NCBI GenBank assembly: GCA_947446925.1
Contig: CANFHU010000001.1
Location: 124,001-188,000 of the forward strand
Direction: 5' to 3'
Length of the DNA: 64,000 nt
DNA from: Flavobacteriia bacterium
GTDB lineage: Bacteria > Bacteroidota > Bacteroidia > Flavobacteriales_D > Crocinitomicaceae
Part shown: positions 1 to 64,000 of the stretch, piece after piece
Position numbering within the stretch: position 1 is the stretch's first letter
How the letters are laid out: each line of letters starts with the position of its first letter
Translations under genes and position numbers: made by a program
The notes under the pieces: model-generated
Seen by the model: the letters and a program-made list of their open reading frames with translations, nothing else
The model's database searches: none
What the model was told of the DNA's origin: nothing

Positions 1-283
1 TCTTTGATATTCTTCTTTTATCAATTGTTCGTATTTGATGACAAAGAATAATAGAATCTGTTTCTATCGACAAGCCTTTTGTATCTTTGGATAAGAAAGC
101 TTCATTGGGATAGATTGTTCTTCCATCTTTTAAAGAAGTTATTGGAATAATGTTAATCGTATTTAATAAATCATTGATTTCATTTTCAGAAATAATTAAA
201 ACAGGTCTCGATTTGCCCTGCTCTGAACCAATTACAGGATCTAAATTCGCTCTGAAAATTGTCCATTTATTAAATTTCTCCAT
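1..283 (-). CDS. MazF/PemK-family mRNA interferase toxin (C-terminus cut by window edge)
   Basis: Translating the minus strand from the ATG at 283 gives about 94 residues beginning MEKFNKWTIFRANLDPVIGS and continuing EQGKSRPVLIIS. This is the PemK/MazF N-terminal signature (basic start, R-A-x-L-x-P, G-x-E-Q-x-G-x-x-R-P-V-L-I-I). The family consists of sequence-specific endoribonucleases that cleave mRNA when the antitoxin is lost. The frame is still open at base 1; the family is usually about 105-120 residues, so only the last few are missing. It overlaps the 3' end of the upstream antitoxin gene by 14 bases, the usual translational coupling of this module. The family call is firm; substrate specificity cannot be read. 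Confidence 0.9.
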   Translation of the reverse strand, partial: MEKFNKWTIFRANLDPVIGSEQGKSRPVLIISENEINDLLNTINIIPITSLKDGRTIYPNEAFLSKDTKGLSIETDSIILCHQIRTIDKRRISK

Positions 284-491
284 CAATAAATTTAAAATCT
301 TGATTAATTTCTTCTATATCAGATAAAAAAAGAGCATCTGATTTTGCTTTTCGCATGATCTCCAACTTACGATCTCTTTCAGAAATTAAATCATCAATTT
401 CTACATGAACCTCTTTTTGAGAAGCAAATTCAGGCGGTAACGTAACAATAATTTGATTATTGTTTACCTGACAAATCATTGAGACGGTCAT
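270..491 (-). CDS. MazE-like antitoxin of the MazF/PemK module
   Basis: A 73-residue protein directly upstream of the MazF-like toxin. Its N-terminal half (NNNQIIVTLPPEFASQKEV) resembles the DNA-binding strand-rich part of small antitoxins paired with MazF. The C-terminal half is acidic and probably unfolded (DIEEINQDFKFIDGEI), the part that normally wraps and neutralises the toxin. The 14-base overlap with the toxin gene supports co-translation. Antitoxins of this class usually repress their own promoter, so the short upstream gap is the likely operator, though no palindrome is evident. Function is inferred mainly from context plus the short N-terminal motif. Confidence 0.75.
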   Translation of the reverse strand: MTVSMICQVNNNQIIVTLPPEFASQKEVHVEIDDLISERDRKLEIMRKAKSDALFLSDIEEINQDFKFIDGEI

Positions 492-556
492 ATCTGTTCA
501 GTTAAATGTTAATTAAATTTAATGATTTTTATTGAAAAAGAAAAATAAATCTCTTT

Positions 557-1158
557 TTATTTAATTATTAGTCGCTTCAATATCCAAACAAACAATGCTG
601 CAACTAAAACAGCTACGATACTTACAAAAATAAAATATATTCCAGCTAGTTCATTTCTTTTTTCTGAATAAAAGGTCATCACTTTTTTCAACCTTAATTT
701 AGGTAACCAAACACGTTCAAGTAATTCGTTTTTAGTTTTATAAGTCTTAAGTTTTTTATTTTTAGAATTAAAATGGAAATATTCATTTTAGAAGTCTTAC
801 CAACAATTTGATTTTCCGCTTGATTAATAAATGAAACATCTGAAATAATATATTGACCTTCATATTCTAAATAAGCATTTTCTTCTAAATCAATAAATGT
901 CAATTTACTAGTTCCATTTATCTGTACGTACCAACAATCACCTACTCCTGCATCTATATTTTTTATTTCTGACACAATAAATGCTCCAAAAAGTCCTACA
1001 AAAAACAATGTGTAAAATCCTACCAAAGGGGCAAAACCATAAAATATCAAGCGTTTTTTTCGTTTTTCTTTCTCCGAAAAAATGAATGTAATTACAATTA
1101 AAAGTAATGCAATAAACAAACTCAGGCAAAAAATTGCAATCAAATAAATTATAATCAC
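557..1158 (-). pseudogene. Membrane protein of unknown function, broken by a frameshift
   Basis: A GTG-started frame (1158 down to 694) encodes two N-terminal membrane segments (about residues 2-28 and 37-62) and a soluble region, then turns into Ile/Leu/Lys-rich text and stops. From about position 787 the adjacent frame continues with better protein-like sequence: NEYFHFNSKNKKLKTYKTKN, then ELLERVWLPKLRLKK, a third membrane segment and a KRLIIK end, stopping at 557-559. The switch coincides with a run of four A on the coding strand (786-789); one extra A would restore a single frame of about 200 residues. This is either a natural 1-base deletion or a base-calling error. I do not recognise the family. 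Neighbours are two toxin-antitoxin modules. Confidence 0.7.
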
Positions 1159-1184
1159 GAAGAGTGCGCTGATAAGTTCAACCG

Positions 1185-1481
1185 TTAAATAAACTCCTTA
1201 CCAACTCTTTCAATATGATTAAGTAAATCAGGATTTGAAATCTGATGGAAAATTGAAATATCAAATTTATAAGGCAACAATAAGTCATCCATATCATTTT
1301 CTAATGATTGAAGTAAGGAGAGCGTTAATTTTTCTCCTACCAATGTAAGATCGATATCTGATGCTAGTTTATAATTTCCTTTAGCCCTTGAACCATATAT
1401 AATAACTCGTTCAATTTCCGGAAATTTTGCGAACACTACTTTGATTTTATCGATATCATCGTTAGAAAGTCCAAATTGCAT
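1185..1481 (-). CDS. MNT-type nucleotidyltransferase domain protein (antitoxin of MNT/HEPN pair)
   Basis: A 98-residue minimal nucleotidyltransferase. The hallmark G-S-x10-D-x-D is intact: G30-S31 in YGSRAKGNYKLASDIDL with D42 and D44, the metal- and ATP-binding core of the pol-beta superfamily. MNT proteins partner with HEPN proteins; in characterised pairs the MNT protein transfers AMP to the HEPN toxin and inactivates it. The ATG shares one base with the stop codon of the HEPN gene (TAATG), so the two are translationally coupled. Family and pairing are clear; the toxin-antitoxin role is transferred from relatives. Confidence 0.87.
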   Translation of the reverse strand: MQFGLSNDDIDKIKVVFAKFPEIERVIIYGSRAKGNYKLASDIDLTLVGEKLTLSLLQSLENDMDDLLLPYKFDISIFHQISNPDLLNHIERVGKEFI

Positions 1482-1921
1482 TAGTTTAGTTTTTGTTCCA
1501 TCTTATGTTTAAAATCAAGGAAAAGGGGAAAATATTCCATTAGAATTTTAGTGTAAATTTCATTCGCGGTAACTTCATTATAAGTATGTGAAGATTTATT
1601 TCGACTCGCAATCATATCCATCCATGTGTGTGCTTCCGTGATTAAATGTAATTGAAACGCTTCTCTGGTTGCGTCACGAGAACCAGCAACTTCTGAATTC
1701 CCTTGAAAATGTGCATAATCTTTCATGACATTCCAAGCCAATTCATGCGTATATAAAAAACGTTGAATTAATGCTTCTTTAATCATTTCATCCAACCATT
1801 CCCCTAATTGTAGCGTATCAGCATCAAACGTAGTAGTGATTTGAAAAACTGCTTGCTCTAATTTTGATAATGCTTTTACATAATTTGAAAAGCGCTGCTC
1901 CCAACGAATATCTTGTTCCAC
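1481..1921 (-). CDS. HI0074-like HEPN protein, nucleotidyltransferase substrate-binding type (toxin of MNT/HEPN pair)
   Basis: A 146-residue helical protein started by GTG. The N-terminus (EQDIRWEQRFSNYVKALSKL) is typical of the HI0074/NTase_sub_bind family. The HEPN ribonuclease motif R-x4-H is present as R107-N-K-S-S-H112, followed by the usual TYNE, so the RNase centre looks intact. The gene lies 7 bases after the band-7 gene and overlaps the MNT gene by one base, giving the HEPN-then-MNT order common for these modules. Whether it is an active toxin or a co-opted RNA-binding partner cannot be decided from sequence. Confidence 0.85.
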   Translation of the reverse strand: MEQDIRWEQRFSNYVKALSKLEQAVFQITTTFDADTLQLGEWLDEMIKEALIQRFLYTHELAWNVMKDYAHFQGNSEVAGSRDATREAFQLHLITEAHTWMDMIASRNKSSHTYNEVTANEIYTKILMEYFPLFLDFKHKMEQKLN

Positions 1922-1928
1922 GCTTTTT

Positions 1929-2855
1929 TTATTTCTTATCCGTCACTTTCAACTGGTCCAATGCCATGATACGATCCAAGGATTTTTCCATTCCTTCCGG
2001 TGAACCATCTAAGAAGATGACGTTTCCTTTGCCTTTTTCAGCAAATTCTTTGATCGATTCCGTCCACATCGAAAATAATATCATGGAAGGATCTAAGTTG
2101 GCATCACGCATTTTTTGTGTAGCATCGCTCATCCCTTGCGCTACTTCCTCACGAAATAAAGCAATCCCTTGTCCTTTCAATTGTAATGCCTGACGCTCTG
2201 CTTCTGCGGAAATTTTGATGGCATTTCCTTCTGCTTCTGCTGCTTTAGTTTTTGTAATCAACAATGCTTGACCTTCGTTTTCTGCAGCCGCTTTCAAGTT
2301 ATTAGAGGCAACCACTTTCGCCATAGAATTAGTAATTTCTTCGTCGAAAGTAATATCATTCAACTGTAAATCGATTAAATGGAATCCCCAAGTTTCTAAT
2401 GTTTGATCTAAACTTTCTTTCACATCGTCTACGATTTCACGACGTAATAATAAAATTTCTGCTTGTTTTTTAGTCGCTACAAATCCACGAACTGAACCCT
2501 CAATCGTTCTAATTAATGCTTGCGAAAAGTTTTGTTGGTTGACAAACTTAAATGCTACATTTTTGATGGTTTCTTCATCTGCATTTAGAACAGAATAGAC
2601 CAACATCGCTTTGAAATATACATTTGCCTGATCTTGTGTAATTGCTTGGAATTCCATTTCCAAAGATCTATTTTGAATAGATATGTTTGTTGCAACCTTC
2701 TCAATTAATGGAATACGAAAATTAAGTCCTGGAGAAAGAATACGACGGTACTTTCCAAACATGGTGATAACAGATATAGTACCTTGCTGTACCACAACAA
2801 AAGAAGTAACTAAAATGACTAATCCGAGTAATAAAACGATTAAAAATGGACTCAT
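1929..2855 (-). CDS. SPFH/band-7 (stomatin/prohibitin-like) membrane protein
   Basis: A 308-residue protein with one N-terminal membrane segment (FLIVLLLGLVILVTSFVVV) followed by a band-7 domain (about residues 22-200: VVQQGTISVITMFGKYRRIL, then SPGLNFRIPLIEKV). An Ala/Glu-rich coiled-coil stretch (about 190-240) is typical of SPFH oligomers. Such proteins form rings or scaffolds on the inner membrane and often assist membrane proteases or organise microdomains. The closest group appears to be HflC/slipin-like, but the specific partner is unknown. It is the first gene of a minus-strand run that continues into the HEPN/MNT pair 7 bases downstream. Confidence 0.85.
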   Translation of the reverse strand: MSPFLIVLLLGLVILVTSFVVVQQGTISVITMFGKYRRILSPGLNFRIPLIEKVATNISIQNRSLEMEFQAITQDQANVYFKAMLVYSVLNADEETIKNVAFKFVNQQNFSQALIRTIEGSVRGFVATKKQAEILLLRREIVDDVKESLDQTLETWGFHLIDLQLNDITFDEEITNSMAKVVASNNLKAAAENEGQALLITKTKAAEAEGNAIKISAEAERQALQLKGQGIALFREEVAQGMSDATQKMRDANLDPSMILFSMWTESIKEFAEKGKGNVIFLDGSPEGMEKSLDRIMALDQLKVTDKK

Positions 2856-3050
2856 GGTTTTAAATTATGGGTTATGAATAAATGTTAATATTTAATAGTA
2901 TAAAGTTAACACGTTTGAAGGTAATTGCAAATCAAAGGAAATAATTATCAATCAAATTATTTAAACTAATTCTAAATTAGGTATTATGACAATTCTATGA
3001 CAAAAAAACTATCCTAAAAACACAACTTTGAACTCGTAAAAGAAGAGAGG

Positions 3051-4277
3051 ATGTTAGAACAGTTTCATATACTTGCGTTTACCCATAAAAAGATGGACGT
3101 TAGTGAAGTAGGAAAACTTCATATTGAATTAGACAAGCAGAAAGAAGTGCTTAATGTGTTCAAACAAACGATGGAATTAGACGAATTAATGTTTCTTTCT
3201 ACATGTAATCGGGTTGAATTTTTGTTTTGTACTTCCAAAAATGTAGACGATAATTTCATACAAACTTTCTTCCAAACACTCTATCCACACTACGAAACTA
3301 CCCAAATCACACACTTCGAAAATGCCGTTGAATCGTATTCTGGCGTGCGTGCAATCGAACACATACTTCAAGTTGCTTCCTCCATCGATTCCATGATAGT
3401 GGGGGAACGTGAAATCATTACCCAAGTTAGAAATGCGTTTGATGCTTCAAAAGAAATGGGACTTACAGGTGATTTTATTCGTGTAGTGATGCGTCATACT
3501 GTAGAAACTGCAAAAAGGGTTTACACAGAAACAAGCATTGCGAACAAACCAGTATCTGTTGTCGCTCTTGCTTACCACACCTTGCGTGACATGGACATAT
3601 CGCTCGATGCCCGAGTACTTATGATTGGCGCTGGTATGACCAATAGCAACATGGCTAAATTTTTAAGAAAGCACGGATTTAAAAATTTCACTGTATTTAA
3701 TCGTACCGTAGCAAAAGCGGAACTGCTAGCAAAAGACTTACATGGTAGTGGTTACGGATTAGATACACTGCACACTTTTGATAAAGGATTTGATATTATC
3801 ATTACTTGTACTGGCTCGGAAGCACCTATAATTACGCCAGAAATATACACACAATTACTACAAGGGGAGAAAACAAAAAAAGTGGTAATAGATATTGCTA
3901 TTCCGCACGATTTAGATGCAGAAATTGTAAAAAACAATCCTATAACACATATTTCAATCGATTATCTTCAAAAAATATCTGATCGAAATTTACTAGAACG
4001 TTCCAAAGAAATCGTGCATGTAGAACAAATACTTTCCGAGGCCATCGAATCTTTTATGTACATACACAAAATGCGTCAAGTAGAAATTGCGATGCGTGAA
4101 GTTCCAAATATGGTAAAAGATATTCGTGCAACTGCAGTGAACGAAGTATTTAAAAAAGAATTACAAAACCTTGACGACGATTCGCGCGAGGTATTAGATA
4201 AAATTATTGGTTACATGGAGAAAAAATACATGAGTATGCCCATGAAACTAGCGAAAGAAATTATGCTTAAATCGTAA
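3051..4277 (+). CDS. hemA: Glutamyl-tRNA reductase
   Basis: A 408-residue protein catalysing NADPH-dependent reduction of glutamyl-tRNA to glutamate-1-semialdehyde, the first committed step of C5-route tetrapyrrole synthesis. The catalytic cysteine is C52 in STCNRVEFLF. GEREIITQVRNAF marks the catalytic domain, a Rossmann motif (VLMIGAGMTNSNMAKFL) lies near residues 184-200, and a C-terminal helical dimerisation domain follows. Length is normal. The ATG at 3051 follows a purine-rich GAAGAGAGG. hemC begins 4 bases after the stop, so hemA-hemC-hemD form one operon. Confidence 0.96.
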   Translation: MLEQFHILAFTHKKMDVSEVGKLHIELDKQKEVLNVFKQTMELDELMFLSTCNRVEFLFCTSKNVDDNFIQTFFQTLYPHYETTQITHFENAVESYSGVRAIEHILQVASSIDSMIVGEREIITQVRNAFDASKEMGLTGDFIRVVMRHTVETAKRVYTETSIANKPVSVVALAYHTLRDMDISLDARVLMIGAGMTNSNMAKFLRKHGFKNFTVFNRTVAKAELLAKDLHGSGYGLDTLHTFDKGFDIIITCTGSEAPIITPEIYTQLLQGEKTKKVVIDIAIPHDLDAEIVKNNPITHISIDYLQKISDRNLLERSKEIVHVEQILSEAIESFMYIHKMRQVEIAMREVPNMVKDIRATAVNEVFKKELQNLDDDSREVLDKIIGYMEKKYMSMPMKLAKEIMLKS

Positions 4278-4281
4278 ACGT

Positions 4282-5178
4282 ATGCAAAAAATTACCATTG
4301 GATCCAGAGGAAGTGACTTGGCATTATGGCAAGCAAATCATGTAAAACGACAACTGGAAAACCTCGGACATGAGGTGGAAATCAAGGTAATTGTTACCCA
4401 AGGAGATGCTATTCAACACTTAAGTTTCGATAAATTAGAAGGGAAAGGATTTTTTACAAAAGAAATTGAGTCAGCCTTATTAGACAAAAGCATTGATTTA
4501 GCAGTACATTCGCACAAAGATTTAGAAACAAATCCACCAGCAGGATTAGTGATTGCAGCGGTTTCTGAACGCGAGGATCCTTCCGATTTATTATTGATTA
4601 CTAAATCTAAAGTAGACACAGCACAACCTTGGAATTTAGCATTAGATGCTTCCATCGGAACTTCATCTGCTCGCAGAAAATCACAAATCCTTCGATTTAG
4701 AAATGATTTAAATATCAGTGACTTACGAGGAAATGTTCCAACACGTATCCAAAAATTACGCGATGGAAACTACGATGCTATTGTTTTAGCAAAAGCAGGA
4801 GTGGATCGTTTACAATTAGATCTTTCAGAGTTTTTCGTGGAAGTATTAAATCCAACAGAATTTGTTCCTGCACCAGCACAAGGTGTTCTAGGACTTCAAA
4901 TTCGCGAAGACGATACACGTATGGCAGAAATTATGCACCACTTAAACCATACTAATGTTGCTTTACGTATTGGCGTTGAACGTAAAGTATTAAACCTATT
5001 AGATGGTGGTTGTCAATTACCATTGGGAGTATATTGTCCAAATGAGAAACAAGTATTTGTTTCTCATGCAACTTCTAGCGATGTAGCAGCAAAAGGATAT
5101 TATTACGAGCCTGAAAATTTAGAAGAAGTGGTTGCACAAATTGTGACAGATCTAAAGAATGCAAGTGTAGAGGCGTGA
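4282..5178 (+). CDS. hemC: Hydroxymethylbilane synthase (porphobilinogen deaminase)
   Basis: A 298-residue cytosolic enzyme that polymerises four porphobilinogens into hydroxymethylbilane. It starts TIGSRGSDLALWQA, carries the substrate-binding HSHKDLE segment and the Arg-rich GTSSARRKSQ, and has the dipyrromethane cofactor cysteine in LLDGGCQLPLG near residue 243. Length is about family average. It lies 4 bases after hemA, and its TGA stop overlaps the GTG start of hemD, so the three are co-transcribed and hemC/hemD translationally coupled. Confidence 0.96.
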   Translation: MQKITIGSRGSDLALWQANHVKRQLENLGHEVEIKVIVTQGDAIQHLSFDKLEGKGFFTKEIESALLDKSIDLAVHSHKDLETNPPAGLVIAAVSEREDPSDLLLITKSKVDTAQPWNLALDASIGTSSARRKSQILRFRNDLNISDLRGNVPTRIQKLRDGNYDAIVLAKAGVDRLQLDLSEFFVEVLNPTEFVPAPAQGVLGLQIREDDTRMAEIMHHLNHTNVALRIGVERKVLNLLDGGCQLPLGVYCPNEKQVFVSHATSSDVAAKGYYYEPENLEEVVAQIVTDLKNASVEA

Positions 5179-5840
5179 TTCGTTCTATCTTAATTACAAA
5201 ATCTAAAAACGATAAAGGAGTATTATACGACTACTGTTTATCTCAGAATATTGCCATTCATTATCACTCTTTTTTAACATTTAAACAGGTAAACCTTCCA
5301 GAAACACAAACTTCGAATGTCTTGTTTTTTAGTAGTAAACGTGCGGTTGATTATTTTCTGCAACAAACTGAAATTTCAGAAAATACTACTGTAGCATGTA
5401 TAGGAGAAAGTACCAAACAGCATTTAAATGCAAAAGGAATCGAAGTAAATTTTGTAGGAAATAATCCAGGTCAACCAGAATCCGTATCCAAAGAACTAGC
5501 AAAATGGTTAGGGGAAAAATCGTGTACTATTGTCTTAGCAAAAGAAAGTAAAAAGTCGATATTAAACCATTTAAATCCATCTACTTCCAATATTTGTGTA
5601 GTCTATGAAACTTACATTCATAGTAAAAAAATAGACCAAACATTTGATTGTATTGTTTTTACAAGCCCTTCCAATGTAGAAGGTTATTTGAAAGAAAACA
5701 AAATTCATGAGAATACGCGTATTATCGCGTGGGGAGAAACTACCAAAAAATATGTACAAGCCTTACAATTACCTGTTTGGAAAACATTAAAAATGGCTAA
5801 AGAAGAAGAAGTGGTTTTTTTAATTTCAAAGAAGCAATAA
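5175..5840 (+). CDS. hemD: Uroporphyrinogen-III synthase
   Basis: A 221-residue protein, somewhat short for the poorly conserved HemD family. It would cyclise hydroxymethylbilane to uroporphyrinogen III. Supporting features are the position directly after hemC with GTGA start/stop overlap, NVLFFSSKRAVDYFL in the first lobe and CIVFTSPSNVEGYLKEN with IIAWGETTKKYV in the second; these are the typical F-x-S-x-x-A-V and T-S-P-x-x-V elements. Its last 44 bases overlap the 3' end of the opposing LytTR gene. The call rests on motifs plus operon position. Confidence 0.88.
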   Translation: MIRSILITKSKNDKGVLYDYCLSQNIAIHYHSFLTFKQVNLPETQTSNVLFFSSKRAVDYFLQQTEISENTTVACIGESTKQHLNAKGIEVNFVGNNPGQPESVSKELAKWLGEKSCTIVLAKESKKSILNHLNPSTSNICVVYETYIHSKKIDQTFDCIVFTSPSNVEGYLKENKIHENTRIIAWGETTKKYVQALQLPVWKTLKMAKEEEVVFLISKKQ

Positions 5841-6387
5841 CACGTTCTTTTCTTCTACGAGATACGGGTACAATGGTATTATCATCTAGTTCAATCGTCA
5901 ATAAATTTCCTTTTTTTATTGATTTAATATAATGTATATTAATCAGATGTGACTGATGAACACGTTCAAAATCAAACACTAAAAATTGGACTTCAAATTC
6001 TTTGAGTGTTTTTGAAATCAAAATTGGTTTAGAATTTCGTATGTAAACACGCGTATAATTTCCATCACTTTGAAAACGAATAATATCTTTCAAATCAATC
6101 AAGTGTTTTCCATCAGAATTTGAAAGAATTATTTTATTAGAAATTATTGGCGTGTTTTCAATGTGGTTTGTGTCATCTTGTTCTTTTTCGATGTTCCATT
6201 TTTTATGTACCATCTCTAAAATTGAATCGATGAAATAATTAATTTCATGGGTATTAATTGAACTCAATAAATAATCCACCATTTTTAAAAGAGTAGATTT
6301 ATCGTTATCTCGAACAAGTTGCTCTAACTGTTTTTCAACAACAAAGGTCGAATCCAAATAATTTGAAGAGAGAGCGTTACTAAACAT
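5797..6387 (-). CDS. LytTR-type DNA-binding regulator without receiver domain
   Basis: A 196-residue protein. The C-terminal half (about residues 85-190) is a LytTR domain: LIDLKDIIRFQSDGNYTRVY, an acidic linker, FERVHQSHLINIHYIKSI and VPVSRRRKERV. The N-terminal 85 residues are helical with no receiver domain, so input is not by phosphorylation of this chain; it may respond through protein contacts or abundance. It converges on hemD with a 44-base overlap and is divergent from the response regulator at 6535. A possible -7 box (TAGTTTTG on the minus strand, 6414-6407) lies just upstream, without a clear -33 element. Confidence 0.85.
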   Translation of the reverse strand: MFSNALSSNYLDSTFVVEKQLEQLVRDNDKSTLLKMVDYLLSSINTHEINYFIDSILEMVHKKWNIEKEQDDTNHIENTPIISNKIILSNSDGKHLIDLKDIIRFQSDGNYTRVYIRNSKPILISKTLKEFEVQFLVFDFERVHQSHLINIHYIKSIKKGNLLTIELDDNTIVPVSRRRKERVIASLKLKKPLLLL

Positions 6388-6431
6388 TTTTGTATTAAAT
6401 ATGAAACAAAACTAAATGTTTAATTTTGAGG

Positions 6432-6459
6432 AAAAAATACACCAAAAGGTGTATTTTTT
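6432..6459. promoter_or_regulatory. Perfect 12-bp hairpin in the divergent LytTR / response-regulator spacer
   Basis: The arms AAAAAATACACC and GGTGTATTTTTT are exact inverted complements around an AAAA loop. The hairpin sits between two divergently transcribed regulators (starts at 6387 minus and 6535 plus), so it is not an end-of-gene terminator for either. It could be an operator shared by both promoters, or a leader attenuator for the plus-strand response regulator, since a T-run follows the stem. Confidence 0.55.
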
Positions 6460-6534
6460 TTAGTGAAAAGGACTCATGCATCACCACTAATAACACTGTA
6501 ATTAATTGATTTAAAACACTATTTTTAGTTCATT

Positions 6535-7176
6535 ATGAAAAAACAAATACAATTATTTATCGCGGATGATCATCAAATGTTTATTGACGGATTAAAATCT
6601 TTATTACTAGAAACAGAATGGATAAAAATTGTCGGAAAAGCAAATAATGGGAAAGAAGTGATTGAAAAAATCAACCTTCTTACTCCAGATGTACTTCTAT
6701 TAGATATTGGAATGCCGGAACTAAATGGGATAGAGACAACGAAGATAATTCATGAAAAATACCCAAGCATAAAAATAATAGCATTAACGATGTACGATGA
6801 TCAATATCGTGTAACTAAAATGTTGAAAGCAGGAGTAAAAGGATATGTACTAAAAAACACAACGAAAGATGAACTTCTTGAAGCGATTCATACTGTACAA
6901 TCCGGAGAAGTTTATCTAGCAGCAAATGTAGAACGATTTGCATACAATAACCATAAATTGGAGGAAGAACCACTAATTTCTAAACTCACAAAACGCGAAA
7001 TTGAAATCATCCAATTAATCGTAAAATCATCCACAAATAAAGAAATTGCAGATAAACTTTTTTTGAGTGAACTAACAATCAATACGCATCGAAAGAATGC
7101 AATGCGAAAACTAGAGTTAAAAAACACAGCTAGTTTAGTTCAATTTGCAATCGAAAACAATATCCATGAACTTTAA
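6535..7176 (+). CDS. NarL/LuxR-family response regulator
   Basis: A 213-residue protein with an N-terminal receiver domain (about 5-120) and a C-terminal LuxR-type helix-turn-helix (about 145-205). Acidic pocket residues are D11-D12; the phospho-acceptor is D57 in VLLLDIGMP; the switch Thr is in IIALTMYDD; the conserved Lys is in GYVLKNTT. The HTH reads LTKREIEIIQLIVKSSTNKE, then IADKLFLSELTINTHRKNAM. A TPR histidine kinase follows 101 bases downstream and is the obvious partner. A LytTR regulator is transcribed divergently. Confidence 0.93.
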   Translation: MKKQIQLFIADDHQMFIDGLKSLLLETEWIKIVGKANNGKEVIEKINLLTPDVLLLDIGMPELNGIETTKIIHEKYPSIKIIALTMYDDQYRVTKMLKAGVKGYVLKNTTKDELLEAIHTVQSGEVYLAANVERFAYNNHKLEEEPLISKLTKREIEIIQLIVKSSTNKEIADKLFLSELTINTHRKNAMRKLELKNTASLVQFAIENNIHEL

Positions 7177-7277
7177 TAGCGAAAAGGATTTACCAATAAA
7201 TAAATACACCATATTAAGTATCTCCTTTTTTTAATTAAGCGACTAAATTTGTACCTGTTAAAGCATAAAATTGCAGC

Positions 7278-9287
7278 ATGTTAAAAATTCCATTTTCGAT
7301 TTTACTAATTTTTATAATAAGTAGTCTAAACCATTTTTATTCTCAAAATATCGATAGTTTAGTTACTAAATTAAATGCTATTCCTGACGACACGAATAAA
7401 GTACTTCTGCTAAACAAAATATCCAATTATTATATCAGTCGTGGATCTCCAAATAAATCATTGACGTACCTCGATACACAATTTGAACTATCCACCACAC
7501 TAAACTATAAAAAAGGAAAATATTTTGCCTTAATAAATTATGGTAATGTATACACCAACACTGGGAATATTGATAAAGGATTAGAATATTTTCACGAAGC
7601 AATTACTTGTTTAAAAAGTGGAATAAATGCGAAGGATCAAATCAATATGGCGGTAATTTATGCGAATATCGCGAATACCTATGGCAAAAAAATGGATATA
7701 GCAAATGGATTAAAATATTACATTTTTGCAGTACACATACTTGAAAAATTACCAAACGATAATACGACTTTCATTACTAAAATTCACCAAAATATGGCAA
7801 TCCTCTATGAACAAAATAGAGACTATAAAAAAGCACTTGAATACAATAAAAAATCCATTGCCATATTTCTAAAAAATAAAGATACACTGAATCTAGCAGG
7901 TGTATATCCAAACTTAGGAAGTACGTATTATAAATTAAAAAATTATCCCAAAGCGATTGAAACATATAAGAAAGCCTTATATTTTGCTAAAAGATCCAAA
8001 CGAATTTCTTCTGTAAGTTCTATAAATGTTGGTTTAGGACTCGTTTATCAAGACCTAAAACAATATGATCTAGCACTAAAACATCACCAAGAAGCCTACA
8101 AAATTGCTAAACAAAATGGATTGAAAGAATACATGTCCTCAAGCCTGAGTAATATTGGCGTAGACTACCACGGTTTAAAACAGTATGAGTTAGCGCTTAA
8201 ATACTTACAAGAGTCCCAAGAAATAGCAAAAGAACTAGAAAATTTATATTTAATTAAAACAAACTATCAATGTATTTCTGAAGTATATGAATCTATGAAT
8301 TTAGATGCAAAAGCATTAGAGGCTCTAAAAAAATCTTCGGAAGTAAATGATAGTATGTTTAACGATAAAAACGCTAAGAAAATCAATGAATTATCTATAA
8401 AATACGAAACAGAAAAAAAAGAGAAGAAAATTGCAATATTACATGCAGATAATCTCAAAAAACAAAAAGATAAAATTATTTTAAAAAACAACTTAGAAAA
8501 GAAAAATAGTTTAATTATTGGTACACTAATAAGTGCAATTCTATTGCTTATAACTACCATATTACTTTACAATCGTCGAAGATTAATTCTCAAAAATCAA
8601 CACCAAAAAGAAATTAATTATCAACGAGAAAATAACACAAAAGCAATTGTTCAGGCACAAGAAAAAGAACAAACAAGAATTGCAAAAGAACTACATGATA
8701 GCGTTGGAACATATCTTTCTACATTGAAAATAAATCTGCAATTATATGAAAATGAAGTAACTAAAAATAAACAACAGGAATTCTTTCAATCTTTGAAATT
8801 AATCGATAAAATTTCCAATGAATTACGAAATATTATGCGTAATCTTTCAAACGAAACTTTAAATACCTTAGGGTTAGAAAGTGCTCTCATAGATATTATT
8901 CAAGAAATAAATACCCTTGGAATTACCAAGGTAGATTACCATAATGTTGGGCTAAACACTCGATTGGAAGAAAATATAGAACACAACTTATTCCGTATCT
9001 CTCAAGAATTATTGACGAATTGTATTAAACATGCAAAAGCAACTCAAGCTACACTTCAACTAATTGAAAATGATAATGATATTACTTTAATTTTTGAAGA
9101 TAATGGAATTGGATTGAAAGAATTAAATACCACAGAATCACCTACACCTGAAGGTATGGGTCTCAAAAATATACGTAATCGTGTAGAATTTCTACATGGA
9201 AAAATACATATCGACACTAGTCCTATTAATGGAACTACATATATTATCGAAATACCTAAAAATGGTGCAGAAGTATTAACGACTTAA
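7278..9287 (+). CDS. TPR-containing sensor histidine kinase (HisKA_3 type)
   Basis: A 669-residue protein. A signal peptide (about 1-22) is followed by at least six TPR units in the periplasmic half (about 70-350), a coiled coil (about 365-405) and one membrane segment (about 411-432). The cytoplasmic kinase has a HisKA_3 dimerisation box EQTRIAKELHDSVG with phospho-acceptor His near 473, and an HATPase domain (about 560-665) with N-box ELLTNCIKHA, G1 EDNGIGL and G2 GMGLKNIRNRVE. All catalytic elements are present. It probably phosphorylates the adjacent NarL-type regulator. The last 4 bases overlap the opposing gene. Confidence 0.93.
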   Translation: MLKIPFSILLIFIISSLNHFYSQNIDSLVTKLNAIPDDTNKVLLLNKISNYYISRGSPNKSLTYLDTQFELSTTLNYKKGKYFALINYGNVYTNTGNIDKGLEYFHEAITCLKSGINAKDQINMAVIYANIANTYGKKMDIANGLKYYIFAVHILEKLPNDNTTFITKIHQNMAILYEQNRDYKKALEYNKKSIAIFLKNKDTLNLAGVYPNLGSTYYKLKNYPKAIETYKKALYFAKRSKRISSVSSINVGLGLVYQDLKQYDLALKHHQEAYKIAKQNGLKEYMSSSLSNIGVDYHGLKQYELALKYLQESQEIAKELENLYLIKTNYQCISEVYESMNLDAKALEALKKSSEVNDSMFNDKNAKKINELSIKYETEKKEKKIAILHADNLKKQKDKIILKNNLEKKNSLIIGTLISAILLLITTILLYNRRRLILKNQHQKEINYQRENNTKAIVQAQEKEQTRIAKELHDSVGTYLSTLKINLQLYENEVTKNKQQEFFQSLKLIDKISNELRNIMRNLSNETLNTLGLESALIDIIQEINTLGITKVDYHNVGLNTRLEENIEHNLFRISQELLTNCIKHAKATQATLQLIENDNDITLIFEDNGIGLKELNTTESPTPEGMGLKNIRNRVEFLHGKIHIDTSPINGTTYIIEIPKNGAEVLTT

Positions 9288-10225
9288 AAACGAATTTGTT
9301 GAATAATGAATGTAGAAGATTTTTCTGCTTTTGGATCAAATAACTCGTTTAATTTCGCATTCAAGATAAAATAATAGGGCCCCCCAATAGTTCCAGTTGT
9401 TGGAAAGGTATTTACACTTTTAAAACGATCCCAAGGTGTTGCACTTTCCCAATTGTCATACGTTCTCATTCTAATAATTTCTTGACTATAATTTGAAATT
9501 ACAACTAATTCTTTATTGGCAGGGTTATAGATAAGTCCATCAGCTCCAAGCAACAATAAACATTTCACTTTTTTAATCTCTTGCGGTTTTTTTATTGGTA
9601 TTCTATACAATATTCCAGGACTTGAGACAGCCATTAAAAACCCATCCGGATGAAAAACGATACCATTCAATCTAAATCCATCACCTTTCCATTCGTCGTA
9701 AGTTGTAAAAATTGAAGGAGTTCCTGCGGCATCCACCTTATAAATAATCGGTGAAAAACTATTTGTCACGTATACATTCCCTTCATTATCAAACGTTACG
9801 TCATTCGCGAAATTGAAACCGCTCGCATTCAAAGCTCCCAAATCAGCAATGTACTTTTGAGCACCCGTAGTAGCGTCATAGGCAATCAACTTTGCAAATT
9901 TACGTTGTGTTGCTGCAGTCGTTTTCGTGGATACACCTGGGTCGGATGTACATACATATAATGTATTTGTTTTTTCATTCAAACGTAAACCAATAGCTGA
10001 AATCATCTCAGGTGAATCAACAAAAATCGTATAATTTCCTTTACGGTCAACCGTCCCTATCTTTCCATGACGCAGAGAACTTACAAAAAACACATCGCGT
10101 TTTGCATGGTATGCAATTCCTTCAGGATACAAAGTATCTGATTTAAAAGTGATGTCTTGCGCATGAATGGTCAAGGTTGTTAAGAATGTAAAAAATATAG
10201 CATTTAGTGCAATAAAATGTTTCAT
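9284..10225 (-). CDS. SMP-30/gluconolactonase-like beta-propeller protein, secreted
   Basis: A 313-residue protein with a signal peptide (MKHFIALNAIFFTFLTTLTI, cleaved near AQD). The body reads as an NHL/SMP-30 six-bladed propeller: TLYPEGIAYHAKRDVFFVSS near the start, FANDVTFDNEGNVYVTNSFS in the middle, LNGIVFHPDGFLMAV and GADGLIYNPANKELVVISN later, each blade bringing an acidic or Asn metal-type residue to the centre. Relatives include lactonases and strictosidine-synthase-like esterases; the substrate here is unknown. It stands alone on the minus strand, its end overlapping the histidine kinase gene by 4 bases. Confidence 0.75.
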   Translation of the reverse strand: MKHFIALNAIFFTFLTTLTIHAQDITFKSDTLYPEGIAYHAKRDVFFVSSLRHGKIGTVDRKGNYTIFVDSPEMISAIGLRLNEKTNTLYVCTSDPGVSTKTTAATQRKFAKLIAYDATTGAQKYIADLGALNASGFNFANDVTFDNEGNVYVTNSFSPIIYKVDAAGTPSIFTTYDEWKGDGFRLNGIVFHPDGFLMAVSSPGILYRIPIKKPQEIKKVKCLLLLGADGLIYNPANKELVVISNYSQEIIRMRTYDNWESATPWDRFKSVNTFPTTGTIGGPYYFILNAKLNELFDPKAEKSSTFIIQQIRF

Positions 10226-10374
10226 GCGTGTTAGAATTAAATTTTACACAAAACTGCTCATTTATTTAGTATGGAACAATCATTTTTTGAATTATCTACC
10301 ATTACCTAATACCAATTTTAGTCATAAGTTTTGGTATATTCTTTATTTTTACATGAACAAAATTTAGTAAAACC

Positions 10375-11253
10375 ATGCTCACCATCCAAAACTCTTCCTT
10401 CAAAATTTCAGTCACTAAAATCGGTGCTGAACTATGTAGCTTATTCTCCAAAGAAAAAAATATGGAGTTTATGTGGAATGCAAATCCTACTATTTGGGGA
10501 AGTCATGCACCCGTGCTGTTTCCTATCATTGGTTGTTTGAAAGATGGAAATTTTTTGTTCGAAGGAAATACTTATTCTGTTCCAAAACATGGATTTATAC
10601 GAAATAATGCTAGTTTAGAAAACAAAATCGTTGGGGAAAATTGCATTGAATTTCGTTCTATCTATAAGGAAGAATCCTTGAAGAATTATCCGTTTAAATA
10701 CGAATTTATCATACGATTTATCTTGCAAGAAAATGGTGTAAAAGTCGAACATACCATCACCAATCACGATACGCAAAATCCGATGTATTTCTCCCTTGGA
10801 GGACATCCAGGATTTAATTGTCCATTTTTTGAGAACGAAAAATACGAAGATTATTATATTGAATTTGAAGTCCCTGAAACCGACAAAACGTGGTTGGTTA
10901 GCAAAGAAGGACTCATTGAAAATCAAACAATACCTTATTTAAAAGACACAAAAAAACTTCCGCTACACTCGGAGATTTTTGCTAAAGACGCATTGATTTT
11001 TAAGAATTTAAGTTCGAAAAAAGTAACATTGAAATCAAAGAATCATTCTGTTGCATTATCGGTTGACATCTCCGAATTCGACTACCTTGGACTTTGGGCT
11101 AAGCCAAATGCTCCTTTCGTTTGTATCGAACCTTGGCTGGGCATTTCTGATTCTGTGAATACAAATCAAGATATTACACAGAAAGAAGGAATTCAACGTT
11201 TGGAAATTGGAGAAACAAAGGTGATTTCGTTTGAAATAAACATTGAGCATTAA
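10375..11253 (+). CDS. Aldose 1-epimerase family protein (galactose mutarotase-like)
   Basis: A 292-residue cytosolic protein without signal peptide. It matches the YeaD/LacX-like branch of the mutarotase superfamily: an N-terminal beta-sandwich (ISVTKIGAELCSLFSKEKN), WNANPTIWGSHAPVLFPIIG, KHGFIRN with the conserved His, the GGHPGFNCPF segment carrying the second catalytic-type His, and CIEPWLGISDS with the Glu near the end. It would interconvert anomers of a hexose or hexose-6-phosphate; the sugar is not known. A 52-bp perfect palindrome follows 5 bases after the stop. Confidence 0.85.
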   Translation: MLTIQNSSFKISVTKIGAELCSLFSKEKNMEFMWNANPTIWGSHAPVLFPIIGCLKDGNFLFEGNTYSVPKHGFIRNNASLENKIVGENCIEFRSIYKEESLKNYPFKYEFIIRFILQENGVKVEHTITNHDTQNPMYFSLGGHPGFNCPFFENEKYEDYYIEFEVPETDKTWLVSKEGLIENQTIPYLKDTKKLPLHSEIFAKDALIFKNLSSKKVTLKSKNHSVALSVDISEFDYLGLWAKPNAPFVCIEPWLGISDSVNTNQDITQKEGIQRLEIGETKVISFEINIEH

Positions 11254-11258
11254 ATTAC

Positions 11259-11310
11259 TTTCGATTTTTAGTAGGGATAGGGCATGCCCTATCCCTACTA
11301 AAAATCGAAA
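11259..11310. repeat. 52-bp perfect palindrome with GTAG...CTAC core (REP-like, copy 1)
   Basis: Every base from 11259 to 11284 pairs with 11310 to 11285. The central 28 bp (11271-11298), which starts GTAGGGAT and ends ATCCCTAC, is identical to 41426-41453 inside the RAYT gene. The outer 12-bp arms (TTTCGATTTTTA and its complement) are unlike those of the other copies. It lies 5 bases after the epimerase stop and about 100 bases from the converging MFS gene end, so it could also act as a transcription terminator. Confidence 0.9.
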
Positions 11311-11411
11311 CTAAATTATTATTTAATCACTACGCCCCCAATATCTTCAAATACTTCTCCAAACATTCTATTTTACATCAGCAATAAAATGATGAAACTC
11401 CTCTTTATTAT

Positions 11412-12602
11412 CTATTTTATTACCCGTCGAAATAAAATAAGTGCTATCAAAATAAAGAAACTACCAAAGACAAATGGCATTCCTAAAATTGGGTTAGAAA
11501 GCGTAGAAAAGAAATAGAAGATAGTCATCATCATGGGTGGACCAATAATTTCTGAGATACTTAAAACACTCGTCATCACTCCCTGTAATTCTCCTTGTTC
11601 ATTTTCAGATGTTTTGTTAGACATAATTGAACTAATCGCAGGATGTGCAAGTCCAGAAAAGGCATACGGAAGCATAAATGCATATAACATCCAACTGTTT
11701 GAAGCAAAAGCAATGGCTAACATCGTAAATACGGTGATCACCATACTCAATGTTGCTGTTTTTTCATCACCCAATTTCTTGGATATCTTTCCAGCTAAAC
11801 CTCCTTGAATGATAGCGATGCAAACTCCAACTGCAGTTAAAGAATAACCTACATCCCGGATTTTCCATCCAAATTTTTCAATCGTGTAATAATTCCAGGT
11901 ACTTTGAATGGCCATAGAGCCTAAAAACAATAGAAACAAAACAACAAAAACCCAAGCAAACTTTTTGTATTTCTTTAATTGAAAAAAAGCACCGATCGGA
12001 TTCGAACGTTTCCAAGAAAAGGCACGTCGATTCTCTAAAGACAAGGATTCTTTTAGCACAATCGCACCATAAATCAAGTTCAATAACGATAAACCAGCTG
12101 CAAACAAAAATGGTGCACGCATGTTAAAATCTCCTAAAAGCCCACCAATCGCTGGTCCAATTACGAATCCTATCCCAAATGCAGCACCTACCATTCCAAA
12201 GTTTTTGGTTTTATTTTCTGGTGTTGAAATGTCTGCTATATAAGCAGTTGCGGTAGTGTAACTTGCGCCAAACATACCCGCCAAACAACGACCAACAACT
12301 AACCATACCAACGATGGAGCAAAATACATAAACACATAATCTACTCCTAAACCAAATAAGGATAATAACAAAATCGGCCGTCGCCCATAGCGATCACTCA
12401 ATGCACCTATAATTGGAGAAAACAAAAACTGCATACATGCATAACATCCCAAAATTGGACCGTAATACTTTGCAGATTCTTTTATACTTATATGAGCTAT
12501 ATCCGCAACTAAACTTGGTAAAGATGGAATAATGATACCTAAACCAGTAGAATCAATAACAATAGTGATGAATATGAAGAGAAAAGCGTTTTTTGGATGC
12601 AT
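11412..12602 (-). CDS. MFS transporter, TCR/Tet-type drug:H+ antiporter-like
   Basis: About 396 residues with twelve predicted membrane segments. TM1 FLFIFITIVIDSTGLGIIIP and loop 2-3 GALSDRYGRRPILLL are the TetA-type signatures (G-x-x-x-D-R-x-G-R-R), and motif C-like GAAFGIGFVIGPAIGG lies in TM5. Relatives export tetracyclines or other compounds, but many chromosomal members have no known drug, so resistance should not be assumed. The ATG at 12602 (MHPKNAFLF) is preferred over one 18 bases upstream, which would overlap the ATPase gene by 17 bases. It is probably co-transcribed with the FtsE-like gene. Confidence 0.85.
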   Translation of the reverse strand: MHPKNAFLFIFITIVIDSTGLGIIIPSLPSLVADIAHISIKESAKYYGPILGCYACMQFLFSPIIGALSDRYGRRPILLLSLFGLGVDYVFMYFAPSLVWLVVGRCLAGMFGASYTTATAYIADISTPENKTKNFGMVGAAFGIGFVIGPAIGGLLGDFNMRAPFLFAAGLSLLNLIYGAIVLKESLSLENRRAFSWKRSNPIGAFFQLKKYKKFAWVFVVLFLLFLGSMAIQSTWNYYTIEKFGWKIRDVGYSLTAVGVCIAIIQGGLAGKISKKLGDEKTATLSMVITVFTMLAIAFASNSWMLYAFMLPYAFSGLAHPAISSIMSNKTSENEQGELQGVMTSVLSISEIIGPPMMMTIFYFFSTLSNPILGMPFVFGSFFILIALILFRRVIK

Positions 12603-12603
12603 A

Positions 12604-13311
12604 CTAAAATTTAGTCTCAAAAGGATTAAAAGACCCCATTCCCTCTACTTCTTTTAAGGTACTATTTTCTACACGCATAACACGGTGTGGAAATTTTTCT
12701 ACCAAAGACATATCATGGGTTGCCATCAAAACGGCTGTTTTTTGTTCTTGTGCAATTGCCATTAAAACACGCATAATTTCTTCCGAGGTTTCAGGATCTA
12801 AATTACCTGTTGGCTCATCTGCTAATATTAATTCTGGTTTATTAAGTAAGGCGCGGGCTATCGTCACACGCTGTTGTTCTCCACCGGATAGTGCAAATGG
12901 CATCGTGTGTAACTTATTCTCTAAACCTACAATAGCTAAAACTTCGTTGATACGAATGTCAATTAACGCTTTATCAATCCAGCCTGTAGCCTTTAAAACG
13001 AATGCTAAATTTTCATAGACTGTACGGTCAGTCAATAATTGAAAATCCTGAAAAACAATCCCAATTTTTCGACGTAACATCGGAATATCTTTTTTTCCTA
13101 ATGTTCGCAAGTCAAATCCGACTACAGTCCCCTCTCCTTCTGTCAATAAAAGTTCCCCATAAAGCAACTTTAAAATACTACTCTTTCCCGTTCCGGTTCT
13201 TCCAATTAAATAAACGATATCATTCTCGCTTAATTCCAAATTTACAGACGATAAAACCTCTTTCTCTTGTTGTTTTATTGTGCAATTTTTCAACGAAATT
13301 ACTTGTTCCAT
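12604..13311 (-). CDS. ftsE: ABC transporter ATPase, FtsE-like
   Basis: A 235-residue single ATPase domain. Walker A is GRTGTGKSS, the Q-loop VFQDFQ, the signature LSGGEQQRVTIARAL, Walker B LILADEPTGNLDPE and the switch His ATHD. The text between Q-loop and signature, and RRKIGIVFQDFQLLTDRTVY, fit FtsE, the ATPase that with FtsX controls cell-wall hydrolysis at division. An FtsX permease is not adjacent; the gene is followed by an MFS transporter instead. The LolD/MacB ATPases are close relatives, so the symbol is probable rather than certain. Confidence 0.8.
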   Translation of the reverse strand: MEQVISLKNCTIKQQEKEVLSSVNLELSENDIVYLIGRTGTGKSSILKLLYGELLLTEGEGTVVGFDLRTLGKKDIPMLRRKIGIVFQDFQLLTDRTVYENLAFVLKATGWIDKALIDIRINEVLAIVGLENKLHTMPFALSGGEQQRVTIARALLNKPELILADEPTGNLDPETSEEIMRVLMAIAQEQKTAVLMATHDMSLVEKFPHRVMRVENSTLKEVEGMGSFNPFETKF

Positions 13312-13465
13312 ACTAGCATGACTTTGTTGTAAAATTCATAAATAATAATTCTGTAAAAGAATCGTTCTAAATATTATCTTAACACGACCACGTGTAAAAC
13401 TTTTAAAATACGCGCTTTTCATAGCGATTATGCACTTTAAATTTACTATTTCAAAATTGAAGAAT

Positions 13466-16400
13466 ATGAGCCGTTTTTTGGTTATCCTTACATTTTTTAT
13501 AATCCTACCTGTAACTGCGCAAATGACTGCAAAGTACACGAATGAATACGTTATTTTTGAACGTGCACAAGACTTGTTTGCAAAAGAACAATATGGTGCT
13601 GCGAGACAAGAATTTAGAACCTATTTGGATAAATGCACGGAAAAAAATGACCCAACATACACCAAAGCTTCCTACTATGAAGCGATAGCTGCATTAGAAT
13701 TACAACAGAATGATGCTGTTGCTTTAGTGGAAAACTTTATCAAAAATTATCCGGAAAGTATTTATAAATCAAATATTTACTTCAAACTAGGAAACTATTA
13801 CTACGGAAAAAAAGATTATAAGACGACCATTTTATGGTTCAGTAAACTAGGTAAATCCGAAATTACACGGGAACAACGCGACGAATATTTCTTTAAATTG
13901 GGGTATTCCTACTTTCAATTGAAGAAATACCCAGAAAGTAGAAATGCTTTATATGAAGTAAAAAATAGTAAAACACACTATGGTGCTCCTGCTCTATATT
14001 ACTTTTCCCATATCGCCTACCAAGACAAATCGTATCAAACTGCATTAGAGGGATTTCTGAAACTTAAAGCAGATAATATGTATGGATCCTTGGTGCCTTA
14101 CTACATATGCCAAATCTACTATTACCAAGGAAAATACGAAGAAGTAGCACAATTTGCATCCACATTAAACGATAGTACAAGTAAAGCAAATCAAAAACAA
14201 GTAAACCAAATTATCGGGGATGCATACTACCGTACCGGGAAATTCGATAAAGCAACAAACTATTTAGAACAATACGGAAAAGCAACGAAATCGTCGAGAG
14301 AAGAAGATTACAAACTTGGATATACGTATTTTAAAACGGGACAATACGATAAAGCAATCAAACAACTGGATAAAGTAACGGCTACCAAAGATGAAATGGG
14401 TCAATTATCTTATTACCATATTGCAGAATGTTACCTTCGTAAAGGGGATAATTTAGCTGCACGTAAGGCATTTGAAGTTGCTGCAAATCTAGACATTAGT
14501 CCTACTGTTCAAGAAGATGCATTATACAACTTCGCGGTATTATCTTATAAAATTGATGTAAACCCGTTTAATGAGGCGCTAAAAGCATTGACTTTATACT
14601 TACAAAAATATCCAGAATCCAAACGTAAACAAGAGGTATATGAATACCTCATCAACGTCTATACACAAACTAGTAACTACGATGAAGCATTAAAATCCTT
14701 GGATAAAATTGCTAAAATGGATATTAAACTTGGAACCGCTTACCAAATTATTGCTTACAACCGAGGAACAGAACTTTTCTTAAAAGGAAATTATTTTAAA
14801 GCGATTGATGCCTACGAATTAGTAGACAAACATCCTGTTGATTTAGTAATCTCTGCAAAAGCAAAATATTGGAAATCTGAAGCGCATTTTTTATCTAAAA
14901 ATTACATAAAAGCAATTCAAGGTTTCAAATCGTTCCTAGATTTTCATACGGTATATATGCATGATCTTCGCGCAGATGCATACTATAGTTTGGGATATGC
15001 CTATTTAGAAAAACAAGAATTTAAAGCAGTGATCGAATCTTTTAAAATGTATTTGGAAGAATCTAAAAGTTCAAAAAATAAAGAAAAAAGATTGGATGCT
15101 TATATGCGTTTAGCAGATGCATATTATATGCTAAAAGACAATGATTTAGCGATTAGATATTACAAAGAAGCATATGAACTAAAAAATGGATTTGAAGACC
15201 AGGCTTTATACTACATTTCAAAAGCATATGAATATAAAGGAGACTATGCAAATAGTATTCTTTATTTAGAAAATTTGATAAACACGTACACGCAATCCAA
15301 ATATTTAATGACTTCGATGTATGAATTAGGTTTGACTTACCGACTTCAAAAACAAGATGCGAAGGCTTTATCCTATTTTGAAAAAGTAATTAAAGATTAC
15401 CCTGAATCCATTTTGGTGAAAAGTGCCATGATCGAAATTGGAGATATTTATTTAAAAAGAGCGGATTACATAACAGCAGAACAAACATTTAAAAAAGTGC
15501 TAGAATCCTATAGTTCTGATCGTAAAACATGTGCAGATGCAGTGAATGGACTGATAAATATGTTTAAAGCGCAACTACAACCAGATCGTGTAGAAGAAAT
15601 TTTAACTCAATATGATTGCGCTGAATTCTCAAAAGATCAACAAGAAGAAATATATTACCAAGCTGCTTTTGATCCATACGTAGATAGCGCATATACACAA
15701 GCAATACCTGTAATCGAAAAATACTTGAATAAATTCCCTGCTGGTAAATTTCAAATTGAAATGACCTCTTATTTAGCAAATGCTCATTTTCAATTAAAAC
15801 AAGAAGATACTGCCATTAAGATATACCGTAAATTATTGGATGGTCCAACAACAGACTTCTCCGAACTTGCTGCTGTTCGTGTTTCTAAATATCTATATAA
15901 CAACAAGAAATACGATGAGGCACTTACGTATTACACGAAATTAGAAAACATAAGTTCTAAAGCAGATATCCTTAAAAACACGCATATCGGTTTGATGCGT
16001 TGTCATTTCATATCGGAACATTGGAACACTGCTTCGGAATATGCTACGAAAGTGTTAACTTCTTCTCAATTAACAAGTAATATTAAATTAGAAGCAGAAT
16101 TTGCATTAGGGGTTTCTAGTTACCATTTAGTAAAACATAGCGAGGCAAAAAAATCATTATCCTTTGTCATTGCAAATACAACAACCGAAATCGCAGCTGA
16201 ATCACGTTATTTGATTGCGGAAATGAGTTTCAATGACCGTGCATTGGATCAAGCAACTTTGGAAGTAAAAGAAGTGATTTCCATGAAACCTGCATATGAT
16301 TATTGGATTGCAAAAGCACTACTTTTGGATGCAAAAATATTTGTCGAAAAAGCAGACCTTTTCCAAGCAGAACAAACGCTAAACACAATCATCGAAAACT

Positions 16401-16591
16401 ATCCACACCAAGAAGATGGTATTCTAGCAGATGCAAAAAAACAATTGGAGGAAGTAATGCTGAAAAAAATACCACCGAAAGCAGAAGAACCTATCCCTGT
16501 AGAACAGCCAACAGAAATCGAAATTGATGAAAGTAAGCCTGTAGAAATTGAAGATATTATCGAAGAAGTTCAACCTGAAAAACAAAACTAA
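13466..16591 (+). CDS. Large TPR protein, exported
   Basis: About 1041 residues. The ATG at 13466 gives a clean signal peptide (MSRFLVILTFFIILPVTAQ), so it is preferred over the ATG 36 bases earlier. The whole mature chain is made of tetratricopeptide-like helical pairs (recurring YYxxGKYxxA, AYYxLGxAYxxxxxYxxA), roughly 20 units, ending in an acidic Pro/Glu tail. It is probably a periplasmic scaffold. The outer-membrane barrel gene starts 1 base after its stop, so the two are an operon and probably a complex. Specific function unknown. Confidence 0.85.
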   Translation: MSRFLVILTFFIILPVTAQMTAKYTNEYVIFERAQDLFAKEQYGAARQEFRTYLDKCTEKNDPTYTKASYYEAIAALELQQNDAVALVENFIKNYPESIYKSNIYFKLGNYYYGKKDYKTTILWFSKLGKSEITREQRDEYFFKLGYSYFQLKKYPESRNALYEVKNSKTHYGAPALYYFSHIAYQDKSYQTALEGFLKLKADNMYGSLVPYYICQIYYYQGKYEEVAQFASTLNDSTSKANQKQVNQIIGDAYYRTGKFDKATNYLEQYGKATKSSREEDYKLGYTYFKTGQYDKAIKQLDKVTATKDEMGQLSYYHIAECYLRKGDNLAARKAFEVAANLDISPTVQEDALYNFAVLSYKIDVNPFNEALKALTLYLQKYPESKRKQEVYEYLINVYTQTSNYDEALKSLDKIAKMDIKLGTAYQIIAYNRGTELFLKGNYFKAIDAYELVDKHPVDLVISAKAKYWKSEAHFLSKNYIKAIQGFKSFLDFHTVYMHDLRADAYYSLGYAYLEKQEFKAVIESFKMYLEESKSSKNKEKRLDAYMRLADAYYMLKDNDLAIRYYKEAYELKNGFEDQALYYISKAYEYKGDYANSILYLENLINTYTQSKYLMTSMYELGLTYRLQKQDAKALSYFEKVIKDYPESILVKSAMIEIGDIYLKRADYITAEQTFKKVLESYSSDRKTCADAVNGLINMFKAQLQPDRVEEILTQYDCAEFSKDQQEEIYYQAAFDPYVDSAYTQAIPVIEKYLNKFPAGKFQIEMTSYLANAHFQLKQEDTAIKIYRKLLDGPTTDFSELAAVRVSKYLYNNKKYDEALTYYTKLENISSKADILKNTHIGLMRCHFISEHWNTASEYATKVLTSSQLTSNIKLEAEFALGVSSYHLVKHSEAKKSLSFVIANTTTEIAAESRYLIAEMSFNDRALDQATLEVKEVISMKPAYDYWIAKALLLDAKIFVEKADLFQAEQTLNTIIENYPHQEDGILADAKKQLEEVMLKKIPPKAEEPIPVEQPTEIEIDESKPVEIEDIIEEVQPEKQN

Positions 16592-16592
16592 A

Positions 16593-18329
16593 ATGAGAAA
16601 GTTACTATTAATAGCACTATTTTTCGGAGTTAGTTTAACGCTCTTCGGACAAACAGATGAGAAAGATTCGAGCAGTATCATTAAATTAAATGTGATTGCT
16701 ACGCGTCAGGTAGAACCAGCTTCACGTATTACGAGTAATCCAAAATTAATTGATACGATCATCACACACAAAGCGATTGAATATCCGTTGTTAACGATGA
16801 AACATGAAACTTCCATTAAACTAGAACCTATTGTTCCAGCTAATGTGAAAGTTTCTGCAGACAATAAATTACCAAAATTATTTAACGGATATGTAAAAGC
16901 GGGTATCTCATCCCCATTAATGCCATTGGCAGAACTTTATTATAATAATACACGTTCTAGAAAATATGTGTACGGATTAAATATCAAGCATTTAAGTTCT
17001 TTTGGGGAAATTAAAAAATATGCACCTGCTCATTTCGATAAAACATCCTATAACGCTTTTGGTGGAATAAAGGAGCTAACCTATTCCATCATGGGAGATG
17101 TACACTTTGATAATTATGGTGTGAATCGTTATGGTGTTTTGAATCCAAATGCAAGTAAAGATAGTACTGCACAACGCTTTAAAGAATTAGGTGGTTCAGT
17201 TACGTTTATGTCTAACCGAATGGATAGTTTACGCTTAAACTACAGCATGCAAGTGAAAGGGTACCAACTTTCGGATGCGAAACCAACAGATGAAAATTTT
17301 AATACGTTTTATGGGCATGAATCTAATTTTGCTTCCATTAATAATTTTTGGTATCGTAAGAATAATAACCTATTTGCTGCCGATATTCATTTAATTACGA
17401 ATCATTTTACTTATGGTAGCAAGGATAAAGTAATGAATGTTTTAGATAGCGCAAAAGATGTATCCAATACGCTATTTTCTATTAAACCATCTATTACCAC
17501 GTATGCAAAAGCAAATCGTTTAAAAGTACAAGTGGGTATGGATGTAAGCGCTTCCCTTTCTTCCTCTAAAAAAGTGTATATTTTCCCAAATGTAGATGTA
17601 AAATATTCCATGTTTGAGAATGTATTAATTCCATATATAGGAATCAAAGGAGGTCTTAAACAAAATAATTTTAAAGCCTTAACTGCTCAAAATCCTTTCA
17701 TGCAATCAAATCCTACGTTGAACAATGAAAGTAATTACACGGCTTTCCTTGGAATTAAAGGTATCTTAACAAAACGCATGGAATTTAATGTAAGTGCAAG
17801 TTTTGCCCAAGTGGCAAATAAAGCATTATTTGTAAGCGATTCAGCGGCATTGCACCGACACAGAAATCAATTCAATGTGATTTATGACACCATAAACATT
17901 TTCACTGCTGAGGCTTCTGTTTCTTACCAACAAAATGAGAAATTAAAAGTAGATGTAATTGGACGCTTCTTTAATTACCAAGCAAATAACAATCCATATG
18001 CGTGGAATTTACCGATGTATCAATTCGTTGTACGTGGTAATTATGTATTGAATAATCAATTCAGTTTTCATTTAGACCTTCATGGCGAAGGAGGTAGAAA
18101 AGCACAAGTATATGATTCTACTTTAGCAAAGGTTACCATAGAAGACAAAAAATATATTAAAGACCTTGGATTAATTATCGATGGAAATATTGGTGCTGAA
18201 TATAGATACACGGAAAGAATATCTGCATTCTTACAAATAAATAATTTGGCTGCTCAAAACTATTTCAGATGGTATAATTATCCTGTACAAGCATTGCAAA
18301 TAATGGGAGGTGTTACGGTTAGATTTTAA
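16593..18329 (+). CDS. Outer-membrane beta-barrel protein partnered with the TPR protein
   Basis: About 578 residues. The start at 16593 gives a signal peptide (MRKLLLIALFFGVSLTLFGQ); an upstream in-frame ATG would lie inside the TPR gene. After about 100 residues the sequence alternates polar and aromatic residues as in transmembrane strands and ends in the porin-like GGVTVRF with terminal Phe, the BAM recognition end. Such genes are often labelled TonB-dependent receptor, but I see no clear plug domain. The gene is followed by a strong bidirectional hairpin terminator. Cargo or role unknown. Confidence 0.75.
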   Translation: MRKLLLIALFFGVSLTLFGQTDEKDSSSIIKLNVIATRQVEPASRITSNPKLIDTIITHKAIEYPLLTMKHETSIKLEPIVPANVKVSADNKLPKLFNGYVKAGISSPLMPLAELYYNNTRSRKYVYGLNIKHLSSFGEIKKYAPAHFDKTSYNAFGGIKELTYSIMGDVHFDNYGVNRYGVLNPNASKDSTAQRFKELGGSVTFMSNRMDSLRLNYSMQVKGYQLSDAKPTDENFNTFYGHESNFASINNFWYRKNNNLFAADIHLITNHFTYGSKDKVMNVLDSAKDVSNTLFSIKPSITTYAKANRLKVQVGMDVSASLSSSKKVYIFPNVDVKYSMFENVLIPYIGIKGGLKQNNFKALTAQNPFMQSNPTLNNESNYTAFLGIKGILTKRMEFNVSASFAQVANKALFVSDSAALHRHRNQFNVIYDTINIFTAEASVSYQQNEKLKVDVIGRFFNYQANNNPYAWNLPMYQFVVRGNYVLNNQFSFHLDLHGEGGRKAQVYDSTLAKVTIEDKKYIKDLGLIIDGNIGAEYRYTERISAFLQINNLAAQNYFRWYNYPVQALQIMGGVTVRF

Positions 18330-18338
18330 TTAATGGAC

Positions 18339-18385
18339 AATAAACAACAAAGGGGATGCAAATTGCATCCCCTTTGTTGTTTATT
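18339..18385. terminator. Bidirectional intrinsic terminator (23-bp perfect stem)
   Basis: Arms 18339-18361 and 18363-18385 are exact inverted complements around one base, with a GC core (GGGGATGCAA / TTGCATCCCC) and A/T-rich outer ends that give a T-tract on either strand. It sits between the converging barrel gene (stop 18329) and lipoprotein gene (stop 18395). It is longer than needed for termination. Confidence 0.88.
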
Positions 18386-18394
18386 AAAAGTATT

Positions 18395-19219
18395 TTACCA
18401 CTTTTTAGCCGAAATCTCTTTTGTCCAAGTACCAACATTCAACGTTGCTTTATCATCGCATGTACCATTCCCATAATCAATGATTGCATCTTTTTTACCT
18501 TCACGCTGAATTTCTAATTTACCGGATTTGATCCATTGACAGCCTAATGCTTTTAATAAAGGTGTCTTAGTAGCAAATACATACGTTTTTCCGACAGAAT
18601 TAGTTCCACTAGAAGTTCCTTCAATTTCATACGCATCGTCTAATAAAAACAATGGTGTATCATCTCCAGCTACCATTTTACGTGTGCGCTCCGATTTCCA
18701 AGTTATAACTCCACCATCCGGCTTTGTAATTTTGCCATTCTCCACTTTAACAGAATGTGTTAATTTATCGATGATTTTAATCGATTTCGTTCCACTTACA
18801 CCGTAACTATTCACAAAATATTTTTCTGGAGTATACACTACTTCACTACCTGTTGCTCCCAATGCACCAGTGTAATCAATCGTGATTTTTCCACGACGTG
18901 TTCTACTATCTTTACAAACACAATCCGTTGTACCAAAATCAACGACTAATTTTATTTTTTTTGCGATTGAATCAAAAGAGAGTACACTCACTTTTACACA
19001 AGTATCTTTCGATTTTTCGTACCCTTTCGTAGTATTTGTGATACCCGCTTGGTCACCAGCATCTTTTAAATCTGCAAACGAATTATCTGCAGCATTATCA
19101 TCCGACGCAATACTTGCTACTTCAGTTGCATCTGATTCTTTTTTTCCACAAGAAGATGAAATTGCAAATAAACCAATAACACCTAATGCAAGGATTGATT
19201 TTTTTAGATTAATTACCAT
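18395..19219 (-). CDS. Lipoprotein of unknown function
   Basis: A 274-residue protein with a type II signal peptide: MVINLKKSILALGVIGLFAI then SSSCGKK, so the cysteine near residue 24 would be lipidated. An Asp/Ala-rich linker follows. The rest is beta-rich with repeated K-I-x-I/V-D-Y/F-G strands (KLVVDFGTTDCVCKDSRTRR, GKITIDYTGALG, IDYGNGTCDDKATLN) and several Cys that could pair in the periplasm. I do not recognise the family. It is monocistronic on the minus strand, with the shared terminator at its 3' end. Confidence 0.75.
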   Translation of the reverse strand: MVINLKKSILALGVIGLFAISSSCGKKESDATEVASIASDDNAADNSFADLKDAGDQAGITNTTKGYEKSKDTCVKVSVLSFDSIAKKIKLVVDFGTTDCVCKDSRTRRGKITIDYTGALGATGSEVVYTPEKYFVNSYGVSGTKSIKIIDKLTHSVKVENGKITKPDGGVITWKSERTRKMVAGDDTPLFLLDDAYEIEGTSSGTNSVGKTYVFATKTPLLKALGCQWIKSGKLEIQREGKKDAIIDYGNGTCDDKATLNVGTWTKEISAKKW

Positions 19220-19253
19220 ACGCTATTTATTTTACTTTATATTAAATTTAACA

Positions 19254-19838
19254 CTATTTCTCCATACAATCACAAGGTGCATCAAACTCTATTTTTACCC
19301 AATGTAAACCTCTGATCCATTTTTGTTGATATGTTGGTCCATACACGATACCTTGCATATCGATATACTTTAAATTTTTCATCGTTAAAAATGCATTTGG
19401 AAATGTTTCTAAAGGAGTTTCAAATAAATCGATAAATTTCAAATTATCTAGATTCACGATACATTCTGAAATATGTGAAAATGGATTCTGACTTACGCCT
19501 AAACGCTCTAACGATTTCATTTTACAAATTTCGGATGGGAAAACAGTCAAATTATTTTTGGATAAATTCAAATCAATTAGGTAAACAAAACTAGATAAAA
19601 ATTCAGGGATTTCTGTTAATTTATTCTTACTCAAATTCAGATGACGCAAGTATTTATACTGGACTAATTCTTTTGGTAATGCGGTGAGTTTTCGTTTGGA
19701 TAAGTCAATTGCAGTAACTGACTCTATATCCATCGTATATGCCTGTTCTAAAGTGACATAATGTATGGTGTCTACTTCTTTATCAGCAAAAGAGTAAATC
19801 GTACTAGTTAGAAAAAAAAGTGCGAACAAATATTTCAT
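19254..19838 (-). CDS. Leucine-rich repeat protein, secreted
   Basis: About 194 residues. The start at 19838 (MKYLFALFFLTSTIYSFA) gives a signal peptide; an ATG 9 bases upstream is also possible. Five to six LRR units of about 23 residues follow: LRHLNLSKNKLTEIPEFLSS, LIDLNLSKNNLTVFPSEICK, LERLGVSQNPFSHISECIVN, LKFIDLFETPLETFPNAFLT. LRR proteins bind protein partners, so this is probably a periplasmic or surface adaptor. The start lies inside the end of ribF (about 35-base overlap), suggesting co-transcription without an obvious functional link. Confidence 0.85.
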   Translation of the reverse strand: MKYLFALFFLTSTIYSFADKEVDTIHYVTLEQAYTMDIESVTAIDLSKRKLTALPKELVQYKYLRHLNLSKNKLTEIPEFLSSFVYLIDLNLSKNNLTVFPSEICKMKSLERLGVSQNPFSHISECIVNLDNLKFIDLFETPLETFPNAFLTMKNLKYIDMQGIVYGPTYQQKWIRGLHWVKIEFDAPCDCMEK

Positions 19839-20739
19839 CCTGCGCAAGTTGATTTTTTAATGCATCCACATCGACAAACTTTTGTTCATCTCGGACACGT
19901 ACAACCAAAGATACACGAATTTTTTGATTGTAAATTTCTTGTGTAAAATCAAATAAATGAACTTCGATATGCGTTGCTGTAGTGGCTTCTATAGTCGGGC
20001 GTACTCCTATATTCATCATACCAATATGTACCTCCCCATTCTCAAGTAAAACTTCTACTCCATATACCCCATTACAAGGTATTAACTTCAAATCATCATT
20101 CAACGCTAGATTTGCGGTTGGGAAACCAATCGTTCTTCCTAATTTATTACCATGGATAACTGTACCTCGAATCTGAAAAGGTTCGTTTAAATAATGATTT
20201 GTGGTAGTGATATCTCCCTTCGCTAATGCTGCTCGGATTTTGGAAGAACTTATATTAACATCATTTATTTCTTGGGCTGAAATTTCTTTCACCTCAAAAT
20301 TATAATAGGCAGCGCGCGATTCTAAAAATTCCAAATTACCATCTCTGTTTTTTCCAAACTGATGGTCGTATCCAACAATGATAGTATGTACGTGTAATTT
20401 AGCAACCAAAAATTGTGCAACAAATTCCTCTGCTGTCAATTCAGAAAATTCTTTCGTAAATGGAAAAACAATTAGGTGCTTTAGTCCCAAGGTTGCTAAT
20501 TTCTCTATTTTTTCCTCTTGTGTTTGTATTAACTTAATTCCGTGCGTTGTTGGCTGTATAACCATCCGAGGATGAGGATAAAACGTAAATAGAACAGATT
20601 CACCACCAACTTCCGTTGCGCGTTTATTCAACTGTTCAATAATCTTTTGGTGACCTACATGTACCCCATCAAATGTTCCAATAGTCAATACCGGATTGGG
20701 TATCTTTCCTATTTCGTCGAAATTCGTGTAAATTTTCAC
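19804..20739 (-). CDS. ribF: Bifunctional riboflavin kinase / FAD synthetase
   Basis: A 311-residue cytosolic enzyme making FMN from riboflavin and FAD from FMN. The N-terminal nucleotidyltransferase domain shows TIGTFDGVHVGHQKII (H-x-G-H type) and GYDHQFGKNRDGN; the ISSSKIRAAL segment is the adenylyl-binding motif. The C-terminal riboflavin kinase domain shows GTVIHGNKLGRTIGFPTANL and NGVYGVEVLLENG with GMMNIGVRPT. Both activities look complete and the length is standard. Confidence 0.96.
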   Translation of the reverse strand: MKIYTNFDEIGKIPNPVLTIGTFDGVHVGHQKIIEQLNKRATEVGGESVLFTFYPHPRMVIQPTTHGIKLIQTQEEKIEKLATLGLKHLIVFPFTKEFSELTAEEFVAQFLVAKLHVHTIIVGYDHQFGKNRDGNLEFLESRAAYYNFEVKEISAQEINDVNISSSKIRAALAKGDITTTNHYLNEPFQIRGTVIHGNKLGRTIGFPTANLALNDDLKLIPCNGVYGVEVLLENGEVHIGMMNIGVRPTIEATTATHIEVHLFDFTQEIYNQKIRVSLVVRVRDEQKFVDVDALKNQLAQDEIFVRTFFSN

Positions 20740-20824
20740 CTTAATTTTATCCTTGTAAAGTTCTGTGCGGTGAAGTTACTAAATAGAATTTGTATTTTAG
20801 AGCGTTCAATCGGTAATAATAAGC

Positions 20825-21988
20825 ATGAAAAAACTACTTTTTTTAGGTGTCGTAGTAATCCTATTAGCTGCAAAATGTCAGAATGGTGTTACAAAAGATA
20901 CTTTCAACGCACAAAAAAACCCTATCGATACAATCCTACATCGAAACGCATTAACAGATGTATTTACCGCATTAAATAACCTTAAGAGTTCAAATGATTC
21001 TGTTTTCTCGATCCTACATATCGGTGATTCTCACGTTGAAATAGGACAGTTTTCTGGAGAAATTAAACGTCAATTAGAAAAAAAATACGGTAAAAGCGAA
21101 GACGCTTGGATGTTTCCATATCAATTCTTCAATAAACAAAGTCAAAAAGTATTTCCAATTGATACTTTAGGAACTTGGAAACGTGCCTCTATCAAATATC
21201 CGATGGAGACAAAACAATTAGGTGTCACAGGACTCGGATTTTATTTAAATTCAGAAATAGGAAAATTGACTTTTACGTCGAATGCTTTATATCCTGAAAT
21301 CACTAAAATTTCTCTCCTTCATTATTACGATGGAAATCCGCTTCCAATACACATTCAAAAAGGTAAAATTCATACACAAGTCATCAGTAAGAATACTGCT
21401 ATTACCGAAATTACATTTAGTTCTTCTGAGCATGCATACGCCATGGAATTTACAAAATCGGACAATTTATTGATTTACGCCATTAAACTAAATTCACACC
21501 CAAAACGTGGTATTAGTTACCATAAATTTGGTGTTGCAGGATCAACTTTACAACAATTTGTTACGAATACGCCACTATTTATGGAACAATTTCGTGCAAT
21601 TAAACCAAATCTACTTATCGTTTCTTTAGGAACAAATGACTCCTATATAGATACGTTAAATGAACAAAAGTTACTTCACGAAGTTCGAATGTTTACCGAA
21701 AAACTATCGCGTTCTAGTTCCAAAACAAATATTCTTTTCACTACCGCACCAGATACAAAATACGACGATAGAAGACCGCAAAGATTAACAGAAATAAACC
21801 GAATTATTCGAACCATCGCCATCGAGAATCCTTCGATTGCTATGTGGGACCTTCACCAAATTATGGGTGGAGATGGATCCGTGGATGTATGGATTAAAAA
21901 AAATTATATGATTTTTGACCACCTTCATTTTACCACCGCAGGGTACAAACTACAAGGGGAATTATTTATGGAAGCGTTTTGGAAATAA
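20825..21988 (+). CDS. SGNH/GDSL-family hydrolase, lipoprotein
   Basis: A 387-residue protein with a lipobox (MKKLLFLGVVVILLAAKC, Cys18). SGNH blocks are visible: block I ILHIGDSHVEIGQ with the nucleophile Ser near 68, block III LLIVSLGTNDS with the oxyanion Asn, and block V DHLHFTTAGYK with the Asp/His pair near 365-368. Between blocks I and III lies a roughly 130-residue beta insertion. It probably deacylates an envelope glycan. It converges with the NamZ-type muramidase gene (2 bases apart), which suggests but does not prove a cell-wall substrate. Its start codon follows a near-consensus TAGAATTTG. Confidence 0.82.
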   Translation: MKKLLFLGVVVILLAAKCQNGVTKDTFNAQKNPIDTILHRNALTDVFTALNNLKSSNDSVFSILHIGDSHVEIGQFSGEIKRQLEKKYGKSEDAWMFPYQFFNKQSQKVFPIDTLGTWKRASIKYPMETKQLGVTGLGFYLNSEIGKLTFTSNALYPEITKISLLHYYDGNPLPIHIQKGKIHTQVISKNTAITEITFSSSEHAYAMEFTKSDNLLIYAIKLNSHPKRGISYHKFGVAGSTLQQFVTNTPLFMEQFRAIKPNLLIVSLGTNDSYIDTLNEQKLLHEVRMFTEKLSRSSSKTNILFTTAPDTKYDDRRPQRLTEINRIIRTIAIENPSIAMWDLHQIMGGDGSVDVWIKKNYMIFDHLHFTTAGYKLQGELFMEAFWK

Positions 21989-21990
21989 AA

Positions 21991-23220
21991 CTATTTGTAA
22001 ATCAAATACTTTCTTCGTGTTGCCTTAAAATTAAATAAATCTTCTTCCCAAGATTTACGAATTTCCTCTTCAGAGACGTTATTGATTAATTGCATCCTAA
22101 ATTTAGAAGTGCCTGCTAAACGATCAAAAAAGATTGGTTGATCAATAAAGGTGATGGAATCTCCCAACAATTTTTTGGCTTGAATAATCCAATCTATGTT
22201 TAACTTTTGAACATCTTGCATTCCTAAACATTTTAGATCGTATCCATTGCAGACTTTATTTTCATTCACTGGGCGCTTCGAACCAAAACCGGATACTGGA
22301 GTAAACTTAAAATCCATTTCTGGAAATAATGGGTGACCAAAAACTTCAAAAGGTGCATCAGTCCCTCGGCCTATACTTACGGTAGTCCCTTCAAAAATAC
22401 ACAAACTCGGGTATAATGAAATGGCAAAATCAGAACGCAAATTAGGACTTGGAGGCACTGGTAAGATATACTTTGTTTCATGCGTGTAATTTTTACAAGG
22501 AACAACATATAAATTACAACCTAAACTATCGTGCAACCAACATTCATTATTGATCATATCCGCATATTCACCAATGGTCATTCCATATACAATAGGAACT
22601 GGATGCATCCCAATAAAGGATTTATGAAATTCATCTCGAACTGGCCCATCTATATAATGCGCATTTGGATTTGGTCTATCTAATACAATTAATGGAATAT
22701 TATTCTCCGCACATGCTTCCATGACATAATGCAAGGTAGATATATAGGTATAAAACCGAACTCCAACGTCTTGAATATCAAATAAAACTACATCAACATC
22801 GGACATTTGATCTTTGGTCGGCTTTCGATTATGGCCATACAAAGAAATGATATCAACCCCTGTCTTTGGATCCCGATCATTCCAAACGTGTTCCCCATTA
22901 TCGGCAACCCCTCTAAAACCATGTTCTGGAGCAAATACTTTTTGAATTTTGATTCCCAAACTAATTAATGTATCCACCAAGTGGGTTTTACCAATCAATG
23001 AAGTTTGATTTCCAACAATGGCAACGCGCTTACCTACCAAAGAATCAAAATATAAATCCAATCGTTCCACTGCCAATACCAATGGTTTGTGATTGGAAGA
23101 ATCTACTTTTCCGATGGGTGGTATACCCGACAAAGGTATTGGATGTTTAGTAGATTTTTTCCAGGAAACGGTTAAGATTAATATCAAAATCAAGAAAATA
23201 CTTTTTAAGGACAAAAGCAT
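21991..23220 (-). CDS. DUF1343 protein, NamZ-like exo-beta-N-acetylmuramidase
   Basis: About 409 residues with an N-terminal signal peptide or anchor (MLLSLKSIFLILILILTVSW); the ATG at 23220 is used because an earlier in-frame ATG (23271) lies inside the divergent permease gene. The body has the DUF1343 signatures: VGNQTSLIGKTHLVDTLISL, FAPEHGFRGVADNGEHV, GVDIISLYG, DVVLFDIQDVGVRFYTYIST, LDRPNPN, GMTIGEYADMIN and GRGTDAPFEVFG. The characterised member NamZ releases terminal N-acetylmuramic acid from peptidoglycan fragments, so a cell-wall recycling role is likely. Confidence 0.88.
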   Translation of the reverse strand: MLLSLKSIFLILILILTVSWKKSTKHPIPLSGIPPIGKVDSSNHKPLVLAVERLDLYFDSLVGKRVAIVGNQTSLIGKTHLVDTLISLGIKIQKVFAPEHGFRGVADNGEHVWNDRDPKTGVDIISLYGHNRKPTKDQMSDVDVVLFDIQDVGVRFYTYISTLHYVMEACAENNIPLIVLDRPNPNAHYIDGPVRDEFHKSFIGMHPVPIVYGMTIGEYADMINNECWLHDSLGCNLYVVPCKNYTHETKYILPVPPSPNLRSDFAISLYPSLCIFEGTTVSIGRGTDAPFEVFGHPLFPEMDFKFTPVSGFGSKRPVNENKVCNGYDLKCLGMQDVQKLNIDWIIQAKKLLGDSITFIDQPIFFDRLAGTSKFRMQLINNVSEEEIRKSWEEDLFNFKATRRKYLIYK

Positions 23221-23251
23221 TGTGTACTTTCGTATTCCATAAATAGAGAAC

Positions 23252-24919
23252 TTGAAATTTGAATTTTTCATAGCACGTAAACTTCTAAAAAACGAAGTGG
23301 AAGGGAAAAAAGTTTCTCAACCAATCGTTCGTATCTCTATTATTAGTATTGCTCTCGCAATGATTGTTAATATTATTACCCTTGCTGTAGTAAAAGGCTT
23401 TCAACAAGAAGTACGCGATAAAGTCATCGGTTTTGGTGCCCATGCTGTTATTTCAAAAGCAGGCGAAAACACCATTTACGAAAGTGAACCTATCTCAAAG
23501 CAGCAAACGTTTTATCCTTCTTTCAATCATTCTAAAAAGATAAAACACATACAACCTGTAGCGTATAAACCAGCCCTTCTACAGTCCAATATTAGTGAAA
23601 AAAATCCGGAAATTCAACAAGAAATCCAAGGAGTACTCGTAAAAGGAGTAGATAAATCCTATGATTGGACCTTTTTTGCTTCAAATTTAGTAAATGGTCG
23701 ACTCCCACACTATCAATCCAATACTACCTCGGATGAAATACTAATTTCTGCTAAAATTGCAAATGCACTTAATTATAAACTTGGAGATGAAGTAAGAACC
23801 TTTTTTGTAAAAAACAAACCCATTAAAAAGATGTTTAAAATCGTTGGGATTTATGAAACTGGCTATGAAGAATTAGACAAACAAATGATTATCGCAGACT
23901 TGCGACACATTCAACAACTCAACGATTGGGGTATGCAAGTCAGCGTTACTGTTTCTGACACCTTACATAATGGTAATTTAGTTATTCAAGCAAATCCTAT
24001 CGGTGGAAATGGTAATTATCGATTAGATTGGGGCTATGGATACGATAATATTGGCGCCTATGGTTTTTATCCGACCAAAGATACGATCATACGTGTGATT
24101 GCATCCGATTATTGGATGTTTCTGGACGGAAAAGACGGGGAAACGAGCATACCAGATACAGCATATTTAAAAGTTAAAATTCATCAAAATTCAAGTAATT
24201 TTCAACCTATCAAAACCAATTCCGAAGGTTTGGTTGAGAAAAAATATCTAGATCAATCTGGTTATCACTTTTCGATTACAGCCGGTGCTCGTACCATTGA
24301 ATTTACGCAAATCGATGGAAAAGGTAGTTATCAAAACTATGTTGGTGCTTTTGAATGTTCGGTACACGATTGGAATTCCTTAGAAGAAGATGTTCGATTT
24401 ATTAAAAATAAAGTGCTTCTTGGCGGTCCAAATAATCAATTATTAAAAGTAACTAGTATTGTAGATAGCCAAAGTGATATTTTTGTTTGGCTAAGTTTTC
24501 TAGATATAAATGTTTGGATTATTTTAAGTTTAATGATCATCATTGGGGTTATTAATATGGGTTCTGCTTTACTAGTAATGATACTTGTGAAAACAAACTT
24601 TATAGGTATGATGAAAGCATTAGGAGCTTCCAATTGGTCAATTCGCAAAATATTTCTTCACCAAGCAGGATTCTTAATTTTGCGTGGAATGATTTGGGGA
24701 AATGCGATTGGAATTGGATTTTGCATCCTCCAAAAATATTTTAAAATTATTCCACTAAACGCTGAAGTCTATTACTTAAATGCTGTGCCGATTCAAATCA
24801 ATCTTGGGATCTTATTACTATTAAATTGCGCAACCCTACTGGTATGTCTAATTGCGTTGATTATACCATCCTATATTGTAACGCGAATAAGTCCTTCTAA
24901 ATCCATAAAATTTAACTAA
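23252..24919 (+). CDS. FtsX/LolC-type ABC transporter permease
   Basis: A 555-residue inner-membrane protein, started by TTG: the first codons give LKFEFFIARKLLKNE, the usual N-terminus of this family, and no ATG is available. TM1 (about 28-50) is followed by a long periplasmic MacB-like domain (about 55-400), then three C-terminal membrane segments with the FtsX-domain motif MMKALGASNWSIRKIFL. These permeases work with a LolD/MacB-type ATPase in lipoprotein release or efflux; none is adjacent, so the partner is encoded elsewhere. A TACTTTCG box at 23225-23232 could be its promoter. Confidence 0.88.
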   Translation: MKFEFFIARKLLKNEVEGKKVSQPIVRISIISIALAMIVNIITLAVVKGFQQEVRDKVIGFGAHAVISKAGENTIYESEPISKQQTFYPSFNHSKKIKHIQPVAYKPALLQSNISEKNPEIQQEIQGVLVKGVDKSYDWTFFASNLVNGRLPHYQSNTTSDEILISAKIANALNYKLGDEVRTFFVKNKPIKKMFKIVGIYETGYEELDKQMIIADLRHIQQLNDWGMQVSVTVSDTLHNGNLVIQANPIGGNGNYRLDWGYGYDNIGAYGFYPTKDTIIRVIASDYWMFLDGKDGETSIPDTAYLKVKIHQNSSNFQPIKTNSEGLVEKKYLDQSGYHFSITAGARTIEFTQIDGKGSYQNYVGAFECSVHDWNSLEEDVRFIKNKVLLGGPNNQLLKVTSIVDSQSDIFVWLSFLDINVWIILSLMIIIGVINMGSALLVMILVKTNFIGMMKALGASNWSIRKIFLHQAGFLILRGMIWGNAIGIGFCILQKYFKIIPLNAEVYYLNAVPIQINLGILLLLNCATLLVCLIALIIPSYIVTRISPSKSIKFN

Positions 24920-24924
24920 AACAA

Positions 24925-26991
24925 CTATTTCGCTAAAACTTTAAACTCTGTTCTACGATTTAATTGTCTTCCTTCTTCCGTATCATTGGTCGCAATTGGT
25001 TTTTCTTCCCCAAAACCAACATAGGTTAATCTGGAAATATCAATTCCACTTGCAATCAATCGATCGAATACTGCTTTCGCACGCAAATTAGAAAGATTTT
25101 TATTGTACTCATCCGAACCTCTGTTATCTGTATGCCCAGAAATCTCAATTTTCATCGTTGGTACATCCGTCAATAATTTTACTAATTGTTGAATTTCATT
25201 TTCCGACTCATTACGTAAAGTAGATTTATTAAAATCAAAGAAGATGTTTTTTAACACTATCGAATTTCCTACAGCAATGTTTTTCAAGGTAATCACTTTT
25301 TCTACTTCCTGATATTCAGAAGATTTAGGTAAATCAAAATTTTCGGAATGGAATAAATAATCTTCTTTATGCACAGAAATACCATAATTCTTTCCTGCTG
25401 GCATGGAAACAAGGTATTTACCAGTTACGCTATTCGATTTAAATGAGGCAATTACTTCATTTTTTTCATTATCAATAATTTCAATCGTTGCGGCAATTGG
25501 TTGTTTGGTATTCTCATCTAAAATTAATCCTTTCAATAAGGTCAATTGAGCCTCTTGAACTTCTAGTTTTTTAGGTGCAACTTCTTCTTTAATAGAATCC
25601 GATACTTTTGAAATCACCGGTACCTCCGTAACTGGTGAAATGCGTTTTTCCTCGCCCAAAAAGGTTATTAGATATACATCCTTTTCGCCGAAACCACCTG
25701 GACGAATGGAAGAATAATAGGCGTGCTTTCCACTGGCAGATACTGTAAAAAACACATCATCATCGGTAGTATTAATCGGATAACCAATATTTTGTGGTGT
25801 AGTCCAAACCTGTAAATTTTCATCAAAAATAGACTTAAACACATCGTACCCTCCCATGGAAGTATGACCCTTAGAACTGAAATACAAAGTCTTACCATCT
25901 GGATGTAAATACACTCCTTCTTCGTCCAATGCAGTATTAATCACTGAACCTAAATTCACTGCTTCCCCCCATTTACCTTTATTATCTTTTGTAGACTTAT
26001 ATATATCTCTTCCCCCAAATCCGCCTTCTGGTTTGTCAGAAACAAAATATATCACATTACCATCCGGTGAAAAACAAGAGGAAGATTCATGAAAATCTGT
26101 ATTTATATTTTTATTTAATCGTGCTGGCTTAGACCATTCCACTCCTTCCAATTCACTAATAAAAACATCCCCACGATTAACATCTTTATAAATTAAAAAT
26201 TTTTGTCCGTCAGCTGATAACCCACAATTGGAATCATGTCCGTCTGTATTCACGTTGGTTCCCATATTTTTCGCTTGCCCCCAAACACCATTTGCTCGTT
26301 CCGCTAAATAAATATCTTCAAATGGTTCATTAATTAGTGGATCCATTCCTCCACCTGTAGTTTCTGGTCGGCGTGAAGTGAACAACATAATGGATTCATC
26401 TGCTGAAATTACCGGACTATAATCTGGATAAGGAGAATTTATACCCGCTCCAACATTATCAATTTTAACACGTACAGGATGTGCTGCTATCTCTTTTCCA
26501 AACGTACATTGTTTGAGTGCTATTTGAATTTCTTCGCGTACCCCTGATTCATCTTTAGGATGTAAAATTGCTAAATGTTTATTGAACGCCTCAATTGATT
26601 TATCCCATTGCATATCAATGTGGTAACCCATGCCTAGGTAAAGATGAATATCTGGCGCAACTTGCGGATTTAATTGTACCGCCTTCTCCAAATAATCAAT
26701 CGCTTTATCTTTAAAATTAGAATATAAATACGATTTTCCTAAATGGTAATTTAATACCGAATTATTAGGATTCAATTTATATGCCTCCAAGTAAAATGGA
26801 ATAGCATTTTTGAAATAATAGGGTTCCAAGTTTAGAAAAACATCCCCTTTTTCAATATTTTTTAATGCTTCTTTTAATTCATCTTTTTTGTCTTTAAAAT
26901 TCTCCCTAGAAAACTCAATATCTTGAGAAAAAACGCGTGTAAAATTCACGGACAAGGTGAGAAGAAATAGTAATAGTTTATTTAATTGCAT
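24925..26991 (-). CDS. PorE-like protein: TPR, PD40 propeller, carboxypeptidase-regulatory-like and OmpA domains
   Basis: About 688 residues with signal peptide (MQLNKLLLFLLTLSVNF, cleaved after VFS). Domain order: TPR (about 35-150), PD40/WD40-like propeller (about 180-430; repeated SADESIMLFTSRRPE, SADGQKFLIY, SPDGNVIYFVSDKPEGGFGG, HPDGKTLYFSSKGH), carboxypeptidase regulatory-like fold (about 480-565), OmpA C-terminal domain (about 575-688; FDFNKSTLRNES, ISGHTDNRGSDEYNKNLS, NRRTEFKV). This is the architecture of Porphyromonas PorE, which anchors the type IX secretion machine to peptidoglycan. PorE is a lipoprotein, whereas no lipobox is evident here. The start at 26991 is chosen for the signal peptide. 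Confidence 0.83.
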   Translation of the reverse strand: MQLNKLLLFLLTLSVNFTRVFSQDIEFSRENFKDKKDELKEALKNIEKGDVFLNLEPYYFKNAIPFYLEAYKLNPNNSVLNYHLGKSYLYSNFKDKAIDYLEKAVQLNPQVAPDIHLYLGMGYHIDMQWDKSIEAFNKHLAILHPKDESGVREEIQIALKQCTFGKEIAAHPVRVKIDNVGAGINSPYPDYSPVISADESIMLFTSRRPETTGGGMDPLINEPFEDIYLAERANGVWGQAKNMGTNVNTDGHDSNCGLSADGQKFLIYKDVNRGDVFISELEGVEWSKPARLNKNINTDFHESSSCFSPDGNVIYFVSDKPEGGFGGRDIYKSTKDNKGKWGEAVNLGSVINTALDEEGVYLHPDGKTLYFSSKGHTSMGGYDVFKSIFDENLQVWTTPQNIGYPINTTDDDVFFTVSASGKHAYYSSIRPGGFGEKDVYLITFLGEEKRISPVTEVPVISKVSDSIKEEVAPKKLEVQEAQLTLLKGLILDENTKQPIAATIEIIDNEKNEVIASFKSNSVTGKYLVSMPAGKNYGISVHKEDYLFHSENFDLPKSSEYQEVEKVITLKNIAVGNSIVLKNIFFDFNKSTLRNESENEIQQLVKLLTDVPTMKIEISGHTDNRGSDEYNKNLSNLRAKAVFDRLIASGIDISRLTYVGFGEEKPIATNDTEEGRQLNRRTEFKVLAK

Positions 26992-27053
26992 TATACCAGA
27001 GTTTGAGAACAAGTTTGATCAAAGTTTAAAAGTACAATATATCCTTTTAAAAT

Positions 27054-28853
27054 CTAGTTTGAAGCAGCATAATATGCTAACAAAACCTGTGTTTTTGACT
27101 TACCAATACATTGTTCTAATGCTTCTTTTGATGCTTTTTTTATTCCTGATACACTTTTAAATGTGGTCATTAATTTCTTGAAAGTTGTTTCACCGATTCC
27201 TGGTATTCCCTCTAACTCTGAAACAAAAGCACCTTTACTACGTCGATTTCGATGGTGTGTAATTCCAAAACGATGCGCTTCATTTCGCATGAATTGTATT
27301 ACTTTCAAACTCTCTGAACGTTTATCTAAATAAATTGGGATACTATCTCCTGGAAAAAAGATTTCTTCCAAACGTTTAGCAATACCAACAATTGCAATTT
27401 TACCACGCAAATTTAATTTTTCCAATGCTTTTAAAGCAGCACCTAATTGACCTTTACCACCATCGATAATAATGAGTTGAGGTAAGGGCTCGTTTTCGTC
27501 TAATAAACGTCTGTAGCGTCTAAATACCGCTTCCTCCATGGTTGCAAAATCATCCGGTCCTACAACTGTTTGCACATTAAAATGACGATAATCTTTTTTG
27601 GAAGGTTTTCCATCCTTAAAAACTACACACGCAGAAACAGGATTTGTTCCTTGAATATTGGAGTTATCAAAACATTCCATGTGTTTTGGGAGTTCTGCTA
27701 AACGTAAATCGCGTTGGATTGTTCTTAATATACGCTCCGCGTGCTCTTCTGGATTTGTAATTTTCTGGTGTTTAAATTTCTCCATGCGATAAAACTTCGC
27801 ATTGCGTAACGATAATTCCACTAAATTCTTTTTATCACCAATTTGTGGAATAACACATTTAAACTCATTTGTAAGGGAATCTATGGAAATAGATGTCAAT
27901 ACTTCTTTAGAAATACTTGAAAAACGTTCTCGCAATTGAATAAGCACAAATAACAGTACGTCTTCTATCGTTTCGTCTAACTTTTTTTGAACTTCCAATG
28001 TGATTCCGTGAATGATAGCACCATTCGAGACTACTAAATAATTGACAAAATAAGATTTTTCGTCTTCAATGGCTGTTATCACATCTACAGCCTGAATTTT
28101 TGGAGAAACAATCGTTGATTTTGCTTTATAATTTTCAAGCAACTCTAACTTTTCCTTCATCCGGTGGGCATCCTCAAAACGATATACTTCGGCATATTCT
28201 AACATGGTTTTTTTTACATACTGAATAACCGTCGAAATCTGTCCCTTCAAAATTGCCTCAATGTGTTGAATCGAAATAGCGTATTCTTCTTGCGATTGTT
28301 TACCAACACAAGGTGCTTTACAATTACCAATATGGTATTCCAAACATACTTTATACTTTTCTTGCTGAATATTGCGCGCTGACAAGTCAAAAGTACAGGT
28401 GCGCAATTGGTATAATTCTTTTATGAATTGCACCAAGGTATTTACCATTTTCACATTGGTATACGGACCAAAATAAGCAGATCCATCACGCACTAAAGTT
28501 CTGGTAGAAAACACCCTTGGAAACGGCTCCTGTTTGATACAAATCCAAGGGTAGGTTTTATCATCCTTAAGTTGAATATTGTATTTAGGCTGGTACTTTT
28601 TGATTAAACTATTTTCAAGCAATAATGCATCTAACTCCGTATCTACAACAAGGTATTGAATATCGATAATTTGCTTGACAAGTATGCGTGTTTTAAGGTT
28701 ATCTTGTGTTTTCACAAAATACGATGTAACCCTTTTTTTTAAATTCTTTGCTTTGCCTACATAAATGATAACACCTTCTTTATCAAAATATTGATATATC
28801 CCAGGTTGTTCTGGAATCGTTTTCAATTTGAGTTGCAAATGCTCAGGCGCCAT
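27054..28853 (-). CDS. uvrC: UvrABC excision nuclease subunit C
   Basis: About 599 residues. Domains: GIY-YIG nuclease (about 8-90: PGIYQYFDKEGVIIYVGKAK then NLKKRV), UvrB-interacting UVR motif (about 195-235), RNase-H-like endonuclease (about 370-530: ECFDNSNIQGTNPVSACVVF, DGGKGQL), and C-terminal helix-hairpin-helix pair (LEGIPGIGETTFKKL). It makes both incisions in nucleotide excision repair. The ATG at 28853 (MAPEHLQ) is chosen; a longer frame would start inside the upstream intrinsic terminator. Confidence 0.96.
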   Translation of the reverse strand: MAPEHLQLKLKTIPEQPGIYQYFDKEGVIIYVGKAKNLKKRVTSYFVKTQDNLKTRILVKQIIDIQYLVVDTELDALLLENSLIKKYQPKYNIQLKDDKTYPWICIKQEPFPRVFSTRTLVRDGSAYFGPYTNVKMVNTLVQFIKELYQLRTCTFDLSARNIQQEKYKVCLEYHIGNCKAPCVGKQSQEEYAISIQHIEAILKGQISTVIQYVKKTMLEYAEVYRFEDAHRMKEKLELLENYKAKSTIVSPKIQAVDVITAIEDEKSYFVNYLVVSNGAIIHGITLEVQKKLDETIEDVLLFVLIQLRERFSSISKEVLTSISIDSLTNEFKCVIPQIGDKKNLVELSLRNAKFYRMEKFKHQKITNPEEHAERILRTIQRDLRLAELPKHMECFDNSNIQGTNPVSACVVFKDGKPSKKDYRHFNVQTVVGPDDFATMEEAVFRRYRRLLDENEPLPQLIIIDGGKGQLGAALKALEKLNLRGKIAIVGIAKRLEEIFFPGDSIPIYLDKRSESLKVIQFMRNEAHRFGITHHRNRRSKGAFVSELEGIPGIGETTFKKLMTTFKSVSGIKKASKEALEQCIGKSKTQVLLAYYAASN

Positions 28854-28869
28854 ACAAACAAAATTACAC

Positions 28870-28899
28870 AAAAAAAGGTCGACCTTTCAGCCGACCTTG
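28870..28899 (-). terminator. Intrinsic terminator after the PpiD-like gene
   Basis: Stem AAGGTCG (875-881) / CGACCTT (892-898) with a 10-base loop. Read on the minus strand it is followed by a run of seven T, the correct orientation to end transcription from the gene stopping at 29030 before uvrC. Confidence 0.8.
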
Positions 28900-28910
28900 T
28901 ATATAATTTT

Positions 28911-29032
28911 TAATGTAATTTTTAAGTTAGATTTTTCGAGGCAAACTAAAAATTAATACCGCAGTATACATTAGTATAGGAGGATGTTAATTTTGCAGTT
29001 GAACGAAGAAAAGCAATTTAAAAATTACATTA
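28911..29032. repeat. 15-bp inverted repeat pair around the PpiD-gene 3' end
   Basis: TAATGTAATTTTTAA at 28911-28925 is the exact inverted complement of 29018-29032. The right arm includes the last bases of the PpiD-like gene (stop 29030). The 92 bases between show nothing coding. The pair could fold the mRNA 3' end ahead of the terminator or mark a past insertion. Confidence 0.6.
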
Positions 29033-31222
29033 TCTTCTTATTCCTAAGAAAGCGAACTTACGGTTATCTTTAACTTCGGCTAACTTAACCAATGCCATTT
29101 TAGCTTCTCCTTGTTGGTTTCCGCGTACACTGTTTAATAATTGCATTGTTTCCATCGTGTAATCGCTTGTTGCAGGTGCTTTAATCGTTTTATTAATTTG
29201 GATTACATATACTCCTTGTTCTCCTTTAACTAATACTGTAGAACCATCTTTTAAACCTGAAAATAAAGTACCTACTGCTTCTGGTTCATATCCTTGTAAT
29301 TGAGGATTAGCAAATGTTACCTCTCCTTTATTTACGATAGTTCTTCCTTTTTTAGCAATAACATTCAAGTTCTTTTGTTTTCCAATTTGAGCAATGAAAC
29401 GGTCTGCTTTTTTCTGCTTAATTACTTCGATTTTCATAGACTCTTGAACATCAATAAAAGCAGGAACACCCTTTTCTCTTACAGATGAAACGATAGCAAT
29501 GATGTATCTATTTCCATCAATAATCGGTTTAGAACATAAAGTACCAACTTCTGTGTTTTCATCGTATGCTAATTTCAAAATTGCATCTTCCGCTAAAGAA
29601 GTAGCGAAACCTTGTGCTGCAGGATTTTCATCTAAAATTTTCACAGGACGAGAAAAATATCCTTTTTGTTTTGCGATTGTATCAAATAAATCCAACTTAG
29701 CTTTTGGAGAATTTTTACGGTAAATTTTCTCATCCAACTCATTTAACACATCAAATGCATTATCTGTAGTTGTCATTTTCGTATCGCTACTTGGTAACAA
29801 TTCTTTTTCAATGAAAGAAACAATCGGATATTTTACCGATTTACGATCCATCACTTCCATGATGTGAATTCCAAAATCAGTAGTAACCATTCCAATGGTA
29901 CCAATCGGTTTTTCGACAGCAAACTTGGAGAATGGAGGAACCATCTCGAAATCTAAGAAGTTCTCGTACACACCACCAGTACTTTTAGATCCTGGATCTT
30001 CACTGTATTTATTAACGTATTCCGTAAAGTTATCTTTGTTGATTTTCAAAATCAATGTGTCAGCCATCTTACGCAACGCTCTTAATTTCAAAGAATCCCC
30101 TTTTGGAGCACTTAATAAAATGTGTCTAACCTTACAAACGTTCGTATTAAATCCTCTCACTTTTGCAATACGGAATTTACCGTTATCCACATAAGGTCCT
30201 ACAATTTGTCCAGCAGAAGCCATTTTAAAAACAGTGTCCATCGCAGCAGGGAAAGTTAATCCTTGTTGTGCTTTTGCATCTCCCTCTGGACGAAGTGTAG
30301 ACTGACGTGTACTTGTAAAGAATTTTAAATCACTATTTGTTAAAACAAACGTAGAATCGTCTTTCGTTTTGGAAAAACCATCTTTAATTGTTTTTAAGAT
30401 TTTATTGAACTCCGTAGAATCTTTTTTAGAAGGTACGATGTTAATGTCAAAATACTTCACATCTCTACCAGCAGTTGATTCATATTTCTTCTCGTTTTTA
30501 TGTTCTTCATAATATGCTTTAACTTCCTCCTCAGATACCTTAATCTGCTCATCTGGAATTTCAGAGTAACGACGTACTACATAAGAAACATTTTTAACTT
30601 CTTTTTGTGCTTTGTACTCCTCTTTCCCTTCTAACTTAGTTACATATACACCTTGAGAAAGAATTTGGTAGTATTTTTCATTTTTACGTTGGTTTGTAAA
30701 ACTTGTTTTTGTTGTTTCCCAATCAGCGCTTACACGTGCATCGGTAGAACTTTCCATTTCTTGGATACGTTTCTCTAACAAACGTGGGTTAAATTGTCCA
30801 GTTAATGAATCCACAAAACTTTGCGCTAAATTTGGCATTACCGTGAAACCATCTGTACCATATAAATACGCATCGAACTCATTTTTACTAACATCAATGC
30901 CTAATTTTTCATACTCTTCTTCCAAAATTTTCTCTTCCACCAACATGGTCCAAGCACGATTTTCAGATTGTTTTTTATCCGCATCTGTATATGGGCGTTG
31001 TTGTTGTGCATATTGTTGTTGATCCGATTGTATCATGGACTGAACCAATTTTTCATATTCCATTGGATCCACTTTTTCACCGTAAACTTCTCCTAAACCA
31101 ATAGGTTGATTAGAAGAACCGAACATATTATCCCATCCACTCATGATGAATGCGAACATCGCTAGTCCTAATAAAACGATAGTGATTCCTGATTTTTCAC
31201 GTATTTTTCCAATAATAGCCAT
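29030..31222 (-). CDS. PpiD-like periplasmic chaperone / peptidyl-prolyl isomerase
   Basis: A 730-residue protein anchored by one N-terminal membrane helix (ITIVLLGLAMFAFIMSGW). A SurA_N/PpiD-type chaperone region (about 50-260) follows, with EKVDPMEYEKLVQ and NRAWTMLVEEKILEEEYEKL; a parvulin PPIC domain (about 350-460) shows VRHILLS, YSEDPGSKSTGGVYENF, KFAVEKPIGTIGMVTTDFG and IHIMEV; the helical tail is long. It helps fold exported and outer-membrane proteins at the periplasmic face. Length is normal for Bacteroidota PpiD-type proteins. Confidence 0.92.
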   Translation of the reverse strand: MAIIGKIREKSGITIVLLGLAMFAFIMSGWDNMFGSSNQPIGLGEVYGEKVDPMEYEKLVQSMIQSDQQQYAQQQRPYTDADKKQSENRAWTMLVEEKILEEEYEKLGIDVSKNEFDAYLYGTDGFTVMPNLAQSFVDSLTGQFNPRLLEKRIQEMESSTDARVSADWETTKTSFTNQRKNEKYYQILSQGVYVTKLEGKEEYKAQKEVKNVSYVVRRYSEIPDEQIKVSEEEVKAYYEEHKNEKKYESTAGRDVKYFDINIVPSKKDSTEFNKILKTIKDGFSKTKDDSTFVLTNSDLKFFTSTRQSTLRPEGDAKAQQGLTFPAAMDTVFKMASAGQIVGPYVDNGKFRIAKVRGFNTNVCKVRHILLSAPKGDSLKLRALRKMADTLILKINKDNFTEYVNKYSEDPGSKSTGGVYENFLDFEMVPPFSKFAVEKPIGTIGMVTTDFGIHIMEVMDRKSVKYPIVSFIEKELLPSSDTKMTTTDNAFDVLNELDEKIYRKNSPKAKLDLFDTIAKQKGYFSRPVKILDENPAAQGFATSLAEDAILKLAYDENTEVGTLCSKPIIDGNRYIIAIVSSVREKGVPAFIDVQESMKIEVIKQKKADRFIAQIGKQKNLNVIAKKGRTIVNKGEVTFANPQLQGYEPEAVGTLFSGLKDGSTVLVKGEQGVYVIQINKTIKAPATSDYTMETMQLLNSVRGNQQGEAKMALVKLAEVKDNRKFAFLGIRR

Positions 31223-31284
31223 CTTATGATAATTTTTTAAGCACGCGAATATACATATCGGAATTGATTTTTAAAAGAAAAGGG

Positions 31285-32268
31285 TTATTTATTCTTTTTT
31301 CGTTCCCATTTTAGTGTGTATATCACTCCACCATACATGACAAAATAGGCAGCGTTTTTAGCCCCTGGTATAATGTTTTGTGGAATCGTATAATAGGGAG
31401 AAAGATTCCATGCAAATCGATGCATAACATATCTAAAATCTAAATTAAATGTATACGCTAAAAAAGGGGTGTTTGTAGTAATTGTTTGCGTAGTACTTTT
31501 TGCTAATTTACCATTCCCTTTCGCTAATTTTTTCGTACTTGCACTAGTTTCTACTCCATTTTGCGTACCCCAAATAACATCTATTTCTGGTGTTAGTATA
31601 AGCCTATCTTCCGAAATTAAAAGATCATAAAAATAAAAAGTGACCGAATTCATCAAAGTCATCGTAAAATCCCTGGCTTGAATATCTGTGTAACCAGTAT
31701 TGTCTACCAACACATATTTATTTTGTTTTTTATCGAATTTATTTTCTATAGTATGAAAAGGAACTTTCTTTTTTCCAGACGTAAAATCCAAACTTAATCC
31801 AGTATATATTTCGTGTCCCCAATCATATCCAGCATAGGCATTGAGGTCATTGTTTACTACCGCACTTAAACGATCCACATCTTTGCTAAAAATATAACGT
31901 GCATAGGACAACGTAAAATTCCATTTTTCTCCAACATAAAAATTTTTACCTACTTTCAAATCTAATTCATCAAACACTTTACTAGTAGTATTCGAATGAA
32001 CAAGTGAAAATTGGTAAAAAAAATCTTTAGATGTTGTATACTTCAATGTTGGCGTGAAAATAGGAATGGCTATAGAGTCTCGTTTACCTAACATCGTATT
32101 TGCACTCGAGTAATTCAGTGAAAAACGCAATCTTCTGTATGCAGGATATTCTATTTCTGAAATTTCATTTTTCAAGGTATCACCAACGGATTGCGGATGG
32201 TTTATGTTTTGACTAAATACATTACCTAAAATTAAAAATATACTAAAAATCAGTGTTTTAAACCTCAT
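31285..32268 (-). CDS. Outer-membrane beta-barrel protein of unknown function
   Basis: A 327-residue protein with signal peptide (MRFKTLIFSIFLILGNVFSQ). The rest alternates polar and aromatic residues with strand-turn-strand spacing (FSLNYSSANTMLG, FTLSYARYIFSKD, YTGLSLDFTSGKKK, FTMTLMNSVTFYFYDLLI, FAYWLNLD-like pairs, MYGGVIYTLKWERKK), consistent with a 12-16 strand barrel without plug. Conserved family not recognised. It lies between the PpiD-like gene and a TPR gene in the same orientation, 18 bases after the latter, and may be its co-expressed client. Confidence 0.7.
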   Translation of the reverse strand: MRFKTLIFSIFLILGNVFSQNINHPQSVGDTLKNEISEIEYPAYRRLRFSLNYSSANTMLGKRDSIAIPIFTPTLKYTTSKDFFYQFSLVHSNTTSKVFDELDLKVGKNFYVGEKWNFTLSYARYIFSKDVDRLSAVVNNDLNAYAGYDWGHEIYTGLSLDFTSGKKKVPFHTIENKFDKKQNKYVLVDNTGYTDIQARDFTMTLMNSVTFYFYDLLISEDRLILTPEIDVIWGTQNGVETSASTKKLAKGNGKLAKSTTQTITTNTPFLAYTFNLDFRYVMHRFAWNLSPYYTIPQNIIPGAKNAAYFVMYGGVIYTLKWERKKNK

Positions 32269-32286
32269 AGATTAAATAATAAGCAT

Positions 32287-33012
32287 TTAATGGCATAATT
32301 CTTTAATATAGCCCTCCACTTCTAAATCTCCTAAATCCCTTGCATTCCTAAAATCAGCGCAAGCATCCTCTGGAAAACCTAAGTTATACTCTGTGATAGC
32401 ACGATTAAAATAATAGTCACTAAATGTATTATTTAATTGAATTGCTCGATCGTAATGGATAAGTGCTTTCTCATAATTTTCCATTGAAAAATAAGCATTT
32501 GCCAAAGCAGACTCTATTTCATGCGCCTCTTGATTTTCTTTCAAAGCCGCTTCATAATCTACAAGAGCAGCATCCAATTTCCCTAATTTGTAGGAACAAT
32601 TCCCTCGCAAATAATATGCATAGGTAGTATTAGTTGCAAGTTCAATTACTTTGGTATAATCCTGGTATGCCAACGTATAATTTTTTAGTTGAAAATAACA
32701 ACTTGCTCGATTATAATAGGCATCTGTATAGGAAGGATCATACGAAATACACGTTGAAAATTGCGCTAGTGATTTTTCAAATTGCAATAGATCCAAATAC
32801 GCATTTCCCAGGTAAAAATAGATATCCGAATTTTTTGGTGAATTTTTAATACATCGATCAAAAACTGCAATTGCCGCTTCATATTTTTTTTCTTTGGCAA
32901 GTTGCAAGCCATTGGTAACGGAAGTAGTAGTGTCTTGCGCAAAACTACCATTACTAGCCATGCAAATAACGGCTAGTACAAACATCCCAAAATTACTCCA
33001 TCGCATCTTCAT
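32287..33012 (-). CDS. TPR protein, exported
   Basis: A 241-residue protein with signal peptide (about 1-25, GSFAQD). Five TPR units run from about 35 to 225: KEKKYEAAIAVFDRCIKNSP, SDIYFYLGNAYLDLLQFEKS, TDAYYNRASCYFQLKNYTLA, TYAYYLRGNCSYKLGKLDAA, FSDYYFNRAITEYNLGFPED. A probable periplasmic interaction scaffold. Start could also be the ATG 6 bases later. The barrel gene follows after 18 bases. Confidence 0.85.
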   Translation of the reverse strand: MKMRWSNFGMFVLAVICMASNGSFAQDTTTSVTNGLQLAKEKKYEAAIAVFDRCIKNSPKNSDIYFYLGNAYLDLLQFEKSLAQFSTCISYDPSYTDAYYNRASCYFQLKNYTLAYQDYTKVIELATNTTYAYYLRGNCSYKLGKLDAALVDYEAALKENQEAHEIESALANAYFSMENYEKALIHYDRAIQLNNTFSDYYFNRAITEYNLGFPEDACADFRNARDLGDLEVEGYIKELCH

Positions 33013-33032
33013 ACATACATATTGATTACCAA

Positions 33033-33389
33033 TTATTTACCCCTATTTTCTTTTCTTTCTTGACGGTGTTGCAATTTGTCATGATGATGCTCCTGCTTTT
33101 TATCTGCAGGATGTTCTTTTTTCACCTCTCCTTTAGTTGATTTGTCGATCGGTTGCTTATCTAAATGAGGTCTGGTATGACGACTATTTTCGGATTTGTG
33201 CAAAGGTTCTTTTCTATCTTCTTTCTTTAGGTCGATGCGTTCGGCAGAATGATCATTGTTTTTGCGATGAACCACATTATCGGTATTGCTTGAACGAATT
33301 TCCAATTTCAACTTTTTTTCTCCTATGTCATTTTGAGAAAAAGTAAATAAAGAAATAAAAAGTGCAGCGAATAATACTATTTTTTTCAT
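33033..33389 (-). CDS. Small His/Lys-rich secreted protein
   Basis: A 118-residue protein with a clean signal peptide (MKKIVLFAALFISLFTFSQ). The mature 99 residues are almost entirely charged and polar (Lys, Glu, Asp, Arg, Asn, and many His: HRKNNDHSAE, KKEHPADKKQEHHHDKLQHR), with no hydrophobic core, so it is probably disordered. The His clusters could bind metal ions, or the chain could contact polyanions. No family recognised. The signal peptide and position beside same-strand genes make it a likely real gene rather than a random frame. Confidence 0.65.
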   Translation of the reverse strand: MKKIVLFAALFISLFTFSQNDIGEKKLKLEIRSSNTDNVVHRKNNDHSAERIDLKKEDRKEPLHKSENSRHTRPHLDKQPIDKSTKGEVKKEHPADKKQEHHHDKLQHRQERKENRGK

Positions 33390-33493
33390 AATCTAAAGTA
33401 TTGTTTATAGTTCTATGACTAAAGCAACTTTAAAAAGTTTAATAAAACTAAAAATATTTTTCGGAATCTTTCGGATGGACGTATTAGATTGTT

Positions 33494-33501
33494 TAATTTT
33501 G
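33494..33501 (+). promoter_or_regulatory. -7 box of a Bacteroidota-type promoter, close to the DUF4286 start
   Basis: TAATTTTG fits the TAnnTTTG -7 consensus; a weak TTCG lies at the -33 position (470-473). The ATG at 33507 begins only 5 bases after the box, about where transcription should start, so the mRNA may be leaderless. Confidence 0.55.
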
Positions 33502-33506
33502 TTGGT

Positions 33507-33821
33507 ATGATACTATACAATGTTACCGTGAGCATCGACCCACAAATCGAACAAGAATGGTTGGCTTGGATGCGCGCCACGCATATACCTGAGGTGTTGC
33601 AAAGTGGATGTTTTTTAGAAAGTAAAATTTCACGCATTCATGGAGAAGAAGAAGGCGGAGTGACTTACTCTATCCTTTATACAAGTCCTTCCCAAGAAAA
33701 ATACGATGAGTACCAACGTGATCATGCTCCTAGATTACAAAAAGACCATACCGAAAAATACCAAGGCAAGTTTGCAGCATTTAGAACTATATTAACCGTT
33801 GTAGAACACTTTACCGTTTAA
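33507..33821 (+). CDS. DUF4286 family protein
   Basis: About 104 residues from the ATG at 33507 (MILYNVTVSIDP); an upstream TTG-type start would lie across the probable promoter. The fold resembles a ferredoxin-like dimeric alpha/beta barrel: EWLAWMRATHIPEVLQSGCF, TYSILYTSPSQEKYDEYQ, HAPRLQKDHTEKY. Function is unknown. The stop TAA shares its last A with the rsmA ATG, so the two are translationally coupled. Confidence 0.85.
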   Translation: MILYNVTVSIDPQIEQEWLAWMRATHIPEVLQSGCFLESKISRIHGEEEGGVTYSILYTSPSQEKYDEYQRDHAPRLQKDHTEKYQGKFAAFRTILTVVEHFTV

Positions 33822-34606
33822 TGTCAGTTAAAGCAAAAAAACATTTAGGTCAACACTTTTTAGTGGACAAAAATGTAAGTAAACGTATTGCTCAACAATT
33901 TGGAGGTTTCAACGATTGTCGAAAAGTACTGGAAATAGGTCCAGGTATGGGCGCATTAACCGTCTTTTTATTAGAAGAGGAAAAAAATGATGTTTGGGCA
34001 ATGGATGTAGATCGCGATTCGATTGCATATTTACATGAGCACTATCCCCAATTAAAAGATAAAATCTTAGAAGCAGATTTTTTAAAAACGAATCTAGCTA
34101 CCTATTTCGGAAATGAACCATTCGCTGTTGTTGGGAACTTCCCTTACAACATTTCTTCACAAATCTTATTTCGCTGCTTAGAATACCGAAACCAAATCCC
34201 TGAAATTATGGGAATGTTTCAAAAAGAGGTGGCAGAACGAATCGCTGTAAAACCAGGTACAAAAACATATGGTATCATAAGTGTTTTATTACAAACCTTT
34301 TATGATATCACTTATTGTTTTACGGTAGATGAACACGTGTTCAATCCCCCACCAAAAGTAAAATCAGGCGTTATACGATTGACGAGAAATAATCGGGATA
34401 AATTACCTTGTGATGAAAAATTCTTTATACAAGTAGTAAAAGCATGTTTCAACCAACGTAGAAAAATGATTCGAAATTCGGTCAAACCATTTTTATTAGG
34501 AAATGTAGTAGACCACCGTTTTCTAGAAACGCGTCCTGAACAATTATCCGTAGATGATTTTATTGAATTGACATTATTATTAGAAGGGTTAAAACCAGTG
34601 GAATAA
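33821..34606 (+). CDS. rsmA: 16S rRNA (adenine1518/1519-N6)-dimethyltransferase
   Basis: A 261-residue enzyme (KsgA) that dimethylates two adenines near the 3' end of 16S rRNA late in small-subunit assembly. It shows KKHLGQHFLVD at the N-terminus, the SAM-binding VLEIGPGMGALT, AMDVDRD, and the catalytic N-F-P-Y-N-I-S (usually N-L-P-Y). C-terminal KACFNQRRKMIRN is characteristic. Length is normal. The stop codon lies at the edge of the palindrome shared with purN. Confidence 0.96.
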   Translation: MSVKAKKHLGQHFLVDKNVSKRIAQQFGGFNDCRKVLEIGPGMGALTVFLLEEEKNDVWAMDVDRDSIAYLHEHYPQLKDKILEADFLKTNLATYFGNEPFAVVGNFPYNISSQILFRCLEYRNQIPEIMGMFQKEVAERIAVKPGTKTYGIISVLLQTFYDITYCFTVDEHVFNPPPKVKSGVIRLTRNNRDKLPCDEKFFIQVVKACFNQRRKMIRNSVKPFLLGNVVDHRFLETRPEQLSVDDFIELTLLLEGLKPVE

Positions 34607-34656
34607 TTTTGGATATGTAGGGATGTAGCATACTACATCCCTACATATCCAAAATT
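34605..34656. repeat. 52-bp palindrome at the rsmA/purN convergence (REP-like, copy 3, diverged)
   Basis: Arms 34605-34628 and 34633-34656 are exact 24-base inverted complements around CATA. Within them GTAGGGAT (618-625) and ATCCCTAC (636-643) match the ends of the core in the other two copies; the centre differs. It overlaps the last two bases of the rsmA stop and carries the last codons and TAG stop of purN. It probably also acts as a bidirectional terminator. Confidence 0.85.
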
Positions 34657-35216
34657 TCACGTGCAATTGTAGGCGCAAAATGCTCATGCTCTAATTGATG
34701 CACTTTCTCTTGGATGGTTTCAATAGTTTCATTCGATAATAGCGGAACCGAATATTGCGCAATAATTCTACCCGAATCAAATTCCTCCGAAACATAATGT
34801 ATCGAAATTCCTGTTTCATGTTCCTTTGCAGCTAAAACTGCTTCATGGACATATTTTCCATACATTCCTGCACCACCATATTTTGGAAGTAAAGACGGAT
34901 GAATATTGATTATTTTTTCAGTATAAACTGCTATTAGAGTATTTGGTATTTTTCGCAAGAAACCTGCTAAAATAATATAATCTATTTCTTTAGAATCACA
35001 TAAATGTACTAGGAAACTAGCATCTTCGACTTCTTTATTCGTACAAACTGTAACAGAAACGCCCAAAGAATTTGCTTTTGAAACTATTGGTGCTTCTTCT
35101 TTATTGGAAAGTACAAAAACTACTTCAACCGATGGATTATTTGCAAAATACCGAATTATAATCTCTGCATTAGAACCCGTACCAGATGCAAAAAGGGCAA
35201 GTTTAATTGGTTTCAT
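34641..35216 (-). CDS. purN: Phosphoribosylglycinamide formyltransferase
   Basis: A 191-residue folate-dependent enzyme formylating GAR in purine synthesis. It shows the phosphate-binding LFASGTGSNAEIIIRYF, the catalytic region INIHPSLLPKYGGAGMYG with the Asn/His pair, and HETGISIHYVSEEFDSGRII with the catalytic Asp. The usual signature has a lysine or phenylalanine where YGGAGMYG stands, a variation common in this phylum. The final codons and TAG stop lie inside a REP-like palindrome. Confidence 0.95.
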   Translation of the reverse strand: MKPIKLALFASGTGSNAEIIIRYFANNPSVEVVFVLSNKEEAPIVSKANSLGVSVTVCTNKEVEDASFLVHLCDSKEIDYIILAGFLRKIPNTLIAVYTEKIINIHPSLLPKYGGAGMYGKYVHEAVLAAKEHETGISIHYVSEEFDSGRIIAQYSVPLLSNETIETIQEKVHQLEHEHFAPTIAREILDM

Positions 35217-35358
35217 GGGACAAAGTTAATTTCAATTTTTTAGGTAAGTTAACTAAAGCAACATAAGTTTATCAAAAAGAAAAATTAATCGACGTAAGTA
35301 ACTATTAAACAGATAATTAATTTCGTTTTATAATTCTTTAAGAGAATTAAATCCGTAA

Positions 35359-35366
35359 TAATTTTG
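35359..35366 (+). promoter_or_regulatory. Probable -7 box of the acpP-fabF promoter
   Basis: TAATTTTG matches TAnnTTTG and lies 58 bases before the acpP ATG, leaving a leader of about 50 bases. No clear TTG element is seen 18-22 bases upstream, so support is partial. The 207-base spacer between purN and acpP holds nothing else recognisable. Confidence 0.5.
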
Positions 35367-35423
35367 TTTTTTACGCCATATATTCTTTCTTTGCAGGCTG
35401 AATTAATCATTAAATTAAAAAAG

Positions 35424-35660
35424 ATGTCTGAAATCAAATCAAAAGTAATATCCATTATCGTAGATAAATTGGGTGTTGAAGAAAGCGAAGTAACAAACGA
35501 AGCAAGCTTCACAAACGATCTAGGTGCTGATTCACTAGATACAGTAGAATTGATTATGGAATTTGAAAAAGAATTTAACATCGCTATTCCAGACGATCAA
35601 GCTGAAACTATTCAAACTGTAGGTGACGCTGTTTCTTACATCGAGAAAAACGTAAACTAA
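35424..35660 (+). CDS. acpP: Acyl carrier protein
   Basis: A 78-residue acidic four-helix protein. The 4'-phosphopantetheine attachment site is S37 in the D-S-L motif ([16 protein letters not shown]). The ATG at 35424 ([11 protein letters not shown]) is chosen; the frame is open further upstream but lacks ACP character there. It carries acyl chains during fatty-acid synthesis. fabF begins 33 bases downstream and rnc follows, the classic acpP-fabF-rnc order. Confidence 0.97.
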
Positions 35661-35693
35661 TAAAAACGTATTAACAAACAAAAGACATTCTGT

Positions 35694-36947
35694 ATGGAAT
35701 TAAAGAGAGTTGTTGTAACAGGTTTAGGTGCTCTTACCCCAATTGGTAACACGGTTACAGAATATTGGGATGCTTTATTGGCAGGTAAAAGTGGGGCAGC
35801 AATTATCCAGCAGTTCGATGCGTCTTTGTTTAAAACACAATTTGCGTGCGAAGTAAAAAACTTTAATGTGGAAGATTTTATCGACCGCAAAGAAGCACGT
35901 AAAATGGACCAATTTGCTCAGTATGCTATGGTTTCAGCTTCTGAAGCCGTAGCAGACTCGGGCTTAATGGATGCAAATCCAAATTTGGATAAAATTGGGG
36001 TAGTTTGGGGATCAGGTATCGGAGGATTAAAAACGTTTCAAGATGAAGCGGAAAATTTCTTCGGTGGCGATGGTACACCTAAATTCAATCCTTTCTTTAT
36101 TCCTAAAATGATCTCGGACATTGCTGCGGGATTAATTTCTATCAAATATGGTTTCCGTGGACCAAACTACGTAACTGTTTCTGCCTGTGCTTCTGCAAGT
36201 AACGCAATTATTGATGCATTCAATTTAATTCGTTTAGGTAAAGCACATGCTATCATTACTGGTGGATCTGAAGCGGGTGTAAACCAAATGGGAATGGGTG
36301 GATTCAATGGTTTAAAAGCATTGTCTACACGTAACGATTCTCCTGAAACTGCTTCTCGCCCGTTTGATGCAGAACGTGATGGTTTTGTATTGGGTGAAGG
36401 TGCTGGAGCTATCATTTTAGAAGAATACGAGCACGCTGTAAAAAGAGGTGCTAAAATATATGCTGAAATCGCAGGAGGAGGACTTTCTGCCGATGCATAC
36501 CACATGACTGCTCCACATCCTGAAGGAATAGGTGCACGTAACGTAATGATTTCTGCCTTAGAAGACGCTGAAATGCACCCGGAAGAAGTAGATTACATCA
36601 ATGTTCATGGAACTTCTACACCGTTAGGAGATATCGCTGAAACAAAAGCAATTGCACATGTATTCGGAGATCACGCTTACAACTTAAATATTAGCTCTAC
36701 CAAATCTATGACAGGTCACTTATTAGGTGCTGCAGGTGCTATCGAGGCTATTGCTTGTATTTTAGCGGTAAAAAATGATATTGTTCCTCCTACGATCAAT
36801 CACTTCACAGACGATCCTGAATTAGATAACAAATTAAACTTTACGTTTCATACAGCACAAAAAAGAACGGTGAATGTTGCTTTATCCAACACATTTGGAT
36901 TTGGTGGACACAACACTTCTGTGATTGTAAAAAAATTCAAAGGATAA
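35694..36947 (+). CDS. fabF: Beta-ketoacyl-ACP synthase II
   Basis: A 417-residue condensing enzyme of fatty-acid elongation. The catalytic triad is visible: Cys in VSACASASNAI (near 163), His in NVHGTSTPLGD (near 302) and His in STKSMTGHLLGAAG (near 338), with GFGGHN near the C-terminus. N-terminal RVVVTGLGALTPIGNTV is typical. Length is standard. It is probably co-transcribed with acpP and with rnc, which starts 4 bases after its stop. Confidence 0.97.
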   Translation: MELKRVVVTGLGALTPIGNTVTEYWDALLAGKSGAAIIQQFDASLFKTQFACEVKNFNVEDFIDRKEARKMDQFAQYAMVSASEAVADSGLMDANPNLDKIGVVWGSGIGGLKTFQDEAENFFGGDGTPKFNPFFIPKMISDIAAGLISIKYGFRGPNYVTVSACASASNAIIDAFNLIRLGKAHAIITGGSEAGVNQMGMGGFNGLKALSTRNDSPETASRPFDAERDGFVLGEGAGAIILEEYEHAVKRGAKIYAEIAGGGLSADAYHMTAPHPEGIGARNVMISALEDAEMHPEEVDYINVHGTSTPLGDIAETKAIAHVFGDHAYNLNISSTKSMTGHLLGAAGAIEAIACILAVKNDIVPPTINHFTDDPELDNKLNFTFHTAQKRTVNVALSNTFGFGGHNTSVIVKKFKG

Positions 36948-36951
36948 ATCT

Positions 36952-37674
36952 TTGTTTCGTAAACTTTTTACAAGTTCTCAAAAACGTACGGAAGACGAGT
37001 TGCGTTTAACTCGTTTTATGATTGATCAATTTGGTTATAGACCAAAGGATATTGCTTTTTTCAAAATTGCTGTTACCCATAAATCTATTTTACACAAAGG
37101 GCAATATTTGGAATCTAATGAACGTTTGGAATTTTTAGGAGATTCTATCTTAGGTTCAGTAATTGCAGAGTGGTTGTACATCAAATTTCCAAAAGAAGAC
37201 GAGGGCTATCTTACGCAATTAAAATCAAAAATTGTAAGTAGGAAAATCTTATCGGAAATTGCCGAAAAACTAAAAGTACGTTCGGTAATACAATACCAAG
37301 AAGGTAGATCTATGAATATAGCAACCATTGAAGGAAATTGTTTGGAAGCAATATTTGGAGCTATGTATTTAGATGGTGGTTTTGAAGCAGTTAAAAAAAG
37401 CATTACACAATATATTTTTGGAAAATATGTGGATGTAAAAAAATTACTGGCAGAGGAAATTGACTTTAAATCCAAACTATTGATTTTAACCCAACGCAAC
37501 CGGTGGGAACTTGACTTTAGAATACGTCAAGATTCTCAAAGTTCCAACCAGCATCTATATGAAATTGAGGTTTTTATCAATGATGTAAAATATGGAATTG
37601 GTACGGCAAGTTCCAAAAAAGAAGCAGAACAAATTGCATCCAAAGCATCCCTATCATTATTAAACGAAATTTAA
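36952..37674 (+). CDS. rnc: Ribonuclease III
   Basis: A 240-residue dsRNA endonuclease for rRNA and mRNA processing. It starts with TTG (encoding FRKLFTSSQ after the initiator), 4 bases after fabF, with no ATG nearby. The RNase III signature NERLEFLGDSILGSVIAEW carries the catalytic Glu and Asp, and a second acidic site is in EAIFGAMYLDGG. The C-terminal dsRNA-binding domain (about 165-240) ends GIGTASSKKEAEQIASKASL. Complete and of normal length. Confidence 0.95.
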   Translation: MFRKLFTSSQKRTEDELRLTRFMIDQFGYRPKDIAFFKIAVTHKSILHKGQYLESNERLEFLGDSILGSVIAEWLYIKFPKEDEGYLTQLKSKIVSRKILSEIAEKLKVRSVIQYQEGRSMNIATIEGNCLEAIFGAMYLDGGFEAVKKSITQYIFGKYVDVKKLLAEEIDFKSKLLILTQRNRWELDFRIRQDSQSSNQHLYEIEVFINDVKYGIGTASSKKEAEQIASKASLSLLNEI

Positions 37675-37829
37675 ATTCGTTTATTTCTACCCGAAAAATG
37701 TTTGTTTTCTTACCTAAAAGAAAAATACATTTCCCAAATAAACTTTCGTTTATATCTCTTCTTCCATGGAGATGTTAACAATTTACTAATAGTGTTTCTC
37801 GTTTAAAAATTGTACATTCGTTTACTAGA

Positions 37830-38261
37830 ATGACAAAGAAAAAGAAACATACTTTAGAATTTGATGTCGATTATGATTACGATATGATTGGCATTTCTTC
37901 GCCAAATAATGATTATCGCATTGTGTGGGCTATGAATGAATTATTAAACATACGTTTAGAAAAGGGCATCGAAGATTTCATCCTAGTTAATTCTAAAGGA
38001 GAAAAGAAATCAGAACATCCTTTTTATCAGTTTTCAGATGAAGAGAATTATTTAGAAATGTTTTTCATCAAAAATAAATTTGAAGCAAAATATTTAATTC
38101 CCGAGAATAAACAAATCGATTATTTTTTCTTCTTAGTACATAATAATTTTTATAAAATTCCAGATTTAATAAACAAATTAAAAACGATTCCGACAATCCA
38201 TGGGGCATATTCATTTGACCCAACCGATTTTCCTTCCACCGAATTTATAATATTTGAATAA
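37830..38261 (+). CDS. IPExxxVDY family protein
   Basis: A 143-residue protein with the name-giving motif in conservative form (IPENKQIDYFF, near residues 96-106). The family is confined to Bacteroidota and its function is unknown; it commonly sits between rnc and pyruvate kinase, as here. No signal peptide, no membrane segment. The stop overlaps the pyruvate kinase ATG by one base, so the two are coupled. The 155-base spacer before it has a near-consensus -7 box TACATTCG just upstream of the ATG. Confidence 0.88.
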   Translation: MTKKKKHTLEFDVDYDYDMIGISSPNNDYRIVWAMNELLNIRLEKGIEDFILVNSKGEKKSEHPFYQFSDEENYLEMFFIKNKFEAKYLIPENKQIDYFFFLVHNNFYKIPDLINKLKTIPTIHGAYSFDPTDFPSTEFIIFE

Positions 38262-39679
38262 TGAAAAAAACAAAAATAATAGCAACAATTGGTCCTGCAT
38301 CCTCTAAAAGAGAAGTGCTTAAAGAAATGATTTTAGAAGGTGTTAATGTGTGTCGCTTAAATTTTTCACACGGTACCTATGATCAACATTTGGAAGCAAT
38401 AGAATTGATCCGATCGTTAAATGATGAGTTGCATTTAAACACAGCAATTTTAGTAGATTTACAAGGACCAAAAATTCGTGTCGATGAAGTAGAGAATAAT
38501 GGGGTTTTATTAGAAAAAGACCATATTATTACTGTTTCCACCGATAAATGTCTAGGCAATTCTACCCACATTTCTATCAATTATAAAGATTTACCAAAAG
38601 ATGTAAAAATTGGAGAGAAAATTGTACTAGACGATGGTAAATTAAGTTTAGAAGTTGTAGATACGAATGGTGTAGATAAAATTAGTTGTAAAGTGATCCA
38701 TGGTGGAATTTTATCCTCCAGAAAAGGGGTGAATCTTCCGAATACGAATATTTCGTTACCGTCGCTCACAGTAAAAGATAGAGCCGATTTAGAATTTGCT
38801 TTGCTACATAATGTGGATTGGGTTGGATTATCTTTTGTACGTAATGCGCGCGATATTATTGAATTAAAACATATCATTTCAGAGAAAGGTGCTAAAGCAA
38901 AAGTCATTGCTAAAATTGAAAAACCAGAAGCGATTGAGGATATCGATGAGATTATTGCAGCGAGTGATGGATTGATGGTTGCGCGTGGTGATTTAGGTGT
39001 AGAAGTACCTTTTCAATCGGTGCCATTGATTCAGAAAATGCTGATCAAAAAATGTATGGAGAAAGCAAAACCGATCATTGTTGCTACACAAATGATGGAG
39101 AGTATGATTGTAAATTCTTCTCCAACCCGTGCGGAAGTAAATGACGTTGCAAATGCAGTATTAGATGGAACAGATGGTGTTATGTTGTCTGGGGAAACAT
39201 CCGTTGGTGCTTTTCCAATTGAAACGATCCGTGCGATGTCAAACATCATTAAAGAAATGGAAACCTTTGAAGGAATCTACCATAAAGAAGTTTCTCCGAG
39301 TAAAACAAATCCGCGTTTCATATCCGATTCTATTTGTTTTAATGCATGTCGTTTAGAACAAAGAGTAGATGCTGATGCGATTATAACGATGACTTTCTCT
39401 GGATATACCGCTTACAAAATTGCTTCACAACGACCAAAGGCACCTGTGTATGTATTTACCTCCAACGAACAAATCTTAACGCAATTGAACCTTGTTTGGG
39501 GAGTTAAAGCATTTTATTACGACAAGAATTACAGTACCGATCATACCATTGCGGATATCAAATACATTTTACGCAAAGAAGGTTTGTTGAAAAATGGAGA
39601 TTTAGTCATCAATATTGCTGCAATTCCGTTGGAAGAAGATGGTAAAACAAATATGTTGAAATTAAGTTACGTGGAATAA
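38261..39679 (+). CDS. pyk: Pyruvate kinase
   Basis: A 472-residue glycolytic enzyme converting phosphoenolpyruvate and ADP to pyruvate and ATP. The active-site signature is intact: IAKIEKPEAIEDIDEIIAAS with the catalytic Lys, then DGLMVARGDLGVEVP, and VIVATQMMESM-type text for the K+/Mg2+ site. N-terminal TKIIATIGPASSKREVLKEM and LNFSHG are typical. The C-terminal domain is present. It is followed by a strong bidirectional terminator. Confidence 0.97.
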   Translation: MKKTKIIATIGPASSKREVLKEMILEGVNVCRLNFSHGTYDQHLEAIELIRSLNDELHLNTAILVDLQGPKIRVDEVENNGVLLEKDHIITVSTDKCLGNSTHISINYKDLPKDVKIGEKIVLDDGKLSLEVVDTNGVDKISCKVIHGGILSSRKGVNLPNTNISLPSLTVKDRADLEFALLHNVDWVGLSFVRNARDIIELKHIISEKGAKAKVIAKIEKPEAIEDIDEIIAASDGLMVARGDLGVEVPFQSVPLIQKMLIKKCMEKAKPIIVATQMMESMIVNSSPTRAEVNDVANAVLDGTDGVMLSGETSVGAFPIETIRAMSNIIKEMETFEGIYHKEVSPSKTNPRFISDSICFNACRLEQRVDADAIITMTFSGYTAYKIASQRPKAPVYVFTSNEQILTQLNLVWGVKAFYYDKNYSTDHTIADIKYILRKEGLLKNGDLVINIAAIPLEEDGKTNMLKLSYVE

Positions 39680-39700
39680 TCCACCAATTATAACGCATAA

Positions 39701-39733
39701 AAAAGGGCGATTTCTAGTTGAAATCGCCCTTTT
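39701..39733. terminator. Bidirectional intrinsic terminator between pyk and the KBL-type gene
   Basis: Arms AAAAGGGCGATTT (701-713) and AAATCGCCCTTTT (721-733) are exact inverted complements around a 7-base loop, with T-tracts on both strands. It sits between two converging genes. Confidence 0.9.
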
Positions 39734-39751
39734 ACTTTTAAGTATAAAGTA

Positions 39752-40942
39752 CTATTTGATAACCCCTAATTCTTTTCCAACTTTAATAAAAGCAGCAATT
39801 GCTTTATCTAGGTCTTCTATGGAATGTGCTGCAGAAATCTGTGTACGAATACGCGCAGCTCCTTTTGCAACCACTGGATAGAAGAATCCAATTGCATATA
39901 CTCCTTCTTTCAATAATAAATCTGCAAATTGTTGCGAAAGCGCAGCATCGTATAACATGATTGGAACGATTGGAGAATCGCCTGGTTTAATGTCGAATCC
40001 AGCAGCAATAATTCTTTCTTTGAAGTATTTTGTATTAGACTCTAATTTATCGCGTAATTCGGTGGTAGAACTTAAAATATCAAATACTTTAATAGAAGCA
40101 CCAACAATTGCAGGAGATAAAGAGTTAGAGAACAAATAAGGACGAGAACGTTGACGTAACATTTCGATAATTTCTTTTTTACCTGTCGTATAACCACCCA
40201 TTGCACCACCTAATGCTTTTCCTAAAGTACCAGTAATGATGTCTACACGGTCCATAACGTTGCAATATTCAGGAACACCACGACCAGTTTTACCGATAAA
40301 ACCAGCAGAGTGACACTCATCCGTCATTACCAAAGCGTTGTATTTATCCGCTAAATCACAAATTTGATCCATTTTAGCGATGTCTCCATCCATGGAAAAC
40401 ACACCATCTGTAACAATAATTCGGAAACGTTGATCTTGAGCAGCAATCAATTGTGCTTCTAAATCTGCCATGTCGGAGTGCTTGTAACGATATCTTTTCG
40501 CTTTACATAAACGAACACCATCAATAATTGAAGCGTGATTTAATTCATCCGAAATAATTGCATCTTCTTCTCCAAATAATGGTTCAAAAACACCTCCATT
40601 TGCATCAAATGCAGCAGCATACAAAATGGTATCTTCTGTACCATAAAAATCAGCAATCTTCTTTTCTAATGTCTTGTGAATATCTTGCGTACCACAAATG
40701 AAACGTACAGAAGACATTCCATAACCATGAGAATCCAATGCATCCTTTGCACCTTGAATCACCGCAGGATGCGAAGATAAACCTAAGTAATTATTTGCAC
40801 ACATAATTACTACCTCATCCCCAGAAGAAACTGTAACACGCGCTCCTTGTGGAGAGGTAATGATACGTTCTTTCTTAAAGATTCCACCTTCTTCAATTGT
40901 TTTTAGCTCCTCGGCCAAAAAATCTTTCATTTTACCGTACAT
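39752..40942 (-). CDS. kbl: Glycine C-acetyltransferase (2-amino-3-ketobutyrate CoA ligase) / alpha-oxoamine synthase
   Basis: A 396-residue PLP enzyme of the alpha-oxoamine synthase family. The PLP lysine lies in [38 protein letters not shown] supplies the cofactor Asp and His; [15 protein letters not shown] is the KBL-type segment. It would act with threonine dehydrogenase to turn threonine into glycine and acetyl-CoA. Serine palmitoyltransferase is a close relative in this phylum, so KBL is the most likely but not the only reading. Monocistronic. Confidence 0.87.
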
Positions 40943-40976
40943 ATATTTTAATTTAATGTGAATCTAATTTAGGTTG

Positions 40977-40984
40977 CAAAGGTA
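40977..40984 (-). promoter_or_regulatory. -7 box upstream of the KBL-type gene
   Basis: On the minus strand this reads TACCTTTG, an exact TAnnTTTG, 35 bases upstream of the ATG at 40942. A matching TTG element at -33 is not evident. Confidence 0.5.
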
Positions 40985-41068
40985 AATTTTATTGGAATTA
41001 ATACGTTAAAATAGATTAAATTCAATTGTAATAAATCATATATTTTCTTAAATTCAATAAGAAAAACT

Positions 41069-41806
41069 ATGGCTACCTACTATAAAAACAAATATAGAAA
41101 TGAATCTATACGATTACAAAATTGGGATTATCGTTGGGATTCCTCCTATTTCATAACAATTTGTGCGAAAAAAAATTATTTTGGGGAAATACAAAACAAT
41201 AAAATGCATTTATCCCCGATTGGTGTTCTCGCAGATGTTTTTTGGTTCGAAATTAAAAATCACGCCAAAAATGTACTATTAGAATCATTTGTGGTAATGC
41301 CGAATCATATTCATGGTATAATTACACTAAATGGTGGTTGGATGGATGATAATTATATGGATGATGGGAATGTTGGGATGGGAAATTTTATAGGGAATGG
41401 TGATTCTGTCGGAAATGTTGATTCTGTAGGGATAGGGCATGCCCTATCCCTACAGAATCAGATCGTAAATCAACCCATATTCAAACAGAATCATACCCAA
41501 AATCACTCCCTACCCAAAAACAATGAATACAAACAAAATATAAATAATATCCCATGGGATACAAATAATAGAAAAACAATCGGTCAAAAACGATTTCAAA
41601 ACATTGGGAAAAATTCTATTTCATCCATCGTCGGGTCCTATAAATCTGCTGTGACAAAACATGCTAGACGTCTAGGTTTTGAATTTGAATGGCAAAAACT
41701 ATTTTATGAAAATAAAATACGGAATGAAGAATCTCACGACAACATTACAAATTATATTAAAAACAATATTGTAAACTGGGATAAAGATCGATTTTATTTT
41801 AAATAA
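41069..41806 (+). CDS. REP-associated Y1 transposase (RAYT / TnpA-REP)
   Basis: A 245-residue single-strand HUH transposase-like protein. The N-terminus (RNESIRLQNWDYRWDSSYFI, TICAKKN) and metal-binding H80-x-H82 in VVMPNHIHGII are typical; the catalytic tyrosine is Y191 in IVGSYKSAVTKHARR. RAYTs mobilise or spread short GTAG-marked palindromes rather than their own gene. Residues about 88-165 form a Gly/Asn/Asp-rich insert absent from the core fold; V120-Q129 are encoded by a palindrome identical to one at 11271-11298. The last 13 bases overlap batD, which converges on it. Confidence 0.9.
   Translation: MATYYKNKYRNESIRLQNWDYRWDSSYFITICAKKNYFGEIQNNKMHLSPIGVLADVFWFEIKNHAKNVLLESFVVMPNHIHGIITLNGGWMDDNYMDDGNVGMGNFIGNGDSVGNVDSVGIGHALSLQNQIVNQPIFKQNHTQNHSLPKNNEYKQNINNIPWDTNNRKTIGQKRFQNIGKNSISSIVGSYKSAVTKHARRLGFEFEWQKLFYENKIRNEESHDNITNYIKNNIVNWDKDRFYFK
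41419..41460. repeat. 42-bp perfect palindrome inside the RAYT coding sequence (REP-like, copy 2)
   Basis: Bases 41419-41439 pair exactly with 41460-41440. The central 28 bp (41426-41453; GTAGGGAT...ATCCCTAC) are identical to copy 1 at 11271-11298; the outer 7-base arms differ. It stays in frame, encoding VGIGHALSLQ between two DSV/QNQ flanks. GATTCTGT just left of the core recurs at 41402-41409, so the insert may have grown in steps. Confidence 0.9.
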
Positions 41807-43563
41807 TCTAGTATGTTTTTTGTTTTCGCTACTACCTCCTCCCAATTTTCATGGGTATCCCAAATTGTGTATTCTGCTTCCTGACAGGAACGAATAACCC
41901 AAAAATAATCTTCAATGATAGATTCAGAAATACCATGCGCTTTCATTCGTTCGGTTAATTCATCTTTAGAGATGATTTCAGAATTATCCCCTAATTTTTG
42001 GTGCATTTTCTTTGTGATAGATTTTGAAATCATTCCGTATGCAGTTTTATACTCACCTTGACTGGCTAGTTGTTGTGCCTCTGTAACCGTAAAATTTAAC
42101 TCTGGAAACACTTCTGCTAAATGTCTAGGTGTTACTTCTTCTAAATCATCTTTAGTACTAACAGGCATACCATTTTTACGTTTGCGCAATAAAAAGAAAA
42201 TTACAGTACCCAAAACAACAACTAAAGCCCCTAAGAGTACTATCCAAAGCGTAGAATGTGGTACAGATTCTTTTGCTGCTCGTTTTTCTGTTGAAACTGG
42301 AACCACTAATACTTCTTCGCCTCCTTGTACGTTAACAGAATCCGTAACTTGTACTTTTGCAGTTACTATTTCTCCTTCTAAATCAAGAGCGATTGCTTTT
42401 TCTTTTAGTGTCACATATTTTTTAATCGATGGGTCAAAGTAACTCAAGGAAAAAGAATTCATTTCCACCTTTCCAACACTCACCACTTTGACAAAGAATT
42501 TATACGTTTTCTCGCCTTCTGCACCTTCATCTGTGTAATCTATATCTTCCTTAATTTCAGGATCTCCATAGAAGGTTAAGTTTACAGGTAAATTAATTTT
42601 GGGTTTAGAAATAGCATGCATATTTCCTTTTCCTGTTACTTTGACGGTAAAAGTTAAAATCTCTCCTACTTTCGCTTTATTCTTTGAAAGGTTTGTAGAC
42701 ATGCTAAATTTACCCACACCACCATTAAAATCTTTCGGAGCTCCTTTTGGCAACGGAAGTACATCTACGAAGGTAGCGTTGGATTCAAACTGTAAATCTT
42801 GGTCAAAAAAGCCTCCATTGTTATAGCGTAATACCATCGAAAATGGTTTGATAATGTATTTACCAGGTGTAGCAGGAAATATTAATTGTTTGCCATATAA
42901 AAACGTTAAAAAGGTATTTCCTTTATAATTCTCTCGGTTAATCGAAACATTATCTTTTTTCTCAATATCAAAATTTTCCACGGTACCTTTAATTGTAAAA
43001 GGTTGGTATTGAACAATATTTGTAACATTAATTTTTGAGAAGATTTTAGCCTCTAAGAGTAGAGGTTCCCCCTCGTACAACTTACGTTTCGATTTTTCAA
43101 TAATTCCGAAAACTGCTTCTTTTAAATTCGAATTTGAAATATCATCGTCGGATTGCTCATAATTTTTCTTGGATTTGGCTTCCCCTTTTTTACGAACCAC
43201 TACGGAAAGATCATTCGATTTATAGGTTTTATTTTTGTCTTTAACCGTTGCAGTAATTGTGTATTTTCCTGGTTTTGTAAAAACTCCTTGTTGCGTATAC
43301 GAAATAGAAATCAACATGTTTCCATTGCCATCCATGGTTTGCTCCATACCATTCATGACACCCGCCTCCGTAAACGTTGCGGGAAGATTAATAGAAATAT
43401 TCCCATTTACATTGGACTTCACTGTAAAAGCGACCATTTGACCTACCTCAATAGGTTTCACGTTCACTGATAGTTGAATGTTTGGTTTTTGCCCAAAAAC
43501 GAAACTGCTAACTGTTATTAGTAAAGCAAGGGTCGATGTTGTTAGTTTACCAATCTTTACCAT
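41794..43563 (-). CDS. batD: BatD-like protein
   Basis: A 589-residue protein with signal peptide (about 1-24, FVFGQ), several immunoglobulin-like beta domains (about 26-420; KPIEVGQMVAFTVKSNVNGN, YEGEPLLLEAKIFSKINVTN, NKAKVGEILTFTVKVTGKGN), one membrane helix (about 437-458, TLWIVLLGALVVVLGTVIFF) and a cytoplasmic C-terminal domain of about 125 residues. It is the BatD component of the aerotolerance locus, thought to assist VWA partners at the inner membrane. It overlaps the upstream TPR gene by 17 bases and the opposing RAYT by 13 bases. Confidence 0.87.
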   Translation of the reverse strand: MVKIGKLTTSTLALLITVSSFVFGQKPNIQLSVNVKPIEVGQMVAFTVKSNVNGNISINLPATFTEAGVMNGMEQTMDGNGNMLISISYTQQGVFTKPGKYTITATVKDKNKTYKSNDLSVVVRKKGEAKSKKNYEQSDDDISNSNLKEAVFGIIEKSKRKLYEGEPLLLEAKIFSKINVTNIVQYQPFTIKGTVENFDIEKKDNVSINRENYKGNTFLTFLYGKQLIFPATPGKYIIKPFSMVLRYNNGGFFDQDLQFESNATFVDVLPLPKGAPKDFNGGVGKFSMSTNLSKNKAKVGEILTFTVKVTGKGNMHAISKPKINLPVNLTFYGDPEIKEDIDYTDEGAEGEKTYKFFVKVVSVGKVEMNSFSLSYFDPSIKKYVTLKEKAIALDLEGEIVTAKVQVTDSVNVQGGEEVLVVPVSTEKRAAKESVPHSTLWIVLLGALVVVLGTVIFFLLRKRKNGMPVSTKDDLEEVTPRHLAEVFPELNFTVTEAQQLASQGEYKTAYGMISKSITKKMHQKLGDNSEIISKDELTERMKAHGISESIIEDYFWVIRSCQEAEYTIWDTHENWEEVVAKTKNILDYLK

Positions 43564-44314
43564 AATTTTTCTTTTTAATTTTTTTTTGTAAAATTTTATT
43601 GTAGGACTCTATTTCTTTTTTATTCAAATTATCTAATATTCTTTCTGTAAAATTATTTTTCAAAAGACTATCCTGACTTTCATTCGATTTTTTGATTTTG
43701 GATTCTTTCTTATTTGTAGGCTTTATTATTTTCTCTTTAGGTTTTTTTGGTTTGTACCTTTTTAATGCAAGTGATAAGTTATACCTTGCAATATCATTTT
43801 TTGGATTTCTTCGAAGTTCATTTTTATATAATTCAATCGCTTTCCCATAATCTTTGAGTTTAAAATATGCATTCCCCAAATTAAAATAATTCTTCTGCTT
43901 GGTATCTGAAATGTTTAAATTATAATTTTCATAATATCTAGCCGAATTCCAATAATCACCTGCTTTGTATGCTGCCTGACCAATTTCAGCATCCAATTGA
44001 ATGTTGGAAGGAAGTTGTTTTGCTACCTGCTGATACGTTTTGTAAGCTGCAGGATAATTCTTTGCTGCATATTGTTTACGGGCAGTTTCTAGGGTAGTAC
44101 GCCAAGATTGGGAGAAAGAAAACGAGGAAATAAATAAGATGAATAGTAATACTGAAACTAGTTTATTTAACACAAAGTTCACGGAGTTTTTCTCACAAAG
44201 TTCTCTAAGTTTTTGCGTATTAGATCTCAGAGCAAGTACTCTGTGGTCTAACTTCTCAGTGCTCTCTGTGTGATTCTTAGAGTTCTTTGTGTTAAAATTT
44301 CTGCTTCTCATCAT
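43547..44314 (-). CDS. BatC-like TPR protein, 5' end rebuilt by a repeat element
   Basis: The open frame has 255 residues, but residues 6-52 are encoded by a dispersed repeat and look non-functional. A normal signal peptide begins after this stretch (LNKLVSVLLFILFISSFSFS). Either translation starts at the ATG at 44314, coupled to the SRPBCC stop (TGATGA), giving a 50-residue leader before the signal peptide, or at GTG 44173-44171 inside the repeat's terminal inverted repeat, giving about 208 residues. The mature part has three TPRs (about 70-185) and a Lys-rich tail. I favour the GTG start. Confidence 0.78.
   Translation of the reverse strand: MMRSRNFNTKNSKNHTESTEKLDHRVLALRSNTQKLRELCEKNSVNFVLNKLVSVLLFILFISSFSFSQSWRTTLETARKQYAAKNYPAAYKTYQQVAKQLPSNIQLDAEIGQAAYKAGDYWNSARYYENYNLNISDTKQKNYFNLGNAYFKLKDYGKAIELYKNELRRNPKNDIARYNLSLALKRYKPKKPKEKIIKPTNKKESKIKKSNESQDSLLKNNFTERILDNLNKKEIESYNKILQKKIKKKNYGKDW
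44166..44296. repeat. About 131-bp repeat with 12-bp terminal inverted repeats (copy 1)
   Basis: The ends TTTAACACAAAG and CTTTGTGTTAAA are inverted complements. Bases 44185-44298 align without gaps to 45296-45409 with about eight mismatches in 114, in direct orientation. Internal short inverted repeats (CAGAG...CTCTG) suggest a folded RNA or DNA. It lies in the 5' end of the batC-like gene and provides a candidate GTG start. Confidence 0.85.
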
Positions 44315-45258
44315 TTCTCAGCATTGATTTTAATGTGATTTAAAACACGATTATGAATTTGATGAATGAAATTTGAACTCCATAAATTCCAATAGAAAGC
44401 TGGTTTAATATCATTCTTATACCAAGTTGTACCAATTAACCTTGTTTTCTTTTTAGATAGTTTAATCAATTTAAACTGTCCTTTTTGTGAAACAAAATAA
44501 TCATGTAAATGTGGTGCATCAATATCCCAAAAACTTAATTCTTTCATTGGAGCTGGTTGTTGAAGCACATCAAAAGCTAAGAGTTTATTCTTTTCCCATT
44601 TTGTGATTGGCTCAACAAAACTTCCTGTTGTGAAATTACAATAACGAATTGCCCCAACCCCTTTACCTTTAATAGTAGCATTAATTGGATAGGCAATACC
44701 TGCTTTGAAAATAAATTCTGTAGGTTTTTTTAGTGTAGGAAATTCAATAACATTATTCCATACTTGATCAGCTGAAGCATTGATATCTATAGTTGTAATT
44801 ACTTTATGAATAGTAGGTTCAGTTTTATGTTCAATAAATGAAAATCCAGGTATAACAAAAATTAATAATATCATTAATGTAGGACCTTGTTGACTTCTTT
44901 TTTTAATAATAAAATTTGCTGAAATTGTTCCAAGATAGGTTATAAATATTGCTATTGGTAAAGCCATTGCTATACATACAAGCCCTTCTATGGCGAATAT
45001 TATTAATCCTAACATAAAGAAGGTTAATGAAAAATATCCTAACTCTGTACTAATGTTTTTTTCAAATTTATTTTTGTAATTATAAAGTATAATTGGTGTA
45101 AATCCGAGAAAAAATGGTGTGATAATAAACATAGCAACTCCATACTCTTCTATAACGTAGATTCCTAACAATGTCAATATTATTGCTATAAATACTGACA
45201 AAGAAATTGAATACCATTTTCTTTTTTTATCACTTAATTGACTAAATTTTTCTATCAT
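44311..45258 (-). CDS. Polytopic membrane protein with C-terminal SRPBCC domain
   Basis: About 315 residues from the ATG at 45258 (a TTG lies 6 bases upstream). Four to five membrane helices occupy about 15-150 (SISLSVFIAIILTLLGIYVI, FFLGFTPIILYNY, LGYFSLTFFMLGLIIFAIEG, TLMILLIFVIPGF). The rest is an SRPBCC/polyketide-cyclase-like hydrophobic-pocket domain: ITTIDINASADQVWNNVIEF, GVGAIRYCNFTTGSFVEPIT, LIGTTWYKNDIKP. It probably binds a small hydrophobic ligand. It is not a usual Bat component, separates batB from batC, and is bracketed by two direct repeats, so it looks like an insertion into the operon. Confidence 0.72.
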   Translation of the reverse strand: MIEKFSQLSDKKRKWYSISLSVFIAIILTLLGIYVIEEYGVAMFIITPFFLGFTPIILYNYKNKFEKNISTELGYFSLTFFMLGLIIFAIEGLVCIAMALPIAIFITYLGTISANFIIKKRSQQGPTLMILLIFVIPGFSFIEHKTEPTIHKVITTIDINASADQVWNNVIEFPTLKKPTEFIFKAGIAYPINATIKGKGVGAIRYCNFTTGSFVEPITKWEKNKLLAFDVLQQPAPMKELSFWDIDAPHLHDYFVSQKGQFKLIKLSKKKTRLIGTTWYKNDIKPAFYWNLWSSNFIHQIHNRVLNHIKINAEK

Positions 45259-45276
45259 TTTCAATTCTAATTTCTC

Positions 45277-45407
45277 GTTAAATCAATAGTCAAAAAGTTT
45301 TTCTCACAAAGATCACTAAGTTTTTGCGTATTAGTTCTCAGAGCAAGTACTCTGTGGACTAACTTCTCAGTGCTCTGAGTGTGATTCTTAGAGTACTTTG
45401 TGTTAAA
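45277..45407. repeat. About 131-bp repeat (copy 2), upstream of the SRPBCC gene
   Basis: Bases 45296-45409 match copy 1 closely; the first 19 bases are degenerate, so the left TTTAACACAAAG end is lost while the right CTTTGTGTTAAA remains. With copy 1 it forms direct repeats around the SRPBCC gene. The 164-base spacer after batB is almost wholly this repeat. Confidence 0.8.
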
Positions 45408-45428
45408 ATGAAAAATAAACATACTACT

Positions 45429-46652
45429 TCAACTTTTAACTTTTAACTTTCTACTTTTTCCATCCCCCAAATAAAACAGCAAGCAAACAATCCCCAAAAA
45501 CAATGGGATTTGATACCAATTTTGTTTGACCTCCACATCGCTTACTTCGGATTCTCCTGTTTTTAAATTGCGTATTTGATTCACAATGTTTTCTAAGTCT
45601 GGGAAACTACTCGCACTTGTAATTGCAAAACCATTTGCTTTTTGCGCTATTTCTGCCAACATTTTCGGATTTAATTTTGATACTACTTTTTTACCGTTCT
45701 CGAGGATTTTGTAACCAAATTCAGATTTGTACGGGTCGTTTGGAACATAACCACCTTGCTTTGTACCTAGACCTAATATTGCTAATTGAACTTTATTTTC
45801 TTTCAAAATTTGTACAGATTCATCGATGCCTCCTTCGTGATTTTCTCCATCTGTCACCAATAATAATAACTTGGAATTCTTTGCTTTCGAATACATACGT
45901 GCAGCATTCGACAATGCTTCGCCAATATTTGTTCCTTGTTCAGATACCATATCTGTTTCAATCTCATTGACATACATCTTCGCAGCATCGTAATCGCCGG
46001 TTAACGGCAATTGCACATAGGCATTTCCTGCAAACACACAGATACCAATCTTTTCGCCACGTAAGGAATTGATTAATTGAATTAAGGAACGTTTAGCAAT
46101 CGACAAACGGGATTCCGTAGGATTAATGTCGCGCACATTCATGGAATTGGAGATATCTAGTGCTATTAGAATTTCAGCATTTCGACCAGTGCTTGTTACT
46201 TTACCTTCTCCAAAAATAGGTTGTGCTAATGCAAAGGCGAAGAAAAATAAGGTATTTCTCAACCAAAAATACTTCCAAAATAAGGCTTTCACGTGTATCT
46301 CGGGCAATAAAATGGCTTGGGTTTGTAAAGATCCTAAAGCATTTATTTTTTTGTTTTTCCAACGCATAAAACCCCATTCTATCCCAAAAAATACAGGAAT
46401 CAGAAGAAGTATAAATAAATAGGCAGGTTGTAAAAAACTAAAATCAAGTGACTGGTTTACATAATTTTGTGCAAATTCTTTCGCATTATCTTGCATTGCT
46501 GCTGGAACAAGTTCTTTCGCCCATGCTTTCTTAAAATCTAATGCTTTAATCGCAGCACCAAGTACCAAACAAACAGCAATAAATACCCCTTCGAACAAGA
46601 GTATCTTCTTCACTAATTGTGTTATTGGATAGGTATAATTCGACTTATTCAT
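45429..46652 (-). CDS. batB: BatB-like von Willebrand factor A protein
   Basis: A 407-residue inner-membrane protein. An N-terminal helix (about 15-38), a second near 75-92 and a third near 130-150 precede the VWA domain (about 160-345), whose MIDAS motif is D-I-S-N-S-M with ALDISNSMNV; the Thr and Asp partners are in TNIGEALSNA and LVTDGENHEGG. A C-terminal helix follows (about 380-398). BatA/BatB are thought to form complexes energised by the MoxR ATPase in envelope stress or oxygen tolerance. It overlaps batA by 8 bases. Confidence 0.88.
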   Translation of the reverse strand: MNKSNYTYPITQLVKKILLFEGVFIAVCLVLGAAIKALDFKKAWAKELVPAAMQDNAKEFAQNYVNQSLDFSFLQPAYLFILLLIPVFFGIEWGFMRWKNKKINALGSLQTQAILLPEIHVKALFWKYFWLRNTLFFFAFALAQPIFGEGKVTSTGRNAEILIALDISNSMNVRDINPTESRLSIAKRSLIQLINSLRGEKIGICVFAGNAYVQLPLTGDYDAAKMYVNEIETDMVSEQGTNIGEALSNAARMYSKAKNSKLLLLVTDGENHEGGIDESVQILKENKVQLAILGLGTKQGGYVPNDPYKSEFGYKILENGKKVVSKLNPKMLAEIAQKANGFAITSASSFPDLENIVNQIRNLKTGESEVSDVEVKQNWYQIPLFLGIVCLLFYLGDGKSRKLKVKS

Positions 46653-47676
46653 TGGTTTTTAATGCAATACGTTTAACAACTAATGTGGCAAATAATAAAA
46701 TAATTGCGGTAATAATAAATGGTTCTGGTGTTATTGGTGGCTCTGAATTGTAATTTTTTTGTTCGATTTTTTGTTTTTCCAATGTATCTATCGACTTGTA
46801 AATTTCACGTAAACTTTGTTCGTCTGTTGCCCTGAAATATTTACCCCCAGTAATATTGGCGATATTTTGCAGTGTTTCCTCATCGATTTCAACGGGAGCA
46901 TCTACGTATTGAATCCCTAATGGAGTCATCATTGGTGTAGGAGCCATCCCCATCGAACCAACACCAATCGTATAGACACAAACATGCTTTTGTCGTGCTA
47001 AATTTGCTGCTGTTTCCGGAGAAATAGTTCCCGAATTATTACTTCCATCGGTCAATAAGATAATTACTTTTGATTGGATACTATCATTTCTTAAACGGGT
47101 TACTGCAGTCCCTAAACCTGTTCCAATAGCAGTTCCTCCCTCTAGATTTCCGGGCTGCGCATTATCAATTTGTGCTTTCAGAATCTCGTAATCTAAGGTC
47201 GCAGGACAAGCCGTATATGCCTCCCCTTCATAGACTACTAAGCCAATGCGATCTCCAACTCTTCCATCTACAAATTCTTTTGCCATGTATTTGGAAACTG
47301 CCAAACGGTCTGGTTCAAAATCTTTTGCCAACATGGAAGCAGAAATATCCATTGCTAAAATAATGTCAATTCCATATTTGTATTTATGGTCAAATGTTTC
47401 GGTACTTTTCCAATTATAAGGTCTTGCAAATGCGATAATTAATAAAATAAAAATGAGTGCATACGCATAAAATAATGCTTTTCGAACAGTAGCAATCCAA
47501 GGTAATTCCAAGGCTGCTTGATCGCTTTCCGATTTAGAAAAGACCATTTCGCCCTTTCTCAAACGATCTTTCACAAACACGCGCCACAAGAAAAACGGCA
47601 CAAGCAAGAGTAGCCACAACCAATGCGGCGACAAGAATTCGTAATTCCCAAGTTGTATGGTTAATAAATTACTCAC
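46645..47676 (-). CDS. batA: BatA-like von Willebrand factor A protein
   Basis: About 343 residues from GTG 47676, 8 bases inside the upstream gene's end; a longer TTG-started frame (47700) overlaps by 32 bases. FLSPHWLWLLLLVPFFLW is the usual BatA first helix, a second helix lies near 55-75, and the VWA domain (about 85-290) has MIDAS D-I-S-A-S-M (ILAMDISASMLAKDF), TAIGTGLGTAVTRL and LLTDGSNNSGTI. A final helix ends the chain (FIITAIILLFATLVV). Same complex as batB. Confidence 0.87.
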   Translation of the reverse strand: MSNLLTIQLGNYEFLSPHWLWLLLLVPFFLWRVFVKDRLRKGEMVFSKSESDQAALELPWIATVRKALFYAYALIFILLIIAFARPYNWKSTETFDHKYKYGIDIILAMDISASMLAKDFEPDRLAVSKYMAKEFVDGRVGDRIGLVVYEGEAYTACPATLDYEILKAQIDNAQPGNLEGGTAIGTGLGTAVTRLRNDSIQSKVIILLTDGSNNSGTISPETAANLARQKHVCVYTIGVGSMGMAPTPMMTPLGIQYVDAPVEIDEETLQNIANITGGKYFRATDEQSLREIYKSIDTLEKQKIEQKNYNSEPPITPEPFIITAIILLFATLVVKRIALKTNE

Positions 47677-48571
47677 CGAATTTACTTGTTTTAGTGACAA
47701 TTTCTTTTGCGCGTTGTATACTTTGCATTACCTCGGAAATGTCGGGTGAAGATTTCGCAAACTTTACTAAATCTGCTTGATTCAACATCCAATTTATTTC
47801 ACGTTGTAAATCTTGATGTACATTTAATTGTCCTAATAATAGTTCAATTTGGTAACTTGTTTTATCCATGAAGGATAACGTGTAGCGTTTACCCAAGTAG
47901 TTACGAAGTATTAAGGAAAGTTGAAAATAATATTCTTTTAATCCTTCTTGTTCCCATAAACGTTTAGCGAACAAATTATCCATTTCCAGTAAGGTTGCTT
48001 CTTTTAGAGAAAGCGGAATTTCTGGTGGACTTTGGACTTTTTTCTTTCTGAATTTAAAATAGAGTATGAGTCCTACAATTAGTAATAAACCACTAATAAA
48101 CCACACCCAATATTTTTGGAAGAATAGCGAAGTACTCGATGGAACTTCTTCAAACTTTTCTTTGATGTCGTACAAACCTTTTCCTTCTTTTATTTTAGGT
48201 GTTTTAATAAATAAATTTATTGCATTTAGATTAAGAACAGAATCATTTACGAGGATAGTTGTAGCAGGAATTGTCACATTACCAGAATCCCAGGCAGTAA
48301 TGGTATAAGAACCTTGCCAAGTAAATTCTTTTCCAAAAGAAATTAATGTATCTTGGAATTCCCCAATAATCTCAACTCCTTTTGCTCCTAAAATTTGTTT
48401 CTGTTGCGGAATAAATGAAAGTTTATCCGTCTTCTTAATTCCTTTTACCTCATAGATAAGTTCGGTTTGTTCCCCCAATAAAAAGGTATTTCTTAGCACA
48501 TATGCTTTTGGTTGCGCTACAGTGACGTAGGACAACAAACACAAAATTAGTATGTAAAACCCTTTCCTCAT
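47669..48571 (-). CDS. Bat-operon membrane protein with beta ectodomain (DUF4381-like position)
   Basis: A 300-residue protein: signal peptide (about 1-19, VTVAQ), beta-rich periplasmic domain (about 20-150), membrane helix (about 155-172, WVWFISGLLLIVGLILYF) and cytoplasmic helical tail (EIPLSLKEATLLEMDNLFAK, then RLWEQEGLKEYYFQLSLILR). The layout and place between the DUF58 and batA genes match the small partner found in these loci. Exact family uncertain. ATGA overlap with the DUF58 gene. Confidence 0.72.
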   Translation of the reverse strand: MRKGFYILILCLLSYVTVAQPKAYVLRNTFLLGEQTELIYEVKGIKKTDKLSFIPQQKQILGAKGVEIIGEFQDTLISFGKEFTWQGSYTITAWDSGNVTIPATTILVNDSVLNLNAINLFIKTPKIKEGKGLYDIKEKFEEVPSSTSLFFQKYWVWFISGLLLIVGLILYFKFRKKKVQSPPEIPLSLKEATLLEMDNLFAKRLWEQEGLKEYYFQLSLILRNYLGKRYTLSFMDKTSYQIELLLGQLNVHQDLQREINWMLNQADLVKFAKSSPDISEVMQSIQRAKEIVTKTSKFGE

Positions 48572-49440
48572 TTTTTATGTCGTTGAAATAAGTGTACTAG
48601 TTTTGGAATATAATCTTCTGATGTATTCAATACTTCTTGTTGTACGCCAATACGTTTAAAAAGTGAAGTTAAAGTTTCACTTTGTGCTATTGCTTGTTCT
48701 TCAAAACGTTTACGTGTTTTTTTATCGGAAGTATTCACCCAATTGGTGGTTCCTGTTTCTGCATTGTAAAGTTGAATTAAACCTAAATCTGGCAAAATAT
48801 ATTCCGCTTCATCTTGGATACGCAAGGCAATCATGTCGTGTTTACGTTTTAGTAAGGCCAGAGCACTTTCCATCGGATGTTCATCGATAAAATCGCTAAT
48901 CACAAAACATACTGTGCGTTTTTTCATACAGTTTCTAAAGAACTCCAAGCCTTTCACCAAGTTGGTTGTTTTGCTTTTCGCTTCAAATTCGATGAATTCG
49001 CGTAAGATATAAAGCACATGTTTCTTTCCTTTTCCGGGAGCGATGTATTTCTCAACACCATCTGAAATAAACATGGCTCCTACTTTGTCGTTATTTTCAA
49101 TCGCAGAAAAAGCTAGTACCGCCATTAATTCAAGTGCTAATTCTTTTTTTGTTTTTCCACCTGTTCCAAAATTGGTCGATCCAGAAATATCGACTAACAA
49201 CATCACTACCAACTCGCGTTCTTCCTCAAATACCTTCACATAAGGACTACGAAAACGTGCTGTAACGTTCCAATCTATGGTACGTACCTCATCCCCCAAC
49301 TGATATTCGCGCACCTCACTAAAGGTCATACCTCTCCCCTTGAACGAAGAATGGTATTGACCCGTAAAGAACTGTTTGGTTAGTCCTTTGGTTTTTATTT
49401 CAATACGACGAATTTTTTCTAGTAGTTCGGTTGTTTTCAT
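48568..49440 (-). CDS. DUF58 protein of the MoxR/Bat locus
   Basis: A 290-residue cytosolic protein. The DUF58 core is plain: GQYHSSFKGRGMTFSEVREY, then QLGDEVRTIDWNVTARF, followed by a VWA-like segment with MLLVDISGSTNFGT (MIDAS-like D-I-S-G-S). It usually follows moxR and links the ATPase to BatA/BatB. The gap to moxR is about 116 bases and holds a 14-bp palindrome (49509-49522). Stop overlaps the next gene's start. Confidence 0.9.
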   Translation of the reverse strand: MKTTELLEKIRRIEIKTKGLTKQFFTGQYHSSFKGRGMTFSEVREYQLGDEVRTIDWNVTARFRSPYVKVFEEERELVVMLLVDISGSTNFGTGGKTKKELALELMAVLAFSAIENNDKVGAMFISDGVEKYIAPGKGKKHVLYILREFIEFEAKSKTTNLVKGLEFFRNCMKKRTVCFVISDFIDEHPMESALALLKRKHDMIALRIQDEAEYILPDLGLIQLYNAETGTTNWVNTSDKKTRKRFEEQAIAQSETLTSLFKRIGVQQEVLNTSEDYIPKLVHLFQRHKK

Positions 49441-49508
49441 GAATATTTTTAGAAAAGTAGAAATTTGTCACCCTCTTCAATCCTATCTGCGCTAACGCTT
49501 AGGTCTTC

Positions 49509-49522
49509 GAAAGTATACTTTC
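49509..49522. repeat. 14-bp perfect palindrome between moxR and the DUF58 gene
   Basis: GAAAGTATACTTTC is fully self-complementary. It lies in the only non-overlapping spacer of the upstream part of the Bat operon (49441-49556). It could be an operator for a downstream promoter or part of a small dispersed repeat; the pyrimidine/purine-rich surroundings (CACCCTCTTCAATCC, CTCAAAGGGAGG) look non-coding. Confidence 0.45.
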
Positions 49523-49556
49523 TCTTCTCAAAGGGAGGAAGAAAAAGTTCATATAA

Positions 49557-50579
49557 TTATGGTACATCCACACGATTAATAACAGCTTCTACAATTTTCT
49601 TCGCAGTCATGTTTTCTGCTTCTGCTTCGTAACTTAATCCGATACGGTGTTGCATCACATCTACAGCAACTGCACGAATATCTTCTGGAATCACAAATGC
49701 ACGGTTATTTAAGAAAGCATGCGCTTTACCTGCCAATGCTAAATTGATACTTGCACGAGGGGAACAACCAAAAGAAATCAAGGTTTCCAAATTTGGCAAT
49801 CCATATTTACTTGGATTACGTGTCGCGAACACTAAGTCCACTATGTATTGTTCTATTTTTTCGTCTAGGTAAATTTCGCGTGTTAGTTCGCGTAAACGAA
49901 GGATATCTGAAGTAGAAAGTGTTTTGGAAATTTTCTCCAAGCCTTCCTTACGCACATTCGCACGGATAATCAATTTCTCTTCTTCCATTTTCGGGTAGTC
50001 TAAAACTACTTTCAACATAAAACGATCGACCTGCGCTTCTGGCAACATGTACGTTCCTTCTTGATCGATAGGATTTTGTGTCGCAAGTACTAAAAACGGA
50101 TTTGGTAATTGAAATGTTTCATCTCCAATCGTAATTTGACGTTCTTCCATCGCTTCCAATAGGGCACTTTGTACTTTCGCAGGAGCACGATTGATCTCAT
50201 CTGCCAACACAAAATTGGCAAAAATTGGACCTTTCTTCACGCTAAACGTTTCACTTTTTTGATTGTACATCTGCGTACCACTTACATCTGCAGGGAGTAA
50301 ATCTGGCGTAAATTGAATGCGACTAAACGTAGCATCCAATGCTTGCGCTAAACTTTTTATTGCTAATGTTTTTGCTAAACCAGGAACACCTTCTAAAAGT
50401 ACATGTCCATCCGCAATTAACGCAATTAACAAGCGATCAACCATATATGACTGACCAACAATTACTTTGCTCATTTCTTTACGTAGTAATTGTACGATGT
50501 GGTTTTCCATTTGAATTTTGTCTGCAAGTAGTCTTAAACTTTCTGCAGGACTTAAAATATCATTTTGTAATGAAGACAT
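49557..50579 (-). CDS. MoxR-family AAA+ ATPase
   Basis: About 340 residues from the ATG at 50579 (MSSLQND); the frame extends 33 bases further upstream without support. Walker A is GVPGLAKT, Walker B FVLADEINRAPAKVQSALLE, sensor 1 LATQNPIDQEGTY, and the arginine-rich FGCSPRASINL typical of MoxR. MoxR ATPases act as chaperones that mature or energise VWA-domain partners, here encoded directly downstream. It is the first gene of the Bat operon. Confidence 0.94.
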   Translation of the reverse strand: MSSLQNDILSPAESLRLLADKIQMENHIVQLLRKEMSKVIVGQSYMVDRLLIALIADGHVLLEGVPGLAKTLAIKSLAQALDATFSRIQFTPDLLPADVSGTQMYNQKSETFSVKKGPIFANFVLADEINRAPAKVQSALLEAMEERQITIGDETFQLPNPFLVLATQNPIDQEGTYMLPEAQVDRFMLKVVLDYPKMEEEKLIIRANVRKEGLEKISKTLSTSDILRLRELTREIYLDEKIEQYIVDLVFATRNPSKYGLPNLETLISFGCSPRASINLALAGKAHAFLNNRAFVIPEDIRAVAVDVMQHRIGLSYEAEAENMTAKKIVEAVINRVDVP

Positions 50580-50690
50580 AAAGTGGGTTATTTCTTGCTG
50601 CAAAAGTGCCAAAAATTGGTGGTTTAATACTTGGTTTTGCTGTTAATTAATGTTAACATTGCACCCGTAAACGCCTAATTATCTAGTGTT

Positions 50691-51053
50691 ATGAGTGAAC
50701 GTATCTGTCTAGAATGTAAGGACAAATTGCGCGGGAGAAAAGACCAAAAATTTTGTTCCGATTATTGTCGAAATGCCTATAACAATCGTCAAAATGAAGA
50801 CGCCAATAAATATGTTCGACGCATCAACGGAATTTTACGAAAAAATAGAAGGATACTAGAAAAATGCAATCCAAGCGGTAAAATCACGGTCGATGGTATT
50901 CGATTAGCAGAAGAAGGATTTAATTTTCATTATTTTACGAATATATATACAACACAAAAAGGTGCACAGTATTTTTTCTGTTATGAGCAGGGGTATCGAA
51001 AAATCGAAAATGATCAATATATATTGGTGTTAAAACAGGATTATGTTCGTTGA
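50691..51053 (+). CDS. Small zinc-ribbon protein of unknown function
   Basis: A 120-residue protein. The N-terminus has two Cys pairs (C-x2-C in ICLECKDKL and C-x3-C in KFCSDYCRNAYN), a compact zinc-binding knuckle. A basic helix (KYVRRINGILRKNRRIL) and a beta-rich tail (GFNFHYFTNIYTTQKGAQYF) follow. Combined zinc knuckle and basic helix suggest nucleic-acid binding. It is divergent from moxR (112 bases apart) and followed by another small DNA-binding-like protein. Family function not known to me. Confidence 0.78.
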   Translation: MSERICLECKDKLRGRKDQKFCSDYCRNAYNNRQNEDANKYVRRINGILRKNRRILEKCNPSGKITVDGIRLAEEGFNFHYFTNIYTTQKGAQYFFCYEQGYRKIENDQYILVLKQDYVR

Positions 51054-51195
51054 ATTAGAGACCTTTTTTTGTATCCATTTGGTAATAGGACACATATAAA
51101 GTGTAAAAAACAGAAAAAACATTAACAAAATCTACTCAAAATTGGCTAAAATTTGAATAATAAATTATACTTAATACTATAGATATTTGTTATTC

Positions 51196-51528
51196 ATGGA
51201 ACATAGAGGTGAAATTATTGAGCAAGCTGTGCGAAAAAGTGGGATGCCACTCGTCACAATTTCTAAAAAAATGGGAAAAAGTCGAAGATGGCTTTATTTA
51301 CAATTTGAAAATCCGTTAGTATCCCTAGATGTGGTTTTACAAATTGGGAAAATTATTTATTATGATTTTTCGGATGAAATTCAATTGTTAAAAGTACATA
51401 CGTTCGTTTCCGAACCAGAAATTTCAAACGTACAAGAAGAAATAGTATATTGGAAAGAAAAGTACTTCAAAGTAATGGAGGAATACCATATATTATTGAA
51501 GAAAATCGCATTTTTAGAAATGAAGTAA
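51196..51528 (+). CDS. Small HTH protein with C-terminal coiled coil
   Basis: About 110 residues from the ATG at 51196 (MEHRGEIIEQAVRKSG). Residues about 5-40 form a helix-turn-helix (IIEQAVRKSGMPLVTISKKM, then GKSRRWLYLQFEN); residues about 80-110 form a heptad-rich coiled coil (QEEIVYWKEKYFKVMEEYHI). It is probably a dimeric transcriptional regulator. No ligand domain. Its stop abuts the opposing YqaA-type gene with no spacer. The 142-base gap before it shows no clear promoter. Confidence 0.72.
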   Translation: MEHRGEIIEQAVRKSGMPLVTISKKMGKSRRWLYLQFENPLVSLDVVLQIGKIIYYDFSDEIQLLKVHTFVSEPEISNVQEEIVYWKEKYFKVMEEYHILLKKIAFLEMK

Positions 51529-51987
51529 CTACCAATAGTAGTATACTAAATACAAAAGTAAGTAGCGTAAAAATTTACCTACTATCATCCACAAAAATGT
51601 GGGTATTGGGTTACTTCTAAAATAACCTAAAACGACAAGTAATGGATCTCCAATAAATGGTATCCACGAAAAAAACGCAATGGGTGAGCCATATTTAATC
51701 ACCCATTTTTCATTTTTTGTAATTGTATTTTCTTTTACTCCAATGCGTTTTAACCACAATGGATTTCCAAGTCTTCCGATAAAATAATTACTTGCTCCAC
51801 CCAAAGAATTACCAAGTGTAGAGATGGATAAACAAATCGTCGGATCTACCCCTTTTGTTAGAAAAAATAACAGGATTGCTTCAGAACTAAAAGGTAAAAT
51901 TGTTGCGGAAAGAAATGTTGCTAGAAACAATCCAACTAAACCGAGCGATTCTAAAGCCATTTTTACATTTTTTTCAAAGATAGTCAT
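51529..51987 (-). CDS. YqaA/DedA-family membrane protein
   Basis: A 152-residue integral membrane protein with four to five helices. The family core is seen in FLSATILPFSSEAILLFFLT, STLGNSLGGASNYFIGRLG, KYGSPIAFFSWIPFIGDPLL and VVLGYFRSNPIPTFLWM. DedA-superfamily members move or flip phospholipids or carrier lipids; YqaA-type members are shorter and uncharacterised. It is divergent from the Ppx/GppA gene (47 bases apart). Confidence 0.88.
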   Translation of the reverse strand: MTIFEKNVKMALESLGLVGLFLATFLSATILPFSSEAILLFFLTKGVDPTICLSISTLGNSLGGASNYFIGRLGNPLWLKRIGVKENTITKNEKWVIKYGSPIAFFSWIPFIGDPLLVVLGYFRSNPIPTFLWMIVGKFLRYLLLYLVYYYW

Positions 51988-52034
51988 TCAAAATATTTAT
52001 CTTCGTTGCACACGATTGAAAGAGAAAATAATAG

Positions 52035-52922
52035 ATGAAGTTTGGCGCAATAGATATAGGTACAAATGCAGCACGCTTGTTAATTGGAGAAGTTTGTAAA
52101 GATGGGGATCACGCTTTTATAAAAAAACTCTCGTATACACGCGTTCCTTTGCGCTTAGGTGGGGATGTTTTTGAGAACGGAATGATTTCTCCTAAAAAAG
52201 AAGAAGAGTTTATCAAAACCATCAAGGCATTTAAATTAATTTCTGAAATCTTTGACGTAAAAGATATTCGTGCCTGTGCTACCTCTGCCATGCGTGAGGC
52301 ATCTAATGGTGAAAAAGTTGCCAAAGAAATACTCAAACAAACGAAAATTAAAATTGATGTCATCAGTGGTGACGAAGAAGCACGTTTAATTTTCGGAACC
52401 TTTTTCTTATTAGATTTTGACAAAAATATTCCATTTTTAGTAATCGATGTTGGTGGAGGAAGTACCGAAATCAGTGTGTTTGAAAAAGGAGAAAAAGTAG
52501 CTGCAAAATCTTTTCAAGTCGGTACAGTTCGCTTATTAAAGGGCAAAGCTAATCCTGAAATTTGGGAAGAAATCAAAGTATGGTTACACCAAAATGTAGA
52601 TGAAAGTATTGAACATACTTATTTCGCCACAGGAGGTAATATCAATAAAGTGCACAAGATGGTTGGAACAAAACAATCAGGTCCATTATCGGTGGTTAAA
52701 ATGAATGCACTTCGCAATGAATTGAATAAATTGACCGTGGATCAACGCATTGATCAATTTCAATTAAAACCAGACCGGGCAGATGTAATTATCCCTGCAT
52801 GCGATATTTACAGTTTTATCTTCAAAGAATTAAAAGTAAAAGAATTTGTCGTTCCAAAAATTGGTCTTTCAGACGGTATGATTTACGACTTGTATTTAAA
52901 ATATTTACAAGAAAACGATTAG
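52035..52922 (+). CDS. Ppx/GppA-family exopolyphosphatase-like protein
   Basis: A 295-residue, two-domain ASKHA-fold protein: N-terminal phosphate-binding GAIDIGTNAARLLIGEV, ATSAMREASNGEKV with SGDEEARLIF, and second-domain VIDVGGGSTEISVFEKGE. The catalytic Glu lies in SGDEEARLI. The short form without C-terminal HD domain is the usual one in this phylum. It would hydrolyse polyphosphate or pppGpp; which cannot be told. A TATCTTCG box just upstream is a near-consensus -7 element. The last 4 bases overlap the opposing AAA gene. Confidence 0.9.
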   Translation: MKFGAIDIGTNAARLLIGEVCKDGDHAFIKKLSYTRVPLRLGGDVFENGMISPKKEEEFIKTIKAFKLISEIFDVKDIRACATSAMREASNGEKVAKEILKQTKIKIDVISGDEEARLIFGTFFLLDFDKNIPFLVIDVGGGSTEISVFEKGEKVAAKSFQVGTVRLLKGKANPEIWEEIKVWLHQNVDESIEHTYFATGGNINKVHKMVGTKQSGPLSVVKMNALRNELNKLTVDQRIDQFQLKPDRADVIIPACDIYSFIFKELKVKEFVVPKIGLSDGMIYDLYLKYLQEND

Positions 52923-54607
52923 TTTTTTTTATTTTCTAGTAATTCTATCCCTTTACTAGTAATCATATACCGTTGTTCTTTATTCTTCAAGAAAGTCATA
53001 TCCGAATATACAAGTAAACCTAAATCAATTAGTGGTTTTAAAAACACTTTATTATTTCTAGACTGATTACTCACATGTAAACAATCTTCTAAAATTTCTT
53101 TCCCTTTTTTCGGTGATTCAAGACAATAGGCAAGAATTTTGAAATGTTTTGTAGTTAATAAATCCTTGCTTACAGGTAGTAATTTCTTTGTTACTTTCTG
53201 TTTTTCATAGAACACTTCTTTTTCCCGTACACTAAATGATTCGCTTTCTTCATCTGAAGCAATTTGAACTTTTAACCACAAAATATAATCCTCTATTTTG
53301 GAAACTAAAAAATATGGTAGACTCAATAAATAGAATTTTTTACCGGATTGAGTATTATGTTTATCAAGCATTATTTTACCTGCATAAAATCGAATTGCGT
53401 AATTAATTCGTGCATTATCAAGGTACAATTGTAAAGACTTTAATGTTCCTGTTGCGCCAGATTTAACCTCTATTGGAATAACTTCCCCTTGAAATGAGTA
53501 GATAAAATCCAATTCAGCCGAAGATTGGCTTTTTTCTCGAATCCAGAACGATAGACCCTTAAGCGTTAATGTTTGGAAAGCGAGTAATTCTTGTCCAACC
53601 AAATGTTCTATCAATTTTCCTTGATAAATAGTATTTAAATCTTTTGTTCCTATCAACTCTTTTTGTAACCCTACCGAATAGTTGATCAATCCACTGTCTA
53701 AAAATTGTAGACGTGGTGTTTTATTGCGATCTTCTTCCATAGGTAATCCGTATCCAGTAGTTGGATAAATCACATGCAATAAATGTGTCTTTTGTAAAGC
53801 ATTTAGTACTTCTGAAATTTCTGTAGACGAATAGTTAGCGTTTCCAAAGCGTTGGAAAGAAACTCTTTTACCAGCATGAATCACAGCTTGTTGTATTGCA
53901 AAACGGATTAACTGCAATTGTTTTGGAGATTTTGCATACTTTTCTGCATCATCTAGATAAGAACGAAGCAAAGAATCATAAATTTCTCCTAATGCTGTTA
54001 TGTCTTTATGCTTCAAATAATGTTGGATAACCTCTGGCATTCCCCCCAATAAAGCATAGGTATGAAACAAACGTAAACAAGCCTCATGCGCTACGGTTCT
54101 CATAGGTATCGTAGTAAGTTCTTGGATTAAATCTTCCCTACCACTTGCAAGTAAAAATTCTTCAAACGATACAGGTCGAAGTACTTTATATTCCACACGC
54201 CCTACTGGAAATGTGATGTTTTTTCCAAGTAACGTTTCTAGCATACTGCCTGCAGCAATTACAGCTAATTGTGGCATTTCTTCTTTATAGTAGCGTAATA
54301 AGTTGACCACATGCGGAGCTTCTTGCAGTTCATCAATAAACAAAAGCGTGTCTTCAATACAGGCAAATTGCTTTCCTTTTTCAATAAAAATTCGCTCAGT
54401 AATTTGGTGAACATCATTGGAAGTATCAAACAATTCAAGGTCTTGTTTACGTTCTAGATTTAAATAAATGTATTGTTTAAATTGTTTTCCGAATTCGTTA
54501 ATAACGGTTGTTTTTCCAACTTGTCGTGCTCCACGAATAATGAGTGGTTTTCGTGAGGTGGAAATTTTCCATTTGTCTAATTCCTTTAATATTCTCCTGT
54601 AAAACAT
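52919..54607 (-). CDS. AAA_14/DUF4143 ATPase with C-terminal winged-helix-like extension
   Basis: About 562 residues from ATG 54607 (a TTG lies 9 bases upstream). The AAA_14 domain (about 15-150) has Walker A GARQVGKTTVI and Walker B LLFIDELQEAP. DUF4143 (about 200-390) includes RIREKSQSSAELDFIYSFQ-type text near a PD-(D/E)xK-like E-x-D...E-V-K (ELDFIYSFQGEVIPIEVKSG). Most relatives end there at about 400-440 residues; here a further 120-130 residues form a winged-helix-like tail (LTTKHFKILAYCLESPKKGK, LIDLGLLVYSD). Role unknown. Iteron-like repeats lie directly upstream. Confidence 0.85.
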   Translation of the reverse strand: MFYRRILKELDKWKISTSRKPLIIRGARQVGKTTVINEFGKQFKQYIYLNLERKQDLELFDTSNDVHQITERIFIEKGKQFACIEDTLLFIDELQEAPHVVNLLRYYKEEMPQLAVIAAGSMLETLLGKNITFPVGRVEYKVLRPVSFEEFLLASGREDLIQELTTIPMRTVAHEACLRLFHTYALLGGMPEVIQHYLKHKDITALGEIYDSLLRSYLDDAEKYAKSPKQLQLIRFAIQQAVIHAGKRVSFQRFGNANYSSTEISEVLNALQKTHLLHVIYPTTGYGLPMEEDRNKTPRLQFLDSGLINYSVGLQKELIGTKDLNTIYQGKLIEHLVGQELLAFQTLTLKGLSFWIREKSQSSAELDFIYSFQGEVIPIEVKSGATGTLKSLQLYLDNARINYAIRFYAGKIMLDKHNTQSGKKFYLLSLPYFLVSKIEDYILWLKVQIASDEESESFSVREKEVFYEKQKVTKKLLPVSKDLLTTKHFKILAYCLESPKKGKEILEDCLHVSNQSRNNKVFLKPLIDLGLLVYSDMTFLKNKEQRYMITSKGIELLENKKN

Positions 54608-54655
54608 CCTTTTCAATATTACTTCTACTACGAATTTACAAAAATATATTATATT

Positions 54656-54762
54656 AAGGGTTAAAAAATGAATTATTTGAATTAAAATAAGGGTTAATTA
54701 ATGCATAAATAAAACTAAAGTAAGGGTTAATTAATTAATAATTCAAAAAAAATAAGAGTTAT
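54656..54762. repeat. Four iteron-like direct repeats, period 33/33/32 bp
   Basis: AAGGGTTAA begins at 54656, 54689 and 54722, and a degenerate AAGAGTTAT at 54754. The second and third copies share AAGGGTTAATTAAT. The spacings of 33, 33 and 32 bp equal about three helical turns, so bound proteins would line up on one face. The array fills the 151-base spacer upstream of the AAA/DUF4143 gene, its fourth unit touching the stop of the AlgJ-like gene. It is probably a promoter operator. Confidence 0.7.
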
Positions 54763-55895
54763 TTAGTTTTTCGATAGGAAAAATACATGCTTTCAATCGC
54801 TCCCCAACCTAACTTTGGTAAAGTTGCTTCTGTTGCTAAAATAACGATTACATCTTTCGAAGCGATACATTTTTTCAAATCTAGATCTCTAACTTTCAAG
54901 GGTTTGGAGTAACTTTCTGGATATACTTCTTCATTATAAAACCAAAATTGATTATCGGTAAACACATTAGAAATTCCAAAATTGAACATTCCCCAATAAA
55001 AACTATCTGAAATGAAAAGGCTACTGGGTTTGACTTTGTTGCTATCATTTTCAAATTGAAAAACTGGATAAGCCATTGGATTGTCTGTTATTTTGTGTAA
55101 TAAATTCATTCCATAACCTATGTCGTAGTCTGTGTCTTTTGCATCTTCAATCGTAATTTTATTCCAATAGATATGTGGCATTTTTATACCTCTTTTGGAT
55201 TCGATATAATGTATGATAGAATCTGCCGCAATCCCCATTCCGTAGATACTCCAATGAATTCCATATTTAGGATATAGTGGATAGGTAGACTTATTTTTTT
55301 GCTGTAAAAAATACGCATTGAAATCTATACAGTTGATTTTCATTTTTTTACAAATCGAAATATAGGTTTTATAATTTGTTTGTTTAGGTTTTACTTTGTA
55401 TGCTTTTGGAAAATATTCTGGATAAAATGACCCCTTACCTGCCGCAAAAATTAAGATGAATGTTTTATTTAATTTTTGGAGAGTATCTTGCAAATATTTA
55501 ATTTTTGACAAGCGTGATTTGATTGCTTTTTCACCAACAAAATCCCATCCATTATAGGCTTTGAGGTAATTTTCTTCATATAAATAATTGTTTTTACCAA
55601 TTAATACACCATTTGCTTTTGCTTTATTGAATAAACTAAACGCAATTTGATTATGTGTTCGAATGAATAAACTTCTAAACCCGAAACTTTCATCTAAATA
55701 TTTTTCACTTTGTTTTTGGTATTCGCCAGTAAACCAATTTTTTATGGAAAACACTGCTTTTTGTGGAGGAGTTATTGCACCACTTAAGGGCTCTACATCT
55801 ATGAAATTAAATTTTTTCTGTATTGTAGGAAGTAACAGAAAACTTAGAAAACCGATTAGAATTATTACCCGATATGTCTTGTAAATCTTATGCAT
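54759..55895 (-). CDS. AlgJ/AlgX-like SGNH-type acetylation partner (DHHW family)
   Basis: A 378-residue protein with one N-terminal membrane anchor (VIILIGFLSFLLLPTI) and a periplasmic domain. Motifs of the AlgJ/AlgX/DHHW group are LIGKNNYLYEENYLKAYNGW and the catalytic-type Y-G-I-H-W-S-IYGMGIAADSII. SLFISDSFYWGMFNFG could hold the nucleophile Ser. The partner MBOAT gene is immediately upstream with a TAATG overlap, as in surface-polysaccharide O-acetylation systems. The target polymer is unknown; no polysaccharide locus is in the window. Confidence 0.82.
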   Translation of the reverse strand: MHKIYKTYRVIILIGFLSFLLLPTIQKKFNFIDVEPLSGAITPPQKAVFSIKNWFTGEYQKQSEKYLDESFGFRSLFIRTHNQIAFSLFNKAKANGVLIGKNNYLYEENYLKAYNGWDFVGEKAIKSRLSKIKYLQDTLQKLNKTFILIFAAGKGSFYPEYFPKAYKVKPKQTNYKTYISICKKMKINCIDFNAYFLQQKNKSTYPLYPKYGIHWSIYGMGIAADSIIHYIESKRGIKMPHIYWNKITIEDAKDTDYDIGYGMNLLHKITDNPMAYPVFQFENDSNKVKPSSLFISDSFYWGMFNFGISNVFTDNQFWFYNEEVYPESYSKPLKVRDLDLKKCIASKDVIVILATEATLPKLGWGAIESMYFSYRKTK

Positions 55896-57316
55896 TAAAA
55901 CCTAAAATAAATAAATGGATTAAAATTAAAAGAAGTAATAAACGCAATAGAAAGTATCAATAATCCAAAAGAAATTGCACCAATTAAAAGATGTTTTGGA
56001 AAGTTATATTCTTGTTGATAAAATGAAAGTTGCATTTTTTGACCCCACGAAAAATAAGCTAAAAAGGAACTAATAATCGCAATTATAAAATAAGTCAAAA
56101 ATTCACTATCTATCTGATAATAATTATATTGATTAAAGTTTACCATTTGTTTTAGGTAGTTAAATAAAGGTTTAATAGTATCAATACGAAAGAATACCCA
56201 ACCAATACAAACAATCATGAAAGTAATTAAGGTACTTATTAGTCTCCCTGTTTTTTGATACCATTTCAATAAAAACAAACGTTCTAAAATCAAAAACAAA
56301 CCATGGTAAGCACCCCATAAAATAAAGTTCCAAGATGCTCCATGCCAGAATCCGGAAGCAATGAATACAATTCCTAAATTGAAATACAAGCGTTTTGCAT
56401 CTACTTTATTTCCTCCCAAAGGAATATAAAGGTAATTACGCATCCAATTTCCTAGCGAAATATGCCAACGTCTCCAAAAATCAGTAACACTATTTGCGAT
56501 GTATGGATTATTGAAATTCTCAGGAAGTTTAAACCCAACCATTTTCGCTAAACCAATCGCCATATCCGAATAACCTGAAAAATCAAAATAAAGTTGAAAA
56601 GTATAACAAAGCACACCAATCCATGCAGTAGAAGCACCTAAATTTTCATAATTCATCCCAAAGATCACATCTGCATGTTCTCCTAAATGATTTGCAATTA
56701 TCACCTTCTTTGCTAAACCAATAATAAATTGATACAAACCAATTAAACGATTGTCTTGCGTGTCATTCATCGTACGATCTTCTAATTGATCAGCCATATC
56801 GTGGTAACGAATAATTGGTCCGGCAATCAACTTGGGAAAGAACAGAATATACAGTAAATAATTTTTAAAATTTGTTAATGGTTGGTGGATTCGCCGATAT
56901 ACATCTACCACATAAGTAATGGTTTCGAAGGTATAAAACGAAATTCCTATCGGTAATATCAACTTCGTCCAAACGATATTTTTAAGACCAAAAAGCGACA
57001 ATACCTCGTTGATGTTTTCTACAAAGAAATTGGAATATTTGAAATAAACTAATAACCCAATGTTGATCGATATTGAAAGTGTAAGTAAGATTTTTCGTTT
57101 TCGTTCATTAGCAGATTGATGCATCCATTTGACTAAATGAAAATCCATAAACGTTGTTCCGACTAACACAAAAATAAAAACAGGTGCACCCCAACTGTAG
57201 AAAGCAATACTAAAAAAAAGTAAAATATAATTTTTAAATCGTTTCCCTACAACATAATAACTTACTAAAAATAGTGGAAGAAAATAAAGGAGGAAAAGAA
57301 TACTACTGAAAACCAA
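55895..57316 (-). CDS. MBOAT family O-acyltransferase (AlgI-like)
   Basis: A 473-residue polytopic inner-membrane protein with about eleven helices, started by TTG (MVFSSILFLLYFLPLFL in the mature reading), which is a typical AlgI N-terminus. The catalytic His lies in GFWHGASWNFILWGAYHGLF; NNPYIANSVTDFWRRWHISL is the other AlgI hallmark. It passes acetyl groups across the membrane to the AlgJ-like partner encoded next. It is divergent from dxs. Confidence 0.93.
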   Translation of the reverse strand: MVFSSILFLLYFLPLFLVSYYVVGKRFKNYILLFFSIAFYSWGAPVFIFVLVGTTFMDFHLVKWMHQSANERKRKILLTLSISINIGLLVYFKYSNFFVENINEVLSLFGLKNIVWTKLILPIGISFYTFETITYVVDVYRRIHQPLTNFKNYLLYILFFPKLIAGPIIRYHDMADQLEDRTMNDTQDNRLIGLYQFIIGLAKKVIIANHLGEHADVIFGMNYENLGASTAWIGVLCYTFQLYFDFSGYSDMAIGLAKMVGFKLPENFNNPYIANSVTDFWRRWHISLGNWMRNYLYIPLGGNKVDAKRLYFNLGIVFIASGFWHGASWNFILWGAYHGLFLILERLFLLKWYQKTGRLISTLITFMIVCIGWVFFRIDTIKPLFNYLKQMVNFNQYNYYQIDSEFLTYFIIAIISSFLAYFSWGQKMQLSFYQQEYNFPKHLLIGAISFGLLILSIAFITSFNFNPFIYFRF

Positions 57317-57418
57317 AAGAGAAAAAATGAAAACAAATATATCTTTTTTTTCATTCTAAACATTTCAAATAAAATATAATTTTGATTGTTTTAGAAACAG
57401 GAATTAACCTTTATTCAG

Positions 57419-57449
57419 TTGTATTTCTCTCTAATAAAGAATATCTTTG
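57419..57449 (+). promoter_or_regulatory. Consensus Bacteroidota promoter of dxs
   Basis: TTG at 57419-57421, 20 bases, then TATCTTTG at 57442-57449: an exact TTG-N20-TAnnTTTG promoter. Transcription would begin near 57456, which excludes the earlier TTG-type start at 57447 and fixes the ATG at 57471. Confidence 0.8.
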
Positions 57450-57470
57450 TTAGTCAAACCTACCCCGACT

Positions 57471-59429
57471 ATGAGTAAATACAAAGCAGGTCCTTTTCTA
57501 GAAAAAATCGTTGTTCCTAGCGATTTACGCAATAAGTTTACTGTGAGTGATTTACCTCAAGTATCCGATGAACTTCGTCAATACATTGTGGATGTTATTT
57601 CTGAAATTGGAAATAGCCACTTTGGTGCAAGTTTAGGGGTGGTTGAATTGACGGTTGCTTTACATTATGTGTTTAACACACCGTATGACCAATTAGTATG
57701 GGATGTAGGTCACCAAGCCTATGGACATAAAATTTTAACTGGTCGTCGCGATGTTTTTCATACCAACCGAATCAAAGGGGGAATTTCAGGATTCCCAAAA
57801 CGAAGCGAAAGTGAATATGATACTTTTGGTGTAGGTCACTCTTCTACTTCTATTTCTGCGGCATTGGGTATGGCAGTTGCGAATCGTTACAAAGGGGAAA
57901 AAAATAGACAACACATTGCAGTTATCGGTGATGGTGCAATGACTGCTGGTTTGGCTTTTGAAGGAATGAACCATGCTGGTTTTGAAAAAGATGCTAATTT
58001 ATTGGTGGTGTTAAACGACAACTGTATGTCGATTGACCCTAACGTAGGTGCATTGAAAGAATATTTGACGGATATTACGACTTCTCATACATACAATAAG
58101 GTAAAAGATGAGGTGTGGAAAATGCTGGGTAAAATTTCCAAATTTGGTCCAGATGCTCAAGCAGTTGTATCCAAAATTTCGCATTCTTTGAAAAGTACCT
58201 TGTTAAAGCAAAGTAACTTATTTGAATCGTTGCAATTCCGTTATTTCGGACCTGTAGATGGACACGATGTAGAAGGATTAGCAAAAGTATTAGAAGATTT
58301 AAAACACATTCCTGGACCTAAAATTTTACATTGTATTACCGTAAAAGGGAAAGGATATAAATATTCCGAAGAAGGTGATCCAACCAAATGGCATGCACCT
58401 GGAATTTTCAATAAAGAGACAGGGGAAATCATTAAAATAGTTCCTAAGTCACCACAAGCACCAAGGTACCAAGATGTTTTTGGACATACAATTGTAGAAT
58501 TGGCGGAAAAGAACGATAAAATTATGGGCGTAACGCCAGCGATGCCTTCTGGTTCTTCTTTAAATATTATGATGGAAGCAATGCCTGATCGTGCGTTTGA
58601 CGTTGGGATTGCAGAACAACATGCTGTAACATTCTCAGCGGGTTTAGCAACACAAGGCTTGGTTCCGTTTTGTAATATATACTCTTCGTTCATGCAACGT
58701 GCGTATGACCAAGTACTACATGATGTTGCTATTCAAAATTTGAACGTCGTTTTTTGTTTAGATCGTGGTGGATTTGTAGGTGCTGATGGCGCTACACACC
58801 ATGGATTATATGACATTGCGTACATGCGTATGATACCAAACATGGTTGTTTCTTCTCCTATGAATGAAGCAGAATTACGTGACTTGATGTATACAGCACA
58901 ACAAGAAAACATGGGGCCTTTCTCCATTCGTTATCCACGTGGAAATGGAGTGATGTTGGAATGGAAAACTCCTATGAAAGCAATTAAGGTTGGAACAGGA
59001 CGAAAATTGACCGAAGGGAAAGACATCGCGTTTGTAACGATTGGTCCTATTGGAAATTTTGCGCAAGAAGCAATAAAAGAATTAAACCTTCTTGGAATAT
59101 CGGCTGCACATTATGATTTACGTTTTGTTAAACCATTGGATGAAGTCATGCTACATGAAGTATTTACGAAATTTGATAAAGTTATTACTGCCGAAGACGG
59201 TTGTTTGATGGGTGGTATGGGTAGCGCAATTCTCGAATTTATGGGAGATCACCAATATAGTGCAAAGGTTGTTCGATTGGGTGTGCCTGATACATACATA
59301 CATCATGGAACTCCTGCAGAATTATATGCAGAAGCAGGATTTGATACTGCTGCCATGTTGGCGCATGCTAAGCAACTGGTTGGATATTCCTCCGCGAAAT
59401 TGGATATCTCGCAAGACAAGGTTGGTTAA
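57471..59429 (+). CDS. dxs: 1-deoxy-D-xylulose-5-phosphate synthase
   Basis: About 652 residues. A thiamine-diphosphate enzyme joining pyruvate and glyceraldehyde-3-phosphate, first step of the MEP isoprenoid pathway. It shows VWDVGHQAYGHKILTGRRD, GVGHSSTSISAALGMA, the ThDP motif VIGDGAMTAGLAFEGMNHAG with NDNCMSI, DGHDVEGL, and IAEQHAVTFSAGLATQG with the catalytic Glu; a transketolase C domain follows. Start at ATG 57471 is set by the upstream promoter. The EamA gene follows after only a few bases. Confidence 0.97.
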   Translation: MSKYKAGPFLEKIVVPSDLRNKFTVSDLPQVSDELRQYIVDVISEIGNSHFGASLGVVELTVALHYVFNTPYDQLVWDVGHQAYGHKILTGRRDVFHTNRIKGGISGFPKRSESEYDTFGVGHSSTSISAALGMAVANRYKGEKNRQHIAVIGDGAMTAGLAFEGMNHAGFEKDANLLVVLNDNCMSIDPNVGALKEYLTDITTSHTYNKVKDEVWKMLGKISKFGPDAQAVVSKISHSLKSTLLKQSNLFESLQFRYFGPVDGHDVEGLAKVLEDLKHIPGPKILHCITVKGKGYKYSEEGDPTKWHAPGIFNKETGEIIKIVPKSPQAPRYQDVFGHTIVELAEKNDKIMGVTPAMPSGSSLNIMMEAMPDRAFDVGIAEQHAVTFSAGLATQGLVPFCNIYSSFMQRAYDQVLHDVAIQNLNVVFCLDRGGFVGADGATHHGLYDIAYMRMIPNMVVSSPMNEAELRDLMYTAQQENMGPFSIRYPRGNGVMLEWKTPMKAIKVGTGRKLTEGKDIAFVTIGPIGNFAQEAIKELNLLGISAAHYDLRFVKPLDEVMLHEVFTKFDKVITAEDGCLMGGMGSAILEFMGDHQYSAKVVRLGVPDTYIHHGTPAELYAEAGFDTAAMLAHAKQLVGYSSAKLDISQDKVG

Positions 59430-59433
59430 GCAC

Positions 59434-60330
59434 TTGTTTCATAAATATAAATACCATATTGTTCTACATCTCATCATTTTTTGTTGGGGATTTACAGGGA
59501 TATTAGGAAAACTCATCCATCTTTCGGCTGAAAAAATTGTATGGTTTCGCTGTATTATTGCTTTTCTATCCATGTTTATCGCATTGAAAATAGTTCGATT
59601 ACCGATACGTATACGATCTAAAAAATATTTCTGGATAACGTTAGGGGTTGGTGTTTTAGTTGCGTTACACTGGTGGACTTTTTATCAATCTATTTACCTT
59701 TCCACTGCATCCTTGGGGATTCTTTGTTTATCTACAGTTACACTGCATGTCACCTGGTTAGAACCATTATTATTTCGTAAACCGTTTTCATGGGTCGAAT
59801 TTTTCATGGGGTTACTAGTTGTAGTAGGAATCTATATTGTATCCGATGATTTTAAAGGAAATGAATTAATCGCACTTGCATGGGGTTTAACATCTGCGGT
59901 ATGTGCCGCTTTATTTTCTGTATTTAATGCCCATTTAGTGCACAAAATTCCTTCTACCGCAATGTCGATTCACGAAATGGGAGTTGGGTTCTTATTTTTA
60001 TCCGGAGTCTTATTTTTTCAAGGGAAAATAGATAGTCACCTATTTGAAATGACTACTTCCGATGCTTTGTGGTTATTGTTTTTGGGAATAGTTTGTACCT
60101 GTATCGCCTTCATCGTTACGATTGAAATCATGAAAAAACTAGGTGCATTCACCGTTTCCTTAAGTATAAATTTAGAACCTGTATATACGATAATTCTGGC
60201 TGTAATTATACTACAAGAACATACCTTGTTGGGTTACAAATTTTACCTTGGCGCAAGCGTAATACTTTTGGTTTTAGTAGTAAATGCTATTATTAAACGA
60301 AATAAATCTAAAACGATTATTTCAAATTAG
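59434..60330 (+). CDS. EamA/DMT-family transporter
   Basis: About 298 residues with ten membrane helices in two EamA halves: HLIIFCWGFTGILGKLIHLS, then WWTFYQSIYLSTASLGILCL and TLHVTWLEPLLFRKPFSW; the second half has FLGIVCTCIAFIVTIEIMKK and LSINLEPVYTIILAVIIL. It would move small metabolites. The open frame runs far into dxs, but membrane character starts after the dxs stop, so a TTG at 59434 is the best start (59422 also possible). Substrate unknown. It overlaps the opposing isomerase gene by 14 bases. Confidence 0.85.
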   Translation: MFHKYKYHIVLHLIIFCWGFTGILGKLIHLSAEKIVWFRCIIAFLSMFIALKIVRLPIRIRSKKYFWITLGVGVLVALHWWTFYQSIYLSTASLGILCLSTVTLHVTWLEPLLFRKPFSWVEFFMGLLVVVGIYIVSDDFKGNELIALAWGLTSAVCAALFSVFNAHLVHKIPSTAMSIHEMGVGFLFLSGVLFFQGKIDSHLFEMTTSDALWLLFLGIVCTCIAFIVTIEIMKKLGAFTVSLSINLEPVYTIILAVIILQEHTLLGYKFYLGASVILLVLVVNAIIKRNKSKTIISN

Positions 60331-61303
60331 ATAATTGCCCTTTTAGGTTATTGATTACATCTATTTCAGTCGCATCTACATGGTTTAATTCTGAAAGATA
60401 AAAAGATGCCCAATCCACGATATTAATAATGTATAAGGAACGTTGTATTACGTCTTCTCCTTTTGCTTTTAACAAAAATACATTTTTGGTTTTCGATTTG
60501 ATTACATCTATGGAGAATTGTAAACGTGTCACATTTCGTTCGTGCCAATCTCCTGAATCTAAAAACAAAGCACCATAAGAATCATTACCTAGACCCCAAC
60601 CAACCAATTCATTGTGATTCATTTCCGGAATGGTATGATTACAACATAATATTTTACCGTTTTCGTTGAATTGTTGTCTTGCTCTTATAGCAACTGCTTC
60701 ATAATTTGAAGCAGAATAAATCATTACAAAGGTATCTTTCAAGAAAGCAGCTAACTTATGTGCTTCTTCTTTAATTTCCGATTCATTTGCAATTAATATG
60801 TCTGCACTTTTTCTAAAACTTTCCAAATGCGAAGCATTTACAAAACCTAATTGGACAAAAATATTAATTAATTGTCCTAGAGAAAATGCCAATGCTGTAC
60901 GTGGAGGATTTCCACCTGGAACTAAAATGTAATCTAATCCATTTTGTTCACAAAATGCAGCTATTTTTCCTCCAGAGGATATGCCGATAATATGCGCACC
61001 AACTTCTAACGCTTTGGTTACACAAAAAAGTGTTTCTTCTGTTTCGCCAGAATAGGATGAACCTATCACTAATGTATTAGGTCCGACATAACTTGGGAAC
61101 GTATAATCTTGGACTAATTGTACCGGAACTTTTAATTCATCTTGTAACCATTGGGAAACTAATTTTCCACCAATACCTGAACCACCCATGCCACAAATCA
61201 ATATGTTTTGAATCGTGTTTTTTGGTGCTTTAAAAGTCATTTTTGAAGCAATCTCTAATGATTCTATGATGTTATTTGGGAAGGCAGCAATTAGTTTATC
61301 CAT
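60317..61303 (-). CDS. Bifunctional phosphoglucose/phosphomannose isomerase
   Basis: A 328-residue SIS-domain protein. N-terminal SIS: ILICGMGGSGIGGKLVSQWL and LVIGSSYSGETEETLFCV with the phosphate-binding Ser/Thr; HIIGISSGGKIAAFCEQNG follows. The C-terminal half has RQQFNENGKILCCNHTIPEM, then NHNELVGWG, which contains the catalytic His/Glu characteristic of the PGI/PMI type. It interconverts glucose-6-, fructose-6- and mannose-6-phosphate. CAAATATA at 61324-61331 (TATATTTG on the minus strand) is a possible -7 box. Confidence 0.9.
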   Translation of the reverse strand: MDKLIAAFPNNIIESLEIASKMTFKAPKNTIQNILICGMGGSGIGGKLVSQWLQDELKVPVQLVQDYTFPSYVGPNTLVIGSSYSGETEETLFCVTKALEVGAHIIGISSGGKIAAFCEQNGLDYILVPGGNPPRTALAFSLGQLINIFVQLGFVNASHLESFRKSADILIANESEIKEEAHKLAAFLKDTFVMIYSASNYEAVAIRARQQFNENGKILCCNHTIPEMNHNELVGWGLGNDSYGALFLDSGDWHERNVTRLQFSIDVIKSKTKNVFLLKAKGEDVIQRSLYIINIVDWASFYLSELNHVDATEIDVINNLKGQLSNLK

Positions 61304-61363
61304 TGTTTTAGAATTTATAAGAACAAATATAATTAATCCAAGATATAAAAGTGTGATTCTGTG

Positions 61364-62050
61364 TTATTTTACAGCAGCTAATAATGCTTCTACTAAAGAT
61401 TCATTCACATCCCCGTATTTCGCAGTATAATCTTCCGAAGCTAATTTAATCACTTCAAAAGCTTCTTCTTTACCATACACATGTGTAATTTCTACATTCT
61501 TTCCAGCACCATCTAAATCTTTATATGTTAAGAAGAAGTGACGTACACGGTCGATTACCATTTTTGGCATCTCCGAAATATCGTTGATATCTCCATACGC
61601 TTGATCACCTTTTAATACCGCGATTATTTTATCATCTGCCTCACCACCATCTAACATGCGGAAACCACCGATAACTTTTGCTTCACATAAAATATTTACA
61701 TGATTAAAACTTCTTTCACTCAATACACAAATATCTAATGGATCACCATCACCAACGATATTAGTTCTTCCTGTTTTTTCGTTCGCAAATGCTGCCACTT
61801 TCGTGTCACAGTAAGTCTTAGGAACAAACCCGTATAAACAAGGCATGTGATTAGATAATTTTTGTGGACGATCTACCATGATATGACCAGAAGGTTTATC
61901 GATTTCATATTTAATCGCATCTGCAGGTGTAATTTCAATGAATGCATTCACTACTGCTGGTGCTTTTTCGCCAACTTCCATTCCATGCCAAGGATGTGAC
62001 ACAAAACGTTGATTCATGATATCGATGATTTTTTTAACTTCTTCTTTCAT
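61364..62050 (-). CDS. ppa: Inorganic pyrophosphatase (soluble, family I)
   Basis: A 228-residue enzyme hydrolysing PPi to drive biosynthesis. The metal-binding signature is DGDPLDICVLSER; other conserved parts are EITPADAIKYEIDKPSGHIM, LYGFVPKTYCD and IAVLKGDQAYGDINDISEMP. The extended N-terminus (NQRFVSHPWHGMEVGEKAPA) matches the longer Bacteroidota form. TATATTTG on the minus strand at 62092-62085, 35 bases upstream of the ATG, is a probable -7 box. Confidence 0.95.
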   Translation of the reverse strand: MKEEVKKIIDIMNQRFVSHPWHGMEVGEKAPAVVNAFIEITPADAIKYEIDKPSGHIMVDRPQKLSNHMPCLYGFVPKTYCDTKVAAFANEKTGRTNIVGDGDPLDICVLSERSFNHVNILCEAKVIGGFRMLDGGEADDKIIAVLKGDQAYGDINDISEMPKMVIDRVRHFFLTYKDLDGAGKNVEITHVYGKEEAFEVIKLASEDYTAKYGDVNESLVEALLAAVK

Positions 62051-62103
62051 AACGTGCTATTTTATTATTGAATTTTTCCGAACACAAATATAGTAGAAAT
62101 CAA

Positions 62104-62133
62104 AAAGAGCTTGCTAATAAATGCAAGCTCTTT
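62104..62133 (-). terminator. Intrinsic terminator after the trypsin-like protease gene
   Basis: Stem AAAGAGCTTGC (62104-62114) / GCAAGCTCTTT (62123-62133), 8-base loop, with a T-run downstream on the minus strand. It follows the gene that stops at 62163 and separates it from ppa. Confidence 0.85.
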
Positions 62134-62162
62134 ATGGAATATTTATTTTTTGTGATGGATAG

Positions 62163-63878
62163 TTATCGGATGGATAAATTTAAATAATCAGCTACTAAGT
62201 ATGCAGGTATTGCAAAACCAACACCTTCTGTACTGAAACCAATTAATTTAGAAACTACAATTCCATGTAAATGTCCTTGTGCATCAAATACAGGTCCACC
62301 ACTGTTACCACCATTAATTGCCATCCCCAATTGTATAAATTTGGTTTCATTATATTCTCTAAAATTAGAAATAATACCAACGGTTACCGTTTGTCCTAGA
62401 TCAATAGATTTTGGCGCACCGATAGTATAAACATCCTGCATTACTTCTGCAGTTTTTTTAGAAGATAATTCAAATACTTTATCAAATTTTGCATCAATTT
62501 TAAGTAAGGCTACATCTTTAAAACGGTTAAATCTAACCACTTTTGCAGGCACTTCAGTACCATTTGCTAGAATAACAGTTACATCTCGTTGTTTTTTTGT
62601 GTTATCACCCGCTACTACGTGGTAGTTGGTTAAGATATAACCGTCTTTCGTAATTGCGAAACCACTACCATGTCCCATGTCTACCCCTTTTTCTTTCGTT
62701 TTTACAATTACCGTACCCTTAAAAGCTTCTGTTTTATTTGTAATCACTTCCCCCGCATTAGGTCCATTTATGGATAACGCTGCGTCTTCAATTTTAAATG
62801 TTTTAACCACTTTTAAATTTTTTACAAAAATTGGATTTTTTCCAAGTTTTAGATAAGAAATTGTTAAAGCATCGCCAATAAGTTTTGTCCAACCTTCATA
62901 ACTGTAAGTAGAGGAAGAATAATCGTACGAAGAAATAGATTTAAAATTTCCAGAAAATTCAGTTGTTACGATTGAATCTATTATTTCGTTATATGTATTT
63001 TTAATATACCACGTAATACCTACTTTACCTTTATAAAATTTTCCCCAACGGTTGGCGATTTCATACGTAGTAATTTTTTTTATGGATGCATCTAAAACTA
63101 GCGTATTATTTTCATTGTAAAAGATCTTGTTTACCGTGTCAATAAACTTTGTTTTCTTTAACAATGTGTACATTTCTTCTGTATACTTTGTATCATCCGA
63201 TGTTAAGTTATTTGGCTCTACATCTTCCTCTAAACGCTTTGTATTTTTACCTTTTTTCTTGTTTCTTTCCTCTGCTTTTTTGTCGGCAATTGCTTGTTTA
63301 TCAGATGCTTTTTGAGCCTTTGCTTCTGCGTCTTGAATGTTTTTCTTCAAATTTGCTGGGTCATAATCCACATATATATATGGTAGATCTTTTGTTTTAT
63401 CCTGAATATTTAAACTAATCGTATTTACGTTTACGTATTTATCATTCTCCGTTCTATTTGTTAGTTTCGATTCTTCTGTTGAAGGATTAAAGTTATAATT
63501 AGAATGGAAACTTACACATTTTGGATTAGCAAAATCCCAAATTGCTGGATAAATAAATGGATAAATACTTAAAACTGCAAGTGGATAGAATGCGATTGGT
63601 CTTCCCTTTTTCAGAATCACATCGTATACATCTTTTGCATCTTTTTTTCTAATAACTACTTGGTTAACTGCTCCTTCTGTTTTATCTACTTTCGCTGTAA
63701 AGGTTTTTCCTTTCCCTACCATTTCTTTATTTACATACACTTCATTATCGGAAGCGTTCGTAGTAAAAGTTACCTTTTGTTTTTTAGGTAAAAAAATGGT
63801 TGCAAAACATCCTGAAAGGGATAATGAAATCGCAACTGTAAGCGATAATAAAACAAGTGTTTTTAATTTTTGAAACAT
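62163..63878 (-). CDS. Trypsin-like serine protease lipoprotein
   Basis: A 571-residue protein with lipobox (LSLSGC, Cys near 23). An N-terminal PEGA-like beta domain (VTFTTNASDNEVYVNKEMVG, then KGKTFTAKV) is followed by a membrane-proximal hydrophobic stretch, a Lys-rich linker and a middle domain (about 225-355). The C-terminal trypsin-like domain (about 385-571) has the HtrA-type triad: His in ILTNYHVVAG, Asp in RFKDVALLKID, Ser in GGNSGGPVFD. It lacks a PDZ domain, so it is not DegP. A tandem paralogue lies just upstream at the window edge. Confidence 0.88.
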   Translation of the reverse strand: MFQKLKTLVLLSLTVAISLSLSGCFATIFLPKKQKVTFTTNASDNEVYVNKEMVGKGKTFTAKVDKTEGAVNQVVIRKKDAKDVYDVILKKGRPIAFYPLAVLSIYPFIYPAIWDFANPKCVSFHSNYNFNPSTEESKLTNRTENDKYVNVNTISLNIQDKTKDLPYIYVDYDPANLKKNIQDAEAKAQKASDKQAIADKKAEERNKKKGKNTKRLEEDVEPNNLTSDDTKYTEEMYTLLKKTKFIDTVNKIFYNENNTLVLDASIKKITTYEIANRWGKFYKGKVGITWYIKNTYNEIIDSIVTTEFSGNFKSISSYDYSSSTYSYEGWTKLIGDALTISYLKLGKNPIFVKNLKVVKTFKIEDAALSINGPNAGEVITNKTEAFKGTVIVKTKEKGVDMGHGSGFAITKDGYILTNYHVVAGDNTKKQRDVTVILANGTEVPAKVVRFNRFKDVALLKIDAKFDKVFELSSKKTAEVMQDVYTIGAPKSIDLGQTVTVGIISNFREYNETKFIQLGMAINGGNSGGPVFDAQGHLHGIVVSKLIGFSTEGVGFAIPAYLVADYLNLSIR

Positions 63879-63915
63879 TTAAATTGTATTTAGGATTTAT
63901 TATTTAATGCGCGTA

Positions 63916-64000
63916 TTATTTTGCATTTAAATTTAGATAATTTGCTACCATATAACTTGGAATAGCAAATGCTACCCCCTCGGTATTTTTACCAATTAAC
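63916..64000 (-). CDS. C-terminus of a second trypsin-like protease (cut by window edge)
   Basis: The minus-strand frame open at the window edge reads LIGKNTEGVAFAIPSYMVAN, then YLNLNAK and a stop at 63916-63918. The next gene ends LIGFSTEGVGFAIPAYLVAD then YLNLSIR: 19 of 27 positions are identical. This is the substrate-pocket end of the same protease family, so the two are tandem duplicates in the same orientation, 37 bases apart. Confidence 0.85.
   Translation of the reverse strand, partial: LIGKNTEGVAFAIPSYMVANYLNLNAK

Follow-up and report, generated by a model that had tools for sequence, protein, structure and literature searches.

Double-foot GTAG REP elements with site-specific, perfectly paired outer arms in a genome of the Crocinitomicaceae

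Palindromes and a RAYT gene in the analysed region

We analysed a 64,000-nucleotide stretch of the genome of a Flavobacteriia bacterium of the family Crocinitomicaceae (hereafter, the window), in which three palindromes lie exactly where an initial annotation made from the sequence had placed them; all three are perfect inverted repeats, and no strand is assigned to any of their parts. Copy 1 consists of a left outer arm, TTTCGATTTTTA (11259-11270), a core, GTAGGGATAGGGCATGCCCTATCCCTAC (11271-11298), and a right outer arm (11299-11310) that is the perfect complement of the left one. Copy 2 (41419-41460) has its core at 41426-41453 between two arms of 7 bp each (41419-41425 and 41454-41460). 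Copy 3 is situated at the ksgA-purN junction: its left arm (34605-34616) begins within the ksgA stop codon, its core, GTAGGGATGTAGCATACTACATCCCTAC (34617-34644), supplies the purN stop codon through CTA/TAG, and its right arm (34645-34656), which pairs with the left one, encodes the final PurN residues E-I-L-D-M. The 28-nt core is identical in copies 1 and 2, whereas that of copy 3 differs in its interior and has only the tips GTAGGGAT and ATCCCTAC in common with them. The exact copy 1 core was found by pattern search at five further places in the genome. The initial annotation had described common tips enclosed by flanks that differ from site to site and yet pair perfectly, and this description was borne out, the arms of copies 1, 2 and 3 measuring 12, 7 and 12 bp, respectively. 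DNA folding gave z-scores of -11.4, -12.6 and -8.6 for the three palindromes, and searches of the window revealed no Rfam match and no tRNA.

Also in the window, between convergent genes (18339-18385), is a perfect 23-bp hairpin that has no GTAG tag. Its ortholog in genome G011 (L364) differs from it by paired changes, and a locus of genome G007 (L374) has the arms AATAAACAACAAAGG in common with it around a different centre.

The TnpAREP/RAYT system includes 'double-foot' GTAG REP elements, and the cores are of this type. They carry GT[AG]G at the 5' end of a perfect palindrome and the complement C[TC]AC at its 3' end, they are dispersed in the genome (9 copies with GTAGGGA tips and 23 with relaxed tags), and copy 2 lies in frame inside a tnpAREP gene. 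This gene (41069-41806, + strand) encodes a RAYT/TnpAREP-like HUH transposase with the motifs PNHIH, WQ and YIKNN, and copy 2 is inserted between the PNHIH (HUH) motif and the WQ/Tyr motifs. The protein matched NF047646 (E=7.8e-10) under the curated cut-off and Pfam Y1_Tnp below the cut-off. The profile of its family (A2) matched TnpArep of PDB 4er8 (E=2.8e-5), and the HUH, WQ and Tyr motifs are invariant in the A2 alignment, which identifies the protein as a RAYT/TnpAREP. To judge from the sequence, this RAYT is probably the cognate enzyme of the REPs. Several RAYT paralogs of the genus (L089-L110) likewise have a palindrome at this position, between the HUH and Tyr motifs, each from a family of its own.

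The elements closely resemble those of TnpAREP subclass 2.4, for which the accessible text of Quentin et al. (2018, PMC6006769) describes double-foot REPs with 5' GTAG and 3' CTAC around a perfect stem, in-frame REPs within tnpAREP genes between the HUH and Tyr motifs, the protein motifs YIxNNP, WQ and NH[IFV]H, and hosts in Bacteroidetes and Cyanobacteria. A GTAG tag, a palindromic unit and an HUH tyrosine transposase are likewise features of GTAG REPs and RAYTs in general (Di Nocera 2013, PMC3733652; Corneloup 2021, PMC8266576, both in their accessible parts). Neither the REP type nor the presence of copies within the gene is new. However, the accessible description of subclass 2.4 contains no site-specific outer arms derived from flanks, whereas pairing here extends 7-13 bp past the foot. 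The classical GTAG is an unpaired, one-sided tag, and no inverted copying of flanks is described in the accessible parts of PMC3733652 and PMC8266576; the present elements differ in this respect as well.

Extent and distribution of the outer arms

Genome-wide counts were obtained by pattern searches, and a reversed control pattern gave no match in the 3.15-Mb source genome. All nine GTAGGGA-tip copies of this genome have paired arms (10, 12, 12, 7, 13, 12, 9, 11 and 12 bp). Left and right flanks taken from different copies paired over a mean of 0.64 bp and a maximum of 4 bp (n=144 pairs), and the arm length summed over the nine copies was 98, as compared with a maximum of 17 among 7337 derangements. 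Thus, when all genome copies are aligned on the core, a comparison that the initial annotation had proposed, the bases outside it pair far above chance, over at least 7 bp in every one of the nine. A sequencing fold-back artefact is disfavoured, because arms are identical in three separately assembled species (L009, L029 and L053).

The same-genus sample comprised 13 genomes and 46 distinct copies. The median arm length was 11 bp, and at least 7 paired bases were present in 37 of the 46 copies; cross-paired flanks reached 7 bp in 1.35% of cases, a figure in which orthologs are included. By position, the paired fraction was ~0.9 or more across most of positions 1-8, fell to 0.52 at position 12 and was at background from position 13. 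In arms of 3-10 bp, pairing from the first mismatch to position 12 was 0.33, equal to background, indicating that the arms end abruptly. The peak of exact matches at 12 bp raised the possibility of a fixed 12-bp arm length, which was rejected because short arms have no residual pairing up to 12 and copies in g4, a second genus of the family, reach 24 bp. We therefore regard the arm length as subject to a soft limit only.

Arms also occur in further core families of the genus (GTAGGTAT, GTAGAGAC and others), where they are shorter on average; the GTAGAGAC copies within RAYT genes have none. Arms are mostly absent in g3 and g7, two further genera of the same family. In other taxa, which include cyanobacteria, spirochaetes and chloroflexi, 66 of 103 copies of the same cores have no paired base outside the core, and the six with at least 7 paired bases are all from Bacteroidota. 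At the foot of these cores CT/TT is preferred, mainly at one end, which would be the pattern if the enzyme determined one junction. Copies with non-complementary flanks, which the initial annotation had regarded as telling against its reading, do therefore exist, namely most cores of other taxa and the GTAGAGAC copies in RAYT genes, but none is found among the nine of the source genome. Since the same cores are mostly armless in other taxa, the arms are not part of the element: they lie outside the mobile unit and are specific to some host lineages, a lineage-dependent outcome and not a property of the core.

Long hairpins other than REPs are not in excess in the genus (~18 versus 19 per Mb); the arm effect is therefore tied to REPs, and the same comparison gave no sign that the host extends hairpins in general. 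An explanation by RAYT clade was examined with a tree, in which the pattern was not clean. Arms accompany several RAYT paralogs and are absent with related RAYTs in other hosts. They track host lineage, not one RAYT clade, a distribution that suggests a host factor no less than the enzyme.

Orthologous sites and changes in the arms

Orthologous sites were collected across the genus, where orthologs are only ~75-95% identical, which makes the ancestral state of intergenic sequence uncertain and means that a deletion may lie behind some of the empty sites. The one clean case is L043 in genome G009, at the end of a gene that we take to be pdxJ from its translated sequence. Here the core is enclosed by GAATTGGT and ACCAATTC. 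The conserved coding end that all orthologs share forms the left arm, GAATTGGT; the right arm, ACCAATTC, is confined to G009, and the sequence beyond it resembles the original downstream sequence. The left arm being conserved coding sequence and the right arm being new, one flank has been copied in inverted form. The REP insertion at L043 also abolishes the normal stop codon and lengthens the C-terminus of PdxJ.

The initial annotation had suggested that one side of the target is copied in inverted form onto the other. This holds most clearly at L043, and four other sites are consistent with one old arm and one inverted copy. The conserved gene end TTT-TGA lies inside the left arm of L026 (G001), the right arm of L040 (G008), AAACAAAAAAAA, is already present in the empty G003 site (L191), and the empty flank at L049 resembles the right arm. 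At copy 3, the right arm encodes the PurN end in several species; because this arm is the PurN end and the core supplies the stop codon, the left arm is likely the inverted copy of the purN end. The suggestion found no such agreement at L052, L037 and L318, where the available empty sites offer no flank that matches the arms, and the empty sites of genus g4 revealed no further clear polarity. The ksgA-purN junction of G003 was rejected as a clean empty site, as its relatives hold older palindrome halves and it may be a deletion. The filled site at L023/L045 resembles a target duplication. In addition, comparison of L052 with L176 and L179 revealed direct repeats of ~15 bp flanking the element (ATATTATGATTTTTTT / ATATTATTATTTTT), similar to a target duplication or a deletion track.

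Arms also change in a paired manner between species: orthologous arms differ at 47 paired and 43 one-sided positions, in comparisons that are not independent of one another. At L014/L025, the change GATACT/GATTCT affected the right arm together with every tandem left copy. The REP at L014, L025 and L157 is in frame in a coding gene other than RAYT, presumably for a glycosyltransferase according to our reading of the sequence, and in two species it is accompanied by tandem 27-bp half-copies that change in concert. Nested palindromes with an old half-core left outside the new one were found at L012, L024, L032 and L038/L050, and tandem copies of arm plus half-core at L007, L014, L017, L018 and L025.

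A possible copying step and its alternatives

The explanation towards which we lean is that the 3' end of the REP hairpin is extended on the adjoining flank before re-joining, which would give flank-copied arms. The RAYT (TnpAREP) HUH transposase would place a double-foot REP beside a T-rich stretch, and the 5' side of the core would be joined to one flank; the perfect hairpin formed by the core would then bring the free 3' end (CTAC-OH) next to that flank. DNA synthesis from the CTAC-OH end would copy ~6-12 bases of the adjoining flank, and the extended end would be re-joined to the other side, yielding left flank - core - inverted copy of left flank - right flank. In later rounds at the hairpin, arms could be re-copied and nested or tandem half-copies added, both arms staying matched. 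We infer the hairpin-primed synthesis, the re-joining and the role of RAYT as the source of the free end from these sequence patterns. Copying at RAYT placement or re-nicking is favoured because long non-REP hairpins are not in excess and nearly all copies are armed. The abrupt arm ends, L043 and the sites that agree with it, the nested copies, the paired and concerted changes and the foot preference in other taxa also speak for the extension model. More tentatively, a hairpin held by the transposase may prime the copying of the target flank, in which case every insertion would write a short inverted copy of its own target. Several findings count against the extension model, namely the arms without a flank match (L052, L037 and L318), the target-duplication appearance of L023/L045, the armless GTAGAGAC copies in RAYT genes, the presence of arms with several RAYT paralogs and their absence with related RAYTs elsewhere, the divergence of the orthologs and the nearly equal numbers of paired and one-sided differences in the non-independent ortholog comparisons.

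Replication template switching remains a strong rival, although we consider it rather less probable. Ordinary switching at the hairpin (quasipalindrome correction) would make the arms after insertion, without the transposase, the REP acting only as a strong hairpin in a lineage prone to switching. The mechanism is established, and inverted repeats made or perfected by arm-to-arm copying, as described in the accessible parts of PMC8794818 and PMC7202029, account for paired substitutions such as those between orthologs. The nested and tandem half-copies, the concerted change at L014/L025, the paired changes in the non-REP hairpin at 18339-18385 and the presence in one host of arms with several REP families and RAYTs also agree with it. 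However, according to the same accessible parts, such switching normally mends an existing imperfect palindrome, whereas here long, unrelated arms flank a mobile core at nearly every copy. Nearly every GTAGGGA copy being armed, the arms would have to form at or soon after insertion; moreover, the same hairpins gain no arms in other hosts, and the genus has no surplus of long non-REP hairpins.

The other explanations appear considerably weaker. A long RNA hairpin at gene ends could be under selection that keeps or builds the pairing via compensatory mutations, and many copies indeed lie between convergent or consecutive genes and show paired changes; we nevertheless consider this improbable. 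The arms also occur inside coding genes (copy 2 and L014/L025), their ends are abrupt, and 8-12 matched bases at each unrelated site are implausible by point mutation. Furthermore, an intrinsic terminator has a G+C-rich stem followed by a U run, whereas the arms show the opposite arrangement, rich in U on the 5' side and in A on the 3' side, and such a terminator was accordingly rejected as an identity for the palindromes. Still less probable is that the mobile unit includes the arms and brought them along from a donor site. Although L052, L037 and L318 show no visible local source, no donor for their arms was seen among the fetched copies either, the left arm of L043 is host coding sequence, cross-paired flanks in the source genome match over at most 4 bp, and arms within one genome are by inspection mostly unrelated across sites, except for T-richness and an ATTCT end in several copies. 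Least probable of all, in our view, is the other proposal of the initial annotation, that insertion of the core is restricted to the centre of hairpins already present. Of the 12 empty orthologous sites, eleven, at seven loci, contain no hairpin >6 bp, and the ancestral site of L043 held a single coding arm. The exception, at the ksgA-purN junction of G009 (L082), is an 11-bp arms-only hairpin without a core (ATTTTTTGAATAATTCAAAAAAT), which loss of the core may have left behind. As a rule, therefore, the elements do not insert into existing hairpins. The comparison with empty sites that the initial annotation had called for spoke against targeting at most sites and made the ancestral arm visible at L043, but it did not account for the arms of L052, L037 and L318.

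The initial annotation had further held that such arms are not a standard RAYT outcome, and the accessible text of PMC3733652, PMC6006769 and PMC8266576 agrees. Full-text literature searches, whose coverage did not extend to subscription literature, found no description of flank-copied arms, and the accessible part of PMC8266576 describes REP dissemination as still poorly understood. Flank-derived arms next to every copy would serve as a molecular footprint of how the element was inserted or repaired, recording the position of the 3' end, the template and the extent of copying. Because the same element is armed in some hosts and armless in others, the arms offer a natural test between transposase-coupled synthesis and replication template switching. 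In addition, they would show how a mobile element can create long perfect hairpins, gene stop codons and C-terminal extensions in one step. If true, a copying step at insertion would be an outcome of transposition not described for HUH/Y1 elements.

Follow-up and report, generated by a model that had tools for sequence, protein, structure and literature searches.

A palindromic repeat pair around an accessory gene between batB and batC in a Flavobacteriia genome

How does a gene foreign to the Bat operon come to lie between two nearly identical repeats in the midst of that operon, and what part did the repeats play? The question arises from a 64,000-nucleotide stretch of a Flavobacteriia bacterium genome (contig CANFHU010000001.1, positions 124,001 to 188,000; hereafter the window, whose numbering is used below). 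Its minus strand carries, in this order, moxR, DUF58, a BatD-like gene, batA, batB, a repeat copy (R1), a single gene, a second repeat copy (R2), batC and batD. The upstream part of the operon, comprising moxR, DUF58, the BatD-like gene and batA (46645–50612), is intact as judged from ORFs and profile search. The following batB (45429–46652), assigned by profile search and aligned with its relatives, ends in ~50 bp of another allele type, which mark a recombination breakpoint. On the other side of the block, batC (43547–44314) encodes a TPR protein with a signal peptide; its long ORF runs through R2 and its middle part is diverged from all congeners. The last gene, batD (41794–43563), matches PF13584. 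The original prediction that one gene is enclosed between batB and batC/batD was correct, with the neighbours as claimed.

Structure of the repeat pair

R1 (about 45277–45408) sits on the batB side and R2 (about 44166–44297) on the batC side, both on the minus strand. The former was delineated by repeat search, blastn, covariance model and alignment, the latter by repeat search, covariance model and folding. As predicted, they are near-identical direct repeats: 132 nt in length (44167–44298 and 45278–45409 in the repeat search) at a spacing of 1111 nt, they share 89% identity over the full length and, by blastn, 94% over 112 bp. The repeat unit is an imperfect palindrome made of degenerate CACAAAG-like words, with a hairpin z-score of -3.2 as DNA; as RNA, R2 forms one long hairpin with a z-score of -4.1. 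R2 possesses perfect inverted ends of 12 bp (TTTAACACAAAG/CTTTGTGTTAAA at 44166–44177/44285–44296, 100% complementary), and the inner end of R1, which faces the enclosed gene, is decayed. A possible leader copy precedes each of R1 and R2, that of R1 aligning weakly.

The genome-wide search proposed in the original prediction gave no further copy by blastn (E≤0.001), for which R1 and R2 are the sole copies in the 3.15-Mb genome, but gave more by a covariance model built from R1, R2 and copies from relatives. The model recovered the pair (E values of 1.8e-25 and 1.8e-21) together with ~10 further sites in this genome that are more diverged than R1 and R2, and many sites in the congeners. R1 and R2 contain no transposase ORF, and an Rfam search with the repeat gave no matches. 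A phage or viral origin was dropped, since a search of phage DNA returned no match and the exact end-to-end repeat pattern was absent from viral contigs.

Comparison with the corresponding pair of the congener G001 revealed four informative sites, at which R1 and R2 of the same genome group together; no site groups the orthologous copies. R1 and R2 of this genome have four derived sites in common compared to both G001 copies. Such grouping within each genome shows that the copies have been homogenised, and indicates recombination between R1 and R2.

The enclosed gene

The gene between the repeats (44311–45258, minus strand), the sole ORF there, was defined by ORF, profile search and homolog alignment. 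Its product comprises four N-terminal TM-like segments (residues 20–144) and a C-terminal SRPBCC-like domain. The gene starts with ATG at 45258; a TTG at 45264 is also possible (ORF 44311–45264, 317 aa). The C-terminal domain likely adopts the SRPBCC fold: it scores 21.7 bits against PF10604 (Polyketide_cyc2), below the gathering cut-off of 27.4, and its homologs score 25–27 bits, the nearest one 27.1. These homologs share a strongly conserved core, PAPMKELSFWDIDAPHLHDYFVS..KGQF. A PDB sequence search with the SRPBCC protein and with the GxxExxY proteins described below found no meaningful relatives. A role of the SRPBCC protein as a defence factor was dropped, as a PADLOC search with it gave no matches.

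That the gene is foreign to the operon, as originally proposed, was borne out: it is an insertion compared to most congeners, and is found in 13 of 299 genomes of the order (E≤1e-30). The best homologs (54–58% identity) are scattered across other genera and families, and one relative of 52% identity resides on a Spirosoma plasmid. The GC contents of the gene and of batC are 27.5% and 28.6%, compared to 35.8% for batB and 34.7% for batD. Of the 12 homologs examined, 11 have varied neighbours and no repeats of at least 30 bp within their ~1.5-kb flanks, and the other has tandem repeats downstream. Given its sporadic occurrence and these 11 homologs, the gene is a roaming accessory gene that is not repeat-linked in itself.

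The batB–batC junction among relatives

Twelve congeners were searched with batB, and junction states were taken from those that contained the junction; all sequences compared are MAGs. Together with this genome, they display five states. The junction has no repeat in G005, G010 and the more distant G006, G007 and G012, and one repeat in G008 and G009. In G001 it consists of R1, a ~70-bp remnant covering the last 19 codons of the enclosed gene, and R2, with a deletion that begins exactly where R1 ends. This genome has R1, the complete gene and R2, whereas G004 has two unrelated ORFs, one of them TPR-like, and no repeat of the family (L032, 6750–8500). The comparison of relatives, as suggested in the original prediction, thus revealed empty, solo, remnant and filled states. 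The gene was also sought at this junction without repeats, and none was found among the genomes examined; G001, the sole congener with a trace of it, has both repeats.

In a tree of three genes, which show recombination among them, this genome clusters with G008/G009 (99% support). Loss of the gene from G008/G009 by a crossover between R1 and R2 was considered and is not demonstrable, as their single repeat has an R2/leader-type left flank and the left flank of R1 is ambiguous. The unrelated ORFs of G004 make the junction look like an insertion hotspot. The spacer of G005 and G010 (L033/L034) has a CTGAGCGGAGTCGAAG-like motif, which we take to resemble another dispersed repeat of Bacteroidota.

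Probable entry of the block by homologous recombination

Compared to G008/G009, batB of this genome is 92–96% identical. Around R2, the identity is 89% to G001 and 76% to G008/G009; it falls to 59–62% to all relatives in the middle of batC, and is back up to 85–92% in batD. At the protein level, BatC diverges from residue ~116 and rejoins its relatives at the C-terminal GKDW. In this genome, the final ~50 bp of batB contain a switch from G008/L051-type to G001-type sequence. L051 is the closest relative found, with a batB of 97% identity (mostly 95–100% in 75-bp windows); its batB tail, of G008 type, runs straight into the leader ATGAGTAGCATAAAT and a repeat, inside which the contig ends, leaving the right side unseen.

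Because of the solo-type junction of L051, the switch in the batB tail, the low GC content and the odd middle of batC, we consider it most likely that the repeat–gene–repeat block is a recent acquisition from another lineage, through homologous recombination within the bat genes. A donor with high identity was not found, and the divergence of the middle of batC could alternatively reflect fast evolution rather than a diverged donor.

We propose that the batB–batC junction held a dispersed palindromic element of about 110–150 bp (RPE/MITE-like), already single-copy in relatives. In a donor lineage, the accessory membrane/SRPBCC gene would have ended up between two units of leader and element; we infer that its first capture was either a tandem duplication of leader and element followed by insertion, or a Campbell-type integration. 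This genome would have received, by homologous recombination, a segment that reaches from the final ~50 bp of batB across R1, the gene and R2 into batC, and gene conversion would since then have kept R1 and R2 alike. R2 would have replaced the original start region of batC and most likely provides its start codon (GTG). From the pre-existing solo element to the new start of batC, the account as a whole appears probable to us.

The start of batC

R2 overlaps the batC reading frame and is in frame with the long batC ORF. This long ORF is found in all four species that have the repeat at this position, where it begins in a ATGAGAAGC-like leader and is open through the repeat. In the leader/repeat stretch, most substitutions affect codon positions 1 and 2 and most are nonsynonymous, with 15 nonsynonymous versus 2 synonymous codons in the comparison of this genome with G001. 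By contrast, when other species are compared with this genome, the signal-peptide part after the repeat differs mainly at codon position 3. The absence of protein-level constraint upstream, together with constraint downstream, argues for a start inside the terminal CTTTGTGTTAAA of R2. There, a GTG at 44173–44171 on the minus strand is conserved in the four species, and batC probably starts at this codon, giving MLNKLVSVLLFILFISSFSFSQ. The R2 stretch ahead of it probably serves as a leader that is either untranslated or merely tolerated; the substitution pattern led us to reject a BatC leader that is encoded by the repeat and under constraint. Such a start would be an example of a repeat taking over the beginning of an operon gene that looks essential.

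The insert had also been predicted to split batB from batC/batD, with possible consequences for downstream expression. The split is real by position, but the stop codon of the SRPBCC gene overlaps the first possible ATG of batC (ATGA), and by this overlap the two genes may still be co-transcribed. A candidate promoter in R1, a 10/12 match, lies at 45293–45264 and might uncouple the downstream genes.

The repeat family and its cargoes at other loci

The repeat family is scattered through the genus, and many of its loci consist of tandem direct copies; most of 40 copies have no frame open throughout. It brackets two other cargoes, namely GxxExxY genes and a mobile mystery A/B (HTH–Fic) pair, at loci where congeners are empty or have one repeat. 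In G001, the speA/TonB locus comprises a tandem array of about five copies, a GxxExxY gene and a further single copy; the same arrangement, spread over contig ends, is present in this genome. G005 has a solo copy at the locus, and G004, G008 and G009 are empty there. Elsewhere, G004 possesses another GxxExxY gene that is enclosed by copies, and in all, GxxExxY genes are bracketed by this family in three congeneric genomes at two loci. At ribD/eamA, a single element is present in this genome, G001, G004 and G005 (that of G005 of mixed type), and none in G008 and G010. By comparison, G009 possesses a repeat, mobile mystery A (HTH; TIGR02612, 141 bits), mobile mystery B (Fic; TIGR02613, 252 bits) and a second copy, which is part of a 174-bp duplication comprising the repeat and ~40 bp from the 3' end of ribD. 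Such duplication of leader and element on both sides of a cargo resembles the outcome of Campbell-type integration or of an insertion into a tandem array between two of its units. Candidate target-site duplications are ATAAA at batC and ATTA at speA, both AT-rich and at blurred insert ends.

Overall, the idea of a cargo gene between repeats is largely supported by these comparisons: the gene is an insertion of sporadic occurrence, and the repeats bracket other cargo. The evidence favours recombination of the whole block over the repeats as mover or a transposing composite element, and no transposase or autonomous partner tied to the repeats was seen beside the copies read. The loci connect a short palindromic repeat family with accessory genes that are interchangeable and occupy defined positions in core operons, the alleles of sister species being empty, solo or filled.

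Association with GxxExxY genes

The GxxExxY proteins match TIGR04256 (147 bits, cut-off 35) and PF13366 (E 2.5e-43), and belong to the PD-(D/E)XK nuclease superfamily, with the E in GLLEKVY, the D in YRIDLL and the ELK in IELKS. Across the family, 42 non-identical loci with enough flank were counted, some of them orthologous to each other; the 87 control ORFs were drawn from stretches fetched for the analysis, not from a random genome sample. Direct repeats of at least 40 bp lie within 700 bp of 28 of the 42 loci, compared to 3 of these 87 controls (p=9e-15), and bracket 11 loci compared to one control (p=1.5e-5). Within the genus, the repeat type follows the GxxExxY protein clade, and two clades keep their own repeat type at non-orthologous loci (two pairs). 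The relation is an association, suggestive of a candidate nuclease partner, and it suggests a testable role for a widespread gene family without known function. A search of a paper library on the repeat motif, GxxExxY, PDDEXK_3 and the mobile mystery proteins found no published link to repeats.

The association invites a further-reaching explanation, in which repeat–gene–repeat units are mobile cassettes moved by repeat recombination or nuclease-triggered repair. The GxxExxY nucleases would act on clade-specific cognate palindromes in tandem amplification, homing and gene capture, and the SRPBCC gene and the mobile mystery pair with their repeats would be cargo cassettes. Three cargo types within one repeat family, three loci with solo or empty alleles, the excess of adjoining and bracketing repeats over controls, the clade-specific repeat types and the presence of GxxExxY genes in genomes rich in these elements are all consistent with it; however, no cargo of the family was seen moving between loci, G010 and G006 have GxxExxY genes but few or no elements of this type, and plain homologous recombination fits the SRPBCC block. 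We hold this explanation to be rather doubtful; if true, the GxxExxY/palindrome cassettes would represent a class of mobile element that has so far gone unrecognised in Bacteroidota.

Other origins of the arrangement

Homologous recombination of a block assembled in a donor is the reading we prefer, and three others fit less well. Two repeats might have inserted independently around an SRPBCC gene that was already resident, as elements of the family occupy many intergenic sites. Against this improbable course, the congeners with the repeat lack the gene (G001 having a remnant), none has the gene without the repeat, R1 and R2 are both in direct orientation, and they are too alike, given the much greater divergence of the other family members of this genome. 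A classical integron gene cassette with attC-like palindromes would explain directly repeated imperfect palindromes of attC-like size, a gene between them and ends of the form AAC...GTT. It is largely refuted because an IntI over the curated cut-off occurs in 0 of 13 genus genomes, with tyrosine recombinases matching in every genome, controls included; moreover, RYYYAAC is absent from the outer end, the cargo at ribD is flanked by a duplicated host-gene piece, and the loci are dispersed rather than in a single array, which leaves this origin very improbable. Hardly any credence is due to a misassembled repeat in a MAG: although repeats of this family end several contigs, the structure lies within a 490-kb contig and the independent assembly G001 has both repeats and a remnant of the same gene.

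Comparison with known systems

The batB–batC repeats are RPE/MITE-like, the closest known kinds being Rickettsia palindromic elements and MITEs. Rickettsia palindromic elements are dispersed imperfect palindromes of ~100–150 bp, which form several sub-families and can be in-frame (PMC10969869). The bat repeats are likewise dispersed imperfect palindromes of ~100–150 bp, and R2 is open through to batC in four species. They differ in that most copies are intergenic and often tandem, pairs bracket whole genes, and the R2 leader is without protein-level constraint. Similar to MITEs (Correia/NEMIS, ERIC, BOX), they are short, non-coding and dispersed, with terminal inverted repeats and solo or empty alleles; however, tandem arrays are common in this family, and no parent transposase sharing the repeat ends was seen beside the copies read. 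A gene between two direct copies resembles a composite transposon, from which the pair differs in coding for no transposase. The SRPBCC gene shares the bracketing repeat family with the GxxExxY loci, but is without the nuclease.

REP elements are 20–40 bp long with GTAG/CGTC tags (PMC3733652). The bat repeats are also palindromic and have a RAYT-like gene (below the family cut-off) 2.4 kb away, but differ from REPs in these respects, and the bat-family repeat is absent at the RAYT gene. This RAYT-like Y1 transposase gene (41069–41806, plus strand) has a PNHIHG motif, overlaps the 3' end of batD and scores 38.8 bits against NF047646 (cut-off 80); it is found at the same place in G008 (about 96% identical DNA) and is absent from the sister G009. 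RAYT as the mover was dropped, since its presence in this genome and G008 does not track the repeats and no repeat lies at its gene.

Several contigs break inside repeats, including four of this genome (C1 start, C13 end, C25 end and C45 start) and the end of L051; the repeats thereby fragment metagenome assemblies and hide cargo. The GxxExxY genes of L149–L162 display several tandem repeat types with units of 64–220 bp, one type per protein clade. On contig C53 of G004 (L134, 1700–9990), arrays of a CCTCCGTGTCCTTTGTG-type repeat separate successive histidine-kinase genes.
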